Part shown: one piece after another, positions 1 to 46,150 of the stretch
Layout: each line of letters starts with the position of its first letter
How positions within the stretch are numbered: the first letter of the stretch is position 1
Assembly: GCA_003697105.1 (NCBI GenBank)
Contig: RFFQ01000134.1
Span: forward strand, 1-46,150
Length of the DNA: 46,150 nt
Reading direction: 5' to 3'
DNA from: Gemmatimonadota bacterium
GTDB lineage: Bacteria; 4572-55; J002
Translations under genes and position numbers: made by a program
Notes under the pieces: model-generated
What the model was told of the DNA's origin: nothing
Seen by the model: the letters and a program-made list of their open reading frames with translations, nothing else
Database searches by the model: none

Positions 1-141
1 CTAAAACCACCCTCTAACACGGATACATAGGAGTCAAGCATCATAATCAACATCCTCATCAAAAATACAAAATAGGGTTCATACTCAAAAGGACACCATC
101 AATCAATAAAAAACCACTTTTCCAGAGTTTTCAGTGTCCAT
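1..141 (-). pseudogene. possible decayed or frameshifted small ORF beside selB
   Basis: On the minus strand an ATG at 141-139 follows a good ribosome binding site (GAGG, about nine bases upstream). The frame reads MDTENSGKVVFY and then stops at a TGA. Three more TGA codons and a TAG follow in the same frame before the window edge. The other two frames each hold a stretch of plausible protein, so one or two frameshifts could join them, but no family is recognisable. It lies 171 bases beyond the selB stop on the same strand. It may be a degraded gene, a sequence with errors, or chance. Confidence 0.2.
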
Positions 142-312
142 TATAGATTTTCCTCATTTGGTTGTATTAAAGCTAGAGCCGTCTGGAGTTGCCCATCTCC
201 CTGATGTTTTGGAAGCGGTTAAACCCATGCGGCGATTTCATTTTACCAAACCCCTTGCCCTACGGATTGTGTCCGCTAAATCCACAGGAACATGTTTTAC
301 AAGTGCGTAATA
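142..312. other. region downstream of selB with nothing recognised
   Basis: A tRNA-Sec gene or another selenocysteine component would be expected near selB in some genomes, so I looked for a tRNA cloverleaf on both strands and found none. There is no clear terminator. On the plus strand one frame stays open from about 110 to 307 but has no usable early start and no recognisable similarity. Confidence 0.4.
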
Positions 313-2217
313 TTAGGATTGAACCAAAACCCGTTGATCCCCAATTCGGTATGTCAACCCGATCTTATCATAATATTCTAAAAATGGCACAGAATACTTG
401 CGGCTGGTTTCATCGAGCAAGGTTTTGGCATCGCTCATGGTCATCCTGTCATGCTGGGTTAAGTAATGTTCAATCCGTCGTTTCCCTTCTTCCACAACGT
501 CAGCGTGGGTGATCAGCTTGCTGGTAATCTTAATGAGCCGTCCGCTATCGATCAACGCTGTGAGGATTTCCGTTAGGTCTGGGTCATCGCCAAATTTGGC
601 ATACAGATGATCCTGTTCTGGGGGGGTGAAGCCGGCATCCCGGCAGAATTGTTCAAGGTGTTGGCGTAATTTTTCCTGCGTGGGCGAAAATGTAATCTGG
701 TGCGTTACCAATTGGATTTTATCCTCGTGGATGTTGATACTCCCTTGCTTCATCAGGGCTTTCAGGGCAAAATCCAGAATTTGGGGGCTGAGTGAGGCGG
801 GTAATGCTTTGCTGAGCGCCGCTTTGGGCATTCCCCAGCGCAACGCAAACTGCTGGTGAAACGTTTTGAGTTGGCTCAAGATGGTGCCGGTTACTTCCCG
901 GTAAAAGACAGAATGGAGCCAGATTTTCCCGATGGGTATGATAATGTTCTGGGTGATGAGTGTTTTGCCTTCCTGATGGACGACCGGCAGGTGTAATCCG
1001 AGTTCTCGTGCCACGTTTTCAGGGGTGATGCCGGCATATTTTGCCTGATATATTTTTTGTTCGATGATTTCTTGCGGATCGCCTTTTTCCAATGTTCGCA
1101 GTACGGAAAGGACGTGTTGGTCGGCAGATTTGTGTTTGCGTGGGTTGGGGTCGATAATCATTCCCCCGCCGATGGTGCGGAGCGGTGAATAACTGCGGAT
1201 GACATAGCGGTCACCTCTGGCGGCGATGACCGGGTTTTCCAGCCGGATTTGGACCAACGTATCCTCACCGGGGATCAGGGAGTCCCGCTCCAGCAATGAA
1301 ATCCGCCCCAGCACCTCATTTGTGCCCAGATGAAACCGGATGCGGGTGCGTTGTTTCAGTGCCCGTTCAACCGTTGGGAGCAATTTAAATCGCGCGTCCA
1401 GCATATAGGACATCTGAAACTGACCCGGTTGTACGAGCACACATCCGCGATGGATTTCCAGATGATCCACCCCGTGGATCGCTAAGGCCACGCGCTGGCC
1501 CGCAGCGGCAGATTCAACTTGTTCCCCATGCACTTGAATCGAACGAACGCGGACCTCTTTTTCTTTGGGGAGTAGGGTCAAGGTATCGCCCACATTTACT
1601 CGCCCCGACCAGCAGGTGCCGGTGACGACGGTTCCCGTACCGGTGACGGTAAAACTGCGGTCAATGGGCAACCGGAATGCCCCAGAATCCCGGCGGGGGA
1701 TAATCTCTTGAGCTTCGCGATCCAGTGCCGCCCGAAGTTCCTCAATCCCCATGCCGGTGACGGCACTTACGGCAATCACCGGACTGCGATTTAGAAATGT
1801 TCCTTGGGTGGCAATGTAAATATCATCTTTAATCAGTTCCAGCCAATCTGGATCATCGATCAAGTCCGATTTGGTCAGCACAACGATTCCCCGTTGGATT
1901 TCCAGTAAACGCAGAATATCCAGATGTTCGGTGGTTTGCGGCATCACACCTTCATCGGCGGCGACTACCAGCAAGACCAAATCGATACCGGTCGCTCCGG
2001 CGAGCATATTTTTGATGAAACGTTCGTGCCCCGGCATATCGACAATTCCGGCGTGGATGCCGGAAGGTAACTGTAGCCGGGCAAAACCAATATCAATGGA
2101 GATGCCCCGGTCTTGTTCTTCTTTGAGCCGGTCGGTATTGATGCCGGTCAGCCGGCGCACAAGTTCGGTTTTGCCGTGATCGATATGTCCAGCGGTGCCA
2201 ATAATGATGTGTTTCAT
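313..2217 (-). CDS. selB: selenocysteine-specific translation elongation factor SelB
   Basis: SelB binds GTP and selenocysteinyl-tRNA and delivers it to ribosomes paused at UGA codons with a SECIS hairpin. The 634-residue length is normal for bacterial SelB. The GTPase motifs are at the N terminus: GTAGHIDHGKT at 7-17, DMPGH at 60-64 and TKSD at 115-118. They are followed by EF-Tu-like beta-barrel domains and a C-terminal winged-helix tail that in the family binds the SECIS RNA. The ATG at 2217 has an AGGA-type ribosome site. It starts nine bases after tatC and is probably co-transcribed with it. SelA, SelD and tRNA-Sec are not in the window. The presence of selB implies that the organism makes selenoproteins, so in-frame UGA codons should not be assumed to be stops in its genome. 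Confidence 0.96.
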   Translation of the reverse strand: MKHIIIGTAGHIDHGKTELVRRLTGINTDRLKEEQDRGISIDIGFARLQLPSGIHAGIVDMPGHERFIKNMLAGATGIDLVLLVVAADEGVMPQTTEHLDILRLLEIQRGIVVLTKSDLIDDPDWLELIKDDIYIATQGTFLNRSPVIAVSAVTGMGIEELRAALDREAQEIIPRRDSGAFRLPIDRSFTVTGTGTVVTGTCWSGRVNVGDTLTLLPKEKEVRVRSIQVHGEQVESAAAGQRVALAIHGVDHLEIHRGCVLVQPGQFQMSYMLDARFKLLPTVERALKQRTRIRFHLGTNEVLGRISLLERDSLIPGEDTLVQIRLENPVIAARGDRYVIRSYSPLRTIGGGMIIDPNPRKHKSADQHVLSVLRTLEKGDPQEIIEQKIYQAKYAGITPENVARELGLHLPVVHQEGKTLITQNIIIPIGKIWLHSVFYREVTGTILSQLKTFHQQFALRWGMPKAALSKALPASLSPQILDFALKALMKQGSINIHEDKIQLVTHQITFSPTQEKLRQHLEQFCRDAGFTPPEQDHLYAKFGDDPDLTEILTALIDSGRLIKITSKLITHADVVEEGKRRIEHYLTQHDRMTMSDAKTLLDETSRKYSVPFLEYYDKIGLTYRIGDQRVLVQS

Positions 2218-2226
2218 GGGTTGTTC

Positions 2227-3000
2227 CTAAGACTGAGAGTTCGGGGATTCTGTCCACGGGGATGCCGGAGTGTCAGGTTCCGGTTGGTCTATTTCCCGAG
2301 ATTTGGGGTAACTCCACTGGGCGACAAAGATGCTGATTTCGTACAACCCTAATAACGGGATTGCCATCAAGCACTGGCTGATGATATCCGGGGGGGTCAG
2401 TAATGCTCCCGTAATGAAAATAATAACGACCGCCATGCCGCGTTGCGCTCGCATCACCTGCGGGGATAAAATACCCATTTTTGCTAGAAAAAACGTGACG
2501 ACGGGGAGTTCAAAAATAACCCCGAACGCTAGCAGTAGGCGAGTGGCAAAATTGATGTATTCTCCAATAGCCCATACATCTTGAATGCTTTCAGTGGCGA
2601 ACGAGTGGAGGAAATCCAGCGCAAACGGCATCACCACAACGTAGGCAAAGGTACTGCCCGCCAGAAAAAAACCACCCCCGGCGATCAATACCGGGATGAC
2701 GTATTTTTTTTCGGATTCCAACAGCCCGGGGGCAACGAATTTCCAAATTTGGTAGATCACCGCCGGTAATGCCAGAAAAAATCCACCGGTAATCGCCAAT
2801 TTCAGACGCACGATGAACCCCTCGGTTGGTTTGAGCATTTGCAGTGTCAAATCCTTCGGGACAGGAGTCAGTAAGGCGGAGAGCATCTCTTCCGAGATGA
2901 ACCAGCAGAGTACGGCGCCGATAGCAATTGCACCCAGTGCATAAAATAGCCGCCAGCGCAACTCTTCCAAATGTTCGAGGAGGGTCATTCCTTCAGCCAT
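2227..3000 (-). CDS. tatC: Sec-independent (twin-arginine) protein translocase subunit TatC
   Basis: TatC is the inner-membrane receptor of the twin-arginine pathway, which exports folded proteins, often cofactor-containing redox enzymes. The 257 residues show the family layout. The N-terminal cytosolic segment LLEHLEELRWR is the conserved signal-peptide contact region, followed by about six hydrophobic spans, with FIVRLKLAITGG and the following ALPAVIYQIWKFVAPGLL loop typical of TatC. The C-terminal tail is polar and rich in Pro, Glu and Ser. No tatA or tatB is next to it, so those must lie elsewhere. It precedes selB in the same direction with a nine-base gap; a link through export of selenium-containing redox enzymes is possible but is inference only. 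Confidence 0.96.
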   Translation of the reverse strand: MAEGMTLLEHLEELRWRLFYALGAIAIGAVLCWFISEEMLSALLTPVPKDLTLQMLKPTEGFIVRLKLAITGGFFLALPAVIYQIWKFVAPGLLESEKKYVIPVLIAGGGFFLAGSTFAYVVVMPFALDFLHSFATESIQDVWAIGEYINFATRLLLAFGVIFELPVVTFFLAKMGILSPQVMRAQRGMAVVIIFITGALLTPPDIISQCLMAIPLLGLYEISIFVAQWSYPKSREIDQPEPDTPASPWTESPNSQS

Positions 3001-3106
3001 AATCTATATTTATCCTACTAAAAAAATAGCGGTTAAGAAAGCCATGTTCTCACCGCCTGTTGAATACCGTGTAAAATAGGTTTCGTCATTTGGTTGGGGT
3101 TGGTAT

Positions 3107-3126
3107 CCTGAAGAATACTGAAACGT
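3107..3126. repeat. copy A of a CCTGAAGAATAC repeat
   Basis: This site reads CCTGAAGAATAC followed directly by TGAAACGT, in the 175-base space upstream of tatC. A very similar string, with three extra bases inserted before GAAACGT, occurs on the opposite strand at 32687-32709, and a third core copy is at 32578-32595. All three are in intergenic regions. Whether they are protein-binding sites or remnants of a small mobile repeat cannot be told from three copies. Confidence 0.4.
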
Positions 3127-3175
3127 TATTTATGCGGTATTGAATCGGTTTCGTTCTTTGTGTTACGTTGTTTTT

Positions 3176-4246
3176 TTACGACCAAATTCCCGGAATGGGA
3201 GTGCCACAGTGGGGGCAATTTCCATCTGTACCCAACCGGTTTTGTAAGATGTAAAACCCCTGCCGTTCGATCAACAGGGTCTGGCACTGCGGGCAGTACG
3301 TATTTTCCCGGTGATTCACTTGACCGGGTAGGTTACCGGCATAGACAAAATGGAGTCCCGCTTCTTCGCCGGTAGCGACCGCCCGGAGCAACGTTTCCCG
3401 GGGGGTTCTCGTGGGACCGGTCATTTTATAATCCGGATGAAACGCCGTCACATGCCACGGGATGTCCGGGGATAAATCTGCTAAAAATTGAGCAATCTCC
3501 CGCAATTCTTCCGGGGAATCATTAAAATTCGGTACGATGAGGGTCACAATTTCCACCCAAAATTGTTTTTCTACTAACTGTTGGATGGTTGTCAAGACGG
3601 CGTCCAATGTACCGCCGAGCTTGCGATACTGCCGGTCTTGGAACGTTTTCAAATCAACTTTGTACGCCACGACGTACGGGCGAATGTAGTCCAACACCTC
3701 TTCGGTCGCATTACCGTTAGAAACATAGGTACACTTCAAGCCGTGAGGTTGGGCACGTTTGAAAATTTCCACCGCCCATTCACTGGTAATCAGGGGTTCA
3801 TTGTAGGTGCTGGTTAGGATGGGTGCATTGTGTTGAAGGGCAATATCAACGATAGCTTCGGCGGATATTTGCCGGTAATACCCACTGGCGTTTTCATCGC
3901 GTAAGGTCTGGGATGTCAACCAATTTTGGCAGTAACTACAATGCAGATCGCACCCTAACATGCCGAAACTGAGGGCTTTTGAGCCGGGCAACACATGGAA
4001 AAACGGTTTTTTTTCAACCGGATCGACTTGTAACCCGGCAACGTAGCCGTGGGGGACTTTGAGTACCCCTCCCGCATTGAATCGGACTTTGCAAATACCG
4101 GGTCGATGGGGAGGGATTTTACAGCAGTGCCCGCAGGCAACACAGCGCACCCAATCTGGCTGGTCCGGTATGGGCGCCCATAGCTCCCCTACAACGGTCT
4201 GCTGGGCAAGACGTTGAAAGAGGGTTGGGTTGGCGGTGGTTGGCAT
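3176..4246 (-). CDS. amrS: AmmeMemoRadiSam system radical SAM enzyme
   Basis: This is a 356-residue radical SAM protein of the AmmeMemoRadiSam type, whose chemistry is still poorly defined. The SAM/4Fe-4S cluster motif is CxxxCxxC with cysteines at 99, 103 and 106 in the typical setting GCDLHCSYCQNW. An upstream cysteine set (CVACGHCCKI and GIC, residues 35-52) is characteristic of this family. The last 40 residues form a zinc-ribbon-like tail with two CPxC pairs (CPQC and CPHC). The STYNEP segment and the GN and DLK motifs fit the radical SAM barrel. The usual partners, the AMMECR1-like and Memo-like proteins, are not in the window. It begins 20 bases after greA, so it is probably in one transcript with greA and the 551-residue protein. 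Confidence 0.88.
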   Translation of the reverse strand: MPTTANPTLFQRLAQQTVVGELWAPIPDQPDWVRCVACGHCCKIPPHRPGICKVRFNAGGVLKVPHGYVAGLQVDPVEKKPFFHVLPGSKALSFGMLGCDLHCSYCQNWLTSQTLRDENASGYYRQISAEAIVDIALQHNAPILTSTYNEPLITSEWAVEIFKRAQPHGLKCTYVSNGNATEEVLDYIRPYVVAYKVDLKTFQDRQYRKLGGTLDAVLTTIQQLVEKQFWVEIVTLIVPNFNDSPEELREIAQFLADLSPDIPWHVTAFHPDYKMTGPTRTPRETLLRAVATGEEAGLHFVYAGNLPGQVNHRENTYCPQCQTLLIERQGFYILQNRLGTDGNCPHCGTPIPGIWS

Positions 4247-4266
4247 GTTTCACCTTTTGCCATCAA

Positions 4267-4746
4267 TCAATTAAATACTTTTTCGATATTCATTACAATA
4301 AATTCTTCTTCGCCGGCGGGGACTTTTATAGTTACCACTTCACCCCGCTGTTTGGTCATCAGGGATTTGGCAATCGGGGCGGAATAGGCAATGATGTTTT
4401 TCTCCAGATCGTAATCCCCTTCGCCCAAAATGGTATAGGTGATTTCCTCACCGGTATGCAGATTTAGCAGGTGCGCCCGGGTTCCGATACTAATCGTTGT
4501 CCCGGAGATACTGAGGGTTTCGATGAGTTGGGCGCGATTCATTCGCATCATCACATTTTGCAATTTGGTAGCGAAGGTGCGTTGTTTATCCTTGGCGGCA
4601 TCGTATTCTGCATTTTCGCTCAAATCTCCCAAGGCAGCCGCTTTTGAAATCTCTTCTGCGATGGTCGTTTTGAGTTCGCGCTCTAGGTATTGCGCTTCAT
4701 CTTTTAGGCGATTTAGTGTCGCGCGGGTCATGTAGATAGGTTCCAT
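4267..4746 (-). CDS. greA: transcription elongation factor GreA
   Basis: GreA rescues backtracked RNA polymerase by inserting its coiled coil into the secondary channel and stimulating transcript cleavage. The 159 residues match the usual length. The N-terminal half is the helical hairpin, and the tip contains GDLSENAEYDAAK with the acidic residues D41 and E44 that coordinate the catalytic magnesium in the family. The C-terminal half is the FKBP-like globular domain that contacts polymerase (DYDLEKNIIAYSAPIAKSL). A good GGAGGATC ribosome site precedes the ATG. It is preceded by the 551-residue protein with a gap of 24 bases and followed by the radical SAM gene. Confidence 0.94.
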   Translation of the reverse strand: MEPIYMTRATLNRLKDEAQYLERELKTTIAEEISKAAALGDLSENAEYDAAKDKQRTFATKLQNVMMRMNRAQLIETLSISGTTISIGTRAHLLNLHTGEEITYTILGEGDYDLEKNIIAYSAPIAKSLMTKQRGEVVTIKVPAGEEEFIVMNIEKVFN

Positions 4747-4770
4747 GATGATCCTCCGGTTTTTCTAGGG

Positions 4771-6426
4771 TTACGATGATTGGATTTCACTCATGCGGAG
4801 CATCTCTCGGACTCGCTGGATTTGGGTCAAGAGAAATCGCTGTTTATCCCACAAGGTGAGATAGTGGGAGTCTTTGGTACCTTTTTCTTCGCGGGCGGCG
4901 GCCATTTCGCGGGTAATTTTGGGCAATTCTTCCATCAGGAGCATTTCAAACCGGTCTTCCATCTCTTTGTATTCGGCGGCGGTGACTTTTTGCTTTTCCA
5001 TACTTTTACGGGAGTGGAGCGCATCCTCAAAATAGTGGGAGAGGGTTTCCAGAATATGCACCCGATTTTGCATTTCGAGGATATCCATCACCTGTTCCTG
5101 ATCGTGGATCCGAATGGAACTGGAGGTAAGGTAGGTTTCCAAGAACTTCTCGACGACGTTATCATCAAATTCCCCAATGAACCGGTTGAGGATGTTTCTA
5201 TTGACCACGAGGGTATAGACGTTCTCACGGGATTTACCGGCGGGTATCCAATCGAGCATATTCACGAGTTTGTAGAGGATCAACTTCATATCCATGTTGT
5301 GGATATGATTTTTTAGGTGCTGGGTTAGGAGTTCCGTTGCCAACCATGTAAACGTATTGGGGTTTTCGGTCACTTGTTCGGCGTACATTTCCAGAGCCAT
5401 GTTGATCTCTTCCCATTTGCCGGCCCGGACGAGTTCTTTCAGCGCCATTCGGCGGATTCGCACCGCGGAAGCCTCTAATGCCGTTAGATAGACATCTGCC
5501 CAGTTGGGCTTTTCCCGCACCAATGTTAGTACTCGTTCCGCATCTGCCGTATAGAGAAGTTTTGAGACATCTACGGCGCCTTCAAACAAGGCTTCACCGG
5601 CTTCGGGTACTCCATGTTGGGGGGATTTTTGGGCGAGTTTTTCTGCTAGAAAATAGGCTTGGATGCGGAGTGCTTTTTCCTCCTCCGTATTCATAATTTG
5701 GTCGGCAAGATAGGTATGACATTGCGCGCGTATTTTATCATCTAGATCGTCAAAATGGTCTTCAATCAACGTTTTGATGATGCGGAGTTTATTCTCAATT
5801 TGATCTTGTTGGAGAAAGCGCTCATAAATTTCTTCGTGGAGGGGCTTCGGAGCTTCGCGGAGGGCGTAGATTTGGCGTTGGCTTTGGGACGTATCAAAGT
5901 GGGGGTCTTCCCGAAGTAAGGGGGTGACGGATCTCCACCATTTGTCCCACTGCTGAGGTTTGAGCAGTTTTTGTTGCACCAACAGCCGCTTAATGTCATC
6001 GGTGCGAGCTTGCCGGTTGAAATCCATCAAGACCAAAGCGACAATATCGGTTGGTTTTTCCTTGACCATCTGTTTGATTTTGTCCGGGTCATCCAGCAAA
6101 GCGGCTCGCAGCCCGTCTGCCGGTATGGGTTCTAGTTTTTCGGCGATTTTCCACGCCATGCCGGTGATGGTCTCCCGTTGGAATTTGACATCGACCGACG
6201 TTTCTGTTGTTCGGAGCACTTTGCCGACACCCCGAATGGTGTGGTACACATAGTCTCCCTCTTTCACGTGTTGGTAAGGCTGAATTTTATCATTTACGAC
6301 ATTCCACGTCAGATAATAGCCTTTTTGGGATGGGAAATCGATAGTGATGCCTTTGCGGTCTGTTTTTACGACCCAACCCTTCCCCAAATCGGGGTGTTCC
6401 ACCCGGTCCCCCGCATGGTATTTCAT
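4771..6426 (-). CDS. GreA companion protein, resembling the N-terminal part of fused chlamydial/spirochaetal GreA
   Basis: This 551-residue protein has no assigned function. It starts with two tandem small beta-barrel modules resembling DUF3553/CarD-like repeats: residues 4-45 (GDRVEHPDLGKGWVV) and 56-100 (GDYVYHTIRGVGKVL). A segment around 160-177 (WDKWWRSVTPLLREDPHF) follows, and the rest is a long helical, repeat-like region. From memory, the KWW plus L..DP motif also occurs in the long N-terminal extension of GreA in Chlamydia and Leptospira-type spirochaetes. Here the equivalent is a separate gene 24 bases upstream of greA, which supports joint action on RNA polymerase. The ATG follows GGAGGAGTT. 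The identity of the module is inference from motif memory and gene order; the helical part could also be a generic scaffold. Confidence 0.6.
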   Translation of the reverse strand: MKYHAGDRVEHPDLGKGWVVKTDRKGITIDFPSQKGYYLTWNVVNDKIQPYQHVKEGDYVYHTIRGVGKVLRTTETSVDVKFQRETITGMAWKIAEKLEPIPADGLRAALLDDPDKIKQMVKEKPTDIVALVLMDFNRQARTDDIKRLLVQQKLLKPQQWDKWWRSVTPLLREDPHFDTSQSQRQIYALREAPKPLHEEIYERFLQQDQIENKLRIIKTLIEDHFDDLDDKIRAQCHTYLADQIMNTEEEKALRIQAYFLAEKLAQKSPQHGVPEAGEALFEGAVDVSKLLYTADAERVLTLVREKPNWADVYLTALEASAVRIRRMALKELVRAGKWEEINMALEMYAEQVTENPNTFTWLATELLTQHLKNHIHNMDMKLILYKLVNMLDWIPAGKSRENVYTLVVNRNILNRFIGEFDDNVVEKFLETYLTSSSIRIHDQEQVMDILEMQNRVHILETLSHYFEDALHSRKSMEKQKVTAAEYKEMEDRFEMLLMEELPKITREMAAAREEKGTKDSHYLTLWDKQRFLLTQIQRVREMLRMSEIQSS

Positions 6427-6552
6427 AACTCCTCCAAAAATATATCGCGGTTTAGTACACTGTAAACAGGGTTATGTTAGCCCGACATGCTTTATTTTTG
6501 GCACATTCAAGCTCGAAAACCCTAACGTTACACGGTAATTGAGTTTGTTAAA

Positions 6553-6581
6553 ACGGTAGTATATGAACGATAGACTGTCAA
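6553..6581 (-). promoter_or_regulatory. candidate promoter for the GreA-companion/greA/amrS unit
   Basis: On the minus strand a perfect -35 box TTGACA (6576-6581) is followed, after 17 bases, by TACCGT (6553-6558), a weak -10 that keeps the key first, second and sixth positions. It would give a leader of about 120 bases before the ATG at 6426. Confidence 0.4.
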
Positions 6582-6672
6582 GTGATTTTTATCCGCCGGA
6601 TGTTCGCCGGTGCGCTGTACTTTGGCAGTGTGTCACGCTGATGTGCATCAAAACTTGGTCTTGTGGGCAACA

Positions 6673-7197
6673 TTATTTCCCGGCGGATTTTGAGTGTTGG
6701 GTTTGTTGTTGGTATGTACGGTAGATGTCCATTCGTTCTTTCATGGTTTTTAATAGCAGTAAAATGAGAGTCCGGTCACTGCTTTCCACGTTATGGATGT
6801 AATCACGCAGATATTCATCTTTAATGGGATGCTCACGCTGATATTGGCGCACTAAACATTCATGCCGTAAATAACGCATTACGCTAATTGCCGCATGATA
6901 CATCACTGAAATATGATCCACCGCGGAGAGTTCATAGGGGGTGATAAAATCCGGAGGGTTAGTCGGATCCCCGCCTAACCCTCGAAAACCAAAATAACGC
7001 GCCTCTTTCAAATGCCCGACCAGTGTTTTTGCCAACTCTAAGAGCTGTTCTGGACCATCCGGTGTGGCATGGAGCTTTTCAAAATGGTGCAGGAGATATT
7101 CAATTTCCTGAGAGGCTTGCTCCAAAAAGTTATCCCGATCCCGTAAAAACGCCGCTCGGTTTTGAAATTGGATGGATGGTATTGCCTGAGGTTCCAT
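6673..7197 (-). CDS. protein of unknown function, mostly helical
   Basis: I do not recognise this protein. From the ATG at 7197 it has 174 residues; an in-frame TTG at 7206 overlapping the preceding stop (TTGA) is an alternative start. It is predicted to be soluble and largely alpha-helical, with a polar Gln/Lys-rich C terminus. Visible landmarks are a segment with RYFGFRGLGGDPTNPPDF near the middle and a run of aromatic and His residues after it (VDHISVMYHAAISVMRYLRH). There is no signal peptide or membrane span. It follows the TPR-like gene with overlap or near-overlap, so the two are translationally linked and probably work together. The unit continues upstream into asnS. Confidence 0.65.
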   Translation of the reverse strand: MEPQAIPSIQFQNRAAFLRDRDNFLEQASQEIEYLLHHFEKLHATPDGPEQLLELAKTLVGHLKEARYFGFRGLGGDPTNPPDFITPYELSAVDHISVMYHAAISVMRYLRHECLVRQYQREHPIKDEYLRDYIHNVESSDRTLILLLLKTMKERMDIYRTYQQQTQHSKSAGK

Positions 7198-7202
7198 ATG
7201 GT

Positions 7203-7547
7203 TCAATCCAGTAGTTCTTCTTTGAGTTCTTGGAGGTGTTTTGACCGCCGTTGGGCACTCATTCCCAGATTGTGACGGGGATAGGCGTTTGCCAGTGTGG
7301 TAAATGTTTCAATTGCATCATCATATCGTTCGAGCTTGGCGAGGGATTCCCCTTTCCAATACATGGCGCGGATTTTGGTTTCGGTATCCAGATTTTCGGT
7401 TGCCAGTGTGGCTTCAAAGCCTTCAAGAGCTTCCCCGTAGGCTTCGTTATAATAATGTTCATTAGCGGTAACAAACACCGGGATCGCTTTTGATTTCGCC
7501 GGTGCTTCCACGGGATGGTTTTCGAGAGGTGTTTCTTTTTCCGTCAT
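7203..7547 (-). CDS. small TPR-like protein
   Basis: This 114-residue protein starts with a charged, Pro-containing leader (about 25 residues) and then has two to three TPR-type helix pairs. One is ANEHYYNEAYGEALEGFEATLA and the next AMYWKGESLAKLERYDDAIETFTTLANAYP, with the usual small and aromatic positions and a terminal Pro. No signal peptide is present, so it is probably a cytoplasmic adaptor. It lies 47 bases after asnS and overlaps or abuts the 174-residue gene, which suggests that the two form a pair. The partner and role are unknown. The ATG has an AAGGA ribosome site. Confidence 0.75.
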   Translation of the reverse strand: MTEKETPLENHPVEAPAKSKAIPVFVTANEHYYNEAYGEALEGFEATLATENLDTETKIRAMYWKGESLAKLERYDDAIETFTTLANAYPRHNLGMSAQRRSKHLQELKEELLD

Positions 7548-7594
7548 GGTACATCCTTTCTATAGGGTGTGAAATAAAATTTGATTAACTTAAT

Positions 7595-8989
7595 TTAGAA
7601 TTCAGCAGAATTGGGTACTCGCGGGAACGGAATCACATCGCGGATGTTTTTCATTCCGGTGAGATACATCACGGCGCGCTCAAAACCGAGTCCGAAACCT
7701 GCATGGGGTACAGTGCCATATCGCCGTAAATCTAGGTACCACCAATAATCCGGTTGGTGCAACCCCAATTCATCAATGCGTTGGCAGAGGACATCGTAGC
7801 GCTCTTCACGTTGGCTCCCGCCGATGAGTTCTCCCACGCCGGGTACCAGTAAATCCATAGCGGCGACGGTGTTGTTGTCATCGTTGACCCGCATATAAAA
7901 GGCTTTGATGGCTTTTGGATAATTCATTACAAAGACCGGTTTTTTCAACGCAACTTCCGTGAGATAGCGTTCGTGTTCGGTTTGGAGGTCAATACCCCAT
8001 GTGACGGGATAGTCAAATTTCTGGTTAGCTTTTTCCAGCAATTGGATGGCATCGGAATAGTCTAGCCGTTCAAAGCCGCTGTTGAGCATGTGTTCCAGCC
8101 GTTCGATCAGCCCGTTATCAATGAATTTATTGAAAAATTCCATTTCTTCAGGGGCTTTTTCCATCACGTCTTTGACAATATAGCGCACCATGTCCTCTGC
8201 CAGATCGGCATCATCATATAGATCGGCGAAAGCGATTTCTGGCTCAATCATCCACAATTCGGAAATATGGCGGGGCGTGTTGGAGTTTTCTGCCCGAAAA
8301 GCGGGTCCGAAGGTGTACACGTTGGCGAAATTCATACAGAAGGTTTCAACTTCCAGTTGCCCACTCACCGTCAAATTAGTTTCCTTACCGAAAAAATCTT
8401 TAGAGAAATCCACTTCTCCTTTTTCGGTGCGGGGCACGTTCAGCAGATCGAATGTGGTTACCCGGAACATTTCACCGGCGCCTTCGCAATCACTTCCGGT
8501 GATGAGCGGGGTATGCACATAAACAAACCCGCGATCTTGAAAAAAGGAGTGAATGGCGTGGGCAAGTAAACTTCGGACACGAAACACCGCGGTAAAGGTG
8601 TTGGTGCGGGGGCGTAGATGGGCAATGGTTCGTAAAAACTCAAATGAATGGCGCTTTTTCTGTAAAGGGTAGTCCGCATCCGCCAACCCGACGATGGTAA
8701 TTTCGTGAGCTTTAATTTCAAACGCTTGTTTGGCGCCGGGAGATTCGACGACTTCCCCGGTAACTATCAGCGATGAGCCGAGGGTAATTTTAGAGACCGC
8801 TTCAAAATTAGCCAGAGATTCATCAAATACAATTTGGATATTTTTAAAGAAAGAACCGTCGTTGAGTTCAATAAATCCAAACGTTTTGGATAACCGGCTG
8901 GTACGTACCCAACCTTTCAACTGTACGGATTCTCCGATGAGTTTGGTATAAGCTCCTCTAAAAAGCTCTTTTACGGTAATGGGTTTCAC
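7595..8989 (-). CDS. asnS: asparaginyl-tRNA synthetase
   Basis: This class IIb synthetase charges tRNA-Asn with asparagine. The 464 residues have an N-terminal OB-fold anticodon-binding domain (about 1-115; [11 protein letters not shown] and GFIELNDGS are typical) and a catalytic core. Motif 2 reads [14 protein letters not shown]. The AEN..T.RH form separates AsnRS from AspRS, which has AEE or RDED here. Motif 3 is [15 protein letters not shown] near the C terminus, which ends in the characteristic [12 protein letters not shown]. Because AsnRS and AspRS (aspS in this window) are both present, the cell need not depend on tRNA-dependent amidation for Asn-tRNA. The gene follows the large HEAT-repeat carrier by 15 bases and precedes the TPR-like gene. 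Confidence 0.97.
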
Positions 8990-9004
8990 GCTTCTCCTCC
9001 TGAA

Positions 9005-11941
9005 TTAAATCAAAACAGTTTTATCGTCTGCTTCCATTTTTGCCAATGCTTCTTCAGCGACTTCCCGAATTAAGGGGTCACTATCCCGTAACGCGGCTTG
9101 GAGTGCCGCGATTTTCTCCCGGCGTTGAAGTTCCCCGATAGCAAAGATGGCACATGCTTTTAGCCAATTATCATTCCCATGCAGCATCAGATCGAGAATT
9201 TCGTCGGTAGAGGGTTGCTTTAATTCCCATCGATTGGCGACGGTGCGTTGCAACTCCTGCGGTGACATTTGGTCGTAAAGCGGGAGCATTAACCGGATGA
9301 GGTCTTGTTCACCGACATTACCAAGGGCTTCCAGTGCATTCGCGCGGGTGCGGCTATCGACATCTCGTCGTTTGAGGAATCGTTCCACGAGCCGCAAAAC
9401 TTGACTGTTCCCCATGGATTCTAAAATCCGCATGACCAACGTTTTGATCTCTTCATTACGGTCTCGCAAGGCTTTGATCAACAGCACAACCGCGCGTTTT
9501 TCGGGTACGCGTTGTAAGGCGGAGATGTACATCACATTTTGGTACGCTTGACGGAGTTCCGTTTGGGCGAACAGCAAAAGAAATTCCTCATTCTCTTTGG
9601 AGCCAATTTTGTTTAGCGCCATAATCACGAATTCTTTAGTACGAACCGGAACGTTCACATCTTTCAGCACATCGACCAATGGGGCGACACTGACTTCACC
9701 CATTGCCGCTAAGGCGTCAATGGCGTTATTTCGGATTTTGGGCGAATCATTTAAGGCATGGATCAAATGGGGGATGGTCTTTGGATTTTGGATCTTCTTC
9801 AAGGCACTGACTGCCACTCGACGGACATCCCGGGACGAATCTTTCAGCATCATTACAAAATCATTTGTGAGTGTGGGGTCCTGGTTTTGGCAGAGCTTTT
9901 CCAAGGCAGAAACGGCTTCATAACGAACTTCCGCCGATACATCCTTGAGGAAGTGCTGTAATAACGGGATGTGCTCCGCATTTTCCGTCTCGCCAATGGC
10001 GTTTACTGCCAACGCGCGGACGGTTGGGTCTGTAGAGGAGTACATCTGTTGCAAGACCTGAAAGGCGTGATCCCGTACGGACTTAATTTTGGACTGCAAC
10101 AAGATTGAGATCACCCGGGACCGGACCACCGGATCCGGGTCTTCTAATAAGCCGAGGAGATAGGTTTCCACGGGTCCACCCAATTTTCCGATAGCAACTG
10201 CCGCTGCCGCCCGAACTTTTTCGGACGGGCTTTTTAAGTATGGCAATAATTGAGGGGAAAGTTCATTAAATCCAAAATTACCCAGCACCTCCAGAATTTT
10301 TTCCTCGATACGGTAACTTTTCTTTTCCATCACATTCAGCAAGGTATCGGCAATCTTGCGGTCTCCCACCTGTCCCAGTACTTCTACGGCGAAAATGCAC
10401 ATTTCTTCGTCTTCTTCATCAAGGGTTTGCACCAGCCGTTTCAGTTCTGCGCCACTAATTTTTGCCACCTCATCGGTATTTACGGAAGTCAAATCTACAT
10501 TTCGATCTTGTAATAACGTGATCAACGAATTCACATACTCCCGTTTTTGGCGCCAACTGAAAAAGCAATACATGATGGCAATGCCCAAACCAAAATAGGT
10601 GATACCTTGCCACGGGAGGGTATTTGCCAGCGCGATATTTTCATTACCGACGGAGAAAATACCGAAAATCAAAATGATAACTCCTGCCGTAATACCCCCA
10701 ATGCGCGAAATCATCTCGATGAATGCCCGCGAACGTCCCCGTAGATTTTGCGGCACGGCGTTGTAAATCATAGATGCCACCGTTGTTTCAATCGCCTTGC
10801 GCAGATTCACCTTGACGAACCGCCCCCAAGCACCTGCAAAGAACAAAGCGGGTACGATTGAAGCCACTTCCGGAGTGACATTATACCACTCAAACACAAA
10901 ACCAAACGGGGCAAATAACTCGGGTGGGGCAAATGGTGCCGCTAGAATTAACAGAAAACAGGACACGGTGACGACCGGATAGATCAGTTTCACCGTCCCC
11001 ACGCCGAACAGCGTCAACAAGCGCGGTACCACAAACAACGGGATGAGGATGGTGAGTAGCTCCGCAAAAGCGGCAAATTGACCCAAAAAACCGGTCAAAG
11101 AGTCCGAATCCCCAAAAGAGGCATCAAACACTTCATTATATTGGTAGCGCAAAATTTCCAGACCCAGTACCATTGCAAAGGTCGCTCCGGCAGTGACTCG
11201 CAACAACGGGGATTTGATGACAAACCGAAACCCCTGCTTGAAGCTTTCCATATTGGAAATTTGGTTGCGTTTACTGGTGCGGCGCTTTTTGGGTGTTTCA
11301 AACCCTTCCAGCGTGGGAAAGACCTGACTGACAAACATCACCAACATCATGTTGGCTATCGTTAAGGCAATACAGAGGAAGTTAAGGTTGCTGGTGCCGC
11401 CCACCGCCGTCACAATAAAAGGCAGACCGAATCCACCCAAAATCATCCCAAAACGTTGACCGGTGGAGACAATGGGAATCAACCGTTTAAACTGGAGGGT
11501 ATCAAAATAAGCAGAGGAATATTTTTCCAGATGTACATCTTGGATGTTGATCATCATCATGATGGCCGCATAGGCGCAGGCATACGCCCCTAAGCGGATT
11601 GCTGTAGAAATTGACGGGTCTAGCTCAGCCGAAATATAGACAAACAGGAGCGTACCAATCGTGCCGGTGAATACAATCAGAAACATACGATGGCTGCGGA
11701 TGGAGTCCGCCAGCGCCGTATAAGGCATCATCCCCACAATCTGAAAAAGTGCCTGAAACATCATCACGTAGGGTAAATTCTTTGCCCCAAATTCCTTCAA
11801 AAAGACGGATTGGATGCTACTGTTGACAAAAACAAACACTAACCCAATCAAAAAATTGATTAGGAAAAAACTAAATACGCGCCCTTCTTCTCCAGCGCGT
11901 ATTTTGAACCATCGATTGAGTAGGTCTGTAATGAGTTTCAT
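9005..11941 (-). CDS. nucleotide-translocase-like MFS membrane carrier with a C-terminal HEAT-repeat domain
   Basis: From the ATG at 11941 the protein has 978 residues; an in-frame GTG at 12007 would add 22, and neither start has a clear ribosome site. Residues 1 to about 490 form around a dozen membrane spans in the style of the major facilitator superfamily, most like the plastid/Chlamydia ATP:ADP translocase (NTT) branch. Residues of about 510-970 are soluble and made of a dozen or so HEAT-type helical repeats (for example EEKILEVLGNFGFNELSPQL, then SEKVRAAAAVAIGKLGG). HEAT repeats usually bind proteins, so the tail may couple transport to a cytoplasmic partner. Substrate is unknown; nucleotides are suggested only by the resemblance. 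It heads the transcript leading into asnS and has a strong promoter. Confidence 0.8.
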   Translation of the reverse strand: MKLITDLLNRWFKIRAGEEGRVFSFFLINFLIGLVFVFVNSSIQSVFLKEFGAKNLPYVMMFQALFQIVGMMPYTALADSIRSHRMFLIVFTGTIGTLLFVYISAELDPSISTAIRLGAYACAYAAIMMMINIQDVHLEKYSSAYFDTLQFKRLIPIVSTGQRFGMILGGFGLPFIVTAVGGTSNLNFLCIALTIANMMLVMFVSQVFPTLEGFETPKKRRTSKRNQISNMESFKQGFRFVIKSPLLRVTAGATFAMVLGLEILRYQYNEVFDASFGDSDSLTGFLGQFAAFAELLTILIPLFVVPRLLTLFGVGTVKLIYPVVTVSCFLLILAAPFAPPELFAPFGFVFEWYNVTPEVASIVPALFFAGAWGRFVKVNLRKAIETTVASMIYNAVPQNLRGRSRAFIEMISRIGGITAGVIILIFGIFSVGNENIALANTLPWQGITYFGLGIAIMYCFFSWRQKREYVNSLITLLQDRNVDLTSVNTDEVAKISGAELKRLVQTLDEEDEEMCIFAVEVLGQVGDRKIADTLLNVMEKKSYRIEEKILEVLGNFGFNELSPQLLPYLKSPSEKVRAAAAVAIGKLGGPVETYLLGLLEDPDPVVRSRVISILLQSKIKSVRDHAFQVLQQMYSSTDPTVRALAVNAIGETENAEHIPLLQHFLKDVSAEVRYEAVSALEKLCQNQDPTLTNDFVMMLKDSSRDVRRVAVSALKKIQNPKTIPHLIHALNDSPKIRNNAIDALAAMGEVSVAPLVDVLKDVNVPVRTKEFVIMALNKIGSKENEEFLLLFAQTELRQAYQNVMYISALQRVPEKRAVVLLIKALRDRNEEIKTLVMRILESMGNSQVLRLVERFLKRRDVDSRTRANALEALGNVGEQDLIRLMLPLYDQMSPQELQRTVANRWELKQPSTDEILDLMLHGNDNWLKACAIFAIGELQRREKIAALQAALRDSDPLIREVAEEALAKMEADDKTVLI

Positions 11942-12057
11942 CCCAAGAACGGCTTTATTAAGCTCCAAAATGGAATCCAGACATGCCGGCTTTTCAAAAT
12001 TTGACACGTCTGGAGTAGCGGCTTATGCTAAAAACTATTTAGGCAGAATTAGTTGCG

Positions 12058-12086
12058 AATATACCATGTTACCCAAGGGTTGTCAA
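12058..12086 (-). promoter_or_regulatory. strong promoter for the HEAT-repeat carrier and asnS unit
   Basis: The minus strand shows TTGACA (12081-12086), a 17-base spacer and TATATT (12058-12063), nearly consensus for the housekeeping sigma factor. Transcription would begin about 12051, upstream of both candidate start codons. Confidence 0.7.
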
Positions 12087-12241
12087 CAAGATAAACCATT
12101 GGCAATTTTAATTTAAACCTTCTCAAAATGGCAGGGTCTGAACAAATACATCGCGAACATGGCGGTAATTCACTGTTCATCACTATTTATCACCGGGCAT
12201 TTTTGCTCTCTCAATTCCTAACTTTAACAAGGAGGTGTTTC

Positions 12242-13111
12242 ATGCGTAATCTGTTTTATCTTTCGTTGGTGACGCTTTTAGCGCTGGTACTGTGGAGCTG
12301 TGATCAAAGTGATTCCACATCAACGGTACTTGGCGCGACAGACACCGATCTGGCGGCAGATAATGCCGCAATTGAAACTCTGATCGCAGAAGATGTGGAC
12401 TTGCCGACGGAATTTCGGGATTTTGACGGCGCGATGGCAACCCGCACAGACGGCAAAATCGAACTGAGCGAAATCGCTACAGCTATTAATCCCGTCCGGT
12501 TCGGGCGCCAGATCACACACCGTACCGTTACGTACGAGATTGAATACGCAGACCGGAATCATGCCCATGTCGTCCAGACTATCACCGTGGAAGGGATTTT
12601 CCACATCCTCACGGCGGATTCCCTGCATATTGAAAAGCCCTTTATGGATACGGGTCATCGCCAATTTGATGTGGTGCGTGCTGGACAAGCCGGTGACCAC
12701 CGGCGGGGCTGGCGTATCACCGCTTTTAGCGGGATGGAATTTACGACTCCAGACGGTGCGGTTGACATCGTGCAAATGCATCTAGTCGCCGGTGACATTG
12801 ATACCACCCTCACGGGTGTTTCAGACCTCGTGGCGCGGCAGGACATCCTAACATTACCGCCGGATACGGAGGTCACTTTGACGGTTTCCACCACCCACCT
12901 AAATGACCTGCTCTTCCTCCACCATCGTTGGTGGCACCGCCGCGCTTTTGAAACCAACGACGATGGTACATATTCCTTAACATGGCGTACTCCACGCCGG
13001 GCGGGTGTGTACCATTTTACGTTGGATGCCATATCCAACGGAACACTCCTAGATGACCAATTACCGTATGCGGCAAACGGCTGGGGAATTCCATACCGAA
13101 TTTTGCCGTAA
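12242..13111 (+). CDS. exported lipoprotein of unknown function
   Basis: The ATG at 12242 sits just after a perfect AAGGAGG ribosome site, which decides the start over upstream in-frame Met codons. The 289-residue product begins with a lipoprotein signal (MRNLFYLSLVTLLALVLWSC) whose lipobox ends in a Cys at position 20, so it is probably membrane-anchored. Asp and Ser follow the lipidated Cys, and the next residues are a Ser/Thr/Asp-rich linker. The rest is beta-rich (YEIEYADRNHAHVVQTITVEG; LPPDTEVTLTVSTTHLNDLLF), and the segment LFLHHRWWHRRAFE is unusually rich in His, Arg and Trp. I recognise no family. It is a single-gene unit closed by a clear terminator. Confidence 0.8.
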   Translation: MRNLFYLSLVTLLALVLWSCDQSDSTSTVLGATDTDLAADNAAIETLIAEDVDLPTEFRDFDGAMATRTDGKIELSEIATAINPVRFGRQITHRTVTYEIEYADRNHAHVVQTITVEGIFHILTADSLHIEKPFMDTGHRQFDVVRAGQAGDHRRGWRITAFSGMEFTTPDGAVDIVQMHLVAGDIDTTLTGVSDLVARQDILTLPPDTEVTLTVSTTHLNDLLFLHHRWWHRRAFETNDDGTYSLTWRTPRRAGVYHFTLDAISNGTLLDDQLPYAANGWGIPYRILP

Positions 13112-13142
13112 TGTCTCCGGTGACATTGTCTGAAAGAAAAAG

Positions 13143-13176
13143 AACCCTGTCATTCAGAAAAATGGCAGGGTTTTTC
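13143..13176 (+). terminator. intrinsic terminator after the lipoprotein gene
   Basis: A 12-bp stem with one G-T pair (13143-13154 with 13161-13172) closes a six-base loop and is followed by a T run (TTTTT, 13171-13175). This is a textbook rho-independent terminator 31 bases after the stop codon. Confidence 0.85.
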
Positions 13177-13178
13177 GC

Positions 13179-13207
13179 TTGTCATGAGGGGTTAGATCGT
13201 TTATTTT
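13179..13207 (+). promoter_or_regulatory. candidate promoter for the 241-residue membrane protein
   Basis: TTGTCA (13179-13184), a 17-base spacer and TATTTT (13202-13207) lie just after the terminator and about 55 bases before the ATG. Confidence 0.5.
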
Positions 13208-13262
13208 AGCCCATTATGGAGATTACCTCAACGAGTTTGGTCTGATAAATGGGAGAAATGAT

Positions 13263-13988
13263 ATGGTCCAGCGTATTTTTGTCTTTATCCTCTGTATTTT
13301 TATTGCGTTGATTATACTCCCATCCAGCAATAGCACTCTGAAAGTGACTGTAGGCATACTTTCTTTGGTGGTGCTAATCGTGGTTGCTTCCACCGGAAAA
13401 CCAATAGATAAGTGGGCGGGGGGGTTACTGTTCCTTCTGATCGTCTGTTTAACGGTGTTTATCCTGTGGAAAGTACTCTTCCAGAATGGCCGGCAGGCGA
13501 TATTCACAACCGCTGAATTTGCCGACTATCAACTAGAATATCTTTCCCGTGTCCCCGAGGCGAAGGCGTACATCTCCATTAAAGCGAACACCCGTCCGGC
13601 TCGACGCCGGACGGTGATTTGGTTGCCGCTGTGGTTTCATCAGTATAAAGCCTTAAAACAGGTTTTCCACAAAGAAGAATTAGACCGCGGTTACAACATC
13701 TTAATGGAAAAAAAAGCGGAATGGACGTGGAAACGAGGGTTGTTAATCCTTATCTCGTTGGTTTTGCTGATATTTCTCAATGGAACTCGTTACTACGAGC
13801 GCATCCGCCGGAGTGGGTCTCGTATCCTACTGTTGATGAGTATTTTTATTGTGGAATTTGGCTTGATGCTGTTTCTGATCGGATATGATTTGATGACGCC
13901 CATGCGATGGGTCTTATTTTTCCATTCCTTACTGGCAATCGGAATTATCGCCTTGGGTATCAAACAGATGCGACGAGACACAGCTTAA
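13263..13988 (+). CDS. integral membrane protein of unknown function
   Basis: This 241-residue protein has about six predicted membrane spans in two groups. The first three lie within residues 1-75 (starting VQRIFVFILCIFIALIILP), and the other three lie between about 160 and 235. They are separated by a basic cytosolic or periplasmic loop (about 80-155) with ISIKANTRPARRRTVIWLPLWFHQYK. I recognise no family motif or catalytic residue. It is transcribed alone. Its stop codon overlaps, on the opposite strand, the stop codon of the FHA gene (shared TTAA), leaving no room for a separate terminator. It could be a lipid- or transport-related membrane protein, but nothing in the sequence decides that. 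Confidence 0.75.
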   Translation: MVQRIFVFILCIFIALIILPSSNSTLKVTVGILSLVVLIVVASTGKPIDKWAGGLLFLLIVCLTVFILWKVLFQNGRQAIFTTAEFADYQLEYLSRVPEAKAYISIKANTRPARRRTVIWLPLWFHQYKALKQVFHKEELDRGYNILMEKKAEWTWKRGLLILISLVLLIFLNGTRYYERIRRSGSRILLLMSIFIVEFGLMLFLIGYDLMTPMRWVLFFHSLLAIGIIALGIKQMRRDTA

Positions 13989-15139
13989 TGGGTGGAGAGG
14001 GTCATTCGCGTACTTTTCCCCAGCACGATCCGATCCCCATTCATCAACGGTACCGCACCTTGACATGCTTCCTCATTGACAAACGTTCCGTTACGACTGT
14101 TATTGTCACAAATCCAGAACCCCCCTTTCTCATGCCGGATTTTTGCATGAACTCGCGAAACCAATCGATCCACAATCTGAATTGGATTTGTTGCTTCCCG
14201 GCCGAGCGTACATTCATTACGGATGATTAAATAAGTACGGTTCTGCGGTTTTCCCGTCCGGATCGTAATTTTGGCGACAGGCAACTGATCTGCCGGATGG
14301 GTCAACAGGGTAACGTTTAGTGCCACAAATTCCGGTGTTCCCAATTTTCCTAAGCGGATTTCATCTCCATCGTGGATTGGGGTTGGCTGGTTGACGAGAA
14401 TATTTTCCGCATTTCGTACCACCCAAACATAATGCTCGGTTTCCCCTCGTGAGACCTCAAACACTTGCTCCTCCAAAAGATAGTGTAACGTCGCGTGAAG
14501 CGGGCTTAAATACGCTTTATCATGGTCTCCCCGAACAAAAATATCGCTCTCCCGGCCCCCCTGATCATTTTTACCGATAGTGACCTGATCTTTTGCAAGG
14601 ATACAAAACTCGGTAGAATGGTTTTCTACCTGAAGCGTGATCTGGCGGGTCACAAATCCTTTTAACCCCAACAATTGGTGCGGATTTTTCTGGCGAATAC
14701 TCGGACGCTCGGTAAATAATCGATCTGAAATCTGCTGCAGATGATTTTTGATCGCGGAAACAAAATCAAACTGTTGCCGGCGGCTACGCAGCAGTCGCCC
14801 GCAGGTTTCGAGTTGTTTAATGTGATGGTTAACCGGCTCTACATCGTAGTGTCCTTTTCCTTCTTCCACTTGGCGGCAATAGCGGATTGCTTCGGTATAA
14901 TCCCGTGCAATTTTCTCAAAAATACGGGCATCAAAATCCCGGTCGTGTTCTGCCAAAATCCGTTTTTCATCCAATCGCTTGGCGACATCATCTTCTGGAT
15001 CGGCGCAGTACTGGACTGCCTGCTGATAGCAAAACCACCGGTCAAATAAGGAACGGCTGGCATCCCCGGCACGTTCAATTTCTAACGGATTCCAGGATGC
15101 CAACGCCGGATGTACCTGAATTGTTTCGGTCAACCTCAT
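13985..15139 (-). CDS. protein with two FHA domains
   Basis: FHA domains bind phosphothreonine peptides and typically act in Ser/Thr-kinase signalling or secretion-system control. From the ATG at 15139 (GAGGG ribosome site) the protein has 384 residues. Residues 1-150 are helical and charged. The first FHA domain (about 178-268) is divergent: it lacks the GRE and NG signature. The second (about 299-382) is canonical, with GRE at 313-315, SRVHAK at 328-333 and NSRNGTFVN at 347-355, the residues that contact phosphothreonine. There is no signal peptide or membrane span. No Ser/Thr kinase is in the window; the nearest possible functional relative is the ABC-2 permease at 21.9 kb, because FHA-ABC fusions exist, but the two are far apart. 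Confidence 0.88.
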   Translation of the reverse strand: MRLTETIQVHPALASWNPLEIERAGDASRSLFDRWFCYQQAVQYCADPEDDVAKRLDEKRILAEHDRDFDARIFEKIARDYTEAIRYCRQVEEGKGHYDVEPVNHHIKQLETCGRLLRSRRQQFDFVSAIKNHLQQISDRLFTERPSIRQKNPHQLLGLKGFVTRQITLQVENHSTEFCILAKDQVTIGKNDQGGRESDIFVRGDHDKAYLSPLHATLHYLLEEQVFEVSRGETEHYVWVVRNAENILVNQPTPIHDGDEIRLGKLGTPEFVALNVTLLTHPADQLPVAKITIRTGKPQNRTYLIIRNECTLGREATNPIQIVDRLVSRVHAKIRHEKGGFWICDNNSRNGTFVNEEACQGAVPLMNGDRIVLGKSTRMTLSTH

Positions 15140-15239
15140 GGCTATTACCCTCAATAACACATAAGAAATCAATTTGTTACAGATAAATTTTAATCTAATA
15201 CAATCTCAATCAGGGAGCAAGCCATAAATTGAAAAGAGC

Positions 15240-15268
15240 TTGATTTTATCAGGGGGATCGGGTAATAT
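15240..15268 (+). promoter_or_regulatory. candidate promoter for malQ
   Basis: TTGATT (15240-15245), a 17-base spacer and TAATAT (15263-15268) end about 54 bases before the malQ start codon. It points away from the FHA gene, whose own promoter I could not place. Confidence 0.5.
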
Positions 15269-15321
15269 ACCTCAAGTGTAAATGGGTATTTTTAGTTGAT
15301 GACACTTAATTTGGAGCGATT

Positions 15322-16818
15322 ATGGAATTTCCGCGAGCCTGTGGGATTCTGCTACATCCCACCTCTCTGCCCTCCCGGTTTGGGATCGGTGATTTGGGTC
15401 AAGCGGCGTATGCGTTTGTTGATTTTTTGGAAGAGAGTGGGGCTAAACTGTGGCAAGTACTCCCTTTGGGGCACACCAGTTATGGGGATTCACCTTACTT
15501 TTGCGTATCCGCATTTGCGGGCAATCCTTTGTTGGTCAGCCCGGAGATGTTAGTCGAAGATGGCTTATTGGATGAGGCTGACCTGACAGATGTTCCTGAT
15601 TTTCCGGTGAATCGGGTTGATTACGGATGGGTGATCGACTATAAATTTAAATTATTGCGTAAATCATTCGATTATTTCCAGAAACAGGGGGAAAGCCGGT
15701 TGAGAGATCAGTTCTTCCGCTTTACAGAAGACCCGGCAACCCACTGGTGGATGGATGATTTTACGCTGTTTATGGCGATTAAAGCGAAACATGATGGCAA
15801 AAGCTGGTTGGAATGGGAGGACAAATACCGGAGACGAGACCCCCGTACCATGGAGCATATCCGCCAAGCGGAAGAAGAGACTATCGAATTCCAAAAATAT
15901 ATGCAGTATCTATTTTTCCGCCAATGGACGGCTGTCCGAAATTATGCCCATGAAAAAGGGATTCAAATCATTGGGGATATTCCCATTTTTGTTGCCATGG
16001 ATAGTGCTGATACGTGGGCAAATCCCGACCTGTTCTATTTTGACTCAGACCTGCATCCCACGGTGGTTGCCGGTGTTCCACCGGATTATTTCAGCCAAAC
16101 GGGGCAGTTGTGGGGCAATCCACTTTACCGCTGGGATGTAAATGAGCAACATGGTTACTACTGGTGGATCGAGCGCTTTAAAATGGCATTTGCCATGTAC
16201 GACCGTATCCGGATCGATCACTTTCGGGGATTTGAGGCGTACTGGGAAATCCCCGCCGGCGCAGAAACTGCCGTTAAAGGACGCTGGGTGAAGGGACCCA
16301 ATGAGCGGCTCTTCTTCGCCGTGCAGCAGGTGTTAGGAGATTTACCCATTATTGCGGAAGATTTAGGAGTTATCACGCCCGAAGTGGAGTGCCTGCGCGA
16401 TATGTTTGACTTCCCCGGCATGAAAATCTTACAATTTGCGTTTGATGGCGACCCCCACAACGCCTATCTCCCTCATAACCATGTGCAAAATTGTGTGGTT
16501 TACACCGGCACACATGACAACGAGACCATGATGGGGTGGTTTAAATCATTACCGGCATCCGACCAGCAATACGTGCTGGAATATCTGAATCCGAAAACGA
16601 AAAAAGACTTACATTGGCATTTTGTACGAAGCGCGCTGGCTTCCGTCGCGGATACAGTGATTATCCCGTTACAAGACCTGTTGGGCTTAGGTAGTTCTGC
16701 CCGCATGAACACGCCTTCTATTGAAAAAGGGAATTGGCGCTGGCGGTTCACCGAAGATAAGCTTACAAAGCCCCTTGCCACCCGGCTGAAAAAGCTGGTT
16801 ACGTTGTATGGGCGTTAA
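15322..16818 (+). CDS. malQ: 4-alpha-glucanotransferase (amylomaltase)
   Basis: MalQ (GH77) transfers alpha-1,4-glucan segments between maltodextrins or to glucose, in the cytoplasm, during glycogen or maltodextrin metabolism. The 498 residues match the common bacterial size. The N terminus has the family opening (ACGILLHPTSLPSRFGIGDLG). The catalytic nucleophile region is RIDHFRGFEAYWEIP at about 295-309, the acid/base Glu is in IAEDLG at about 344-349, and THDNET lies near 396. A GGAG ribosome site precedes the ATG. It is followed in the same direction by the Nramp-like gene after 75 bases. Two sugar-type ABC permeases lie at 23-25 kb and could feed it maltodextrins, but nothing shows their substrate. 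Confidence 0.96.
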   Translation: MEFPRACGILLHPTSLPSRFGIGDLGQAAYAFVDFLEESGAKLWQVLPLGHTSYGDSPYFCVSAFAGNPLLVSPEMLVEDGLLDEADLTDVPDFPVNRVDYGWVIDYKFKLLRKSFDYFQKQGESRLRDQFFRFTEDPATHWWMDDFTLFMAIKAKHDGKSWLEWEDKYRRRDPRTMEHIRQAEEETIEFQKYMQYLFFRQWTAVRNYAHEKGIQIIGDIPIFVAMDSADTWANPDLFYFDSDLHPTVVAGVPPDYFSQTGQLWGNPLYRWDVNEQHGYYWWIERFKMAFAMYDRIRIDHFRGFEAYWEIPAGAETAVKGRWVKGPNERLFFAVQQVLGDLPIIAEDLGVITPEVECLRDMFDFPGMKILQFAFDGDPHNAYLPHNHVQNCVVYTGTHDNETMMGWFKSLPASDQQYVLEYLNPKTKKDLHWHFVRSALASVADTVIIPLQDLLGLGSSARMNTPSIEKGNWRWRFTEDKLTKPLATRLKKLVTLYGR

Positions 16819-16893
16819 GGGTGTACATCACTTACCATCCACATTTTTTTCTAACCCACATATCCCAATACCCTCACCATTGGAGGAAAATCG

Positions 16894-18162
16894 ATGTCAA
16901 ATCAACCTTCCTCATTAAAAGGGTTGGTCCAAAGCCTTGGACCCGGCTTAATTATGGCGGGTGCGGCAATTGGCGTCTCGCATTTAGTCCAATCGACGCG
17001 CGCCGGTGCTAGTTTTGGGTTTGCGCTAGTTTGGGCGATTGTACTGGCGAATATCTTTAAATACCCGTCGTTTGAGTTTGGCCCCCGTTACGCCGCAGGT
17101 ACCGGTAAAAACTTGTTGCACGGTTATCAAAAAGTGGGAACATGGGCATTAGCGATTTATCTGCTATTTACGTTTTGCACCATGTTTATTGTGGAAGCGG
17201 CATTGGTGGTGGTCACGGCCGGATTAACCAGCCAACTATTTGGCATTACCACCAATCATTTGGTCTGGAGTGGCATTATTTTGCTGGTTTGCCTGTTGAT
17301 TTTAATGTTGGGGCGCTATCCGTTGCTAGACAAACTCATGAAAATTATGGTGGTTTTTCTCTCAATTTCCACCCTTTTTGCCGTGATCGTGCTGGTAGTA
17401 CGGGGCGAGCATCAATTGGCAAGTGCCCCACCGGCAACATATCTGACCCCGGCCGGAATCGCATTTATTGTGGCATTGATGGGCTGGATGCCCTCCATTG
17501 TGGATATTTCTGTTTGGCATTCGGTCTGGACGATTGAACGGGCAAAAGAAACCGGACACCAGCCTCTCTTACGGGAGGCGTTATTCGATTTTAATCTGGG
17601 GTATATTTCCACGGCGATTTTGGCGCTCTTATTTCTTTCCTTGGGTGCCCTGTTGATGTACAACAGCGGGATCGAATTCTCCAATAGTAGTGCCGTATTT
17701 GCCGGACAACTGGTGGAACTTTTCCGGCAAAGTTTGGGCGCCTGGATTACCCCCATCATCAGCGTGACCGCCTTGGTAACGATGTTCAGTACCACCTTGA
17801 CCGTCACCGATGCGTATCCTCGCGTATTAACCCGTGCCTTGGAAATCACAGCGCCAACCACTTATCAGAAAGTCGGCGAAACACGCTCGTATTTCTTCAT
17901 TATGTTGGTGTTGATAACGGCAGGATTGTTGGTTGTAGCCTTTTTGGCAAAAGGTATCAAAACGATGGTTGACATTGCCACGACCGTCTCATTTTTAACC
18001 ACGCCGGTACTGGCGTACATCAATCACCGCGTGGTGACCTCCCCGGATATGCCTACCGAATCGGCGCCGCCACGATGGTTGCGGCTTTGGAGTTGGCTCG
18101 GGATTTTCTTTTGGGCAGGTTTTGCCGTATTTTTCTTGTATGTGCGGTTTGGTTTCCGTTAA
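16894..18162 (+). CDS. divergent Nramp-like membrane carrier
   Basis: The 422 residues form about eleven membrane spans in the Nramp/LeuT-like fold. The first span keeps GPG (16-18) and the surrounding motif shape, but the DPGN metal-binding motif of Nramp is replaced by AIGVSHLVQST, and the sixth span has GWMPSIVDISVW instead of MPHN. These two motifs form the manganese/iron site in Nramp, so this protein probably carries another ion or substrate or binds metal differently. A related branch, the Nramp-related magnesium transporters, also departs from these motifs, but membership cannot be settled from the sequence alone. The start has a GGAGG ribosome site. Its stop codon directly abuts the deoB stop on the other strand. 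Confidence 0.75.
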   Translation: MSNQPSSLKGLVQSLGPGLIMAGAAIGVSHLVQSTRAGASFGFALVWAIVLANIFKYPSFEFGPRYAAGTGKNLLHGYQKVGTWALAIYLLFTFCTMFIVEAALVVVTAGLTSQLFGITTNHLVWSGIILLVCLLILMLGRYPLLDKLMKIMVVFLSISTLFAVIVLVVRGEHQLASAPPATYLTPAGIAFIVALMGWMPSIVDISVWHSVWTIERAKETGHQPLLREALFDFNLGYISTAILALLFLSLGALLMYNSGIEFSNSSAVFAGQLVELFRQSLGAWITPIISVTALVTMFSTTLTVTDAYPRVLTRALEITAPTTYQKVGETRSYFFIMLVLITAGLLVVAFLAKGIKTMVDIATTVSFLTTPVLAYINHRVVTSPDMPTESAPPRWLRLWSWLGIFFWAGFAVFFLYVRFGFR

Positions 18163-19350
18163 TCACGCCAGCGGGGGTTCTAAGAGAGCGCGAAAACTCT
18201 GTCCAGAAAGACCTGCCGGGACACATTGAAAATAATCAGCGATGGTCTGACCGACATCAGCAAACGTAGATCGCACCCCTAAATTGACCGCTTGTCGCCC
18301 GTACACCAGAAGGGGCACATATTCCCGGCTGTGATCCGTGCTGGGGGTCGTGGGGTCGTTGCCATGATCCGCGGTGATGATCAGCAAGGTCTGGTCATCT
18401 ATTTGATCAAGAATGGCGGGCAAAGATCGATCAAATTCTTGCAAGGCGCCATAAAAGCCTACCGGGTCATTCCGGTGCCCGAATTCGGTATCAAAATCAA
18501 CCAGATTGGTCATGATAAAGCCGTGTGACATTGTTTTAAGCTGGTGTAATGTCTGCTGGATACCGTCCTGATTGCTTTTCGTCGGGTAATGGTGATCGAT
18601 GCCCCGTTGGGCAAACAGATCGCCGATTTTCCCGATGGCAATTGTGGGAATGCCCGCCTCATGCAACCGGTCAAATAGGGTTTGACCGGTGGGGGGTAGC
18701 GAAAAATCATGCCGGTGTTCGGCAACTCGCTGGTAAGTACCGGAGGTGCCCACAAAGGGACGGGCGATGACACGCCCGACGGCATGTTCCCCAACACAAA
18801 TTTCCTCCCGGACGATGCGGCACATCTCGTAAAGCCGTTCCAAGGGGATGACCTCCTCATGCGCCGCAATCTGAAAGACACTATCCGCACTGGTATAAAC
18901 AATGGGTTTGCCAGTGCGGACGTGCTCATCTCCGAGTTCCAAAATAATGGCGGTTCCAGACGCCGTTGTATTACCAATTAGGTCAAGCCCTGTTTTTTCC
19001 CGAAACGCCGCGATCACCTCTGGTGGAAATCCCTTGGGGTAGGTGGGGAACGGTTGGTTAAGGATCAAACCACAGATTTCCCAATGTCCGGTGGTACTAT
19101 CCTTCCCTGCCGCTTGCTCCTGCATTTTACCGTAAGCCGCCGCGGGTGATTCCACCGGAGCGACACCCAGAATCGGGTGAATATTGCCTAACCCCATCTG
19201 TTGCAAGTTGGGTAACTGAAATCCGCCGACGGCTTGGGCACAATTTGCCAAGGTATCACTGCCTTCGTCGTGGTAATGGGCGGCATCGGGCAGTTCACCG
19301 CACCCGACACCATCCAAAATAATACAACAGACCCGTTGAATGATTGACAT
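18163..19350 (-). CDS. deoB: phosphopentomutase
   Basis: DeoB interconverts ribose-1-phosphate and ribose-5-phosphate (and the deoxy forms), linking nucleoside salvage to the pentose phosphate pathway. The 395 residues belong to the alkaline phosphatase superfamily. Metal-binding motifs are IILDGVGCGELPDA near the N terminus, DSTTGHWEICG near residue 83, and TADHGNDPTTPSTDHSREYVP near 335, with the Asp and His ligands intact. The start follows an AAGGA ribosome site. It lies downstream of the LysM gene's terminator, so it has its own transcript, although no clear promoter is visible in the short gap. No other nucleoside catabolism genes are present. Confidence 0.96.
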   Translation of the reverse strand: MSIIQRVCCIILDGVGCGELPDAAHYHDEGSDTLANCAQAVGGFQLPNLQQMGLGNIHPILGVAPVESPAAAYGKMQEQAAGKDSTTGHWEICGLILNQPFPTYPKGFPPEVIAAFREKTGLDLIGNTTASGTAIILELGDEHVRTGKPIVYTSADSVFQIAAHEEVIPLERLYEMCRIVREEICVGEHAVGRVIARPFVGTSGTYQRVAEHRHDFSLPPTGQTLFDRLHEAGIPTIAIGKIGDLFAQRGIDHHYPTKSNQDGIQQTLHQLKTMSHGFIMTNLVDFDTEFGHRNDPVGFYGALQEFDRSLPAILDQIDDQTLLIITADHGNDPTTPSTDHSREYVPLLVYGRQAVNLGVRSTFADVGQTIADYFQCVPAGLSGQSFRALLEPPLA

Positions 19351-19369
19351 TGCTGGTTCCTTTTTCGAC

Positions 19370-19406
19370 GTGTTTAAAACCCCGGTCGCGCTACACTGGC
19401 CGGGGT
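19370..19406 (-). terminator. intrinsic terminator after the LysM/FecR gene
   Basis: On the minus strand a 9-bp GC-rich stem (19398-19406 with 19379-19387, one G-T pair) with a ten-base loop is followed by TTT. It lies 24 bases after the LysM gene stop and before deoB. Confidence 0.7.
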
Positions 19407-19429
19407 ATTTTCATTAAGATGTGGCTGGT

Positions 19430-21730
19430 TTAAAACGTGAATTCTTGCCGGTTACCCAGATAATCTTCTAAGATGATCTGCTTAAAATCGATTCGCCCTT
19501 GCACTGTGTTGGGGATGGTGACGGTTGCTTGGTACAATCCTTCTTGTTGCGAGCGGCGCGTGAGGACGCCGGAATATTGAAAATTATCTGGACCTTTTAG
19601 GGTATAGGTCACGGTTTGATGTAGCCCTGTGCCGGTATCTCTGGCATATACTCGTAATTCAATGGTTTCACCGCCATAAACGGTGCTAGGAGAGACGGAA
19701 TGCGAGAGCAACTCTGGGGGTTGGGTATCACAAAAAATGGATTCTGTTTTGTGGAATTCGTTCCCCACGGCATCCACTGCCACAAAGATGAGTTCATTTT
19801 CGCCTTCTTCCAACCGTACCGTTTTTTCAAACATGCCGGAGGTAAGCGGAATTTCTTCTCCATTCAGCATTAATATTTCTGCTTCGTCCACCCGTCCGGA
19901 AAAGGTAATGATATTCTGGTTGGTTGGATTGCTGTTCGTTGATTTACGCAGGCTGAGGCGCGGTGGTTGGCTGTCCAACGTGATCCGTTTGATGAGTTGG
20001 GTCTCTTGACCGGCACGGTCTCGAGCGGTTAGCACAATGGTATTGATGCCTTCACTCAACACGACCGTGGTATTAAATTTTCCGTTGCTATCGGTGGGTA
20101 TGGGACGTTTGTTGATGGTCAAGGTGGCGTCTGTATCCACATAGCCATTAAGAGGATACACTTTGAGGTTTGTCGCGATTTCGGTTTCCGGCAATTCGGG
20201 TATCCGGATCGTGGGCGGGGTTGTATCCAGATAGACGGTGCGAGTTTGGCGGTTTTCCAAGCCCAATTTATCCACTGCTAAAATTTCGATTTGATTTTCC
20301 CCTTCATTCAGTTCATAAGGATAGCTAAAACTTCCATCCGCCGCAGGTTGCACCGTATATTTTCGGTTAATGGTAACCACAACTTCTGGTTCGGTTTTCC
20401 CTTCCAAAACGATCTCCGGTGTCAACACCAACTGGTGTTGCTGGGGTTTATAAATAATGAGCGCGGGCGGTGTTTCATCAAAAAAGATTGTAAATTTTTG
20501 GGCGGGGCAATAAATCCCCGGAAAATCGTCCTGATCCACTGCTTGAACCCGCCAGTAGTAGGTGCCATTTTGCAACAAGGGGGTTTCAAATTCCAAAACG
20601 GTCAACCCGTCGGCATTAATGACTAGATTTCGGAGTAAGGGGTCTTTGCCGATTTGGATATTGTATTCTTTGGCGTCTTCAACCGCTTCCCATTTGAGGA
20701 GTGACCGTTTCCCAAAAATGCGTTCTCCCGATTCGGGTGCCACCGGTTGGGGGGCGGGAAGCAGATCCCGGGGGGGTTCGGGAGGCGTGTTAGGCATCAC
20801 TTTTGTTCCTTGAAACTGTTTGAGTTGCACCGTTTCTCCCCCGCTAGAAACATCGATTTTGCCGCCCTCATCATAGACCACTACCCGGGTAGCGGCATCT
20901 TCTTTTGCCACATCCACTTGAAATTCTTTGGATTTACTATCGATGGTCACTCCGGTACCCGTGACCACCTCTACTTCGTCCTGAGCGCCTAAACCCTGAA
21001 GTTGCGCCGACAGGTCGCCTTCTAACAAGACCACTTGCGCTTTTGCCGCTCGTTTGCGGACATCCATTTGTAATTTGCGGATAACTGCCAGTGAATTCTC
21101 ATCAATTCGGAGTACATTGCCTTTCAGAAAGACCACATCGGCATGGGAGCGCTCAAATGTGCGGATTTTCTCGTCCGTAAACAACTTTTGATTCAATTCC
21201 GCGTCCACCCAATCTAAATCTTCTTCTTTTTTTGTCTCAACCGAGCCGCGCATATCGGCAATGACAGCTTCAATCCCTTTTGTGGTCATGGATTGGGAAA
21301 GTTCGTTGGCATAATCCCCTTTTTGCGCCGCCCCCACAGCAAACAAACGTGCGGAGTAATATTGTCCTTTACGAAAGGCATCTTGTGCTTTATTCAGGAG
21401 TTCCTGAGCCGCGATTAGGGCATCTGGCGCAAAAATTTGAGCCCCATTTTCAATGGCTTTATCTACCGACTGCGCGGCAGAAGCAATCTGTTCCCGTGCC
21501 CGTGAAACGGAATTAGCCGGAATACGGAGTTTTTGCCCCACGCGCAACTGGGTTGTTTTCAGGTCATTAAACTTGACTAAATCTTCCCACTGATCGGCAT
21601 CTCCAAGGTACTCTTCAGCGATTTTGCGCCAAGTATCGCCCTCTTTTACGGTGACAAGTACCACATTTTCTTCCGCCAATACCGGTATGGAAATGATGCT
21701 GATGAGCCATATTATCAAGAGTTTTTGCAT
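19430..21730 (-). CDS. exported LysM/FecR-domain protein with Ig-like repeats
   Basis: The 766-residue protein has a Sec signal peptide (MQKLLIIWLISIISIPVLA), so it is exported. A LysM domain follows (about 27-73: VTVKEGDTWRKIAEEYLGD...LRVGQKLRIP), which binds peptidoglycan glycans. Next come a charged helical stretch with a QLF motif region, and a FecR-type beta domain (about 190-315, ending in VVVYDEGGKIDVSSGG...TKV). After this come a fibronectin-like module (LLKWEAVEDAKEYNIQIG to GTYYWRVQAVD), at least three Ig-like modules with the repeating pattern LNEGENQIEILAVDKLG / LSEGINTIVLTARDRAG / LEEGENELIFVAVDAVG, and a terminal beta domain. This looks like a cell-envelope scaffold or adhesin. 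No enzymatic domain is seen. Confidence 0.85.
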   Translation of the reverse strand: MQKLLIIWLISIISIPVLAEENVVLVTVKEGDTWRKIAEEYLGDADQWEDLVKFNDLKTTQLRVGQKLRIPANSVSRAREQIASAAQSVDKAIENGAQIFAPDALIAAQELLNKAQDAFRKGQYYSARLFAVGAAQKGDYANELSQSMTTKGIEAVIADMRGSVETKKEEDLDWVDAELNQKLFTDEKIRTFERSHADVVFLKGNVLRIDENSLAVIRKLQMDVRKRAAKAQVVLLEGDLSAQLQGLGAQDEVEVVTGTGVTIDSKSKEFQVDVAKEDAATRVVVYDEGGKIDVSSGGETVQLKQFQGTKVMPNTPPEPPRDLLPAPQPVAPESGERIFGKRSLLKWEAVEDAKEYNIQIGKDPLLRNLVINADGLTVLEFETPLLQNGTYYWRVQAVDQDDFPGIYCPAQKFTIFFDETPPALIIYKPQQHQLVLTPEIVLEGKTEPEVVVTINRKYTVQPAADGSFSYPYELNEGENQIEILAVDKLGLENRQTRTVYLDTTPPTIRIPELPETEIATNLKVYPLNGYVDTDATLTINKRPIPTDSNGKFNTTVVLSEGINTIVLTARDRAGQETQLIKRITLDSQPPRLSLRKSTNSNPTNQNIITFSGRVDEAEILMLNGEEIPLTSGMFEKTVRLEEGENELIFVAVDAVGNEFHKTESIFCDTQPPELLSHSVSPSTVYGGETIELRVYARDTGTGLHQTVTYTLKGPDNFQYSGVLTRRSQQEGLYQATVTIPNTVQGRIDFKQIILEDYLGNRQEFTF

Positions 21731-21786
21731 ACTACCAACCTCATTAACGCGCTCTTAGCCATCCCTGCCGGTTCGCTTGAAACGCG

Positions 21787-21815
21787 TTGCATTTTCTATG
21801 GATTCCTATTATATT
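21787..21815 (+). promoter_or_regulatory. promoter for the ABC-2 permease gene
   Basis: TTGCAT (21787-21792), a 17-base spacer and TATATT (21810-21815) precede the ATG at 21875 by about 60 bases. The -10 lies only seven bases from the -10 of the opposing LysM promoter, so the two transcription starts would be close enough for the polymerases to interfere. Confidence 0.55.
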
Positions 21816-21822
21816 TTTCAGT

Positions 21823-21851
21823 ACTATACAGCGAATAAAAATTAAAGTCAA
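21823..21851 (-). promoter_or_regulatory. promoter for the LysM/FecR gene
   Basis: On the minus strand TTGACT (21846-21851), a 17-base spacer and TATAGT (21823-21828) are close to consensus. The leader would be about 85 bases to the ATG at 21730. Confidence 0.65.
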
Positions 21852-21874
21852 GCTGAAATCAGGTAGGAAGCCGT

Positions 21875-22618
21875 ATGAGCAAGAAGTTGATCGACCTGCG
21901 ACAATCTGGTATTTTAGCCGATCGTTATTTTGATGTTATGATGGGAGATTTCAAAAGTCTTTTGTTGATGGTGGCTCAAGCGGTTTTTCTTGCAGGGTTG
22001 GTTTCGCTGGTGTGGGAAAACATCGGGCGGGCAACGGATACGCTCTATTTTGTGCTGGTTCTGATCGCCATTTGGCTTGGTTGTACCAATGCGTGCCGGG
22101 AGATTGTCAAAGAGCAAGCCATTTTTTTCCGCGAACGGATGGTCAACCTGAACATTGGAGCGTATGTCTTCTCCAAAATTCGGGTACTGGCGATGATTGG
22201 TTTTGTGCAGTGCCTGTTGCTCCTGATGATTGTCCATTATTACGTGCATCTGAGTGGCAATAAATTGCTTATTTTCCTAACACTTTATCTCAGTGCGTTG
22301 GTTGCTTCCTTGCTGGGATTAGTCCTCTCCGCAATTACCGACAGCGAAGCGGCGGCGGTCTTTTTAGTGCCGCTGGTGGTCATCCCACAGATTTTGCTCT
22401 CCGAAATCATCTTACCACCCGCTTTACAAAGCGGCATCACCGCTTGGTTGGAAAAATTGATGATCCTAAAATGGGGGTATCACAGCTTGACTGAAATTAC
22501 AGATACCTCCGTGCGTTATCTGCTTATTTTACGTGATTTTGCAATTTTGGCAGGTTTTGGTCTCAGCTTATTTGCCTTAGCGACCATCCTGCTGACATTC
22601 AAACCGAACCGGTTATAG
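21875..22618 (+). CDS. ABC-2 type transporter permease, without its ATPase
   Basis: The 247 residues contain about six membrane spans and match the membrane domain of ABC-2/ABCG-type exporters. The N-terminal cytosolic part (KKLIDLRQSGILADRYFDVMMGD) resembles the linker between the ATPase and membrane parts of FHA-ABC fusion exporters. The loop WLGCTNACREIVKEQAIFFRERMVNLNIGAYVFSKI is the ABCG-type coupling helix region, close to the NACREIV..E...RE pattern. No ATP-binding subunit is adjacent on either side, so the ATPase must come from elsewhere or this is the remaining half of a split fusion. It is followed eight bases later by a small membrane-anchored protein. The start has an AGGAAG-type site. 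Confidence 0.85.
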   Translation: MSKKLIDLRQSGILADRYFDVMMGDFKSLLLMVAQAVFLAGLVSLVWENIGRATDTLYFVLVLIAIWLGCTNACREIVKEQAIFFRERMVNLNIGAYVFSKIRVLAMIGFVQCLLLLMIVHYYVHLSGNKLLIFLTLYLSALVASLLGLVLSAITDSEAAAVFLVPLVVIPQILLSEIILPPALQSGITAWLEKLMILKWGYHSLTEITDTSVRYLLILRDFAILAGFGLSLFALATILLTFKPNRL

Positions 22619-22626
22619 GGGCAATT

Positions 22627-23091
22627 ATGCGGAAAACAGTACTCTTTTTTATCATGTTGGTGGTCATTGGTGGGGGGATTTACCTATTTACAGGCAAATT
22701 TAGTGGCGTTGATCTGGGCTTACTACAATTTGTCTTTAGTGAGGATAAAAAAGTATTAGCGGAATTAACCGAGCAGTTTTTTGAGGATATCCGTTTTAAG
22801 GATTTTGAAAAAGCGGCTTCGTACCATTCCCAAGAAGACCAAGAACGGGTGAATATCCCGAAATTGATTGAACGGATGTTTAAAATCAAACCAGAAGTGC
22901 TGGACATTATGCACTATGAAGTGACGGATGTCGAGCTGGATAAATCCGGTTATCGGGCACGGGTACACGTGATTAGCACGGTTAAAATGCTAAATACAGA
23001 TAATGTGAAAGAGCCGGAAGTGATTATCTACTGGCAAAAAGATGATCAGGGAACATGGCATATGAAGCTAGAGTCCTCCCTCAAGCCATAA
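22627..23091 (+). CDS. small membrane-anchored protein of unknown function
   Basis: This 154-residue protein has an N-terminal hydrophobic anchor (VLFFIMLVVIGGGIYLF) and a soluble part that is probably outside the cytoplasm. The soluble part has an NTF2/cone-like flavour: a helix-rich start (LAELTEQFFEDIRFKDFEKAASYHS) followed by alternating strands (MHYEVTDVELDKSGYRARVHVISTVKM ... EVIIYWQKDDQGTWHMKLE). That layout resembles DUF4878-type lumenal domains, but the assignment is only by shape. It follows the ABC-2 permease by eight bases and is probably co-transcribed, so it may be an accessory subunit of that exporter. Confidence 0.7.
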   Translation: MRKTVLFFIMLVVIGGGIYLFTGKFSGVDLGLLQFVFSEDKKVLAELTEQFFEDIRFKDFEKAASYHSQEDQERVNIPKLIERMFKIKPEVLDIMHYEVTDVELDKSGYRARVHVISTVKMLNTDNVKEPEVIIYWQKDDQGTWHMKLESSLKP

Positions 23092-23094
23092 CGG

Positions 23095-23124
23095 GCGGGT
23101 GTGAATCCAACACCTGCTTCTTAT
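23095..23124 (+). terminator. weak candidate terminator
   Basis: An 8-bp stem (23095-23102 with 23110-23117) with a seven-base loop is followed by TTCTTA just after the gene stop. The T run is short, so this is uncertain. Confidence 0.3.
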
Positions 23125-23180
23125 CCCAAAACGTATCCTGATTTGTCTCACCTGCTACATCCCCCGCCGTAACCCGCTTG

Positions 23181-24053
23181 TTAATAGGTGCGTGCCATTG
23201 CTCCGGCAAGGTAGCCCGCTTTCATGTGTTTCTGGGTGAAAAAGATAAAGATAATAACCGGAATCATCATGATGACAGAGACGGTACTGGCTTGTAACGG
23301 ATTTTTGTTGGCGCCAAGTAACATACTGGAGGCTAACGTCACGATGGTTTGGGTTTCGGTGCCACCTAAATACATTGTCAACACGAATTCATCCCATGAA
23401 CGCAAAAAGGCGAAAATGGAGGCGACGGCAACTCCCGGCAGTGCCATCGGTATTGTGACCCGTACGAGGGTTTGGAAGCGATTGCAACCGAGCGTATATG
23501 CCGCTTCTTCGAGCGTGGTGGGGATCGATTGAAAAATACCGTAAAGGACAAACAGCACATACGGTATTGCCCGCATGGAGTGGATGAAAATCAAGCCATG
23601 ATAGGTGTTGAGCAGGTTGAGATCAAAGTACATTTTATACAGGGCATTCGCATAGAGCAAATCCGGGAGCATGATAAAGAACGTGAAACTCCACCAGAAA
23701 AACATCCGCCCGCGGAATTTAAATCGGGAGAAACCAAATGCTGCCGGTGCAGCAATGACCAAACTCAGAAACGTCGTGGCAATGGCGATGATGATGCTGT
23801 TTTTTAGCGTATGCAACACTTGGGGTTTCGACTCAAATAAATCCTTAAAATGGTAAAATAGACTCCCATTTTGTCCCCATTCTGGCGGTACCAATCGATG
23901 ATTTTCTCGGGGGAAATTTTTCTCATTAGAAAAAGGATAAACCGTAACCGTGTACACCGGAAAAAGAAAGCCAAAAATGGTGAAGATCACCAGTAAGACG
24001 GCGATGGTTCGGGTGGCATATTTCCACAAGCGGTCCATAAATTCATTTGGCAT
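23181..24053 (-). CDS. sugar-type ABC transporter permease (MalG/UgpE-like)
   Basis: The 290-residue inner-membrane protein has about six spans and the binding-protein-dependent permease signature near residue 190: EEAAYTLGCNRFQTLVRVTIPMALPG, the EAA loop that contacts the ATPase. The N-terminal LFPVYTVTVYPFSN segment and the long first extracytoplasmic loop are typical of MalG-type subunits. It overlaps the end of the MalF-like gene by 11 bases, implying translational coupling. No substrate-binding protein or ATPase gene is present in the window, so the substrate is unknown, though malQ at 15 kb makes a glucan a possibility. It is the last gene of the minus-strand run. Confidence 0.9.
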   Translation of the reverse strand: MPNEFMDRLWKYATRTIAVLLVIFTIFGFLFPVYTVTVYPFSNEKNFPRENHRLVPPEWGQNGSLFYHFKDLFESKPQVLHTLKNSIIIAIATTFLSLVIAAPAAFGFSRFKFRGRMFFWWSFTFFIMLPDLLYANALYKMYFDLNLLNTYHGLIFIHSMRAIPYVLFVLYGIFQSIPTTLEEAAYTLGCNRFQTLVRVTIPMALPGVAVASIFAFLRSWDEFVLTMYLGGTETQTIVTLASSMLLGANKNPLQASTVSVIMMIPVIIFIFFTQKHMKAGYLAGAMARTY

Positions 24054-24948
24054 GAGTTAGCCCTCCTTGGGCGCGTTTCCGCACCCAGTGGTAGGATATG
24101 TACATTGCACCCACCAGCATCACAAAGCCGAGGGCAAGCATCACCATTGATAACCCGTATGCTGACGAAATGGATTCCGGGCGCATGGCATTCGCCGCAC
24201 GATTATGCTCGTCCCATGAGAGTTTGCTGAGAACATCTCCCATCGTGCCCGTTCCAACCAGCACCGGAAACGCAAACATTTTGAAGGCTTCCGCCAGGCG
24301 TAGGATGAACGCCACAAAAACTGAGGGCCACGCCAGCGGTAATGTGATTCGCCAGAATTGTTGCCACTTATTTGCCCCCATTGTCCGGGCGGCTTCATAG
24401 ACGCTGTCCGGGATACCCTCCAAACCCGCTAAAATCACCAACACCGCCAGAGGTGTATTTTTCCAGACCTCCGCATAAATGATCGGGATCGTCGTCGTCA
24501 TGTAGGGAATGTCTTTATCCACCCAGCCCAGCGTATCGGTGATTAATCCGTTCAATGTGCCCATATTGCCAAACATGGTCACGATACCAATTGCAGAGAC
24601 TAGCAGAGGGATCGACATCGGTAAGATCACAATTGTACGCAACACCCCGCGCCCTTTAAATTTCATGTTGAGCAAAATGGCGATGAATAACCCTAACACC
24701 GTCTGGATGGTGATTGTGGTCAGGACGTAATACGTCGTTAAGCGGGCGGATTTCCAGAACCGCTGACCATCTTCGATCAGCACCCATTTCCAAGTGTCCA
24801 ATGTTGGAAATACGCCTTCGGTAAACGGGGCAGAAAAGGAGAGTTTCACTGCCAATAATGAGGGAATCAGCAGGAAGAACGCCATGTATAAATAGGCGGG
24901 ACCTACATAAATGTAAGGTAATAGTTTGTCCGGTACACGAAATTTCAT
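24043..24948 (-). CDS. sugar-type ABC transporter permease (MalF/UgpA-like)
   Basis: The 301-residue protein has about six membrane spans. It is the MalF-type partner of the downstream permease and probably forms a heterodimer with it. The EAA loop is YEAARTMGANKWQQFWRITLPLAWP, near residue 190. It is a short version without the large periplasmic insertion of E. coli MalF. A GGGAGGAGG ribosome site lies about a dozen bases before the ATG. It comes 49 bases after the TPR lipoprotein gene in the same direction, so it may be read from the rpoN-lpxD transcript. The binding protein and ATPase that would complete the importer are not in this window. Confidence 0.9.
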   Translation of the reverse strand: MKFRVPDKLLPYIYVGPAYLYMAFFLLIPSLLAVKLSFSAPFTEGVFPTLDTWKWVLIEDGQRFWKSARLTTYYVLTTITIQTVLGLFIAILLNMKFKGRGVLRTIVILPMSIPLLVSAIGIVTMFGNMGTLNGLITDTLGWVDKDIPYMTTTIPIIYAEVWKNTPLAVLVILAGLEGIPDSVYEAARTMGANKWQQFWRITLPLAWPSVFVAFILRLAEAFKMFAFPVLVGTGTMGDVLSKLSWDEHNRAANAMRPESISSAYGLSMVMLALGFVMLVGAMYISYHWVRKRAQGGLTHAK

Positions 24949-24997
24949 CCGGTGTATGCCTCCTCCCTAAAGGTTAGCGGATGATCGATTGGCGTCT

Positions 24998-27049
24998 TTA
25001 CGGTGCCACGGGGGGGCGGTTGGGTTGTGAACGCCGGTCGAGGGGCAGATCATCCAGATTTTCGATGCGAACAGAATCTGGCAAGTCATCCATCACCGGG
25101 GTATCAAGCTGTTGTTCTTCCGTGGTGGTGTCTGGCGTTGCCGCTTCCCATGTATTTAAGCGTCCATGTTGGGATTCCTCCGGCGGGCGGGGCGATATTG
25201 AATCCGCAATTGCCGGTACTGGCGGCACGTTTCCCAAGGGTTCTGGCGGGGATTCTGAGGTCAACTTGACGGCGGCAATCTTTTTCCGGGCAGTTCGCCC
25301 GTATTCCGTATTGGGGAAGCTGTCTTGAATCGCCTGGTACAAATTCACCGCGATTTCTGGCTCCTTTTTGTAGTGCTCGTAAATATAGGCGCGTGCATAC
25401 CACGCTTGAGGCACATAAACGGAAGTGGGATAGTCTTCGATGACTTTTAAATAAAGGTCAAGAGCTTGATCATAATTCCCTTGATCCAGTTGAGCCTCGG
25501 CATTCTGAAACAGCACTTTATCGGGCTTTTCTTCGATTTCGGTCTTTTCGAGTGGTAATCCAAGGGCTTCTCGGGCGGGATTGGCATACCGGGTTTGCGG
25601 GTAATCCGTTATGATTCGACGGTACATCTGTTGAGAACGCACACTGTCGCGGTACGCCGGTTCGGGATCATGGGCGTAAATCCAGCCGAGCGCATAGAGT
25701 GCTTGGGGGGCGAATTCGCTTTCAGGGAACTCTGTTACAACACTTTGATATTGTGCCAACGCGGAATCCTTTTCTCCCACTTGAAAATAATAGGTTTCCG
25801 CTAAGAGAAAGCGGGTTCGAGCTTGTTGATCGGCTTCGGGATGGGTGGTGGTGCTATCCCCACTCGTCGGGCGGAATTCCGAGAGCTTTGTAATGCTGTT
25901 GCTCCGACGCAAAGCATCTTCTATAATGGCATCCGGGGTGGCGCGTTTACCTCGCACGGCGTCGTATGCCTTACGGGCGCTTTCCAGATCGCCTAAATCT
26001 TCCTGATAAATCAAGCCTAATTGGTACTGGGCTTCACCGTGGGCGGTCTGCATGGTGTTATCTTCCAACAACTGCTTTAGCAGGTCAATTGCCACTTGCG
26101 GGCTTTCTAAATAGCGCAGGCACTGCGCTATTTTGAGTTGGCAACGGGCGATATTTTCCGTTTCATTCCGGTTTTGAGCCTCGCGGAGCAACCGTTCGTA
26201 GATCGTCATGGCGGAGGAATACTCTTTTAACTGCAAATGGCACTCACCTAGTCGAAATCGAGCTTCAAAGGCGACTTCCCGATCCGGTTTGTACCGGAGT
26301 ACCTGCCCGTAGGCAAATTTTGCTTTGTCAAACTGCCCGGTTACAAATGCCGCCTCTCCTGCTTTGAACTGGGCTTCTGCCCGTAATGGACTTTTGCGAT
26401 ACTGTGCTGCCACCCGGCGATAGGCTTGTTCCGCTTCGGCGTAGCGTTCTAGGGCAAAATACGCATCCCCCATCGTGTAAAACGCATCATCCGTCCAGAT
26501 ACTCTCTGGAAATTGGGTTTCAAAGATAAGCAATGTGTTAATTGCCCCTTCATAATCTTTCTTCAAAAAGCGGGTGAGTCCGATCCCATACTCCGTATCA
26601 TCGCGGAAATCACTATTCGGGTAATAAATACGGATTTCTTCATATTTCCGTAGAGCTTCATCATATTCACCTTTGTGGCGGTAGGATTCGGCGATCATAA
26701 AAATGGCATCATCCACCAGATCGCTTTGGGGGTATTTGGTAATCAGTTTAAAGCCTTTCTGAATCACGTAATCGAAACCCGTTTTGGGTGCGTTGCGGCG
26801 GTTCGTGGTGGGGGTGTTATTTCGGCGATTGTAGGATGTGGCGGATCGGTTGGGAGTAAAGCGAGAATCTCCGGTTATGTTTGATGTTTCCTTGTCCACA
26901 TAGAGTTGCCGTTCCTGACGTGCTTGTGCCTCATTGACGGCTTTTTCAAATGCTTCTTTCATGTTATGAAAGGTATTAAAACGGGCACAACCGGCGAATC
27001 CCATCAGCAAAACGAGTAAACTGAGGGCAAAAAGAAGGCGTTGATTCAT
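24998..27049 (-). CDS. large TPR-rich lipoprotein
   Basis: The 683 residues open with a lipoprotein signal (MNQRLLFALSLLVLLMGFAGC; Cys at 21). After that come CARFNTFHNMKEAFEKAVNEAQ and then numerous TPRs from about residue 95 to 600, in the BamD/YbgF style (for example YDEALRKYEEIRIYYPNSDFRDDTEYGIG). The C terminus is a Pro/Thr-rich, low-complexity tail. It is probably an outer-membrane lipoprotein scaffold. A distant resemblance to the SprE/PorW group of the Bacteroidota type IX secretion system (TPR lipoproteins with a C.RFNTF-like start) is possible but not proven. It lies three bases after lpxD, so it is co-transcribed with it and may act in outer-membrane assembly. Confidence 0.82.
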   Translation of the reverse strand: MNQRLLFALSLLVLLMGFAGCARFNTFHNMKEAFEKAVNEAQARQERQLYVDKETSNITGDSRFTPNRSATSYNRRNNTPTTNRRNAPKTGFDYVIQKGFKLITKYPQSDLVDDAIFMIAESYRHKGEYDEALRKYEEIRIYYPNSDFRDDTEYGIGLTRFLKKDYEGAINTLLIFETQFPESIWTDDAFYTMGDAYFALERYAEAEQAYRRVAAQYRKSPLRAEAQFKAGEAAFVTGQFDKAKFAYGQVLRYKPDREVAFEARFRLGECHLQLKEYSSAMTIYERLLREAQNRNETENIARCQLKIAQCLRYLESPQVAIDLLKQLLEDNTMQTAHGEAQYQLGLIYQEDLGDLESARKAYDAVRGKRATPDAIIEDALRRSNSITKLSEFRPTSGDSTTTHPEADQQARTRFLLAETYYFQVGEKDSALAQYQSVVTEFPESEFAPQALYALGWIYAHDPEPAYRDSVRSQQMYRRIITDYPQTRYANPAREALGLPLEKTEIEEKPDKVLFQNAEAQLDQGNYDQALDLYLKVIEDYPTSVYVPQAWYARAYIYEHYKKEPEIAVNLYQAIQDSFPNTEYGRTARKKIAAVKLTSESPPEPLGNVPPVPAIADSISPRPPEESQHGRLNTWEAATPDTTTEEQQLDTPVMDDLPDSVRIENLDDLPLDRRSQPNRPPVAP

Positions 27050-27052
27050 GGG

Positions 27053-28108
27053 TTACTCATTGGATTCATTGGAATTGAGTTTAGCTTTCAGCTCGGCGAT
27101 TTCGCGTTGGAGGTTTTTGATGGTGGCGCTTAGTTCTGGCAGATGGCGGTAAGCGATCCAAGACCGCTTTTCTTGGGAGAGTTCCTGTACCGGTGTCCCC
27201 CAATAGATACCTTTTTTGGGGAGACTCTTAGAGACCCCCGCTTGCGCCGCCAAAATCACTTGATCCCCAATGGTCACATGATCGGCAATACCCACCTGAC
27301 CTGCTACCACGCAGTATTTACCGAGTGTGACACTGCCAGATATTCCAGCTTGCCCGCTGATCGTGGTGTGCTCTCCGATCACATCATTATGACCGATTTG
27401 AACTAAGTTATCAATTTTTGTGCCCTGTTTGATGCGGGTTTCGCCGATAGCGCCGCGATCAATGGCGGTGTTGGCGCCGATCTCGACATCGTCCTCAATA
27501 ATGACAGTGCCAATTTGTGGGATTTTATAGTATCTGCCTGTGTTTTCATCCATAACATAGCCGAAGCCGTCACTGCCGACTACCGTACCGCTATGGATAA
27601 TCACCCGGTTGCCAATTTCAATTTGGTCATATAGTGTCACGTTTGCCCGGATGGTACAATTGTTGCCGATTTTCACACCGTTGCCGATCACCACATTGGG
27701 ATAGACCACGGTCTGGTCACCAATCTGTACCTTTTCTCCGATCACCACACCCGCCATAAGGGTCACCTCTTTACCGATTTGGGCGGATTCACTAACCCTT
27801 GCGGTTGGATCAATGCCGGGGGTGATTTTTGTGGCTGGATGTAATAGATGGATCAACTGGGCAAATGCGAAACGGGGGTTGGGATGGAAGATTAAATTTC
27901 TGCCGGTAGATGTCTCTTTGAATGGAAGCGGGACAATAATCGCAGAGGCACCGGTCTGGAGTGCTTTTTTAAACTTGATGTTATCTAGGGCGAAAATGAT
28001 CTGGCCGGGGGTGGCATGTTCAAGGCTGCCCACCCCGGTAATAGCTTGGGTTGCATCGCCGGTGAACTCTGCATGGAGAAAATCGGCGATTTGTTGAATG
28101 GTTTTCAT
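27053..28108 (-). CDS. lpxD: UDP-3-O-acylglucosamine N-acyltransferase LpxD
   Basis: LpxD adds the N-linked acyl chain in the third step of lipid A synthesis, so the cell has, or can make, a lipid A outer membrane. The 351 residues comprise an N-terminal uridine-binding domain (about 1-98) and a left-handed beta-helix of hexapeptide repeats (IGxxVxI) from about 105 to 320, then a helical tail with QREIAELKAKLNS. The catalytic histidine is in VQIGHND, at H240, matching the family position. The start at 28108 has an AAGGG site; the ATG at 28126 overlaps the rpoN stop (TAATG) and is the alternative. It follows rpoN and precedes the TPR lipoprotein. Confidence 0.95.
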   Translation of the reverse strand: MKTIQQIADFLHAEFTGDATQAITGVGSLEHATPGQIIFALDNIKFKKALQTGASAIIVPLPFKETSTGRNLIFHPNPRFAFAQLIHLLHPATKITPGIDPTARVSESAQIGKEVTLMAGVVIGEKVQIGDQTVVYPNVVIGNGVKIGNNCTIRANVTLYDQIEIGNRVIIHSGTVVGSDGFGYVMDENTGRYYKIPQIGTVIIEDDVEIGANTAIDRGAIGETRIKQGTKIDNLVQIGHNDVIGEHTTISGQAGISGSVTLGKYCVVAGQVGIADHVTIGDQVILAAQAGVSKSLPKKGIYWGTPVQELSQEKRSWIAYRHLPELSATIKNLQREIAELKAKLNSNESNE

Positions 28109-28125
28109 GGTGAATACCCTTAGCA

Positions 28126-29598
28126 TTACTCATAGGATTTGCGCATTCGGGAAGGCAATATCTTTAATTGTTCACGATATTTTGCAACCGTACGGCGAGC
28201 GATGTTGATGCCCCGTTTTTGCATCTCTTGGGCAATTTTTTTATCACTGAGGGGTTTACGCGGGTTTTCTTTGGCGATCAGCTCTTTGATGATATTTTTG
28301 GCTGTGGTGGCGGAGACATCTTCGCCGGAATCGGTGCCAAGCCCACTATCAAAAAAATACTTCAGTTCAAAAACACCATGCGGGGTTTGGACATATTTCC
28401 CATTGGTTACCCGGCTAACGGTAGATTCGTGGACGCCGATTTTTTCAGCGACTTCCAGCAAATTCATGGGTTTGAGTTTGGAAATCCCATGATCAAAGAA
28501 CTCTCGCTGAGATTCCACAATACATTCCATGGTGCGTACCATCGTTTTCCGGCGCTGGTCAATGGTCTTAATCAACCATTTGGCGGAACTTAGTTTATCG
28601 GCAACATATTCTTTGGTTTTTTCAGAGCCGTTTTTATCCCGCAGGATGCTACGGTAGGCACGACTGACCCGCAAGCGGGGGATGTTGCGGTCATTGACAT
28701 ACACCACATAGTCATCACCCACCCGGTCCACGATCAAATCGGGGGTAACATGTTCGCTACCAACACCCGAAGAGAAGGCTAAGCCCGGCTTCGGATTCAA
28801 TTTGGCAATAGCTTGCGCGTAGCGTTCCACATCTTTCGGGGAGGACAGACCCAGACGCTTTGCAATTTGGGGATAGCGCTTGTGTATAAAATCATCCCAA
28901 TGCTTATCAATGATTTGTTCGGCAATATCGTCCTCAAATTCCAATTCGCGTGCCCGGACTTGTATCAGCAGACATTCCCGAATATCACGAGCGCCGACAC
29001 CGAGCGGGTCGAAGGTTTGAATCATTTGGAGGGCTATCTGGACATTTTCGACGGTTTCACCGAGTTCTTCGGCTAATTCTTCCACAGATGCCATCAAATA
29101 GCCATAGTCATCGAGGTTACCAATAATGTACTCCCCAATGTCCTGCATTTTCTGGGAACTGGCCCGGATATGGAGTTGCCGCCGCAGGTGCTCATGGAGG
29201 TTCGTCCGGGTACCGGGTTCGGGGCGGTATGGCTCTTCGTCGTTCTTGCTGTAGTCGCGCACCATGTAGTCTGATTCATACGGATCGCCTAGAATTTCAT
29301 CAATTTGGCTATCAATATTGGTATCTTCTACCGGTTCGGCGGTTTCTTCGCGTTCTTTTTCCGTATCCAAATTGAGTTCTTCGTCGATGGTATCTTCTTG
29401 CTCTTCCTGGGCTTTTTCGTCCAGTTCCTCTTCTGTTTCCTCGATCTCTTCCAATAAGGGATTTTCCATCAATTCCTGCCGGATCATCTGTTCCAGTTGG
29501 AGGGTCGGAACTTGCAAAATTTTAAGCGCCTGCTGGAGCTTTGGTGTCATCACCAATTTTTGTGTCTGTTTGAGTTGTAAGCCGGTGCGCAACTCCAT
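28126..29598 (-). CDS. rpoN: RNA polymerase sigma-54 factor RpoN
   Basis: Sigma-54 directs RNA polymerase to -24/-12 promoters and needs AAA+ activators. The 490 residues hold all three regions. The glutamine-rich region I (LKQTQKLVMTPKLQQALKILQ) is at the start, followed by an acidic linker (about 55-115) and the core-binding region. The C-terminal RpoN box ARRTVAKYRE is at about 467-476. The ATG at 29598 follows GAGG at a good distance; an upstream TTG would add six residues. No sigma-54 activator is in the window, and I saw no convincing -24/-12 promoter. It heads the unit with lpxD and has its own strong promoter. Confidence 0.97.
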   Translation of the reverse strand: MELRTGLQLKQTQKLVMTPKLQQALKILQVPTLQLEQMIRQELMENPLLEEIEETEEELDEKAQEEQEDTIDEELNLDTEKEREETAEPVEDTNIDSQIDEILGDPYESDYMVRDYSKNDEEPYRPEPGTRTNLHEHLRRQLHIRASSQKMQDIGEYIIGNLDDYGYLMASVEELAEELGETVENVQIALQMIQTFDPLGVGARDIRECLLIQVRARELEFEDDIAEQIIDKHWDDFIHKRYPQIAKRLGLSSPKDVERYAQAIAKLNPKPGLAFSSGVGSEHVTPDLIVDRVGDDYVVYVNDRNIPRLRVSRAYRSILRDKNGSEKTKEYVADKLSSAKWLIKTIDQRRKTMVRTMECIVESQREFFDHGISKLKPMNLLEVAEKIGVHESTVSRVTNGKYVQTPHGVFELKYFFDSGLGTDSGEDVSATTAKNIIKELIAKENPRKPLSDKKIAQEMQKRGINIARRTVAKYREQLKILPSRMRKSYE

Positions 29599-29690
29599 TA
29601 TAGATTCCTCATTCAATAACCCGTAAAAAAATTGAGATGGGGGTCAATCTGCGGTGCAATGCCTTATTAGGGGGCATGGCAACGTTCCAA

Positions 29691-29720
29691 ACTATAACCT
29701 CAATTCAAGAAATATGTCAA
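29691..29720 (-). promoter_or_regulatory. promoter for the rpoN-lpxD unit
   Basis: On the minus strand TTGACA (29715-29720), an 18-base spacer and TATAGT (29691-29696) lie about 95 bases upstream of the rpoN ATG. It is a housekeeping-type promoter. Confidence 0.65.
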
Positions 29721-29782
29721 GTAAATCTTTCAACATCTGGACTAAATTTACCGGTTGAACCCGTTGATAACGTTTCAACATC

Positions 29783-29823
29783 TTGATAATAAAACCCTTA
29801 GGCTATGAAAACACCTAAGGGTT
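29783..29823 (-). terminator. intrinsic terminator after aspS
   Basis: A perfect 10-bp stem (29814-29823 with 29793-29802) with an 11-base loop is followed on the minus strand by the T-rich run TTTTATTATC. It lies about 40 bases after the aspS stop and isolates aspS from rpoN. Confidence 0.85.
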
Positions 29824-29863
29824 GAGTCCGCCCAAATACGTGACAATGTTTTTGGAATGACCC

Positions 29864-31666
29864 TTATTTTTCGGGTGTTTTGTTTTTTACATCTAATTTG
29901 ATATGCAACTCGGACAATAATGCCGGATCCGCCGGAGCGGGCGAGTCAGACATTAATTCCACTGCTTTGAGCGTTTTCGGGAAGGCAATGGTTTCGCGGA
30001 TGCTCTTTTTACCGAGCAACAACATCACAATCCGGTCAATACCGGTTGCCAAGCCACCGTGGGGGGGTGCGCCATATTCAAATGCTTTGAGCATAAAACC
30101 AAATTTTTGTTCGGCTTCTTCCTCACTCAGTCCGATGATGTTCATCACCCGTTGTTGAATGTCTCGCCGGTGGATTCGGATACTGCCCGAGCCAAGTTCC
30201 ACCCCGTTACAAACAAGGTCATATAGTTGGGCGCGCACACGTCCGGGGTCATCTTCCATCCAATCAAGGCAGTCATAGTGAGGCATGGTAAACATGTGGT
30301 GGGCGGGTGCCCACGTGTTGGTTTCTTCATCGTGCTCAAACAACGGAAAGTCGGTTACCCACAGAAAATTATATTGGCTGGAGTCGATTAAGCCCAATTC
30401 CTCTCCTAATTTCAAGCGTAAATTCGCCAAGGATTGGTAAACTACTTTCGGTTTATCGGCAACAAAAAAGAGCATGTCACCTTCTTCTGCCTGCGCCAGG
30501 GTGATGATCTGGGCCTGTTCCGCCTCATTAAAAAATTTGGAGATACCGCCACTGAGAGCACCCCCCGTCACCTTCATCCAAGCTAACCCTTTTGCACCGT
30601 AATGTTCGACAAAGCGGGTCAGTTCATCAATTTTTTTGCGGGAGATGTCCGGTGCGGCGCCTTTTGCGTTCAGCCCGCGCACCAACCCGCCATTTTCAAT
30701 TGTACTCCGAAAGACCTTGAATTCACATACGCGGGCAACGTCTGCATAATCGATGATTTCCATGCCAAAGCGGGTATCCGGTTTATCGCTCCCATAACGG
30801 CGCATGGCTTCATCATAGGTCAGACGCGGTACTTCTCCGATTTCATAATCGATGGTGGCTTTAAACATCGCCCGAAAAACCCCTTCGACCACCCGAAACA
30901 CGTCTTCTTGGTGGACAAAGCTCATTTCAAGGTCGATTTGGGTATGCTCCGGTTGGCGGTCTCCACGCGAATCCTCATCCCGGAAACAGCGGGCAATTTG
31001 GTAGTATTTATCACAGCCGGAGACCATCAAAATCTGCTTGTAAATCTGAGGTGACTGCGGGAGCGCGTAAAATTTACCCGGATAAAGCCGGCTAGGGACA
31101 ATGTAATCTCGGGCGCCTTCTGGTGTGGGACGGATAAGGCAGGGAGTTTCGATCTCCAAAAAGCCCTCGTTGTTGAGGAACTGCCGGGCGGCATTCACCG
31201 CTTCGTGCCGGATACGCAACATTTTTTGCATCTCTGCCCGACGCAAGTCCAGATAACGATACTCTAAGCGCAGTTCTTCCGATGCGCGGGGGTCATCTTC
31301 GATTAAAAATGGCGGGGTTTGGGAATCATTGAGGATATATATTTCATGGGCTTTTACTTCAATGTCGCCGGTTGGCATGTTGGGGTTTGCCATGCCTTCG
31401 GGGCGGGCTTCCACGACACCTTTTACCGCAATCACAAATTCCCGCGCCAGATTACCGGCTTTTTCGTGGGCTTCCGGCTGAATATCCGGGTTGAAATTGA
31501 TCTGGGTGATGCCGTACCGGTCTCGCAAATCGATAAAAATAATCTGTCCCAAGTCGCGACGGCGATGCACCCAGCCCATCAGGGTGATGGTCTCGCCGAT
31601 GTTTTTGGTGGTTAATGCCCCACAATTATACTGGCGGTGGAGGTTCGCCATTGTGTCCAAAACCAT
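29864..31666 (-). CDS. aspS: aspartyl-tRNA synthetase, bacterial type
   Basis: AspRS charges tRNA-Asp. The 600 residues are the bacterial type: an N-terminal OB fold (about 15-110), a catalytic core and an inserted GAD domain. Motif 2 is FRDEDSRGDRQPEHTQIDLEMSF near residue 220, and motif 3 is GGLATGIDRIVMLLLGKKSIR near 540. The ATG at 31666 has a TTGAGGAG site. The cell also has asnS, so AspRS could be the discriminating form, though nothing seen here tests that. It follows the CvfB-like gene by 52 bases and ends at a clear terminator. Confidence 0.97.
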   Translation of the reverse strand: MVLDTMANLHRQYNCGALTTKNIGETITLMGWVHRRRDLGQIIFIDLRDRYGITQINFNPDIQPEAHEKAGNLAREFVIAVKGVVEARPEGMANPNMPTGDIEVKAHEIYILNDSQTPPFLIEDDPRASEELRLEYRYLDLRRAEMQKMLRIRHEAVNAARQFLNNEGFLEIETPCLIRPTPEGARDYIVPSRLYPGKFYALPQSPQIYKQILMVSGCDKYYQIARCFRDEDSRGDRQPEHTQIDLEMSFVHQEDVFRVVEGVFRAMFKATIDYEIGEVPRLTYDEAMRRYGSDKPDTRFGMEIIDYADVARVCEFKVFRSTIENGGLVRGLNAKGAAPDISRKKIDELTRFVEHYGAKGLAWMKVTGGALSGGISKFFNEAEQAQIITLAQAEEGDMLFFVADKPKVVYQSLANLRLKLGEELGLIDSSQYNFLWVTDFPLFEHDEETNTWAPAHHMFTMPHYDCLDWMEDDPGRVRAQLYDLVCNGVELGSGSIRIHRRDIQQRVMNIIGLSEEEAEQKFGFMLKAFEYGAPPHGGLATGIDRIVMLLLGKKSIRETIAFPKTLKAVELMSDSPAPADPALLSELHIKLDVKNKTPEK

Positions 31667-31718
31667 AACATACTCCTCAATTGATGCACAAAAGGTTTAG
31701 TTGGGTCGAATTCTGCTG

Positions 31719-32567
31719 TTAATTTTGGGTTTCCGTATATCTCAAACCGTGGGGTGTTTGTTTGATTTTGCCATTTTTCATCAATCGTCCCACTGCTCGT
31801 TTGAACGCTTTTTTACTCATGTTTAAAGTCTGTTTGATTTCCGCCGGCGAGCTTTTATCGTGCAATGGCAAAAATCCGCCGTTTTGCTGGAGTTCCTTCA
31901 AAATCCGCTCACTGTCAATGTTCATTTGTTGGGGGATGTCTTTTGTGGGGGAGAGGTCTAGTTTACCATCCTGCCGGACATTGATCACCCGTGCCTCGAT
32001 CACTTCGCCCGGTAGATACACCCGGAACTGTTGCGTGGCAGGAATCAAACCAGAATAGCGGTTATCCACAGCGACAAACACGCCCACACCGTTTTTAACA
32101 AGATAAACCGTGCCGTTTACAATTTGATGTTTGTGATAAGGACTATCCGGTTGCAGATATTTCTCGATATAGGTTGTCGCGCATAGCCGTCCGGAGGCGT
32201 CTTCGTACACCGCCACCAGATAGCTTTTGCCGGGGTGAACGGGATAGCGCTGTTCCTTAAACGGCAGAAGCAAATCCTTGGGTAAGCCCCAATCCAAAAA
32301 CGCTCCGATCCGCGTATTCTGAACCACTTTTAGCCGGGCTAATTGCCCGACCATTACCCGTGGGATTTCGGTGGTTGCCGTTAAGCGGTCTTCGGAGTCG
32401 CGGTAGAGGAAGACTTGCACGTTTGTTCCCCGTCGCATGGAGGGCGTCAAATAGCGGCGTGGCATGAAGACTGGCACCGGTTTATCCAGAGATGTATCAA
32501 TAAGATATGCTCCGTTAGCAGTCAGTCGGTCAATTTTAAGAGTGTGTATTTTACCAATTTCGAGCAT
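31719..32567 (-). CDS. CvfB-like S1 RNA-binding protein
   Basis: The 282-residue protein is of the CvfB/YitL type. These proteins bind RNA through several S1-like beta barrels. The segments LEIGKIHTLKIDRLTANGAYLI, VMVGQLARLKVVQNTRIGAFLDWGLPKDLLLPF and VNGTVYLVKNGVGVFVAVDNRYSGLIP mark three S1 modules between about 1 and 205. The C-terminal 60 residues (FLPLHDKSSPAEIKQTLNMSKKAFKRAVGRLMKNGKI) are the winged-helix domain. In Staphylococcus aureus CvfB influences virulence gene expression, but its general role is unknown. It precedes aspS in the same direction. Confidence 0.88.
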   Translation of the reverse strand: MLEIGKIHTLKIDRLTANGAYLIDTSLDKPVPVFMPRRYLTPSMRRGTNVQVFLYRDSEDRLTATTEIPRVMVGQLARLKVVQNTRIGAFLDWGLPKDLLLPFKEQRYPVHPGKSYLVAVYEDASGRLCATTYIEKYLQPDSPYHKHQIVNGTVYLVKNGVGVFVAVDNRYSGLIPATQQFRVYLPGEVIEARVINVRQDGKLDLSPTKDIPQQMNIDSERILKELQQNGGFLPLHDKSSPAEIKQTLNMSKKAFKRAVGRLMKNGKIKQTPHGLRYTETQN

Positions 32568-32577
32568 CGTATCCTGT

Positions 32578-32595
32578 CAGCTCTGAAGAATACTA
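32578..32595. repeat. copy B of the CTGAAGAATAC repeat, one arm of an inverted pair
   Basis: Reads CAGCTCTGAAGAATACTA. Its inverse complement at 32695-32713 is CAGCCCTGAAGAATACCTA, differing by one substitution and one extra base. The 99 bases between the arms are AT-rich and have no gene. Confidence 0.5.
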
Positions 32596-32694
32596 TTTGA
32601 TCCGAAATCGCTTATATTAAGGGCAAAAGATCAAAATAGCGCGAAAACATTTTTTTCATACCTGCGTGAGACACTTGATATAGCACACGTTTCA

Positions 32695-32713
32695 TAGGTA
32701 TTCTTCAGGGCTG
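32695..32713. repeat. copy C of the CTGAAGAATAC repeat, other arm of the inverted pair
   Basis: This is the inverse of copy B. In its own orientation it continues into GAAACGT after CTAT, as copy A at 3107-3126 does after T. The pairing could form a hairpin across the 99-base interior or represent the ends of a tiny degraded mobile element. Confidence 0.5.
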
Positions 32714-32797
32714 TATCCTGTAGGGGTTAATGGTAATATTAATGGCAAATGCACGGGTTCATGTTCCATATACCGTTGACCCGGCACGGTTTATCTT

Positions 32798-32877
32798 TCA
32801 TCCTTCATCCTTCATCCTTCCGCCTTCATCCTTCCGCCTTCATCCTTCATCCTTCCAATGCCTTCCGCCTTCATCCT
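32798..32877. repeat. 7-bp tandem repeat array of TCATCCT/TCCGCCT units
   Basis: The units are three TCATCCT, TCCGCCT, TCATCCT, TCCGCCT, two TCATCCT, one ten-base TCCAATGCCT, TCCGCCT and TCATCCT, so the period is seven and the variation is confined mostly to two bases. The final T of the array is the first base of the dinG stop codon on the other strand, so the array abuts the gene exactly. Heptad arrays of this sort are known from cyanobacteria and some other bacteria; their role is unclear. Confidence 0.85.
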
Positions 32878-35750
32878 TAATAGACCGTCAACCATTGTTT
32901 AATTTCTTCCCCGATTTGGCGCGCCGTGCGGAACTCCCGGTGGCGTACTGGCAGGGAATTCAAAAACTCCCGCCCGTAACGCGTTTGGAGAACACGATTA
33001 TCCATAATAAAGACTATTCCTTTGTCGTTCTTGGTGCGAATCACACGCCCGAAGCCCTGCCGGAAGCGGATCACCGCTAGCGGTACGGCGTATTCCATAA
33101 ACGAATTTCGTCCTTGGCGCTCAATTGCCTCCGTGCGGGCTTGGATGATTGGTTCGGAGGGGAGGGCAAAGGGCAATTTGGTGAGGTACAACAGTTGTAA
33201 GCTCTCCCCTGGGACATCCACCCCTTCCCAAAAGCTATCGGTGCCTAATAAAATCGATTCGTTTACCATCTTAAATTCGTTGAGCACTTGCGAAGGGTTG
33301 CCATCAATGCCTTGCCCGAGGACGAGAATATCGCTTTCTTCCAATTCCTCCTTGATGTTTTCGTACACCTGATGGAGCATGCTGTAGGAGGTAAACAGCG
33401 CCAATGCTCCCCGCCGGGCATACCGGGTCACGCGCTTGATAAAATCGATAGTGGCGGCGGTATATTCCTCAAATTGTTTCGGGGAGGGGAAATAGGAGAG
33501 GGCGCATACTTGTACCTGCTTATCAAAATTAAAGGGCGACCCGATGTTGTAGGTGGTCACCCGCTCGGCTTGATCACTCTCTTTCAACCCGAGACGTTCA
33601 CGCATAAAATCAAATTTACCATTGACTTGCAACGTAGCAGAGGTCATAACAATGGCGTGCATGTGGTCATAAAGCAAGGTGTTGATCGCATTGGATATAT
33701 CGATTGGTGCGGCTAGCAGGCGCACATCATCACTGCCTTCTTTTTTCGGGGCTTCCGCCCAATACACATATTGTGGGTCGTATCCCTCCATCAAGATGCT
33801 GGTCTTGTTTTGTAATAGTTCGAGATCGACCACCTTGCTTTTTAATTCTTCGCTCAAGTCATCCACACCGGGCAAATCTTGCACGGAAATATCACTTAAG
33901 ACGACGGCAAAACTGTCGAGGTCATTTTTAAGGGTATCGATCTCATCCATAAAGTCCATGAAAGGCGTGGATGCCGCTTTTAACAGATGGTGCCCCGCGG
34001 CATAACGTAATTTTTTGAGCGGGTAATCATCCCGATCCGAGAGCTTGCTCATAAATGTGGAAAGTGCCCGGAAGAAGGAATTGGCGGCTTTATGTACCTG
34101 ATTAATTTCTTCAATGATCTTTTCATTGCGTTCGGAAAGTTGTCGTTGGATACTACGCCGTAGGGTGGATTTCGCCAGCATCCGCCGGACATCGGTGAGT
34201 AAACCAAAATCGGTGCGGTCTTTTTGATAGAGGTAATTCAGCAGATTTTTAACTTCCCACGGGTTGAGTTCATAGCCCAAATAGCTGGTTGCCACGGCTT
34301 CCAGATTGTGGGCTTCATCAAACACAATATAATTGTATTTCCCTAAAATCCCGTGTTCGGTAGCAAGGTCAGAGAAGAGCAAGGAGTGATTGATCACCAC
34401 AATATGCGCTTCCTGGGCGGCACGGCGGGCTTTAGTGACCCAGCATTTGTCTGTTTTGTGGCACTCGTCCTTGTGGGTGCAATAGAAGCTATCGGAACAC
34501 AACTTTGCCCACAAACCCCGGTTTCGGGAAAGGTTGAACCCGTTATTTTCGTTAATATCCCCAGTTTGGGTATATTGTGACCAAAGTACGATGGGCAGAA
34601 TTGCTGATTTTTCGTAATCCGTCAGACGCCCATCATCGACGTACATGGCATGTTCCCATTTAAACGGGCAAAGATAATTAGAGCGCCCTTTGAGCAACAC
34701 GGCTCGAAAATCGACATCTAACACGCGTTGAACGAGGGGGATGTCCTTGTAAAACAGTTGATCCTGTAAATTTTTGGTATTGGTGGAAATCACCACCCGC
34801 TGGTTGTTCTGTACCGCCCATAGCACTGCCGGAATGAGATACGCCATCGATTTGCCCGTCCCCGTTCCGGCTTCAATCAGGCTAATCGTGCCTTCATTAA
34901 AGGTTTCCGCAACGGCGCGAGCCATCTCGATTTGCGGCTTGCGGACTTCATATTTGGGGAATTTTTGAGCAAATACACCATGTTGTTGGAACATTTTAGC
35001 GATCTCTACCGGATCCAGCGGCTTAACCGGCGTGTCTTCCTGTTCCCGGTCCAGGGCGACCTGCGTGCCGTACTGGTTCGGCGGAAATTTCATCTTTCCC
35101 GCCAATTTGGAGGTTTTTCCTAACGGTGCCGGTTTTAGCACTGCCTCACGATGTTTCTCTACGATTAAATAGCGAAGACCCTCATCCGAATGGTTCAGTA
35201 CACTCAACAGTCGCTCTAACTCTTTTCGATCCAATTGATCCAGTTCATCGAGGAGTTTCAGGTATATTTCCGCCAATACTTGGGCGTCATCATACGCGCG
35301 GTGGGCATGTTGGGTCTCGATTCCAAAATATGCCGCTATCGTTCCCTGCTTGTGATTTGGCAGGTGGGGGAGAATCGAACGGGCTAACGGGAGGGTATCC
35401 AGGATTAGATTTGGGGGATAGTAGCCGTTTGCTTTCAAAAATCCTAAATCAAACGAGGCATTTTGGATGACAATCGGGTCGTTGTCCCCCACAAATTCGA
35501 TCAGGTGGGGTAGAATTTCATCAATTTTGGGCTTATCCCGTACTTGCGCTTGGGTGATGCCTGTCAATTTCGTGATGAACAACGGTATTTCCCGTTCGGG
35601 ATTGATCAGGGCGTAATAGCGGTCGGCATAGCGACCCTCGACATAGCGCACCGCACCGACTTCGATGATCCGTTCGCGTTGGGGATCCAGTCCTGTCGTT
35701 TCTAAGTCGAGCGTCACAAATGAGGTATAAAAGGGACCTTCCTTTGACAC
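32877..35750 (-). CDS. DinG-family helicase with an N-terminal DEDDh exonuclease
   Basis: The 957-residue protein joins a 3'-5' exonuclease to an XPD/DinG-type superfamily 2 helicase. The exonuclease has D15/E17 in LDLETTG, NASFD at 97-101 and H150 with D154 in HRAYDD, a complete DEDDh site. The helicase has Walker A at 293-301 (EAGTGTGKS), the DEAH box at 478-481, and the C-terminal QGFGRVIRT motif. Cysteines at 361, 418, 424, 430 and 436 could hold the 4Fe-4S cluster of E. coli DinG and XPD. It probably unwinds DNA, resolving D- or R-loops. The GTG start at 35750 has an AGGAA site; no better start is visible. Confidence 0.93.
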   Translation of the reverse strand: MSKEGPFYTSFVTLDLETTGLDPQRERIIEVGAVRYVEGRYADRYYALINPEREIPLFITKLTGITQAQVRDKPKIDEILPHLIEFVGDNDPIVIQNASFDLGFLKANGYYPPNLILDTLPLARSILPHLPNHKQGTIAAYFGIETQHAHRAYDDAQVLAEIYLKLLDELDQLDRKELERLLSVLNHSDEGLRYLIVEKHREAVLKPAPLGKTSKLAGKMKFPPNQYGTQVALDREQEDTPVKPLDPVEIAKMFQQHGVFAQKFPKYEVRKPQIEMARAVAETFNEGTISLIEAGTGTGKSMAYLIPAVLWAVQNNQRVVISTNTKNLQDQLFYKDIPLVQRVLDVDFRAVLLKGRSNYLCPFKWEHAMYVDDGRLTDYEKSAILPIVLWSQYTQTGDINENNGFNLSRNRGLWAKLCSDSFYCTHKDECHKTDKCWVTKARRAAQEAHIVVINHSLLFSDLATEHGILGKYNYIVFDEAHNLEAVATSYLGYELNPWEVKNLLNYLYQKDRTDFGLLTDVRRMLAKSTLRRSIQRQLSERNEKIIEEINQVHKAANSFFRALSTFMSKLSDRDDYPLKKLRYAAGHHLLKAASTPFMDFMDEIDTLKNDLDSFAVVLSDISVQDLPGVDDLSEELKSKVVDLELLQNKTSILMEGYDPQYVYWAEAPKKEGSDDVRLLAAPIDISNAINTLLYDHMHAIVMTSATLQVNGKFDFMRERLGLKESDQAERVTTYNIGSPFNFDKQVQVCALSYFPSPKQFEEYTAATIDFIKRVTRYARRGALALFTSYSMLHQVYENIKEELEESDILVLGQGIDGNPSQVLNEFKMVNESILLGTDSFWEGVDVPGESLQLLYLTKLPFALPSEPIIQARTEAIERQGRNSFMEYAVPLAVIRFRQGFGRVIRTKNDKGIVFIMDNRVLQTRYGREFLNSLPVRHREFRTARQIGEEIKQWLTVY

Positions 35751-35803
35751 AGCTTGCGTTTCCTGCCTCAGGGTATCGCGGGTATTTGGTTAAAATTCGC
35801 TGA

Positions 35804-35832
35804 AAAATAGTACATACCTTAAAAAAAGTCTA
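35804..35832 (-). promoter_or_regulatory. candidate promoter for the dinG-like gene
   Basis: On the minus strand TAGACT (35827-35832), a 17-base spacer and TATTTT (35804-35809) lie about 55 bases before the start codon. The -35 is within a possible terminator hairpin of the upstream gene, so the two signals overlap. Confidence 0.4.
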
Positions 35833-35836
35833 TACT
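35820..35836 (-). terminator. weak candidate terminator after the sucrase/ferredoxin-like gene
   Basis: On the minus strand, shortly after the stop of that gene, AAAAGT and ACTTTT can pair across ATAG and are followed by TTT, with a small CCCG/CGGG hairpin just before. The stem is AT-rich and overlaps the dinG promoter, so it is uncertain. Confidence 0.25.
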
Positions 35837-35843
35837 TTTCCCG

Positions 35844-36788
35844 CTATCGGGGTGGGGGCAGGGTTATATCTGGTGAACCACCTCCATCTGAGCGTACTTG
35901 GTAGCTTCGGAATTCGTATTGAATTACCATCGAGGGAGTTGCTGCCGCGCAAGAGGTGTGTAATTGGAGCTTATCCGGCTGGGAGCGAAGCTCCACGACA
36001 TGGAGCGTACCGCTCTCATCACAAAAGGTGACGTGATGCTGTTCACCGGTCTGTTGGTACTCGTGCAATTGGAATTGGTTCAAACCGCGTTGATTGGCGT
36101 GTTTCCGTACCCAGTAATCCGCAACTTGAACCGGCGCTTCATCGGCACATCGTCCCCGGTATGTTTCCAAATGGATGCGATGGTGCCGGTATTCGGCGAT
36201 GACTTCGACGGCTGTTTCTGGGGTCAACCGCCCAAAACTGAGCGCGTGGGGAAAGACCAACATTGTGGGCGCAAACCGGTGACCGCCAATATGGGTGGAT
36301 TGCCAAACCGGCTCATCCCCGTGCGCTTTCAATGCACGGTACACCGGTAATCCCCACTTGGCACAGCATTTGTCGTGCTTGCCATGGGTACAGACTAAAA
36401 TGAGCGGGTCAAAATGTGCCGGATGCCCCGATGTGCCGGTGACCAGATCGACCAAATTGACGCTCAATAAATCCTCGTAACGGGTCAAGGTCAACGGGTA
36501 GATAGCGGCTTTTCCGCGTTGGCTGTTGATCGCGTAAAACTGCAATCGATCCGGTTGAGGCGTATCATTTTTGATCAGCATCAGTCGAGCGTTAGGCAAC
36601 TTTGCCATTGCTTGTTGGAGGTGCTCCAACATCGCCGGCGGCAGATCGTTATCCTTGGCGGCTTTCTCCCGCCACGGCAGGTGATATTCTATGATAAACC
36701 AGAATTGGTAATGAGGCGCCGTACCGTACAAGTGTTCTTTTGCGGCAGTGGATGCGGCGGAACAGTAAAAATTTGATGTTGCTGGCAT
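35844..36788 (-). CDS. sucrase/ferredoxin-like thioredoxin-fold protein
   Basis: From the ATG at 36788 (AAGGAG site) the product has 314 residues of the sucrase/ferredoxin-like family (PF06999). Its thioredoxin-like fold resembles 2Fe-2S ferredoxins and carries metal-binding cysteines. The marker segment is VCTHGKHDKCCAKWGLPVY, with Cys at 133, 141 and 142, and HIGGHRFAPT at 167-176 is the second conserved block. A Cys at 9 is also present. The molecular role of this family is not established; a redox or iron-sulfur function is the usual inference. It is monocistronic. A palindrome overlaps its putative promoter, so its expression may be controlled by a repressor. Confidence 0.85.
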   Translation of the reverse strand: MPATSNFYCSAASTAAKEHLYGTAPHYQFWFIIEYHLPWREKAAKDNDLPPAMLEHLQQAMAKLPNARLMLIKNDTPQPDRLQFYAINSQRGKAAIYPLTLTRYEDLLSVNLVDLVTGTSGHPAHFDPLILVCTHGKHDKCCAKWGLPVYRALKAHGDEPVWQSTHIGGHRFAPTMLVFPHALSFGRLTPETAVEVIAEYRHHRIHLETYRGRCADEAPVQVADYWVRKHANQRGLNQFQLHEYQQTGEQHHVTFCDESGTLHVVELRSQPDKLQLHTSCAAATPSMVIQYEFRSYQVRSDGGGSPDITLPPPR

Positions 36789-36854
36789 AGTTTCTCCTTG
36801 AGGTGATAAGGAACGAAACACACCCTTAATTTAGATGGAGGTGTCGCACGTTGG

Positions 36855-36871
36855 TTCTCGCGGTGCGAGAA
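36855..36871. promoter_or_regulatory. 7-3-7 palindrome, candidate operator
   Basis: TTCTCGC, GGT, GCGAGAA is a perfect inverted repeat with a 3-base centre. It overlaps the -10 box at 36869-36874 and the expected transcription start of the sucrase/ferredoxin-like gene, so a protein bound here would block transcription. As an RNA it would be a hairpin near the 5' end. Confidence 0.45.
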
Positions 36872-36898
36872 ATAACAACAAAATCTACCCGCTGTCAA
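36869..36898 (-). promoter_or_regulatory. candidate promoter for the sucrase/ferredoxin-like gene
   Basis: On the minus strand TTGACA (36893-36898), an 18-base spacer and TATTTC (36869-36874). The -10 is a weak match and lies within the palindrome. Confidence 0.45.
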
Positions 36899-36929
36899 CT
36901 TGAAAATATGCGCGAAAGTGAATCACGGC

Positions 36930-36958
36930 TTGACGAATAATGAATTTTTTGGTATCAT
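36930..36958 (+). promoter_or_regulatory. candidate promoter upstream of the cyclophilin gene
   Basis: TTGACG (36930-36935), a 17-base spacer and TATCAT (36953-36958). It is a close match to the consensus but lies about 290 bases before the cyclophilin ATG, so it would give a long leader. Confidence 0.5.
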
Positions 36959-37150
36959 TCCAGACAAATTTCCAATAGATTTTACAAAAAATTTTTTGGA
37001 AAACGGGATACGCGACCACGTTTTGAACTTGCGCCAACAGCAATACATCAAAATGACCCGCACACTCCGTACTTTAGTAAGTTACGTTAAGGACTGGGAG
37101 TCAGGTAACGCTGGTATAAAATGACCTATTTTAACGCGGGCATAGGCGTC

Positions 37151-37177
37151 TTGACACCTTGAGGAATGGGATATACT
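37151..37177 (+). promoter_or_regulatory. second candidate promoter upstream of the cyclophilin gene
   Basis: TTGACA (37151-37156) and TATACT (37172-37177) match the boxes well, but the 15-base spacer is short. It is 72 bases before the ATG. Confidence 0.35.
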
Positions 37178-37248
37178 CCACTCAGAACGATTACACCCAA
37201 TTGAACTTTCGTTATTCACCTCATTTTAATGGATTAAAGGAGACCGGT

Positions 37249-38256
37249 ATGTATCGTATTATCTGGTTACTCACTATCAGTCTATTTTTAACTTTTCAAA
37301 GCATTTGGGCAACAGAGATTACCCTGGCTCACATTGAGACGAATAAGGGTACGATTACCTGCCAACTCTATACGAAAGCCGCCCCGCTTCATAGCCAGAA
37401 TTTTATCAAATTGGCAAACGAGGGGTTTTACAAAGGGTTGACGTTCCACCGTGTGGTACAAGGTTTTGTGATTCAGGGAGGAGACCCAGAAGGCACCGGT
37501 ATGGGCGGTCCGGGTTATACCATCCCTGCGGAAATCATGTTACCCCACAAAAAGGGCGGTTTGGCGATGGCGCGTACGGGGGATGAAGTCAACCCAGATC
37601 GGGAATCCAGCGGCAGCCAATTTTACATCGATCTGAACGATTTACCCCAACTTGATGGCGGTTACACTGTTTTTGGCCAGACAGTTGACGGCATGGATGT
37701 AGTCGAAACGATCGCCCGCCGCGATAAAATCATCGATGTGACTATCGAAACTAAAGAAGTTCCAGACGATCAGTTGAAACCCATTGAATTGACTGTTGCC
37801 GTCATTGAGACCAATAAAGGTACGATTGAGTGCGAACTCGCGGAAGAGTACGCCCCCCAACATTGTCAAAATTTCATCAAATTAGCAAAGGAAGGCTTTT
37901 ATGACGGGTTGACCTTTCACCGGGTGGTACCGGATTTTGTGATTCAAGGGGGCGACCCAGAGGGTACGGGTCGGGGGGGTCCCGGTTACACCATTCCGGC
38001 GGAGATCGGCTTGATTCATCATCGGGGTGCTTTAGCGGCAGCGCGCACCAGCGATCAGGTCAATCCCGAACGACGCTCCAGCGGAAGCCAATATTACATT
38101 TGCCATAAACCATTGCCGCAATTGGATGGAAAATATTCGGTCTTCGGGTTTACCATCAAGGGGCTGGATGTGGTAGATAAAATTGCCGTTGGAGATGTAA
38201 TGAAATCGGTAAAAATTGAAAAGCGCATTGTGGATTATCAGTGGGTAACCGAATAA
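37249..38256 (+). CDS. exported peptidyl-prolyl isomerase with two cyclophilin domains
   Basis: The ATG at 37249 follows an AAGGAG site and starts a Sec signal (MYRIIWLLTISLFLTFQSIWA); the upstream in-frame Met codons lack a site. The 335-residue protein holds two cyclophilin domains in tandem (about 25-170 and 183-335). They share LTFHRVV, FVIQGGDPEGTG, GGPGYTIPAEI, SSGSQ and PQLDG blocks, so they are products of a duplication. FHR keeps the catalytic Arg, and the SSGSQFYI block matches the active-site surface of family members. Exported cyclophilins assist folding by isomerising X-Pro bonds, here probably in the periplasm. A third domain is encoded by the next gene, one base after the stop. 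Confidence 0.92.
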   Translation: MYRIIWLLTISLFLTFQSIWATEITLAHIETNKGTITCQLYTKAAPLHSQNFIKLANEGFYKGLTFHRVVQGFVIQGGDPEGTGMGGPGYTIPAEIMLPHKKGGLAMARTGDEVNPDRESSGSQFYIDLNDLPQLDGGYTVFGQTVDGMDVVETIARRDKIIDVTIETKEVPDDQLKPIELTVAVIETNKGTIECELAEEYAPQHCQNFIKLAKEGFYDGLTFHRVVPDFVIQGGDPEGTGRGGPGYTIPAEIGLIHHRGALAAARTSDQVNPERRSSGSQYYICHKPLPQLDGKYSVFGFTIKGLDVVDKIAVGDVMKSVKIEKRIVDYQWVTE

Positions 38257-38257
38257 G

Positions 38258-38776
38258 ATGAAACATTCTATCCTATTGATACTATTTAGCTGGATGTTGA
38301 TCAGTTGTGGCAAAAGCAATCAAATAACCATCGCCAAAATCGAGACCGAAAAAGGGACAATGACCGCGGTGCTCTACACGGAAAATGCCCCGAAGCACTG
38401 CAAAAACTTTATCAAATTGGCGGAAGAGGGGTTTTACAACGGCTTGACCTTTCATCGGGTCGAGCCGGGTTTTGTGATTCAAGGCGGTGATCCCGCTGGA
38501 GATGGAACGGGAGGTCCCGGCTATACCATTCCGCCGGAATTTGGGTTGCGGCACGAAAAAGGAGCATTGGCAATGGCTCGTAAGCCAGACTTTGTGAATC
38601 CGAAACAAGAATCCAGCGGAAGCCAGTTTTATATCTGTTTAGAACCCGCGCACCAACTGGACGGTCAATATTCTGTCTTCGGCAGAGTTTATGACGGCAT
38701 GGATGTGGCACAAAACATCCGGGTTGGCGATAAAATTCTATCAATTACTATTGAGAAACAAGATAAAGTCAAATAA
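38258..38776 (+). CDS. lipoprotein peptidyl-prolyl isomerase of the cyclophilin family
   Basis: A 172-residue single cyclophilin domain with a lipoprotein signal (MKHSILLILFSWMLISC; lipidated Cys at 17). It repeats the blocks of the preceding gene: LTFHRVEPGFVIQGGDPAGDGTGGPGYTIPPE, the SSGSQFYI segment and HQLDGQYSVFG. The catalytic Arg in FHR is present. It starts one base after the stop of the two-domain gene, so the pair is co-transcribed. Its anchor puts the domain at the membrane, whereas the two-domain protein appears soluble. The signalling cassette follows after 31 bases. Confidence 0.93.
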   Translation: MKHSILLILFSWMLISCGKSNQITIAKIETEKGTMTAVLYTENAPKHCKNFIKLAEEGFYNGLTFHRVEPGFVIQGGDPAGDGTGGPGYTIPPEFGLRHEKGALAMARKPDFVNPKQESSGSQFYICLEPAHQLDGQYSVFGRVYDGMDVAQNIRVGDKILSITIEKQDKVK

Positions 38777-38807
38777 ATCCATCACTTTGTAAGAGAGGTT
38801 CTCGATT

Positions 38808-39173
38808 GTGGCAAAGCGAGTACTCATAGCAGACGATGAACTTCATATTCAGGCATCGGTGAGTTACATCGTCAAACAAGCGGGTTACGAGGTTATCACA
38901 GCGGATAATGGGCAAGAAGCCGTTGACCGCGCCATTTCCGAATTACCAGATTTAGTTATTTCGGACATTATGATGCCCAAAAAAAATGGTTTTGAAGTCT
39001 GTGAAGCTTTGCGCCAACATCCCGCCTTGAAAGATACGTACATCATTTTGTTGACCGCCCGTGGTCAGGATTCCGATGTGGAGCAGGGACTAAAAGTCGG
39101 TGCCAATGAATATGTGACCAAACCCTTTAGCCCGATTAAATTACAACAAAAAATCAAAGAGTTGCTTGGTTAA
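38808..39173 (+). CDS. single-domain response regulator
   Basis: The 121 residues are a complete receiver domain and nothing else. The acidic pair is in IADDE (D9, D10), the phosphoacceptor is D53 in LVISDIMMPKKNGF, the Thr is in LLTARG near 83, and K105 is in VTKPFSP. There is no output domain, so it probably acts by protein contact or in a relay. A GTG start follows GAGAGG. It is the first gene of a cassette that continues with the GAF protein after 14 bases, the hybrid kinase and the cyclase. Confidence 0.95.
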   Translation: MAKRVLIADDELHIQASVSYIVKQAGYEVITADNGQEAVDRAISELPDLVISDIMMPKKNGFEVCEALRQHPALKDTYIILLTARGQDSDVEQGLKVGANEYVTKPFSPIKLQQKIKELLG

Positions 39174-39187
39174 GGAGGAATTCAAAC

Positions 39188-39811
39188 ATGCCCCCAACCA
39201 TTGAAGAGCTAGAAGCTAAAATTGCCCGGTTGGACCAAGAAAAAGAGAGCTTAGTGGCGGAGCTACTCCAAAATTATGAAGAGTTGAATTTGGTTTACGA
39301 AACGGCAGAACTGTTTAGTAATGTGTTCCGGTTAAATCATATTGCGGATATGCTGTTGGATAAAGCGACTGAGATTGCTCACGCCCAATTATGCTGGATG
39401 GTGGTACAACCGATCCAACCGCAAGATGGCATCCGGGTGATGGCAACTCGTCCAGAACACCAAAAAACATCCCCGTTGATCCCGTGGATCAATACTCACA
39501 TCGTCAACCCCGTGTTGAAAAGCGGGCGCAAACAGATCATCAACAACATTTCGGAACATTTTGATACCATTCCGGCAGAGTTCACCGCCGAGCAGGCATC
39601 GGTTGCGGTCATGGCAATTCCACTAAGTGTTGCCGGCAATGTTCATGGCGTGGCATGCCTCTGCCGTACCGGAGCCGACCAAATATTTACCGCGCGGGAA
39701 TCCAAAATGGTCTCGGTGCTCTGCTCCCAAGCGGCTCCTACGTTCAAAAATGCCGCCTTTTTAAATCAGATTAAACGCCGTCTGTCTTCGGATGATATCC
39801 CCACTTATTGA
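39188..39811 (+). CDS. GAF-domain signalling protein
   Basis: The 207 residues start with a coiled-coil segment ([42 protein letters not shown]), followed by a GAF domain from about 50 to 190. This layout is common in the N-terminal half of stress-response phosphatases and kinases, but no output domain is present, so it is probably a sensor or an adaptor. The ATG follows AAGGAGG with a good spacing. Its stop overlaps the possible TTG start of the hybrid kinase. No cofactor-binding Cys or His stands out. Confidence 0.85.
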
Positions 39812-39825
39812 CCCCTGAGAATCCG

Positions 39826-41691
39826 ATGGAACATCCATCTTACACCCAATTACAGCAGGAAAACGATTTGCTCCGGCAACAATTGGTAGATTTACAGCGC
39901 CGGGTTGATACCCGTACCCGCGATCTCGAAGCGGCGATCCGGCGGGTCAACCGGTTATTAACCGGCATTGTGGCGCTGGAGGAGATGGCATCGGCATTAT
40001 TACAGACCGGTCCCGCAACCACAGACCAACTGCCTGAGCTATTGCGGCAACTGGGGCTGTTACTGAATGCAAAGGGGTGTGTCCTGCAATTGGTGACCCA
40101 CAATGATGAATTGAAATTAGAAGCACTTGTTGGGTTTGGTGATGCGTTTCGCCATGCCTTTGAAACGCGCCCGATGAAACCGGGCTACGGACCGGATGGG
40201 TTGGTGGTGAAATACCGTCAAATTGTGGTGATCAGCAATGTCTTCACCGATGAACGCTATCTCTGGAAAGACCTCGCCGAAAAAGAAGGGTATAAAGCTG
40301 TCATTGGGGCGCCACTCCTTTCTCAGGGGAAATTGATCGGTATTGTCCAGTTATATTATGCCGGTGAACTCACTGTAGATGAGGATGAATACCGAATTTT
40401 GCGGATTGCCACAAATCAAGTGGGCAGTGCTATTCATAGCCACCAGTTATACCGCTATCTGGCAGAAGAAAAAGCCAAATTGGAACATACCTACCGGGAA
40501 TTAGTGGAGTTGGACGAACTCAAAACGGATTTTTTATCCACGGTGACCCATGAACTCCGTACCCCGCTAACCTCGATCAAAGCGTTTGTGGAAATTCTGA
40601 TGGCAAATCCGCAGGAAACCCCTGAAAATCGGGCAGATTTTCTACAAATCATTCGCCAAGAGACTGACCGCCTGACCGCTCTGGTCAATGACCTGCTTGA
40701 CCTTTCTAAGATCACCGCCGGAAAAATGACTTGGAACAAAGAGTTAGTTTCTATCCCCACATTGATCGAAGGGGCGGTGACCGTCATCCGCCCCCTATCG
40801 GATTCCAAAAATATTACACTGGATATTCAGATTTCCGATGACTTGCCCGGTACCTTTGCCGATAAAAATCGCTTGATTCAGGTGCTCACTAACCTGCTCT
40901 CTAATGCGATCAAATTTACGGAACCGGGCGGACGCATCCGGGTACGAGCTTACCAAACCGTTGATGTGCAAGGACTCGGCGACCGTGAAGACCACTATGA
41001 TAAGCGTATCGTTATCAGTGTGATCGATGATGGGATTGGCATCCCCCCCCCATACCGTACCGCCATCTTTGAGAAATTTAAGCAAGTGAAAGAACACATC
41101 AATGATCGGGTTCAGGGCACCGGTTTGGGGTTACCCATCTGCAAAGAAATTGTGGAGCATCACGGCGGGCACATTTGGGTTGAGAGCGAGGAAGGCAAAG
41201 GGAGTACATTCTCCTTCACCTTACCCATCCTTACCCAACTGGATGAAACCCCGACCGAACCGGATTCCGGGGTCTATGAAATGATTACCCCGGTGATCCA
41301 AAATCGACCGGTGGAAAATTGTACCGTGTTAGTGGCAGATGACGAACCCAACGTGCGACGGTTTATGGTGCATGTACTTCGACAACATGGCTATCACTGT
41401 TTGGAAGCCGAAAATGGCACGCACTGTTTAGAACTTGCCCGGCAGCATCAGCCCCACCTCATCGTGTTGGATGTGCTCATGCCGGGGCAAAATGGGTTTG
41501 ATGTCGCGGCAGAACTCAAACAGGATGACTCAACCGCCCATATCCCAATTTTAATCACATCGATTGTGCAAGATTATACCCGGGCATTTCATATCGGGGT
41601 GGAAGGTTATCTCACAAAACCGATTTCGTATCAGGATTTAATCCAGTGGGTGTATCGCCTCACCCAACTTCAGCAGGATTCTACACCATGA
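39826..41691 (+). CDS. GAF-containing hybrid histidine kinase with a C-terminal receiver
   Basis: From the ATG at 39826 the protein has 621 residues; an upstream TTG at 39808 overlaps the GAF gene stop. Residues 1-50 form a coiled coil and 60-205 a GAF domain. A coiled linker leads to HisKA with the phosphoacceptor H242 ([12 protein letters not shown]). The ATPase domain has N (LLSNAIKF, about 357-364), G1 (DDGIGIP, 401-407), F (FEKFKQV) and G2 ([11 protein letters not shown], 431-441) boxes. The C-terminal receiver (500-615) has D549 ([11 protein letters not shown]) and K598. There is no membrane span, so it senses a cytosolic signal. Its last four bases overlap the start of the cyclase gene (ATGA). 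Confidence 0.95.
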
Positions 41692-42752
41692 CAGACCCAC
41701 TCCCTCTCATTAATGTTGAATCGGCGGGACAGATTCTCTCGCCAGAAGAACAAGTACGGGTGTTTTCGACCCTGTATGACGTCGGGAATGCCATTTTGGG
41801 CACGTTGAATGTTGCGGAAGTGCTACAACTGGTGGTTGACCGGGTTTGTGAGTTTATGGGTTTGAAAAAAGGCTTCCTTATTCTACTGGATGAGGAGCGA
41901 CCGATTGTTGTCACACCGCTGAACTCCTCGTTAACCCCCGCCGAAATTGATAGCATTAAGAAGATGTTTGCCGAAGACCCGTTTATTGAGCCACTAACCG
42001 ACTCCACTATTATTCATCTGCGGGATTTCCCCCACACGGAACTGCAACACCAACTCCACTTGACTGCGGGGTTGATCTGTCCCCTCGTCGCCGCGGAGAA
42101 ACTACTTGGGGTGCTGGTCTTAGGAGACCGTACCTCTGGTGCGCCATACTCCCGGCAAGATATAGTGGTTGCCGGTTTGTTTTGCCAGCAAGCATCGATT
42201 GCGCTCCACAGTGCCAAACAGTACGAACACGTGGAAAAGCTGGCTCGTACGGATGGTCTGACCGGCGTGAGTAATCATCGCTATTTCAAACAGCGTTTTG
42301 CCGTGGAGATTGAGCGTGCCGACCGCTATGAACATGAACTTTCGCTGTTGGTGATTGATATTGACCGGTTCAAACAGATCAATGATACCTTTGGACATCT
42401 GACCGGCGACCTTTTGCTAAAGATGGTTGCCAATCTATTAAAGCGAGTCACCCGCAACACCGACCTTTTAGCCCGTTATGGGGGAGATGAGTTTATGGTG
42501 CTACTGGTGGAAACTCCCAAAGTCGGAGCAATGCGTGTCGTCGAACGCATCTTAGATGGCATCCACCAAATGGATTTTGAAGCCGTCGGGTTACAGAACC
42601 AAACGTTGACGCTCAGTATCGGAGTGGCAACCTTCCCCGAAGATGCGCAAAGTATGCTGGATTTAATCGAACATGCTGACCAAGCCCTTTATACCGCCAA
42701 AGCACAAGGGCGTGATGGCTTTGTCCTCTATGACCCAACCCACAATTCATAA
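41688..42752 (+). CDS. GAF-GGDEF diguanylate cyclase
   Basis: From the ATG at 41688 (overlapping the kinase stop as ATGA) the protein has 354 residues. A GAF domain (about 30-180) is followed by a GGDEF domain (about 185-345) with an intact active site RYGGDEF at 263-269. The RNTD at 256-259, five residues before GGDEF, is a canonical inhibitory I-site (RxxD), so product feedback is expected. It makes cyclic di-GMP from two GTP. As the last gene of the cassette it is the likely output of the kinase and receiver. No c-di-GMP-degrading EAL or HD-GYP domain is in the window. Confidence 0.95.
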
Positions 42753-42770
42753 AGACATTTACCGGCGGCT

Positions 42771-42805
42771 AACTGCCAACCGCTAACGGTTCACTGCCAA
42801 CCGCA
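42771..42805. repeat. degenerate 7-bp tandem repeat next to a start codon
   Basis: AACTGCC, AACCGCT, AACGGTT, CACTGCC, AACCGCA gives five consecutive 7-base units. ACTGCCAACCGC occurs twice, 21 bases apart. The last unit ends on the A of the ATG of the TPR-dynamin gene, so the array occupies the place where its ribosome site should be; no Shine-Dalgarno sequence is visible. Confidence 0.7.
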
Positions 42806-45630
42806 TGAATATTTTTCAAAAAATCGGTGAAATCATTGATGATGTGCTTCTTCCTGATGAAGCCTTACAAGCGTTGCGCCGCGGAGAAAAAGCACTGGTT
42901 GCCCAGCAATTGGAACAGGCAATCCAACATTTCTACCAAGCCATTTCCATCAAGTCCGACCATCCCGAACCGTACTACAAACTTGGTTTGGCGTATTATT
43001 ATGCCGGGCAGTATGATGCGGCAAAGAAAGCCGCCCGGCAAGCCCTTATCTACCGTGAGGAATTCCCGCAGGTTTACAATTTAATGGGGTTAATCGCGCT
43101 AAAGGAAAATGACCCCAAGTTGGCACTACGTCTGTTCAAAAAGACGATGCAGTTAAACCCCGACTTGCCGGAAACCCATGAGTATATGGGACGAGCATAC
43201 GCCGCACGAAACCAACATCCGCAGGCATTAACCGCCTTCCGTAAAGCGTTGCGTTTGCAACCGGATGCGCTTTCTACGCAGTTGGGGCTCGCCGAAAGTG
43301 CCTTAGAAGTAGGAGACCACCCCACTGCCCGGCAGACACTTCAGACCATCCTGCAAAAAAAGCCCCAGCATAGCCGGGCGCTTTTTTTATTGGGCCGGTT
43401 AGAACTGGCGGAAGGCAACGCTGCCGAAGCGGTGCTGTACTTGCAAGGCGCTGTCGCCACTAGCCAACGCCAGCATACGCTGGAAGTGCAACAGATGCTT
43501 GCCCGGGCGTATCTTTACCATGATAAGCTGGATTCTGCACAGGAACTGCTGGAAGGGTTGATTACCCGCTATCCCCAATCAGTTGAAACCCATTTGTTGT
43601 TGGCAGACGTTTATTTGAGGGGCAAACATCCGGATCAGGTGCTGGACCAACTTCAACCGTTTTTAGATGCCGATCTGCCGGAATCTCAGCGCCAAAATAT
43701 CCATCTGCTTTGGGGTCGAGCCGCCTTACAACTCAATAAACCGGAGCAAGCAAAAGCCGCTTTTGAACACGTTACCACCGCAAATCCGGATCAAATAGAA
43801 GGGTGGGAATTGCTGGCACAAGCGGAAATGCGGTTGCACCAGTTTTCTGCCGCTATCCAGACTCTGCAAAAAGCATTATCACTGGCACCGGATAATCCGC
43901 ACCTGTATCTGGCACTAGCGGAATGCCAACTGAGCCTAAAACAGTACCCCGCCGCCATTGAATCCGCGAAAATTGTCCTCAAATTTGATCCGGAAAATCT
44001 CAACGCCAAAAAAATTATCGAAATATCACACAGTCACCGCACCCATGACCAAACAGATTCCCTGGCGGAACATGCCAGTAATGCTCCCGCTGAATTCGTA
44101 TTCATTTTAGATAAGCTCTATCGAACCTTGGATTTTTGTACCCATGTGGCGGATTTCCACCCCTTCCAAACCGATCTTTTTGAGCTGATTTCGACCGTGC
44201 GCCACCTGCGGGAATCGCTTGACCTACCGTTGCTGGTCACGATTATGGGTGAGTTTAATACTGGTAAGTCCACCTTTATCAACAGCTTTATCGGTGAGAA
44301 CGTCGCCCCCATGGGTATTCGCCCCACCACAGCGACAATTAACTACCTGAAATTTGGAACCATGAAAAAATTGCGGATCGTCTGGCAGAGTGGGGAAGTG
44401 GAGGAAGCCGAAATCACCCGTTTAGCGGAATATGTAGATGAACGGCAAGCAGATACAGAAAATATTCGCCAAATTCAGTGGGTGGAAATTCTGTATCCCC
44501 TAGAAATATTAAAAGAGGTTAATATTGTGGATACGCCGGGCTTGAATGTCTCCTTGACCGAACATGAAGCCCTCACCAAAAATTTTGTGGAACGCGCCGA
44601 TGCGGTGATCTGGCTCTTTGCGGTTGATCAGGCTGGAAAACAGACCGAAAAAGAGGCACTCGCGTTCCTAAAATCACATGCGAAAAAGACGGTGGGGGTT
44701 GTCAACAAGATCGATGTGGTTTCGCCAGAGGAGACACAGTGGGTGATCGATGAGGTACAACAAGAACTTGCAGAGTATGTGGCGGGCGTCGTTGGGATTT
44801 CCGCTAAACAGGCACTCCGGGGGCAGATCGAGGGTAAGCCGGATCAGGTGGCACAAAGCGGTTTTCACCAGTTAGATGACTTTTTGAATGAGACCATTTT
44901 TCAGCATTCCCGGCAGATCAAATATCAGAGTATTATCCATCAATTGACCGGTGTTTTGAGGCAAATGGATTCCATCGAACAGCGGTTGAAATCGGCGGCA
45001 GCAGAGCGGGTGACCCAGTTAGAGCAAGCCCAAAACCGGTTGAATGACTTACAACAAACATTTCAACGGCGCTGGATACCGGATCAGATGGAACGGTTCA
45101 AAAAGGGGCTAAATAAAATGTATCTGGAATTGGCGCAATATCTTGTGGATAGCACGGTTTATCGCGGCTTTTTTGAGGGAGAGGTGTTGAGCCCTGAAGA
45201 CCAACAGTATCTGCGAACACAAATTGAAAGCGGTTTTCAACAGGTGATTCAACAGTGCGAAACCGCTTTACGGGCAGAATGTACCGCCGCCGGTATCTCT
45301 GAAGATTCGGTACAAACCGTATATCGAGAGTTGGAAGCCTATTTTGCCGGAGTATTGGATGCTGGAACCTTGGCAGAGGCACTCAAACCCACGCAAGATT
45401 TTAACGAAGCCATTGAACAGTTCCGCGCATTTCATCCGCCGGCGGCAAAAATCCGCTTGCAACAGGGGCTTAACCGGTGGCAAGAGCGCTTTTTTGTTGC
45501 CCAAAAGCATGAATACTCCGACCGGCTCCGGGCACATCACGCCCAACAACTCGAAATTGAATGGACGGTCTTCCAGCCGTTAGCAGAATTGCGGCAATCG
45601 TTGCAATCCCTTTCCGACCAATTGAATTAG
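42805..45630 (+). CDS. TPR array fused to a dynamin-like GTPase
   Basis: The 941-residue protein joins two parts. Residues of about 20-405 are a string of TPRs (for example EPYYKLGLAYYYAGQYDAAKKAARQALIY), a protein-binding scaffold. Residues of about 475-690 are a dynamin-superfamily GTPase: P-loop GEFNTGKS (482-489), G2 Thr in PTTATI (507-512), DTPG (576-579) and NKID (634-637). From 700 to the end it is helical and coiled-coil rich, like the stalk of bacterial dynamins. There is no membrane span or signal peptide. Bacterial dynamins remodel membranes. No ribosome site precedes the ATG, and a repeat array fills that space. It follows the cyclase after 52 bases. Confidence 0.88.
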   Translation: MNIFQKIGEIIDDVLLPDEALQALRRGEKALVAQQLEQAIQHFYQAISIKSDHPEPYYKLGLAYYYAGQYDAAKKAARQALIYREEFPQVYNLMGLIALKENDPKLALRLFKKTMQLNPDLPETHEYMGRAYAARNQHPQALTAFRKALRLQPDALSTQLGLAESALEVGDHPTARQTLQTILQKKPQHSRALFLLGRLELAEGNAAEAVLYLQGAVATSQRQHTLEVQQMLARAYLYHDKLDSAQELLEGLITRYPQSVETHLLLADVYLRGKHPDQVLDQLQPFLDADLPESQRQNIHLLWGRAALQLNKPEQAKAAFEHVTTANPDQIEGWELLAQAEMRLHQFSAAIQTLQKALSLAPDNPHLYLALAECQLSLKQYPAAIESAKIVLKFDPENLNAKKIIEISHSHRTHDQTDSLAEHASNAPAEFVFILDKLYRTLDFCTHVADFHPFQTDLFELISTVRHLRESLDLPLLVTIMGEFNTGKSTFINSFIGENVAPMGIRPTTATINYLKFGTMKKLRIVWQSGEVEEAEITRLAEYVDERQADTENIRQIQWVEILYPLEILKEVNIVDTPGLNVSLTEHEALTKNFVERADAVIWLFAVDQAGKQTEKEALAFLKSHAKKTVGVVNKIDVVSPEETQWVIDEVQQELAEYVAGVVGISAKQALRGQIEGKPDQVAQSGFHQLDDFLNETIFQHSRQIKYQSIIHQLTGVLRQMDSIEQRLKSAAAERVTQLEQAQNRLNDLQQTFQRRWIPDQMERFKKGLNKMYLELAQYLVDSTVYRGFFEGEVLSPEDQQYLRTQIESGFQQVIQQCETALRAECTAAGISEDSVQTVYRELEAYFAGVLDAGTLAEALKPTQDFNEAIEQFRAFHPPAAKIRLQQGLNRWQERFFVAQKHEYSDRLRAHHAQQLEIEWTVFQPLAELRQSLQSLSDQLN

Positions 45631-45641
45631 TGGAGAAGAAG

Positions 45642-46037
45642 ATGTCTCATCCGAAAGTTGAACAGCAAATTACGTTTTTGTACACTCGCAATCTGGCTGG
45701 TACGGCAGATTTTTATGAAAAAATAGTCGGCTTGCCTTTGGTGGTGGATCAAGGCTTGTGCCGGATTTATAAGGTTACCAAAGAGAGCTATATCGGCTTT
45801 TGTGAACGGGAATCCGCCCCGAAAGTGCCTCAAGGCGTGATTTTTACGCTGGTGACCCCGGATGTTGACTTGTGGTACGATCAGTTTGTGAAAAATGGAA
45901 TCACTCCAGAAGATAAACCAAAAGATAATCCCGATTACGAAATTTATCATTTTTTTGTAAAAGACCCCAACGGCTATCTGGTAGAAGTTCAACGCTTTTG
46001 GGATGAACAATGGAATACGGAATTAACAAATATTTAA
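45642..46037 (+). CDS. glyoxalase/VOC-superfamily protein
   Basis: The 131 residues form the paired beta-alpha-beta-beta-beta units of the VOC fold. The start FLYTRNLAGTADFYEKIVGLPLVVDQG and the C-terminal HFFVKDPNGYLVEVQRFWD, with a Glu that often binds metal, are typical. The family includes lyases, resistance proteins and dioxygenases, and the substrate cannot be deduced. The ATG at 45642 has a GGAGAAG site. It lies 11 bases after the TPR-dynamin gene and is probably read with it. An SDR gene follows in the same direction after 20 bases. Confidence 0.85.
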   Translation: MSHPKVEQQITFLYTRNLAGTADFYEKIVGLPLVVDQGLCRIYKVTKESYIGFCERESAPKVPQGVIFTLVTPDVDLWYDQFVKNGITPEDKPKDNPDYEIYHFFVKDPNGYLVEVQRFWDEQWNTELTNI

Positions 46038-46057
46038 ACCCTTCAGAAAGAGTAAAT

Positions 46058-46150
46058 ATGAAACTGAAAGATTCCAAGATTTTACTGACCGGCGGTAGCT
46101 TAGGGCTGGGCAAAGATGCGGCAAAAGTGTTGGTAGAGAGCGGAGCACAG
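46058..46150 (+). CDS. short-chain dehydrogenase/reductase, N-terminal part (runs off the window)
   Basis: The first 31 residues start MKLKDSKILLTGGSLGLGK, where TGGSLGLGK is the glycine-rich NAD(P)-binding motif (TGxxxGxG) of the SDR family. The rest is beyond the right edge, so neither length nor substrate can be judged. The ATG at 46058 has only a weak AGAAAGAG-type site. It is the next gene after the VOC-fold protein, 20 bases on. Confidence 0.75.
   Translation, partial: MKLKDSKILLTGGSLGLGKDAAKVLVESGAQ

Follow-up and report, generated by a model that had tools for sequence, protein, structure and literature searches.

A TPR-dynamin-like protein encoded behind a diguanylate cyclase is probably the soluble half of a separated bacterial dynamin pair

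Five + strand genes are present and intact in the window (the whole stretch of DNA analysed here, 46,150 nucleotides), and their ORFs and domains are as first listed (ORF reading, Pfam). The gene list of the original prediction, namely a lone receiver, a GAF protein, a GAF hybrid kinase, a GAF-GGDEF cyclase with an I-site and a TPR-dynamin, joined by short gaps or overlaps, is upheld by the ORFs, the Pfam matches and the junctions. The features are as follows.

38808..39173, + strand: lone CheY-like receiver (REC), 121 aa (Pfam Response_reg 1.1e-29; by reading, it has the Asp, Lys and Thr positions)
39188..39811, + strand: stand-alone GAF protein, 207 aa (Pfam GAF_2 1e-10)
39808..41691, + strand: GAF-HisKA-HATPase-REC hybrid histidine kinase, 627 aa, TTG start (Pfam)
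41688..42752, + strand: GAF-GGDEF diguanylate cyclase, 354 aa (Pfam GGDEF 1.4e-49, GAF_2 1.3e-12)
42453..42464, + strand: I-site RNTD (RxxD), read from sequence
42480..42494, + strand: active-site motif GGDEF, read from sequence
42753..42804, + strand: gap between cyclase and dynamin, 52 bp, with the 12-bp direct repeat ACTGCCAACCGC at 42772 and 42793
42805..45630, + strand: TPR-dynamin-like protein, 941 aa (Pfam TPR and Dynamin_N; family alignment; AlphaFold2 model)
42832..42861, + strand: conserved amphipathic N-terminal motif IIDDVLLPDE, top hydrophobic moment of the protein
42862..44028, + strand: TPR superhelix, about residues 20-408 (Pfam; predicted helix pairs; Foldseek to the OGT TPR, 1w3b)
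44152..44895, + strand: dynamin GTPase domain, about residues 450-697 (Dynamin_N; Foldseek to BDLP 2j69, IniA 6j72 and Cj-DLP2 5owv_C)
44899..45624, + strand: helical neck/trunk, residues 699-940, without a hydrophobic paddle (model helices; hydropathy)

The first four genes are closely packed. The receiver and GAF genes are 14 bp apart, with an AAGGAGG Shine-Dalgarno sequence; the GAF and kinase genes share a 4-bp TTGA overlap (the kinase's next ATG is at 39828), and the kinase overlaps the cyclase by the 4 bp ATGA, the cyclase starting at the ATG at 41688. Between the cyclase and dynamin genes are 52 bp in which no ribosome-binding site is obvious, which argues against translational coupling of the dynamin to the cyclase. 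No terminator-like site was found on the + strand between the two, and promoter-like and terminator-like matches in the window are no more frequent than expected by chance. The fold of the 52-bp gap is not significant (z-score -1.65), and its repeat was rejected as a genome-wide element, the pattern having three matches in the genome. A glyoxalase-type gene on the same strand begins 14 bp after the dynamin, and upstream there are two same-strand cyclophilin genes (37159-38776), the second of which stops 31 bp before the receiver. The same-strand run thus extends from at least 37159, beyond 45630, as far as the end of the contig at 46150. Since cyclophilins precede and a glyoxalase follows within this run, the limits of the ‘cassette’ are arbitrary, a choice made in the original prediction.

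The window cyclase is predicted to be active, as its GGDEF motif is accompanied by RNTD five residues upstream, a canonical I-site. In the TPR-dynamin, TPR matches reach an E-value of 6e-37 and Dynamin_N matches residues 478-636 (2.6e-26; Pfam). The GTPase motifs are intact (G1 GEFNTGKS, G2 RPTTAT, G3 DTPG, G4 NKID), and in an AlphaFold2 model (mean pLDDT 86) a TPR superhelix leads into a GTPase domain, which is followed by a long helical tail. The G1-G4 motifs, with a helical neck/trunk behind the GTPase (model; Foldseek matches to 5owv_C, 2j69 and 6j72), place the protein in the dynamin superfamily among bacterial dynamin-like proteins. Its strongest amphipathic stretch is formed by the first 16 residues, NIFQKIGEIIDDVLLPDE, and this stretch is kept in myxobacterial relatives (SIFDKIGARVGDFLDEVLLPED; GFLDRFERFLDDVVLLPDD), where the counterparts of IIDDVLLPDE are RFIDDVLLLPDD and DFLDEVLLPED. 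The shared motif supports the annotated start codon, and the conservation suggests that the N-terminal stretch has a function, which may be to dock the protein to a membrane or a partner.

How would such a protein act on membranes? We found no lipid-binding paddle or transmembrane tip in the TPR-dynamin: the highest 19-residue hydropathy in its tail is 0.76, versus 2.13 in a second dynamin encoded elsewhere in the genome. It may bind membranes more weakly or amphipathically. The original prediction had a cytosolic signal control c-di-GMP, with a membrane-remodelling enzyme as partner or target. Read as a pathway, the signal would pass through the GAF proteins, the kinase and the cyclase, and c-di-GMP would directly control a membrane-remodelling TPR-dynamin. 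The gene order and the intact cyclase with its I-site are as such a pathway would have them. Against it, the TPR-dynamin has neither a paddle nor a transmembrane segment of its own, and no c-di-GMP-binding motif was recognised in its sequence. As a membrane-remodelling enzyme acting alone the protein finds no support, the membrane-type dynamin being a separate gene on contig C43.

Single-protein scans of genome and viral contigs returned no relatives, and a family alignment was needed to find them. In a 386-genome sample across the domain, the TPR-dynamin architecture occurs in just one other genome; the long dynamin ORFs of G048, G128, G053 and G263 proved on examination not to be TPR fusions, and plasmid records gave distant dynamins only. 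Within the phylum of that other genome, 190 of 379 genomes gave a match to the family profile at E 1e-30, this count taking in dynamins without TPRs as well. Nearly all of the named family matches belong to the Myxococcota, among them Nannocystis, Labilithrix and Sandaracinaceae, and full-length relatives resemble the window protein in N-terminal motif, TPRs, GTPase and short tail. A TPR region preceding a dynamin, described originally as uncommon, is therefore rare outside the Myxococcota but common inside them.

The GAF/kinase cassette, proposed as a unit, is absent beside the TPR-dynamin in every relative. G001, the sole class-mate compared, lacks both a TPR-dynamin and any full-length relative of the kinase, its best kinase match being confined to the kinase core plus a portion of the GAF region. 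For the cassette, this is the kind of outcome that the original prediction itself named as refuting it. With the cassette conserved in no relative, direct control of the TPR-dynamin by c-di-GMP at the end of this cascade strikes us as distinctly improbable.

The second dynamin of the window genome (G000:C43:5958-7694, 578 aa) leads to a different reading. In several clades, the TPR-dynamin gene is immediately preceded by that of another dynamin, ~600 residues long and bearing a hydrophobic segment, and a second dynamin match occurs within 36 of 123 distinct TPR-dynamin loci. The C43 protein aligns with these linked partners over about 560 aa at 28-30% identity (E 1e-75 to 1e-86), nearly their full length and a closer match than to any other dynamin in the comparison, and it has the hydrophobic segment that they carry (hydropathy 2.13, and 1.9-2.1 in the partners). 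Linked or unlinked, a membrane-type dynamin of about 600 aa is present in each of the 24 tested genomes that have a TPR-dynamin, among them the window's. Among tested genomes that lack a TPR-dynamin, none of four (G001, G042, G400, G411) has a partner-type dynamin, and two more (G005, G099) gave only weaker matches, to other dynamins. As a rule, bacterial dynamin-like proteins occur in pairs and require heterotypic G-dimers, GTP being hydrolysed by the heterotypic dimer (PMC6104087). Given this co-occurrence and the published pairing, the window TPR-dynamin probably supplies the soluble half of a heterotypic dynamin pair whose two genes, side by side in the linked-pair clades and on different contigs here, would since have become separated.

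Does the cyclase belong with this pair? Among 95 distinct TPR-dynamin loci with both flanks present, a GGDEF gene lies within 1 kb at 11, versus two more in 837 kb of further flank. These 11, together with two loci on short contigs, belong to one Myxococcota clade of 15 (SH-like support 100), in which all 13 members with readable flanks have a REC-GGDEF cyclase right next to the TPR-dynamin. Pfam confirmed the REC-GGDEF and TPR-Dynamin architectures (the cyclase in the three tested), and all 13 cyclases have an I-site, with GGDEF, GGEEF or GGDEL as the active-site motif. Most often the cyclase and dynamin genes are divergent, in the order ABC ATPase, cyclase, TPR-dynamin, rpoN, hpf. The far side of the locus differs in L173 and L183, and in L183 the cyclase is downstream of the dynamin on the same strand rather than divergent, yet the cyclase still adjoins, so the adjacency outlived rearrangement. 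This neighbourhood probably reflects more than chance. The 13 loci are nevertheless not independent, as they descend from one ancestral event within one clade, in a conserved neighbourhood (ABC ATPase, rpoN, hpf). The originally proposed association of dynamin and cyclase is retained in part: the adjacency recurs in a second lineage, and its direction gains no support.

The place of the window's dynamin gene could also be incidental. The TPR-dynamin may be a soluble half with its own envelope role, brought behind the sensory genes by rearrangement alone, and any co-transcription with them would have no regulatory meaning. Signalling genes abound in this 4.18-Mb genome (152 kinase or receiver matches and about ten GGDEF genes), so that kinase genes are likely neighbours by chance, and the unrelated cyclophilin and glyoxalase genes lie in the same run. 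In most TPR-dynamin clades, moreover, there is no neighbouring cyclase, and the neighbours are instead a partner dynamin, LptA/LptB-like genes or a lipoprotein. The core function of the dynamin is therefore independent of a cyclase, and c-di-GMP could be a control added to it, a point in favour of the original prediction. On the other hand, we estimate the chance of a GGDEF gene among two immediate neighbours at roughly 0.5% (about ten of about 3,900 genes), and the cyclase adjacency recurs in a separate clade. We regard the incidental placement as a serious possibility, one that weighs nearly as much as a functional module.

The window sequence sits on a long branch (1.65 changes per column), which leaves its exact place in the family tree unsure. 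With partner dynamins as the outgroup and a mixture model, it falls inside the linked-pair clade (SH-aLRT 94). FastTree with a distant outgroup had placed it outside all clades. An AU test does not reject grouping with the cyclase-linked clade (p 0.265). If the window protein does belong to the linked-pair rather than the cyclase-linked clade, its cyclase linkage would be independent of the myxobacterial one. The cyclases differ in type, GAF-GGDEF in the window and REC-GGDEF in the myxobacterial clade. The window's own cyclase adjacency is a single case, which, like this difference, counts against coupling.

On balance we favour, at somewhat less than an even chance, a module in which the TPR-dynamin, as the soluble member of a dynamin pair, acts with its cyclase, dynamin assembly being coupled to c-di-GMP. 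The membrane-inserted half would be encoded on C43, and the TPR half would have come to stand at the end of a sensory operon, behind a diguanylate cyclase linked to a phosphorelay, with which it most likely works. The N-terminal amphipathic helix and the TPR array would dock the GTPase to partners at the membrane face, where GTP-dependent assembly with the membrane dynamin would be coupled to local c-di-GMP. Two versions are conceivable: the GTPase scaffold could set cyclase activity, as RdcA does for DgcE, or the local c-di-GMP pool could set dynamin assembly.

The one established c-di-GMP link of bacterial dynamins is RdcA-DgcE in E. coli. With its constant companion, a membrane dynamin, and a neighbouring cyclase in two lineages, the TPR-dynamin offers a concrete system, including in myxobacteria. 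A broader and more speculative proposal, which we consider rather unlikely as a whole, is that a two-dynamin membrane machine conserved in Myxococcota also operates in this little-known phylum, with its soluble TPR half wired to c-di-GMP and mutual control of assembly and c-di-GMP synthesis. If true, the cyclase linkage arose at least twice, with unrelated cyclase types, and represents a new c-di-GMP/GTPase module.

Among the closest counterparts are the Myxococcota TPR-dynamins, which are annotated by domain only (for example L171, L148, L141; L181-L185 in Nannocystis). They share the architecture, N-terminal motif and short tail, with identity to the GTPase part of the window protein ranging from 33% (L171) to 41% (L141); their neighbours vary by clade, and a cyclase, of REC-GGDEF type, adjoins in one clade only. 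BDLP1 of Nostoc punctiforme (PDB 2j69) has the same dynamin GTPase and helical neck/trunk fold, but possesses the lipid-binding paddle that the window protein lacks. Campylobacter jejuni likewise encodes two dynamin-like proteins, Cj-DLP1 and Cj-DLP2 (PMC6104087; PDB 5owv). The model of the window protein matches the GTPase, neck and trunk fold of Cj-DLP2 (5owv_C), and in both the soluble member is preceded by a short N-terminal helix, which in Cj-DLP2 binds the partner. In contrast to the Campylobacter pair, the window member bears a TPR region of about 380 residues and lacks a lipid-binding tip, and in this genome its gene is not linked to that of the partner.

For the teaming of a soluble dynamin-like GTPase with a diguanylate cyclase, the likeness proposed here, the comparison is with E. 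coli RdcA, which acts jointly with RdcB to bind the cyclase DgcE and activate it, in a manner that depends on GTP (PMC6510439). RdcA has no TPR, and its alignment with the window protein is confined to the GTP-binding motifs, so we rejected orthology and treat it as a functional parallel. DgcE is a MASE1-PAS-GGDEF-EAL protein, whereas the window cyclase is GAF-GGDEF, and rdcA is accompanied by rdcB and not adjacent to dgcE, whereas the window dynamin adjoins its cyclase. With this precedent, a functional link between cyclase and dynamin is plausible, whichever way it may run. The published case runs from GTPase to cyclase, opposite to c-di-GMP acting on the dynamin (PMC6510439); dynamin-type GTPases can thus act upstream of a cyclase, the reverse of the arrow originally drawn for this locus.

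The genome that holds the window encodes a second dynamin, of the membrane type, on another contig (locus L027, G000:C43:5958-7694), and this protein is a full-length relative of the partner dynamins that adjoin TPR-dynamins in other clades.

The genes flanking TPR-dynamins vary among relatives. At three loci of a Myxococcota clade (L170, L173 and L183), the adjoining cyclase carries GGDEL in place of GGDEF and retains the I-site; it may be a sensor of c-di-GMP rather than an enzyme. At five other loci (L146, L147, L148, L150 and L151), the TPR-dynamin gene is followed on its 3' side by a gene for a lipoprotein-like protein of ~220 aa, frequently with a 4-bp overlap. The three of these proteins that were tested had no match in Pfam, and the protein is possibly a new partner. 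In the Labilithrix-type clade (L097, L132, L134, L135 and L137), genes for an LptA-like protein and an LptB-like ABC ATPase come after the TPR-dynamin, with rpoN also following in several loci, neighbours that hint at an envelope role.

Other features of the window are:

9005-12007, - strand, ORF of 1000 residues, reading as a membrane transporter with HEAT-like repeats after it
37159-38776, + strand, a tandem pair of cyclophilin genes, of which the first encodes two PPIase domains
42772-42804, two copies of the 12-bp direct repeat ACTGCCAACCGC in the gap between the cyclase and dynamin genes

The dynamin start codon directly abuts the end of the second repeat copy. The cyclophilin pair lies on the same strand as the lone receiver gene and ends 31 bp upstream of it. 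Several Kofleriaceae-type loci (L144, L158, L161, L163 and L152) have a lone receiver gene a few kb upstream of a linked dynamin pair, on the opposite strand, and the window likewise has a lone receiver upstream of its dynamin.
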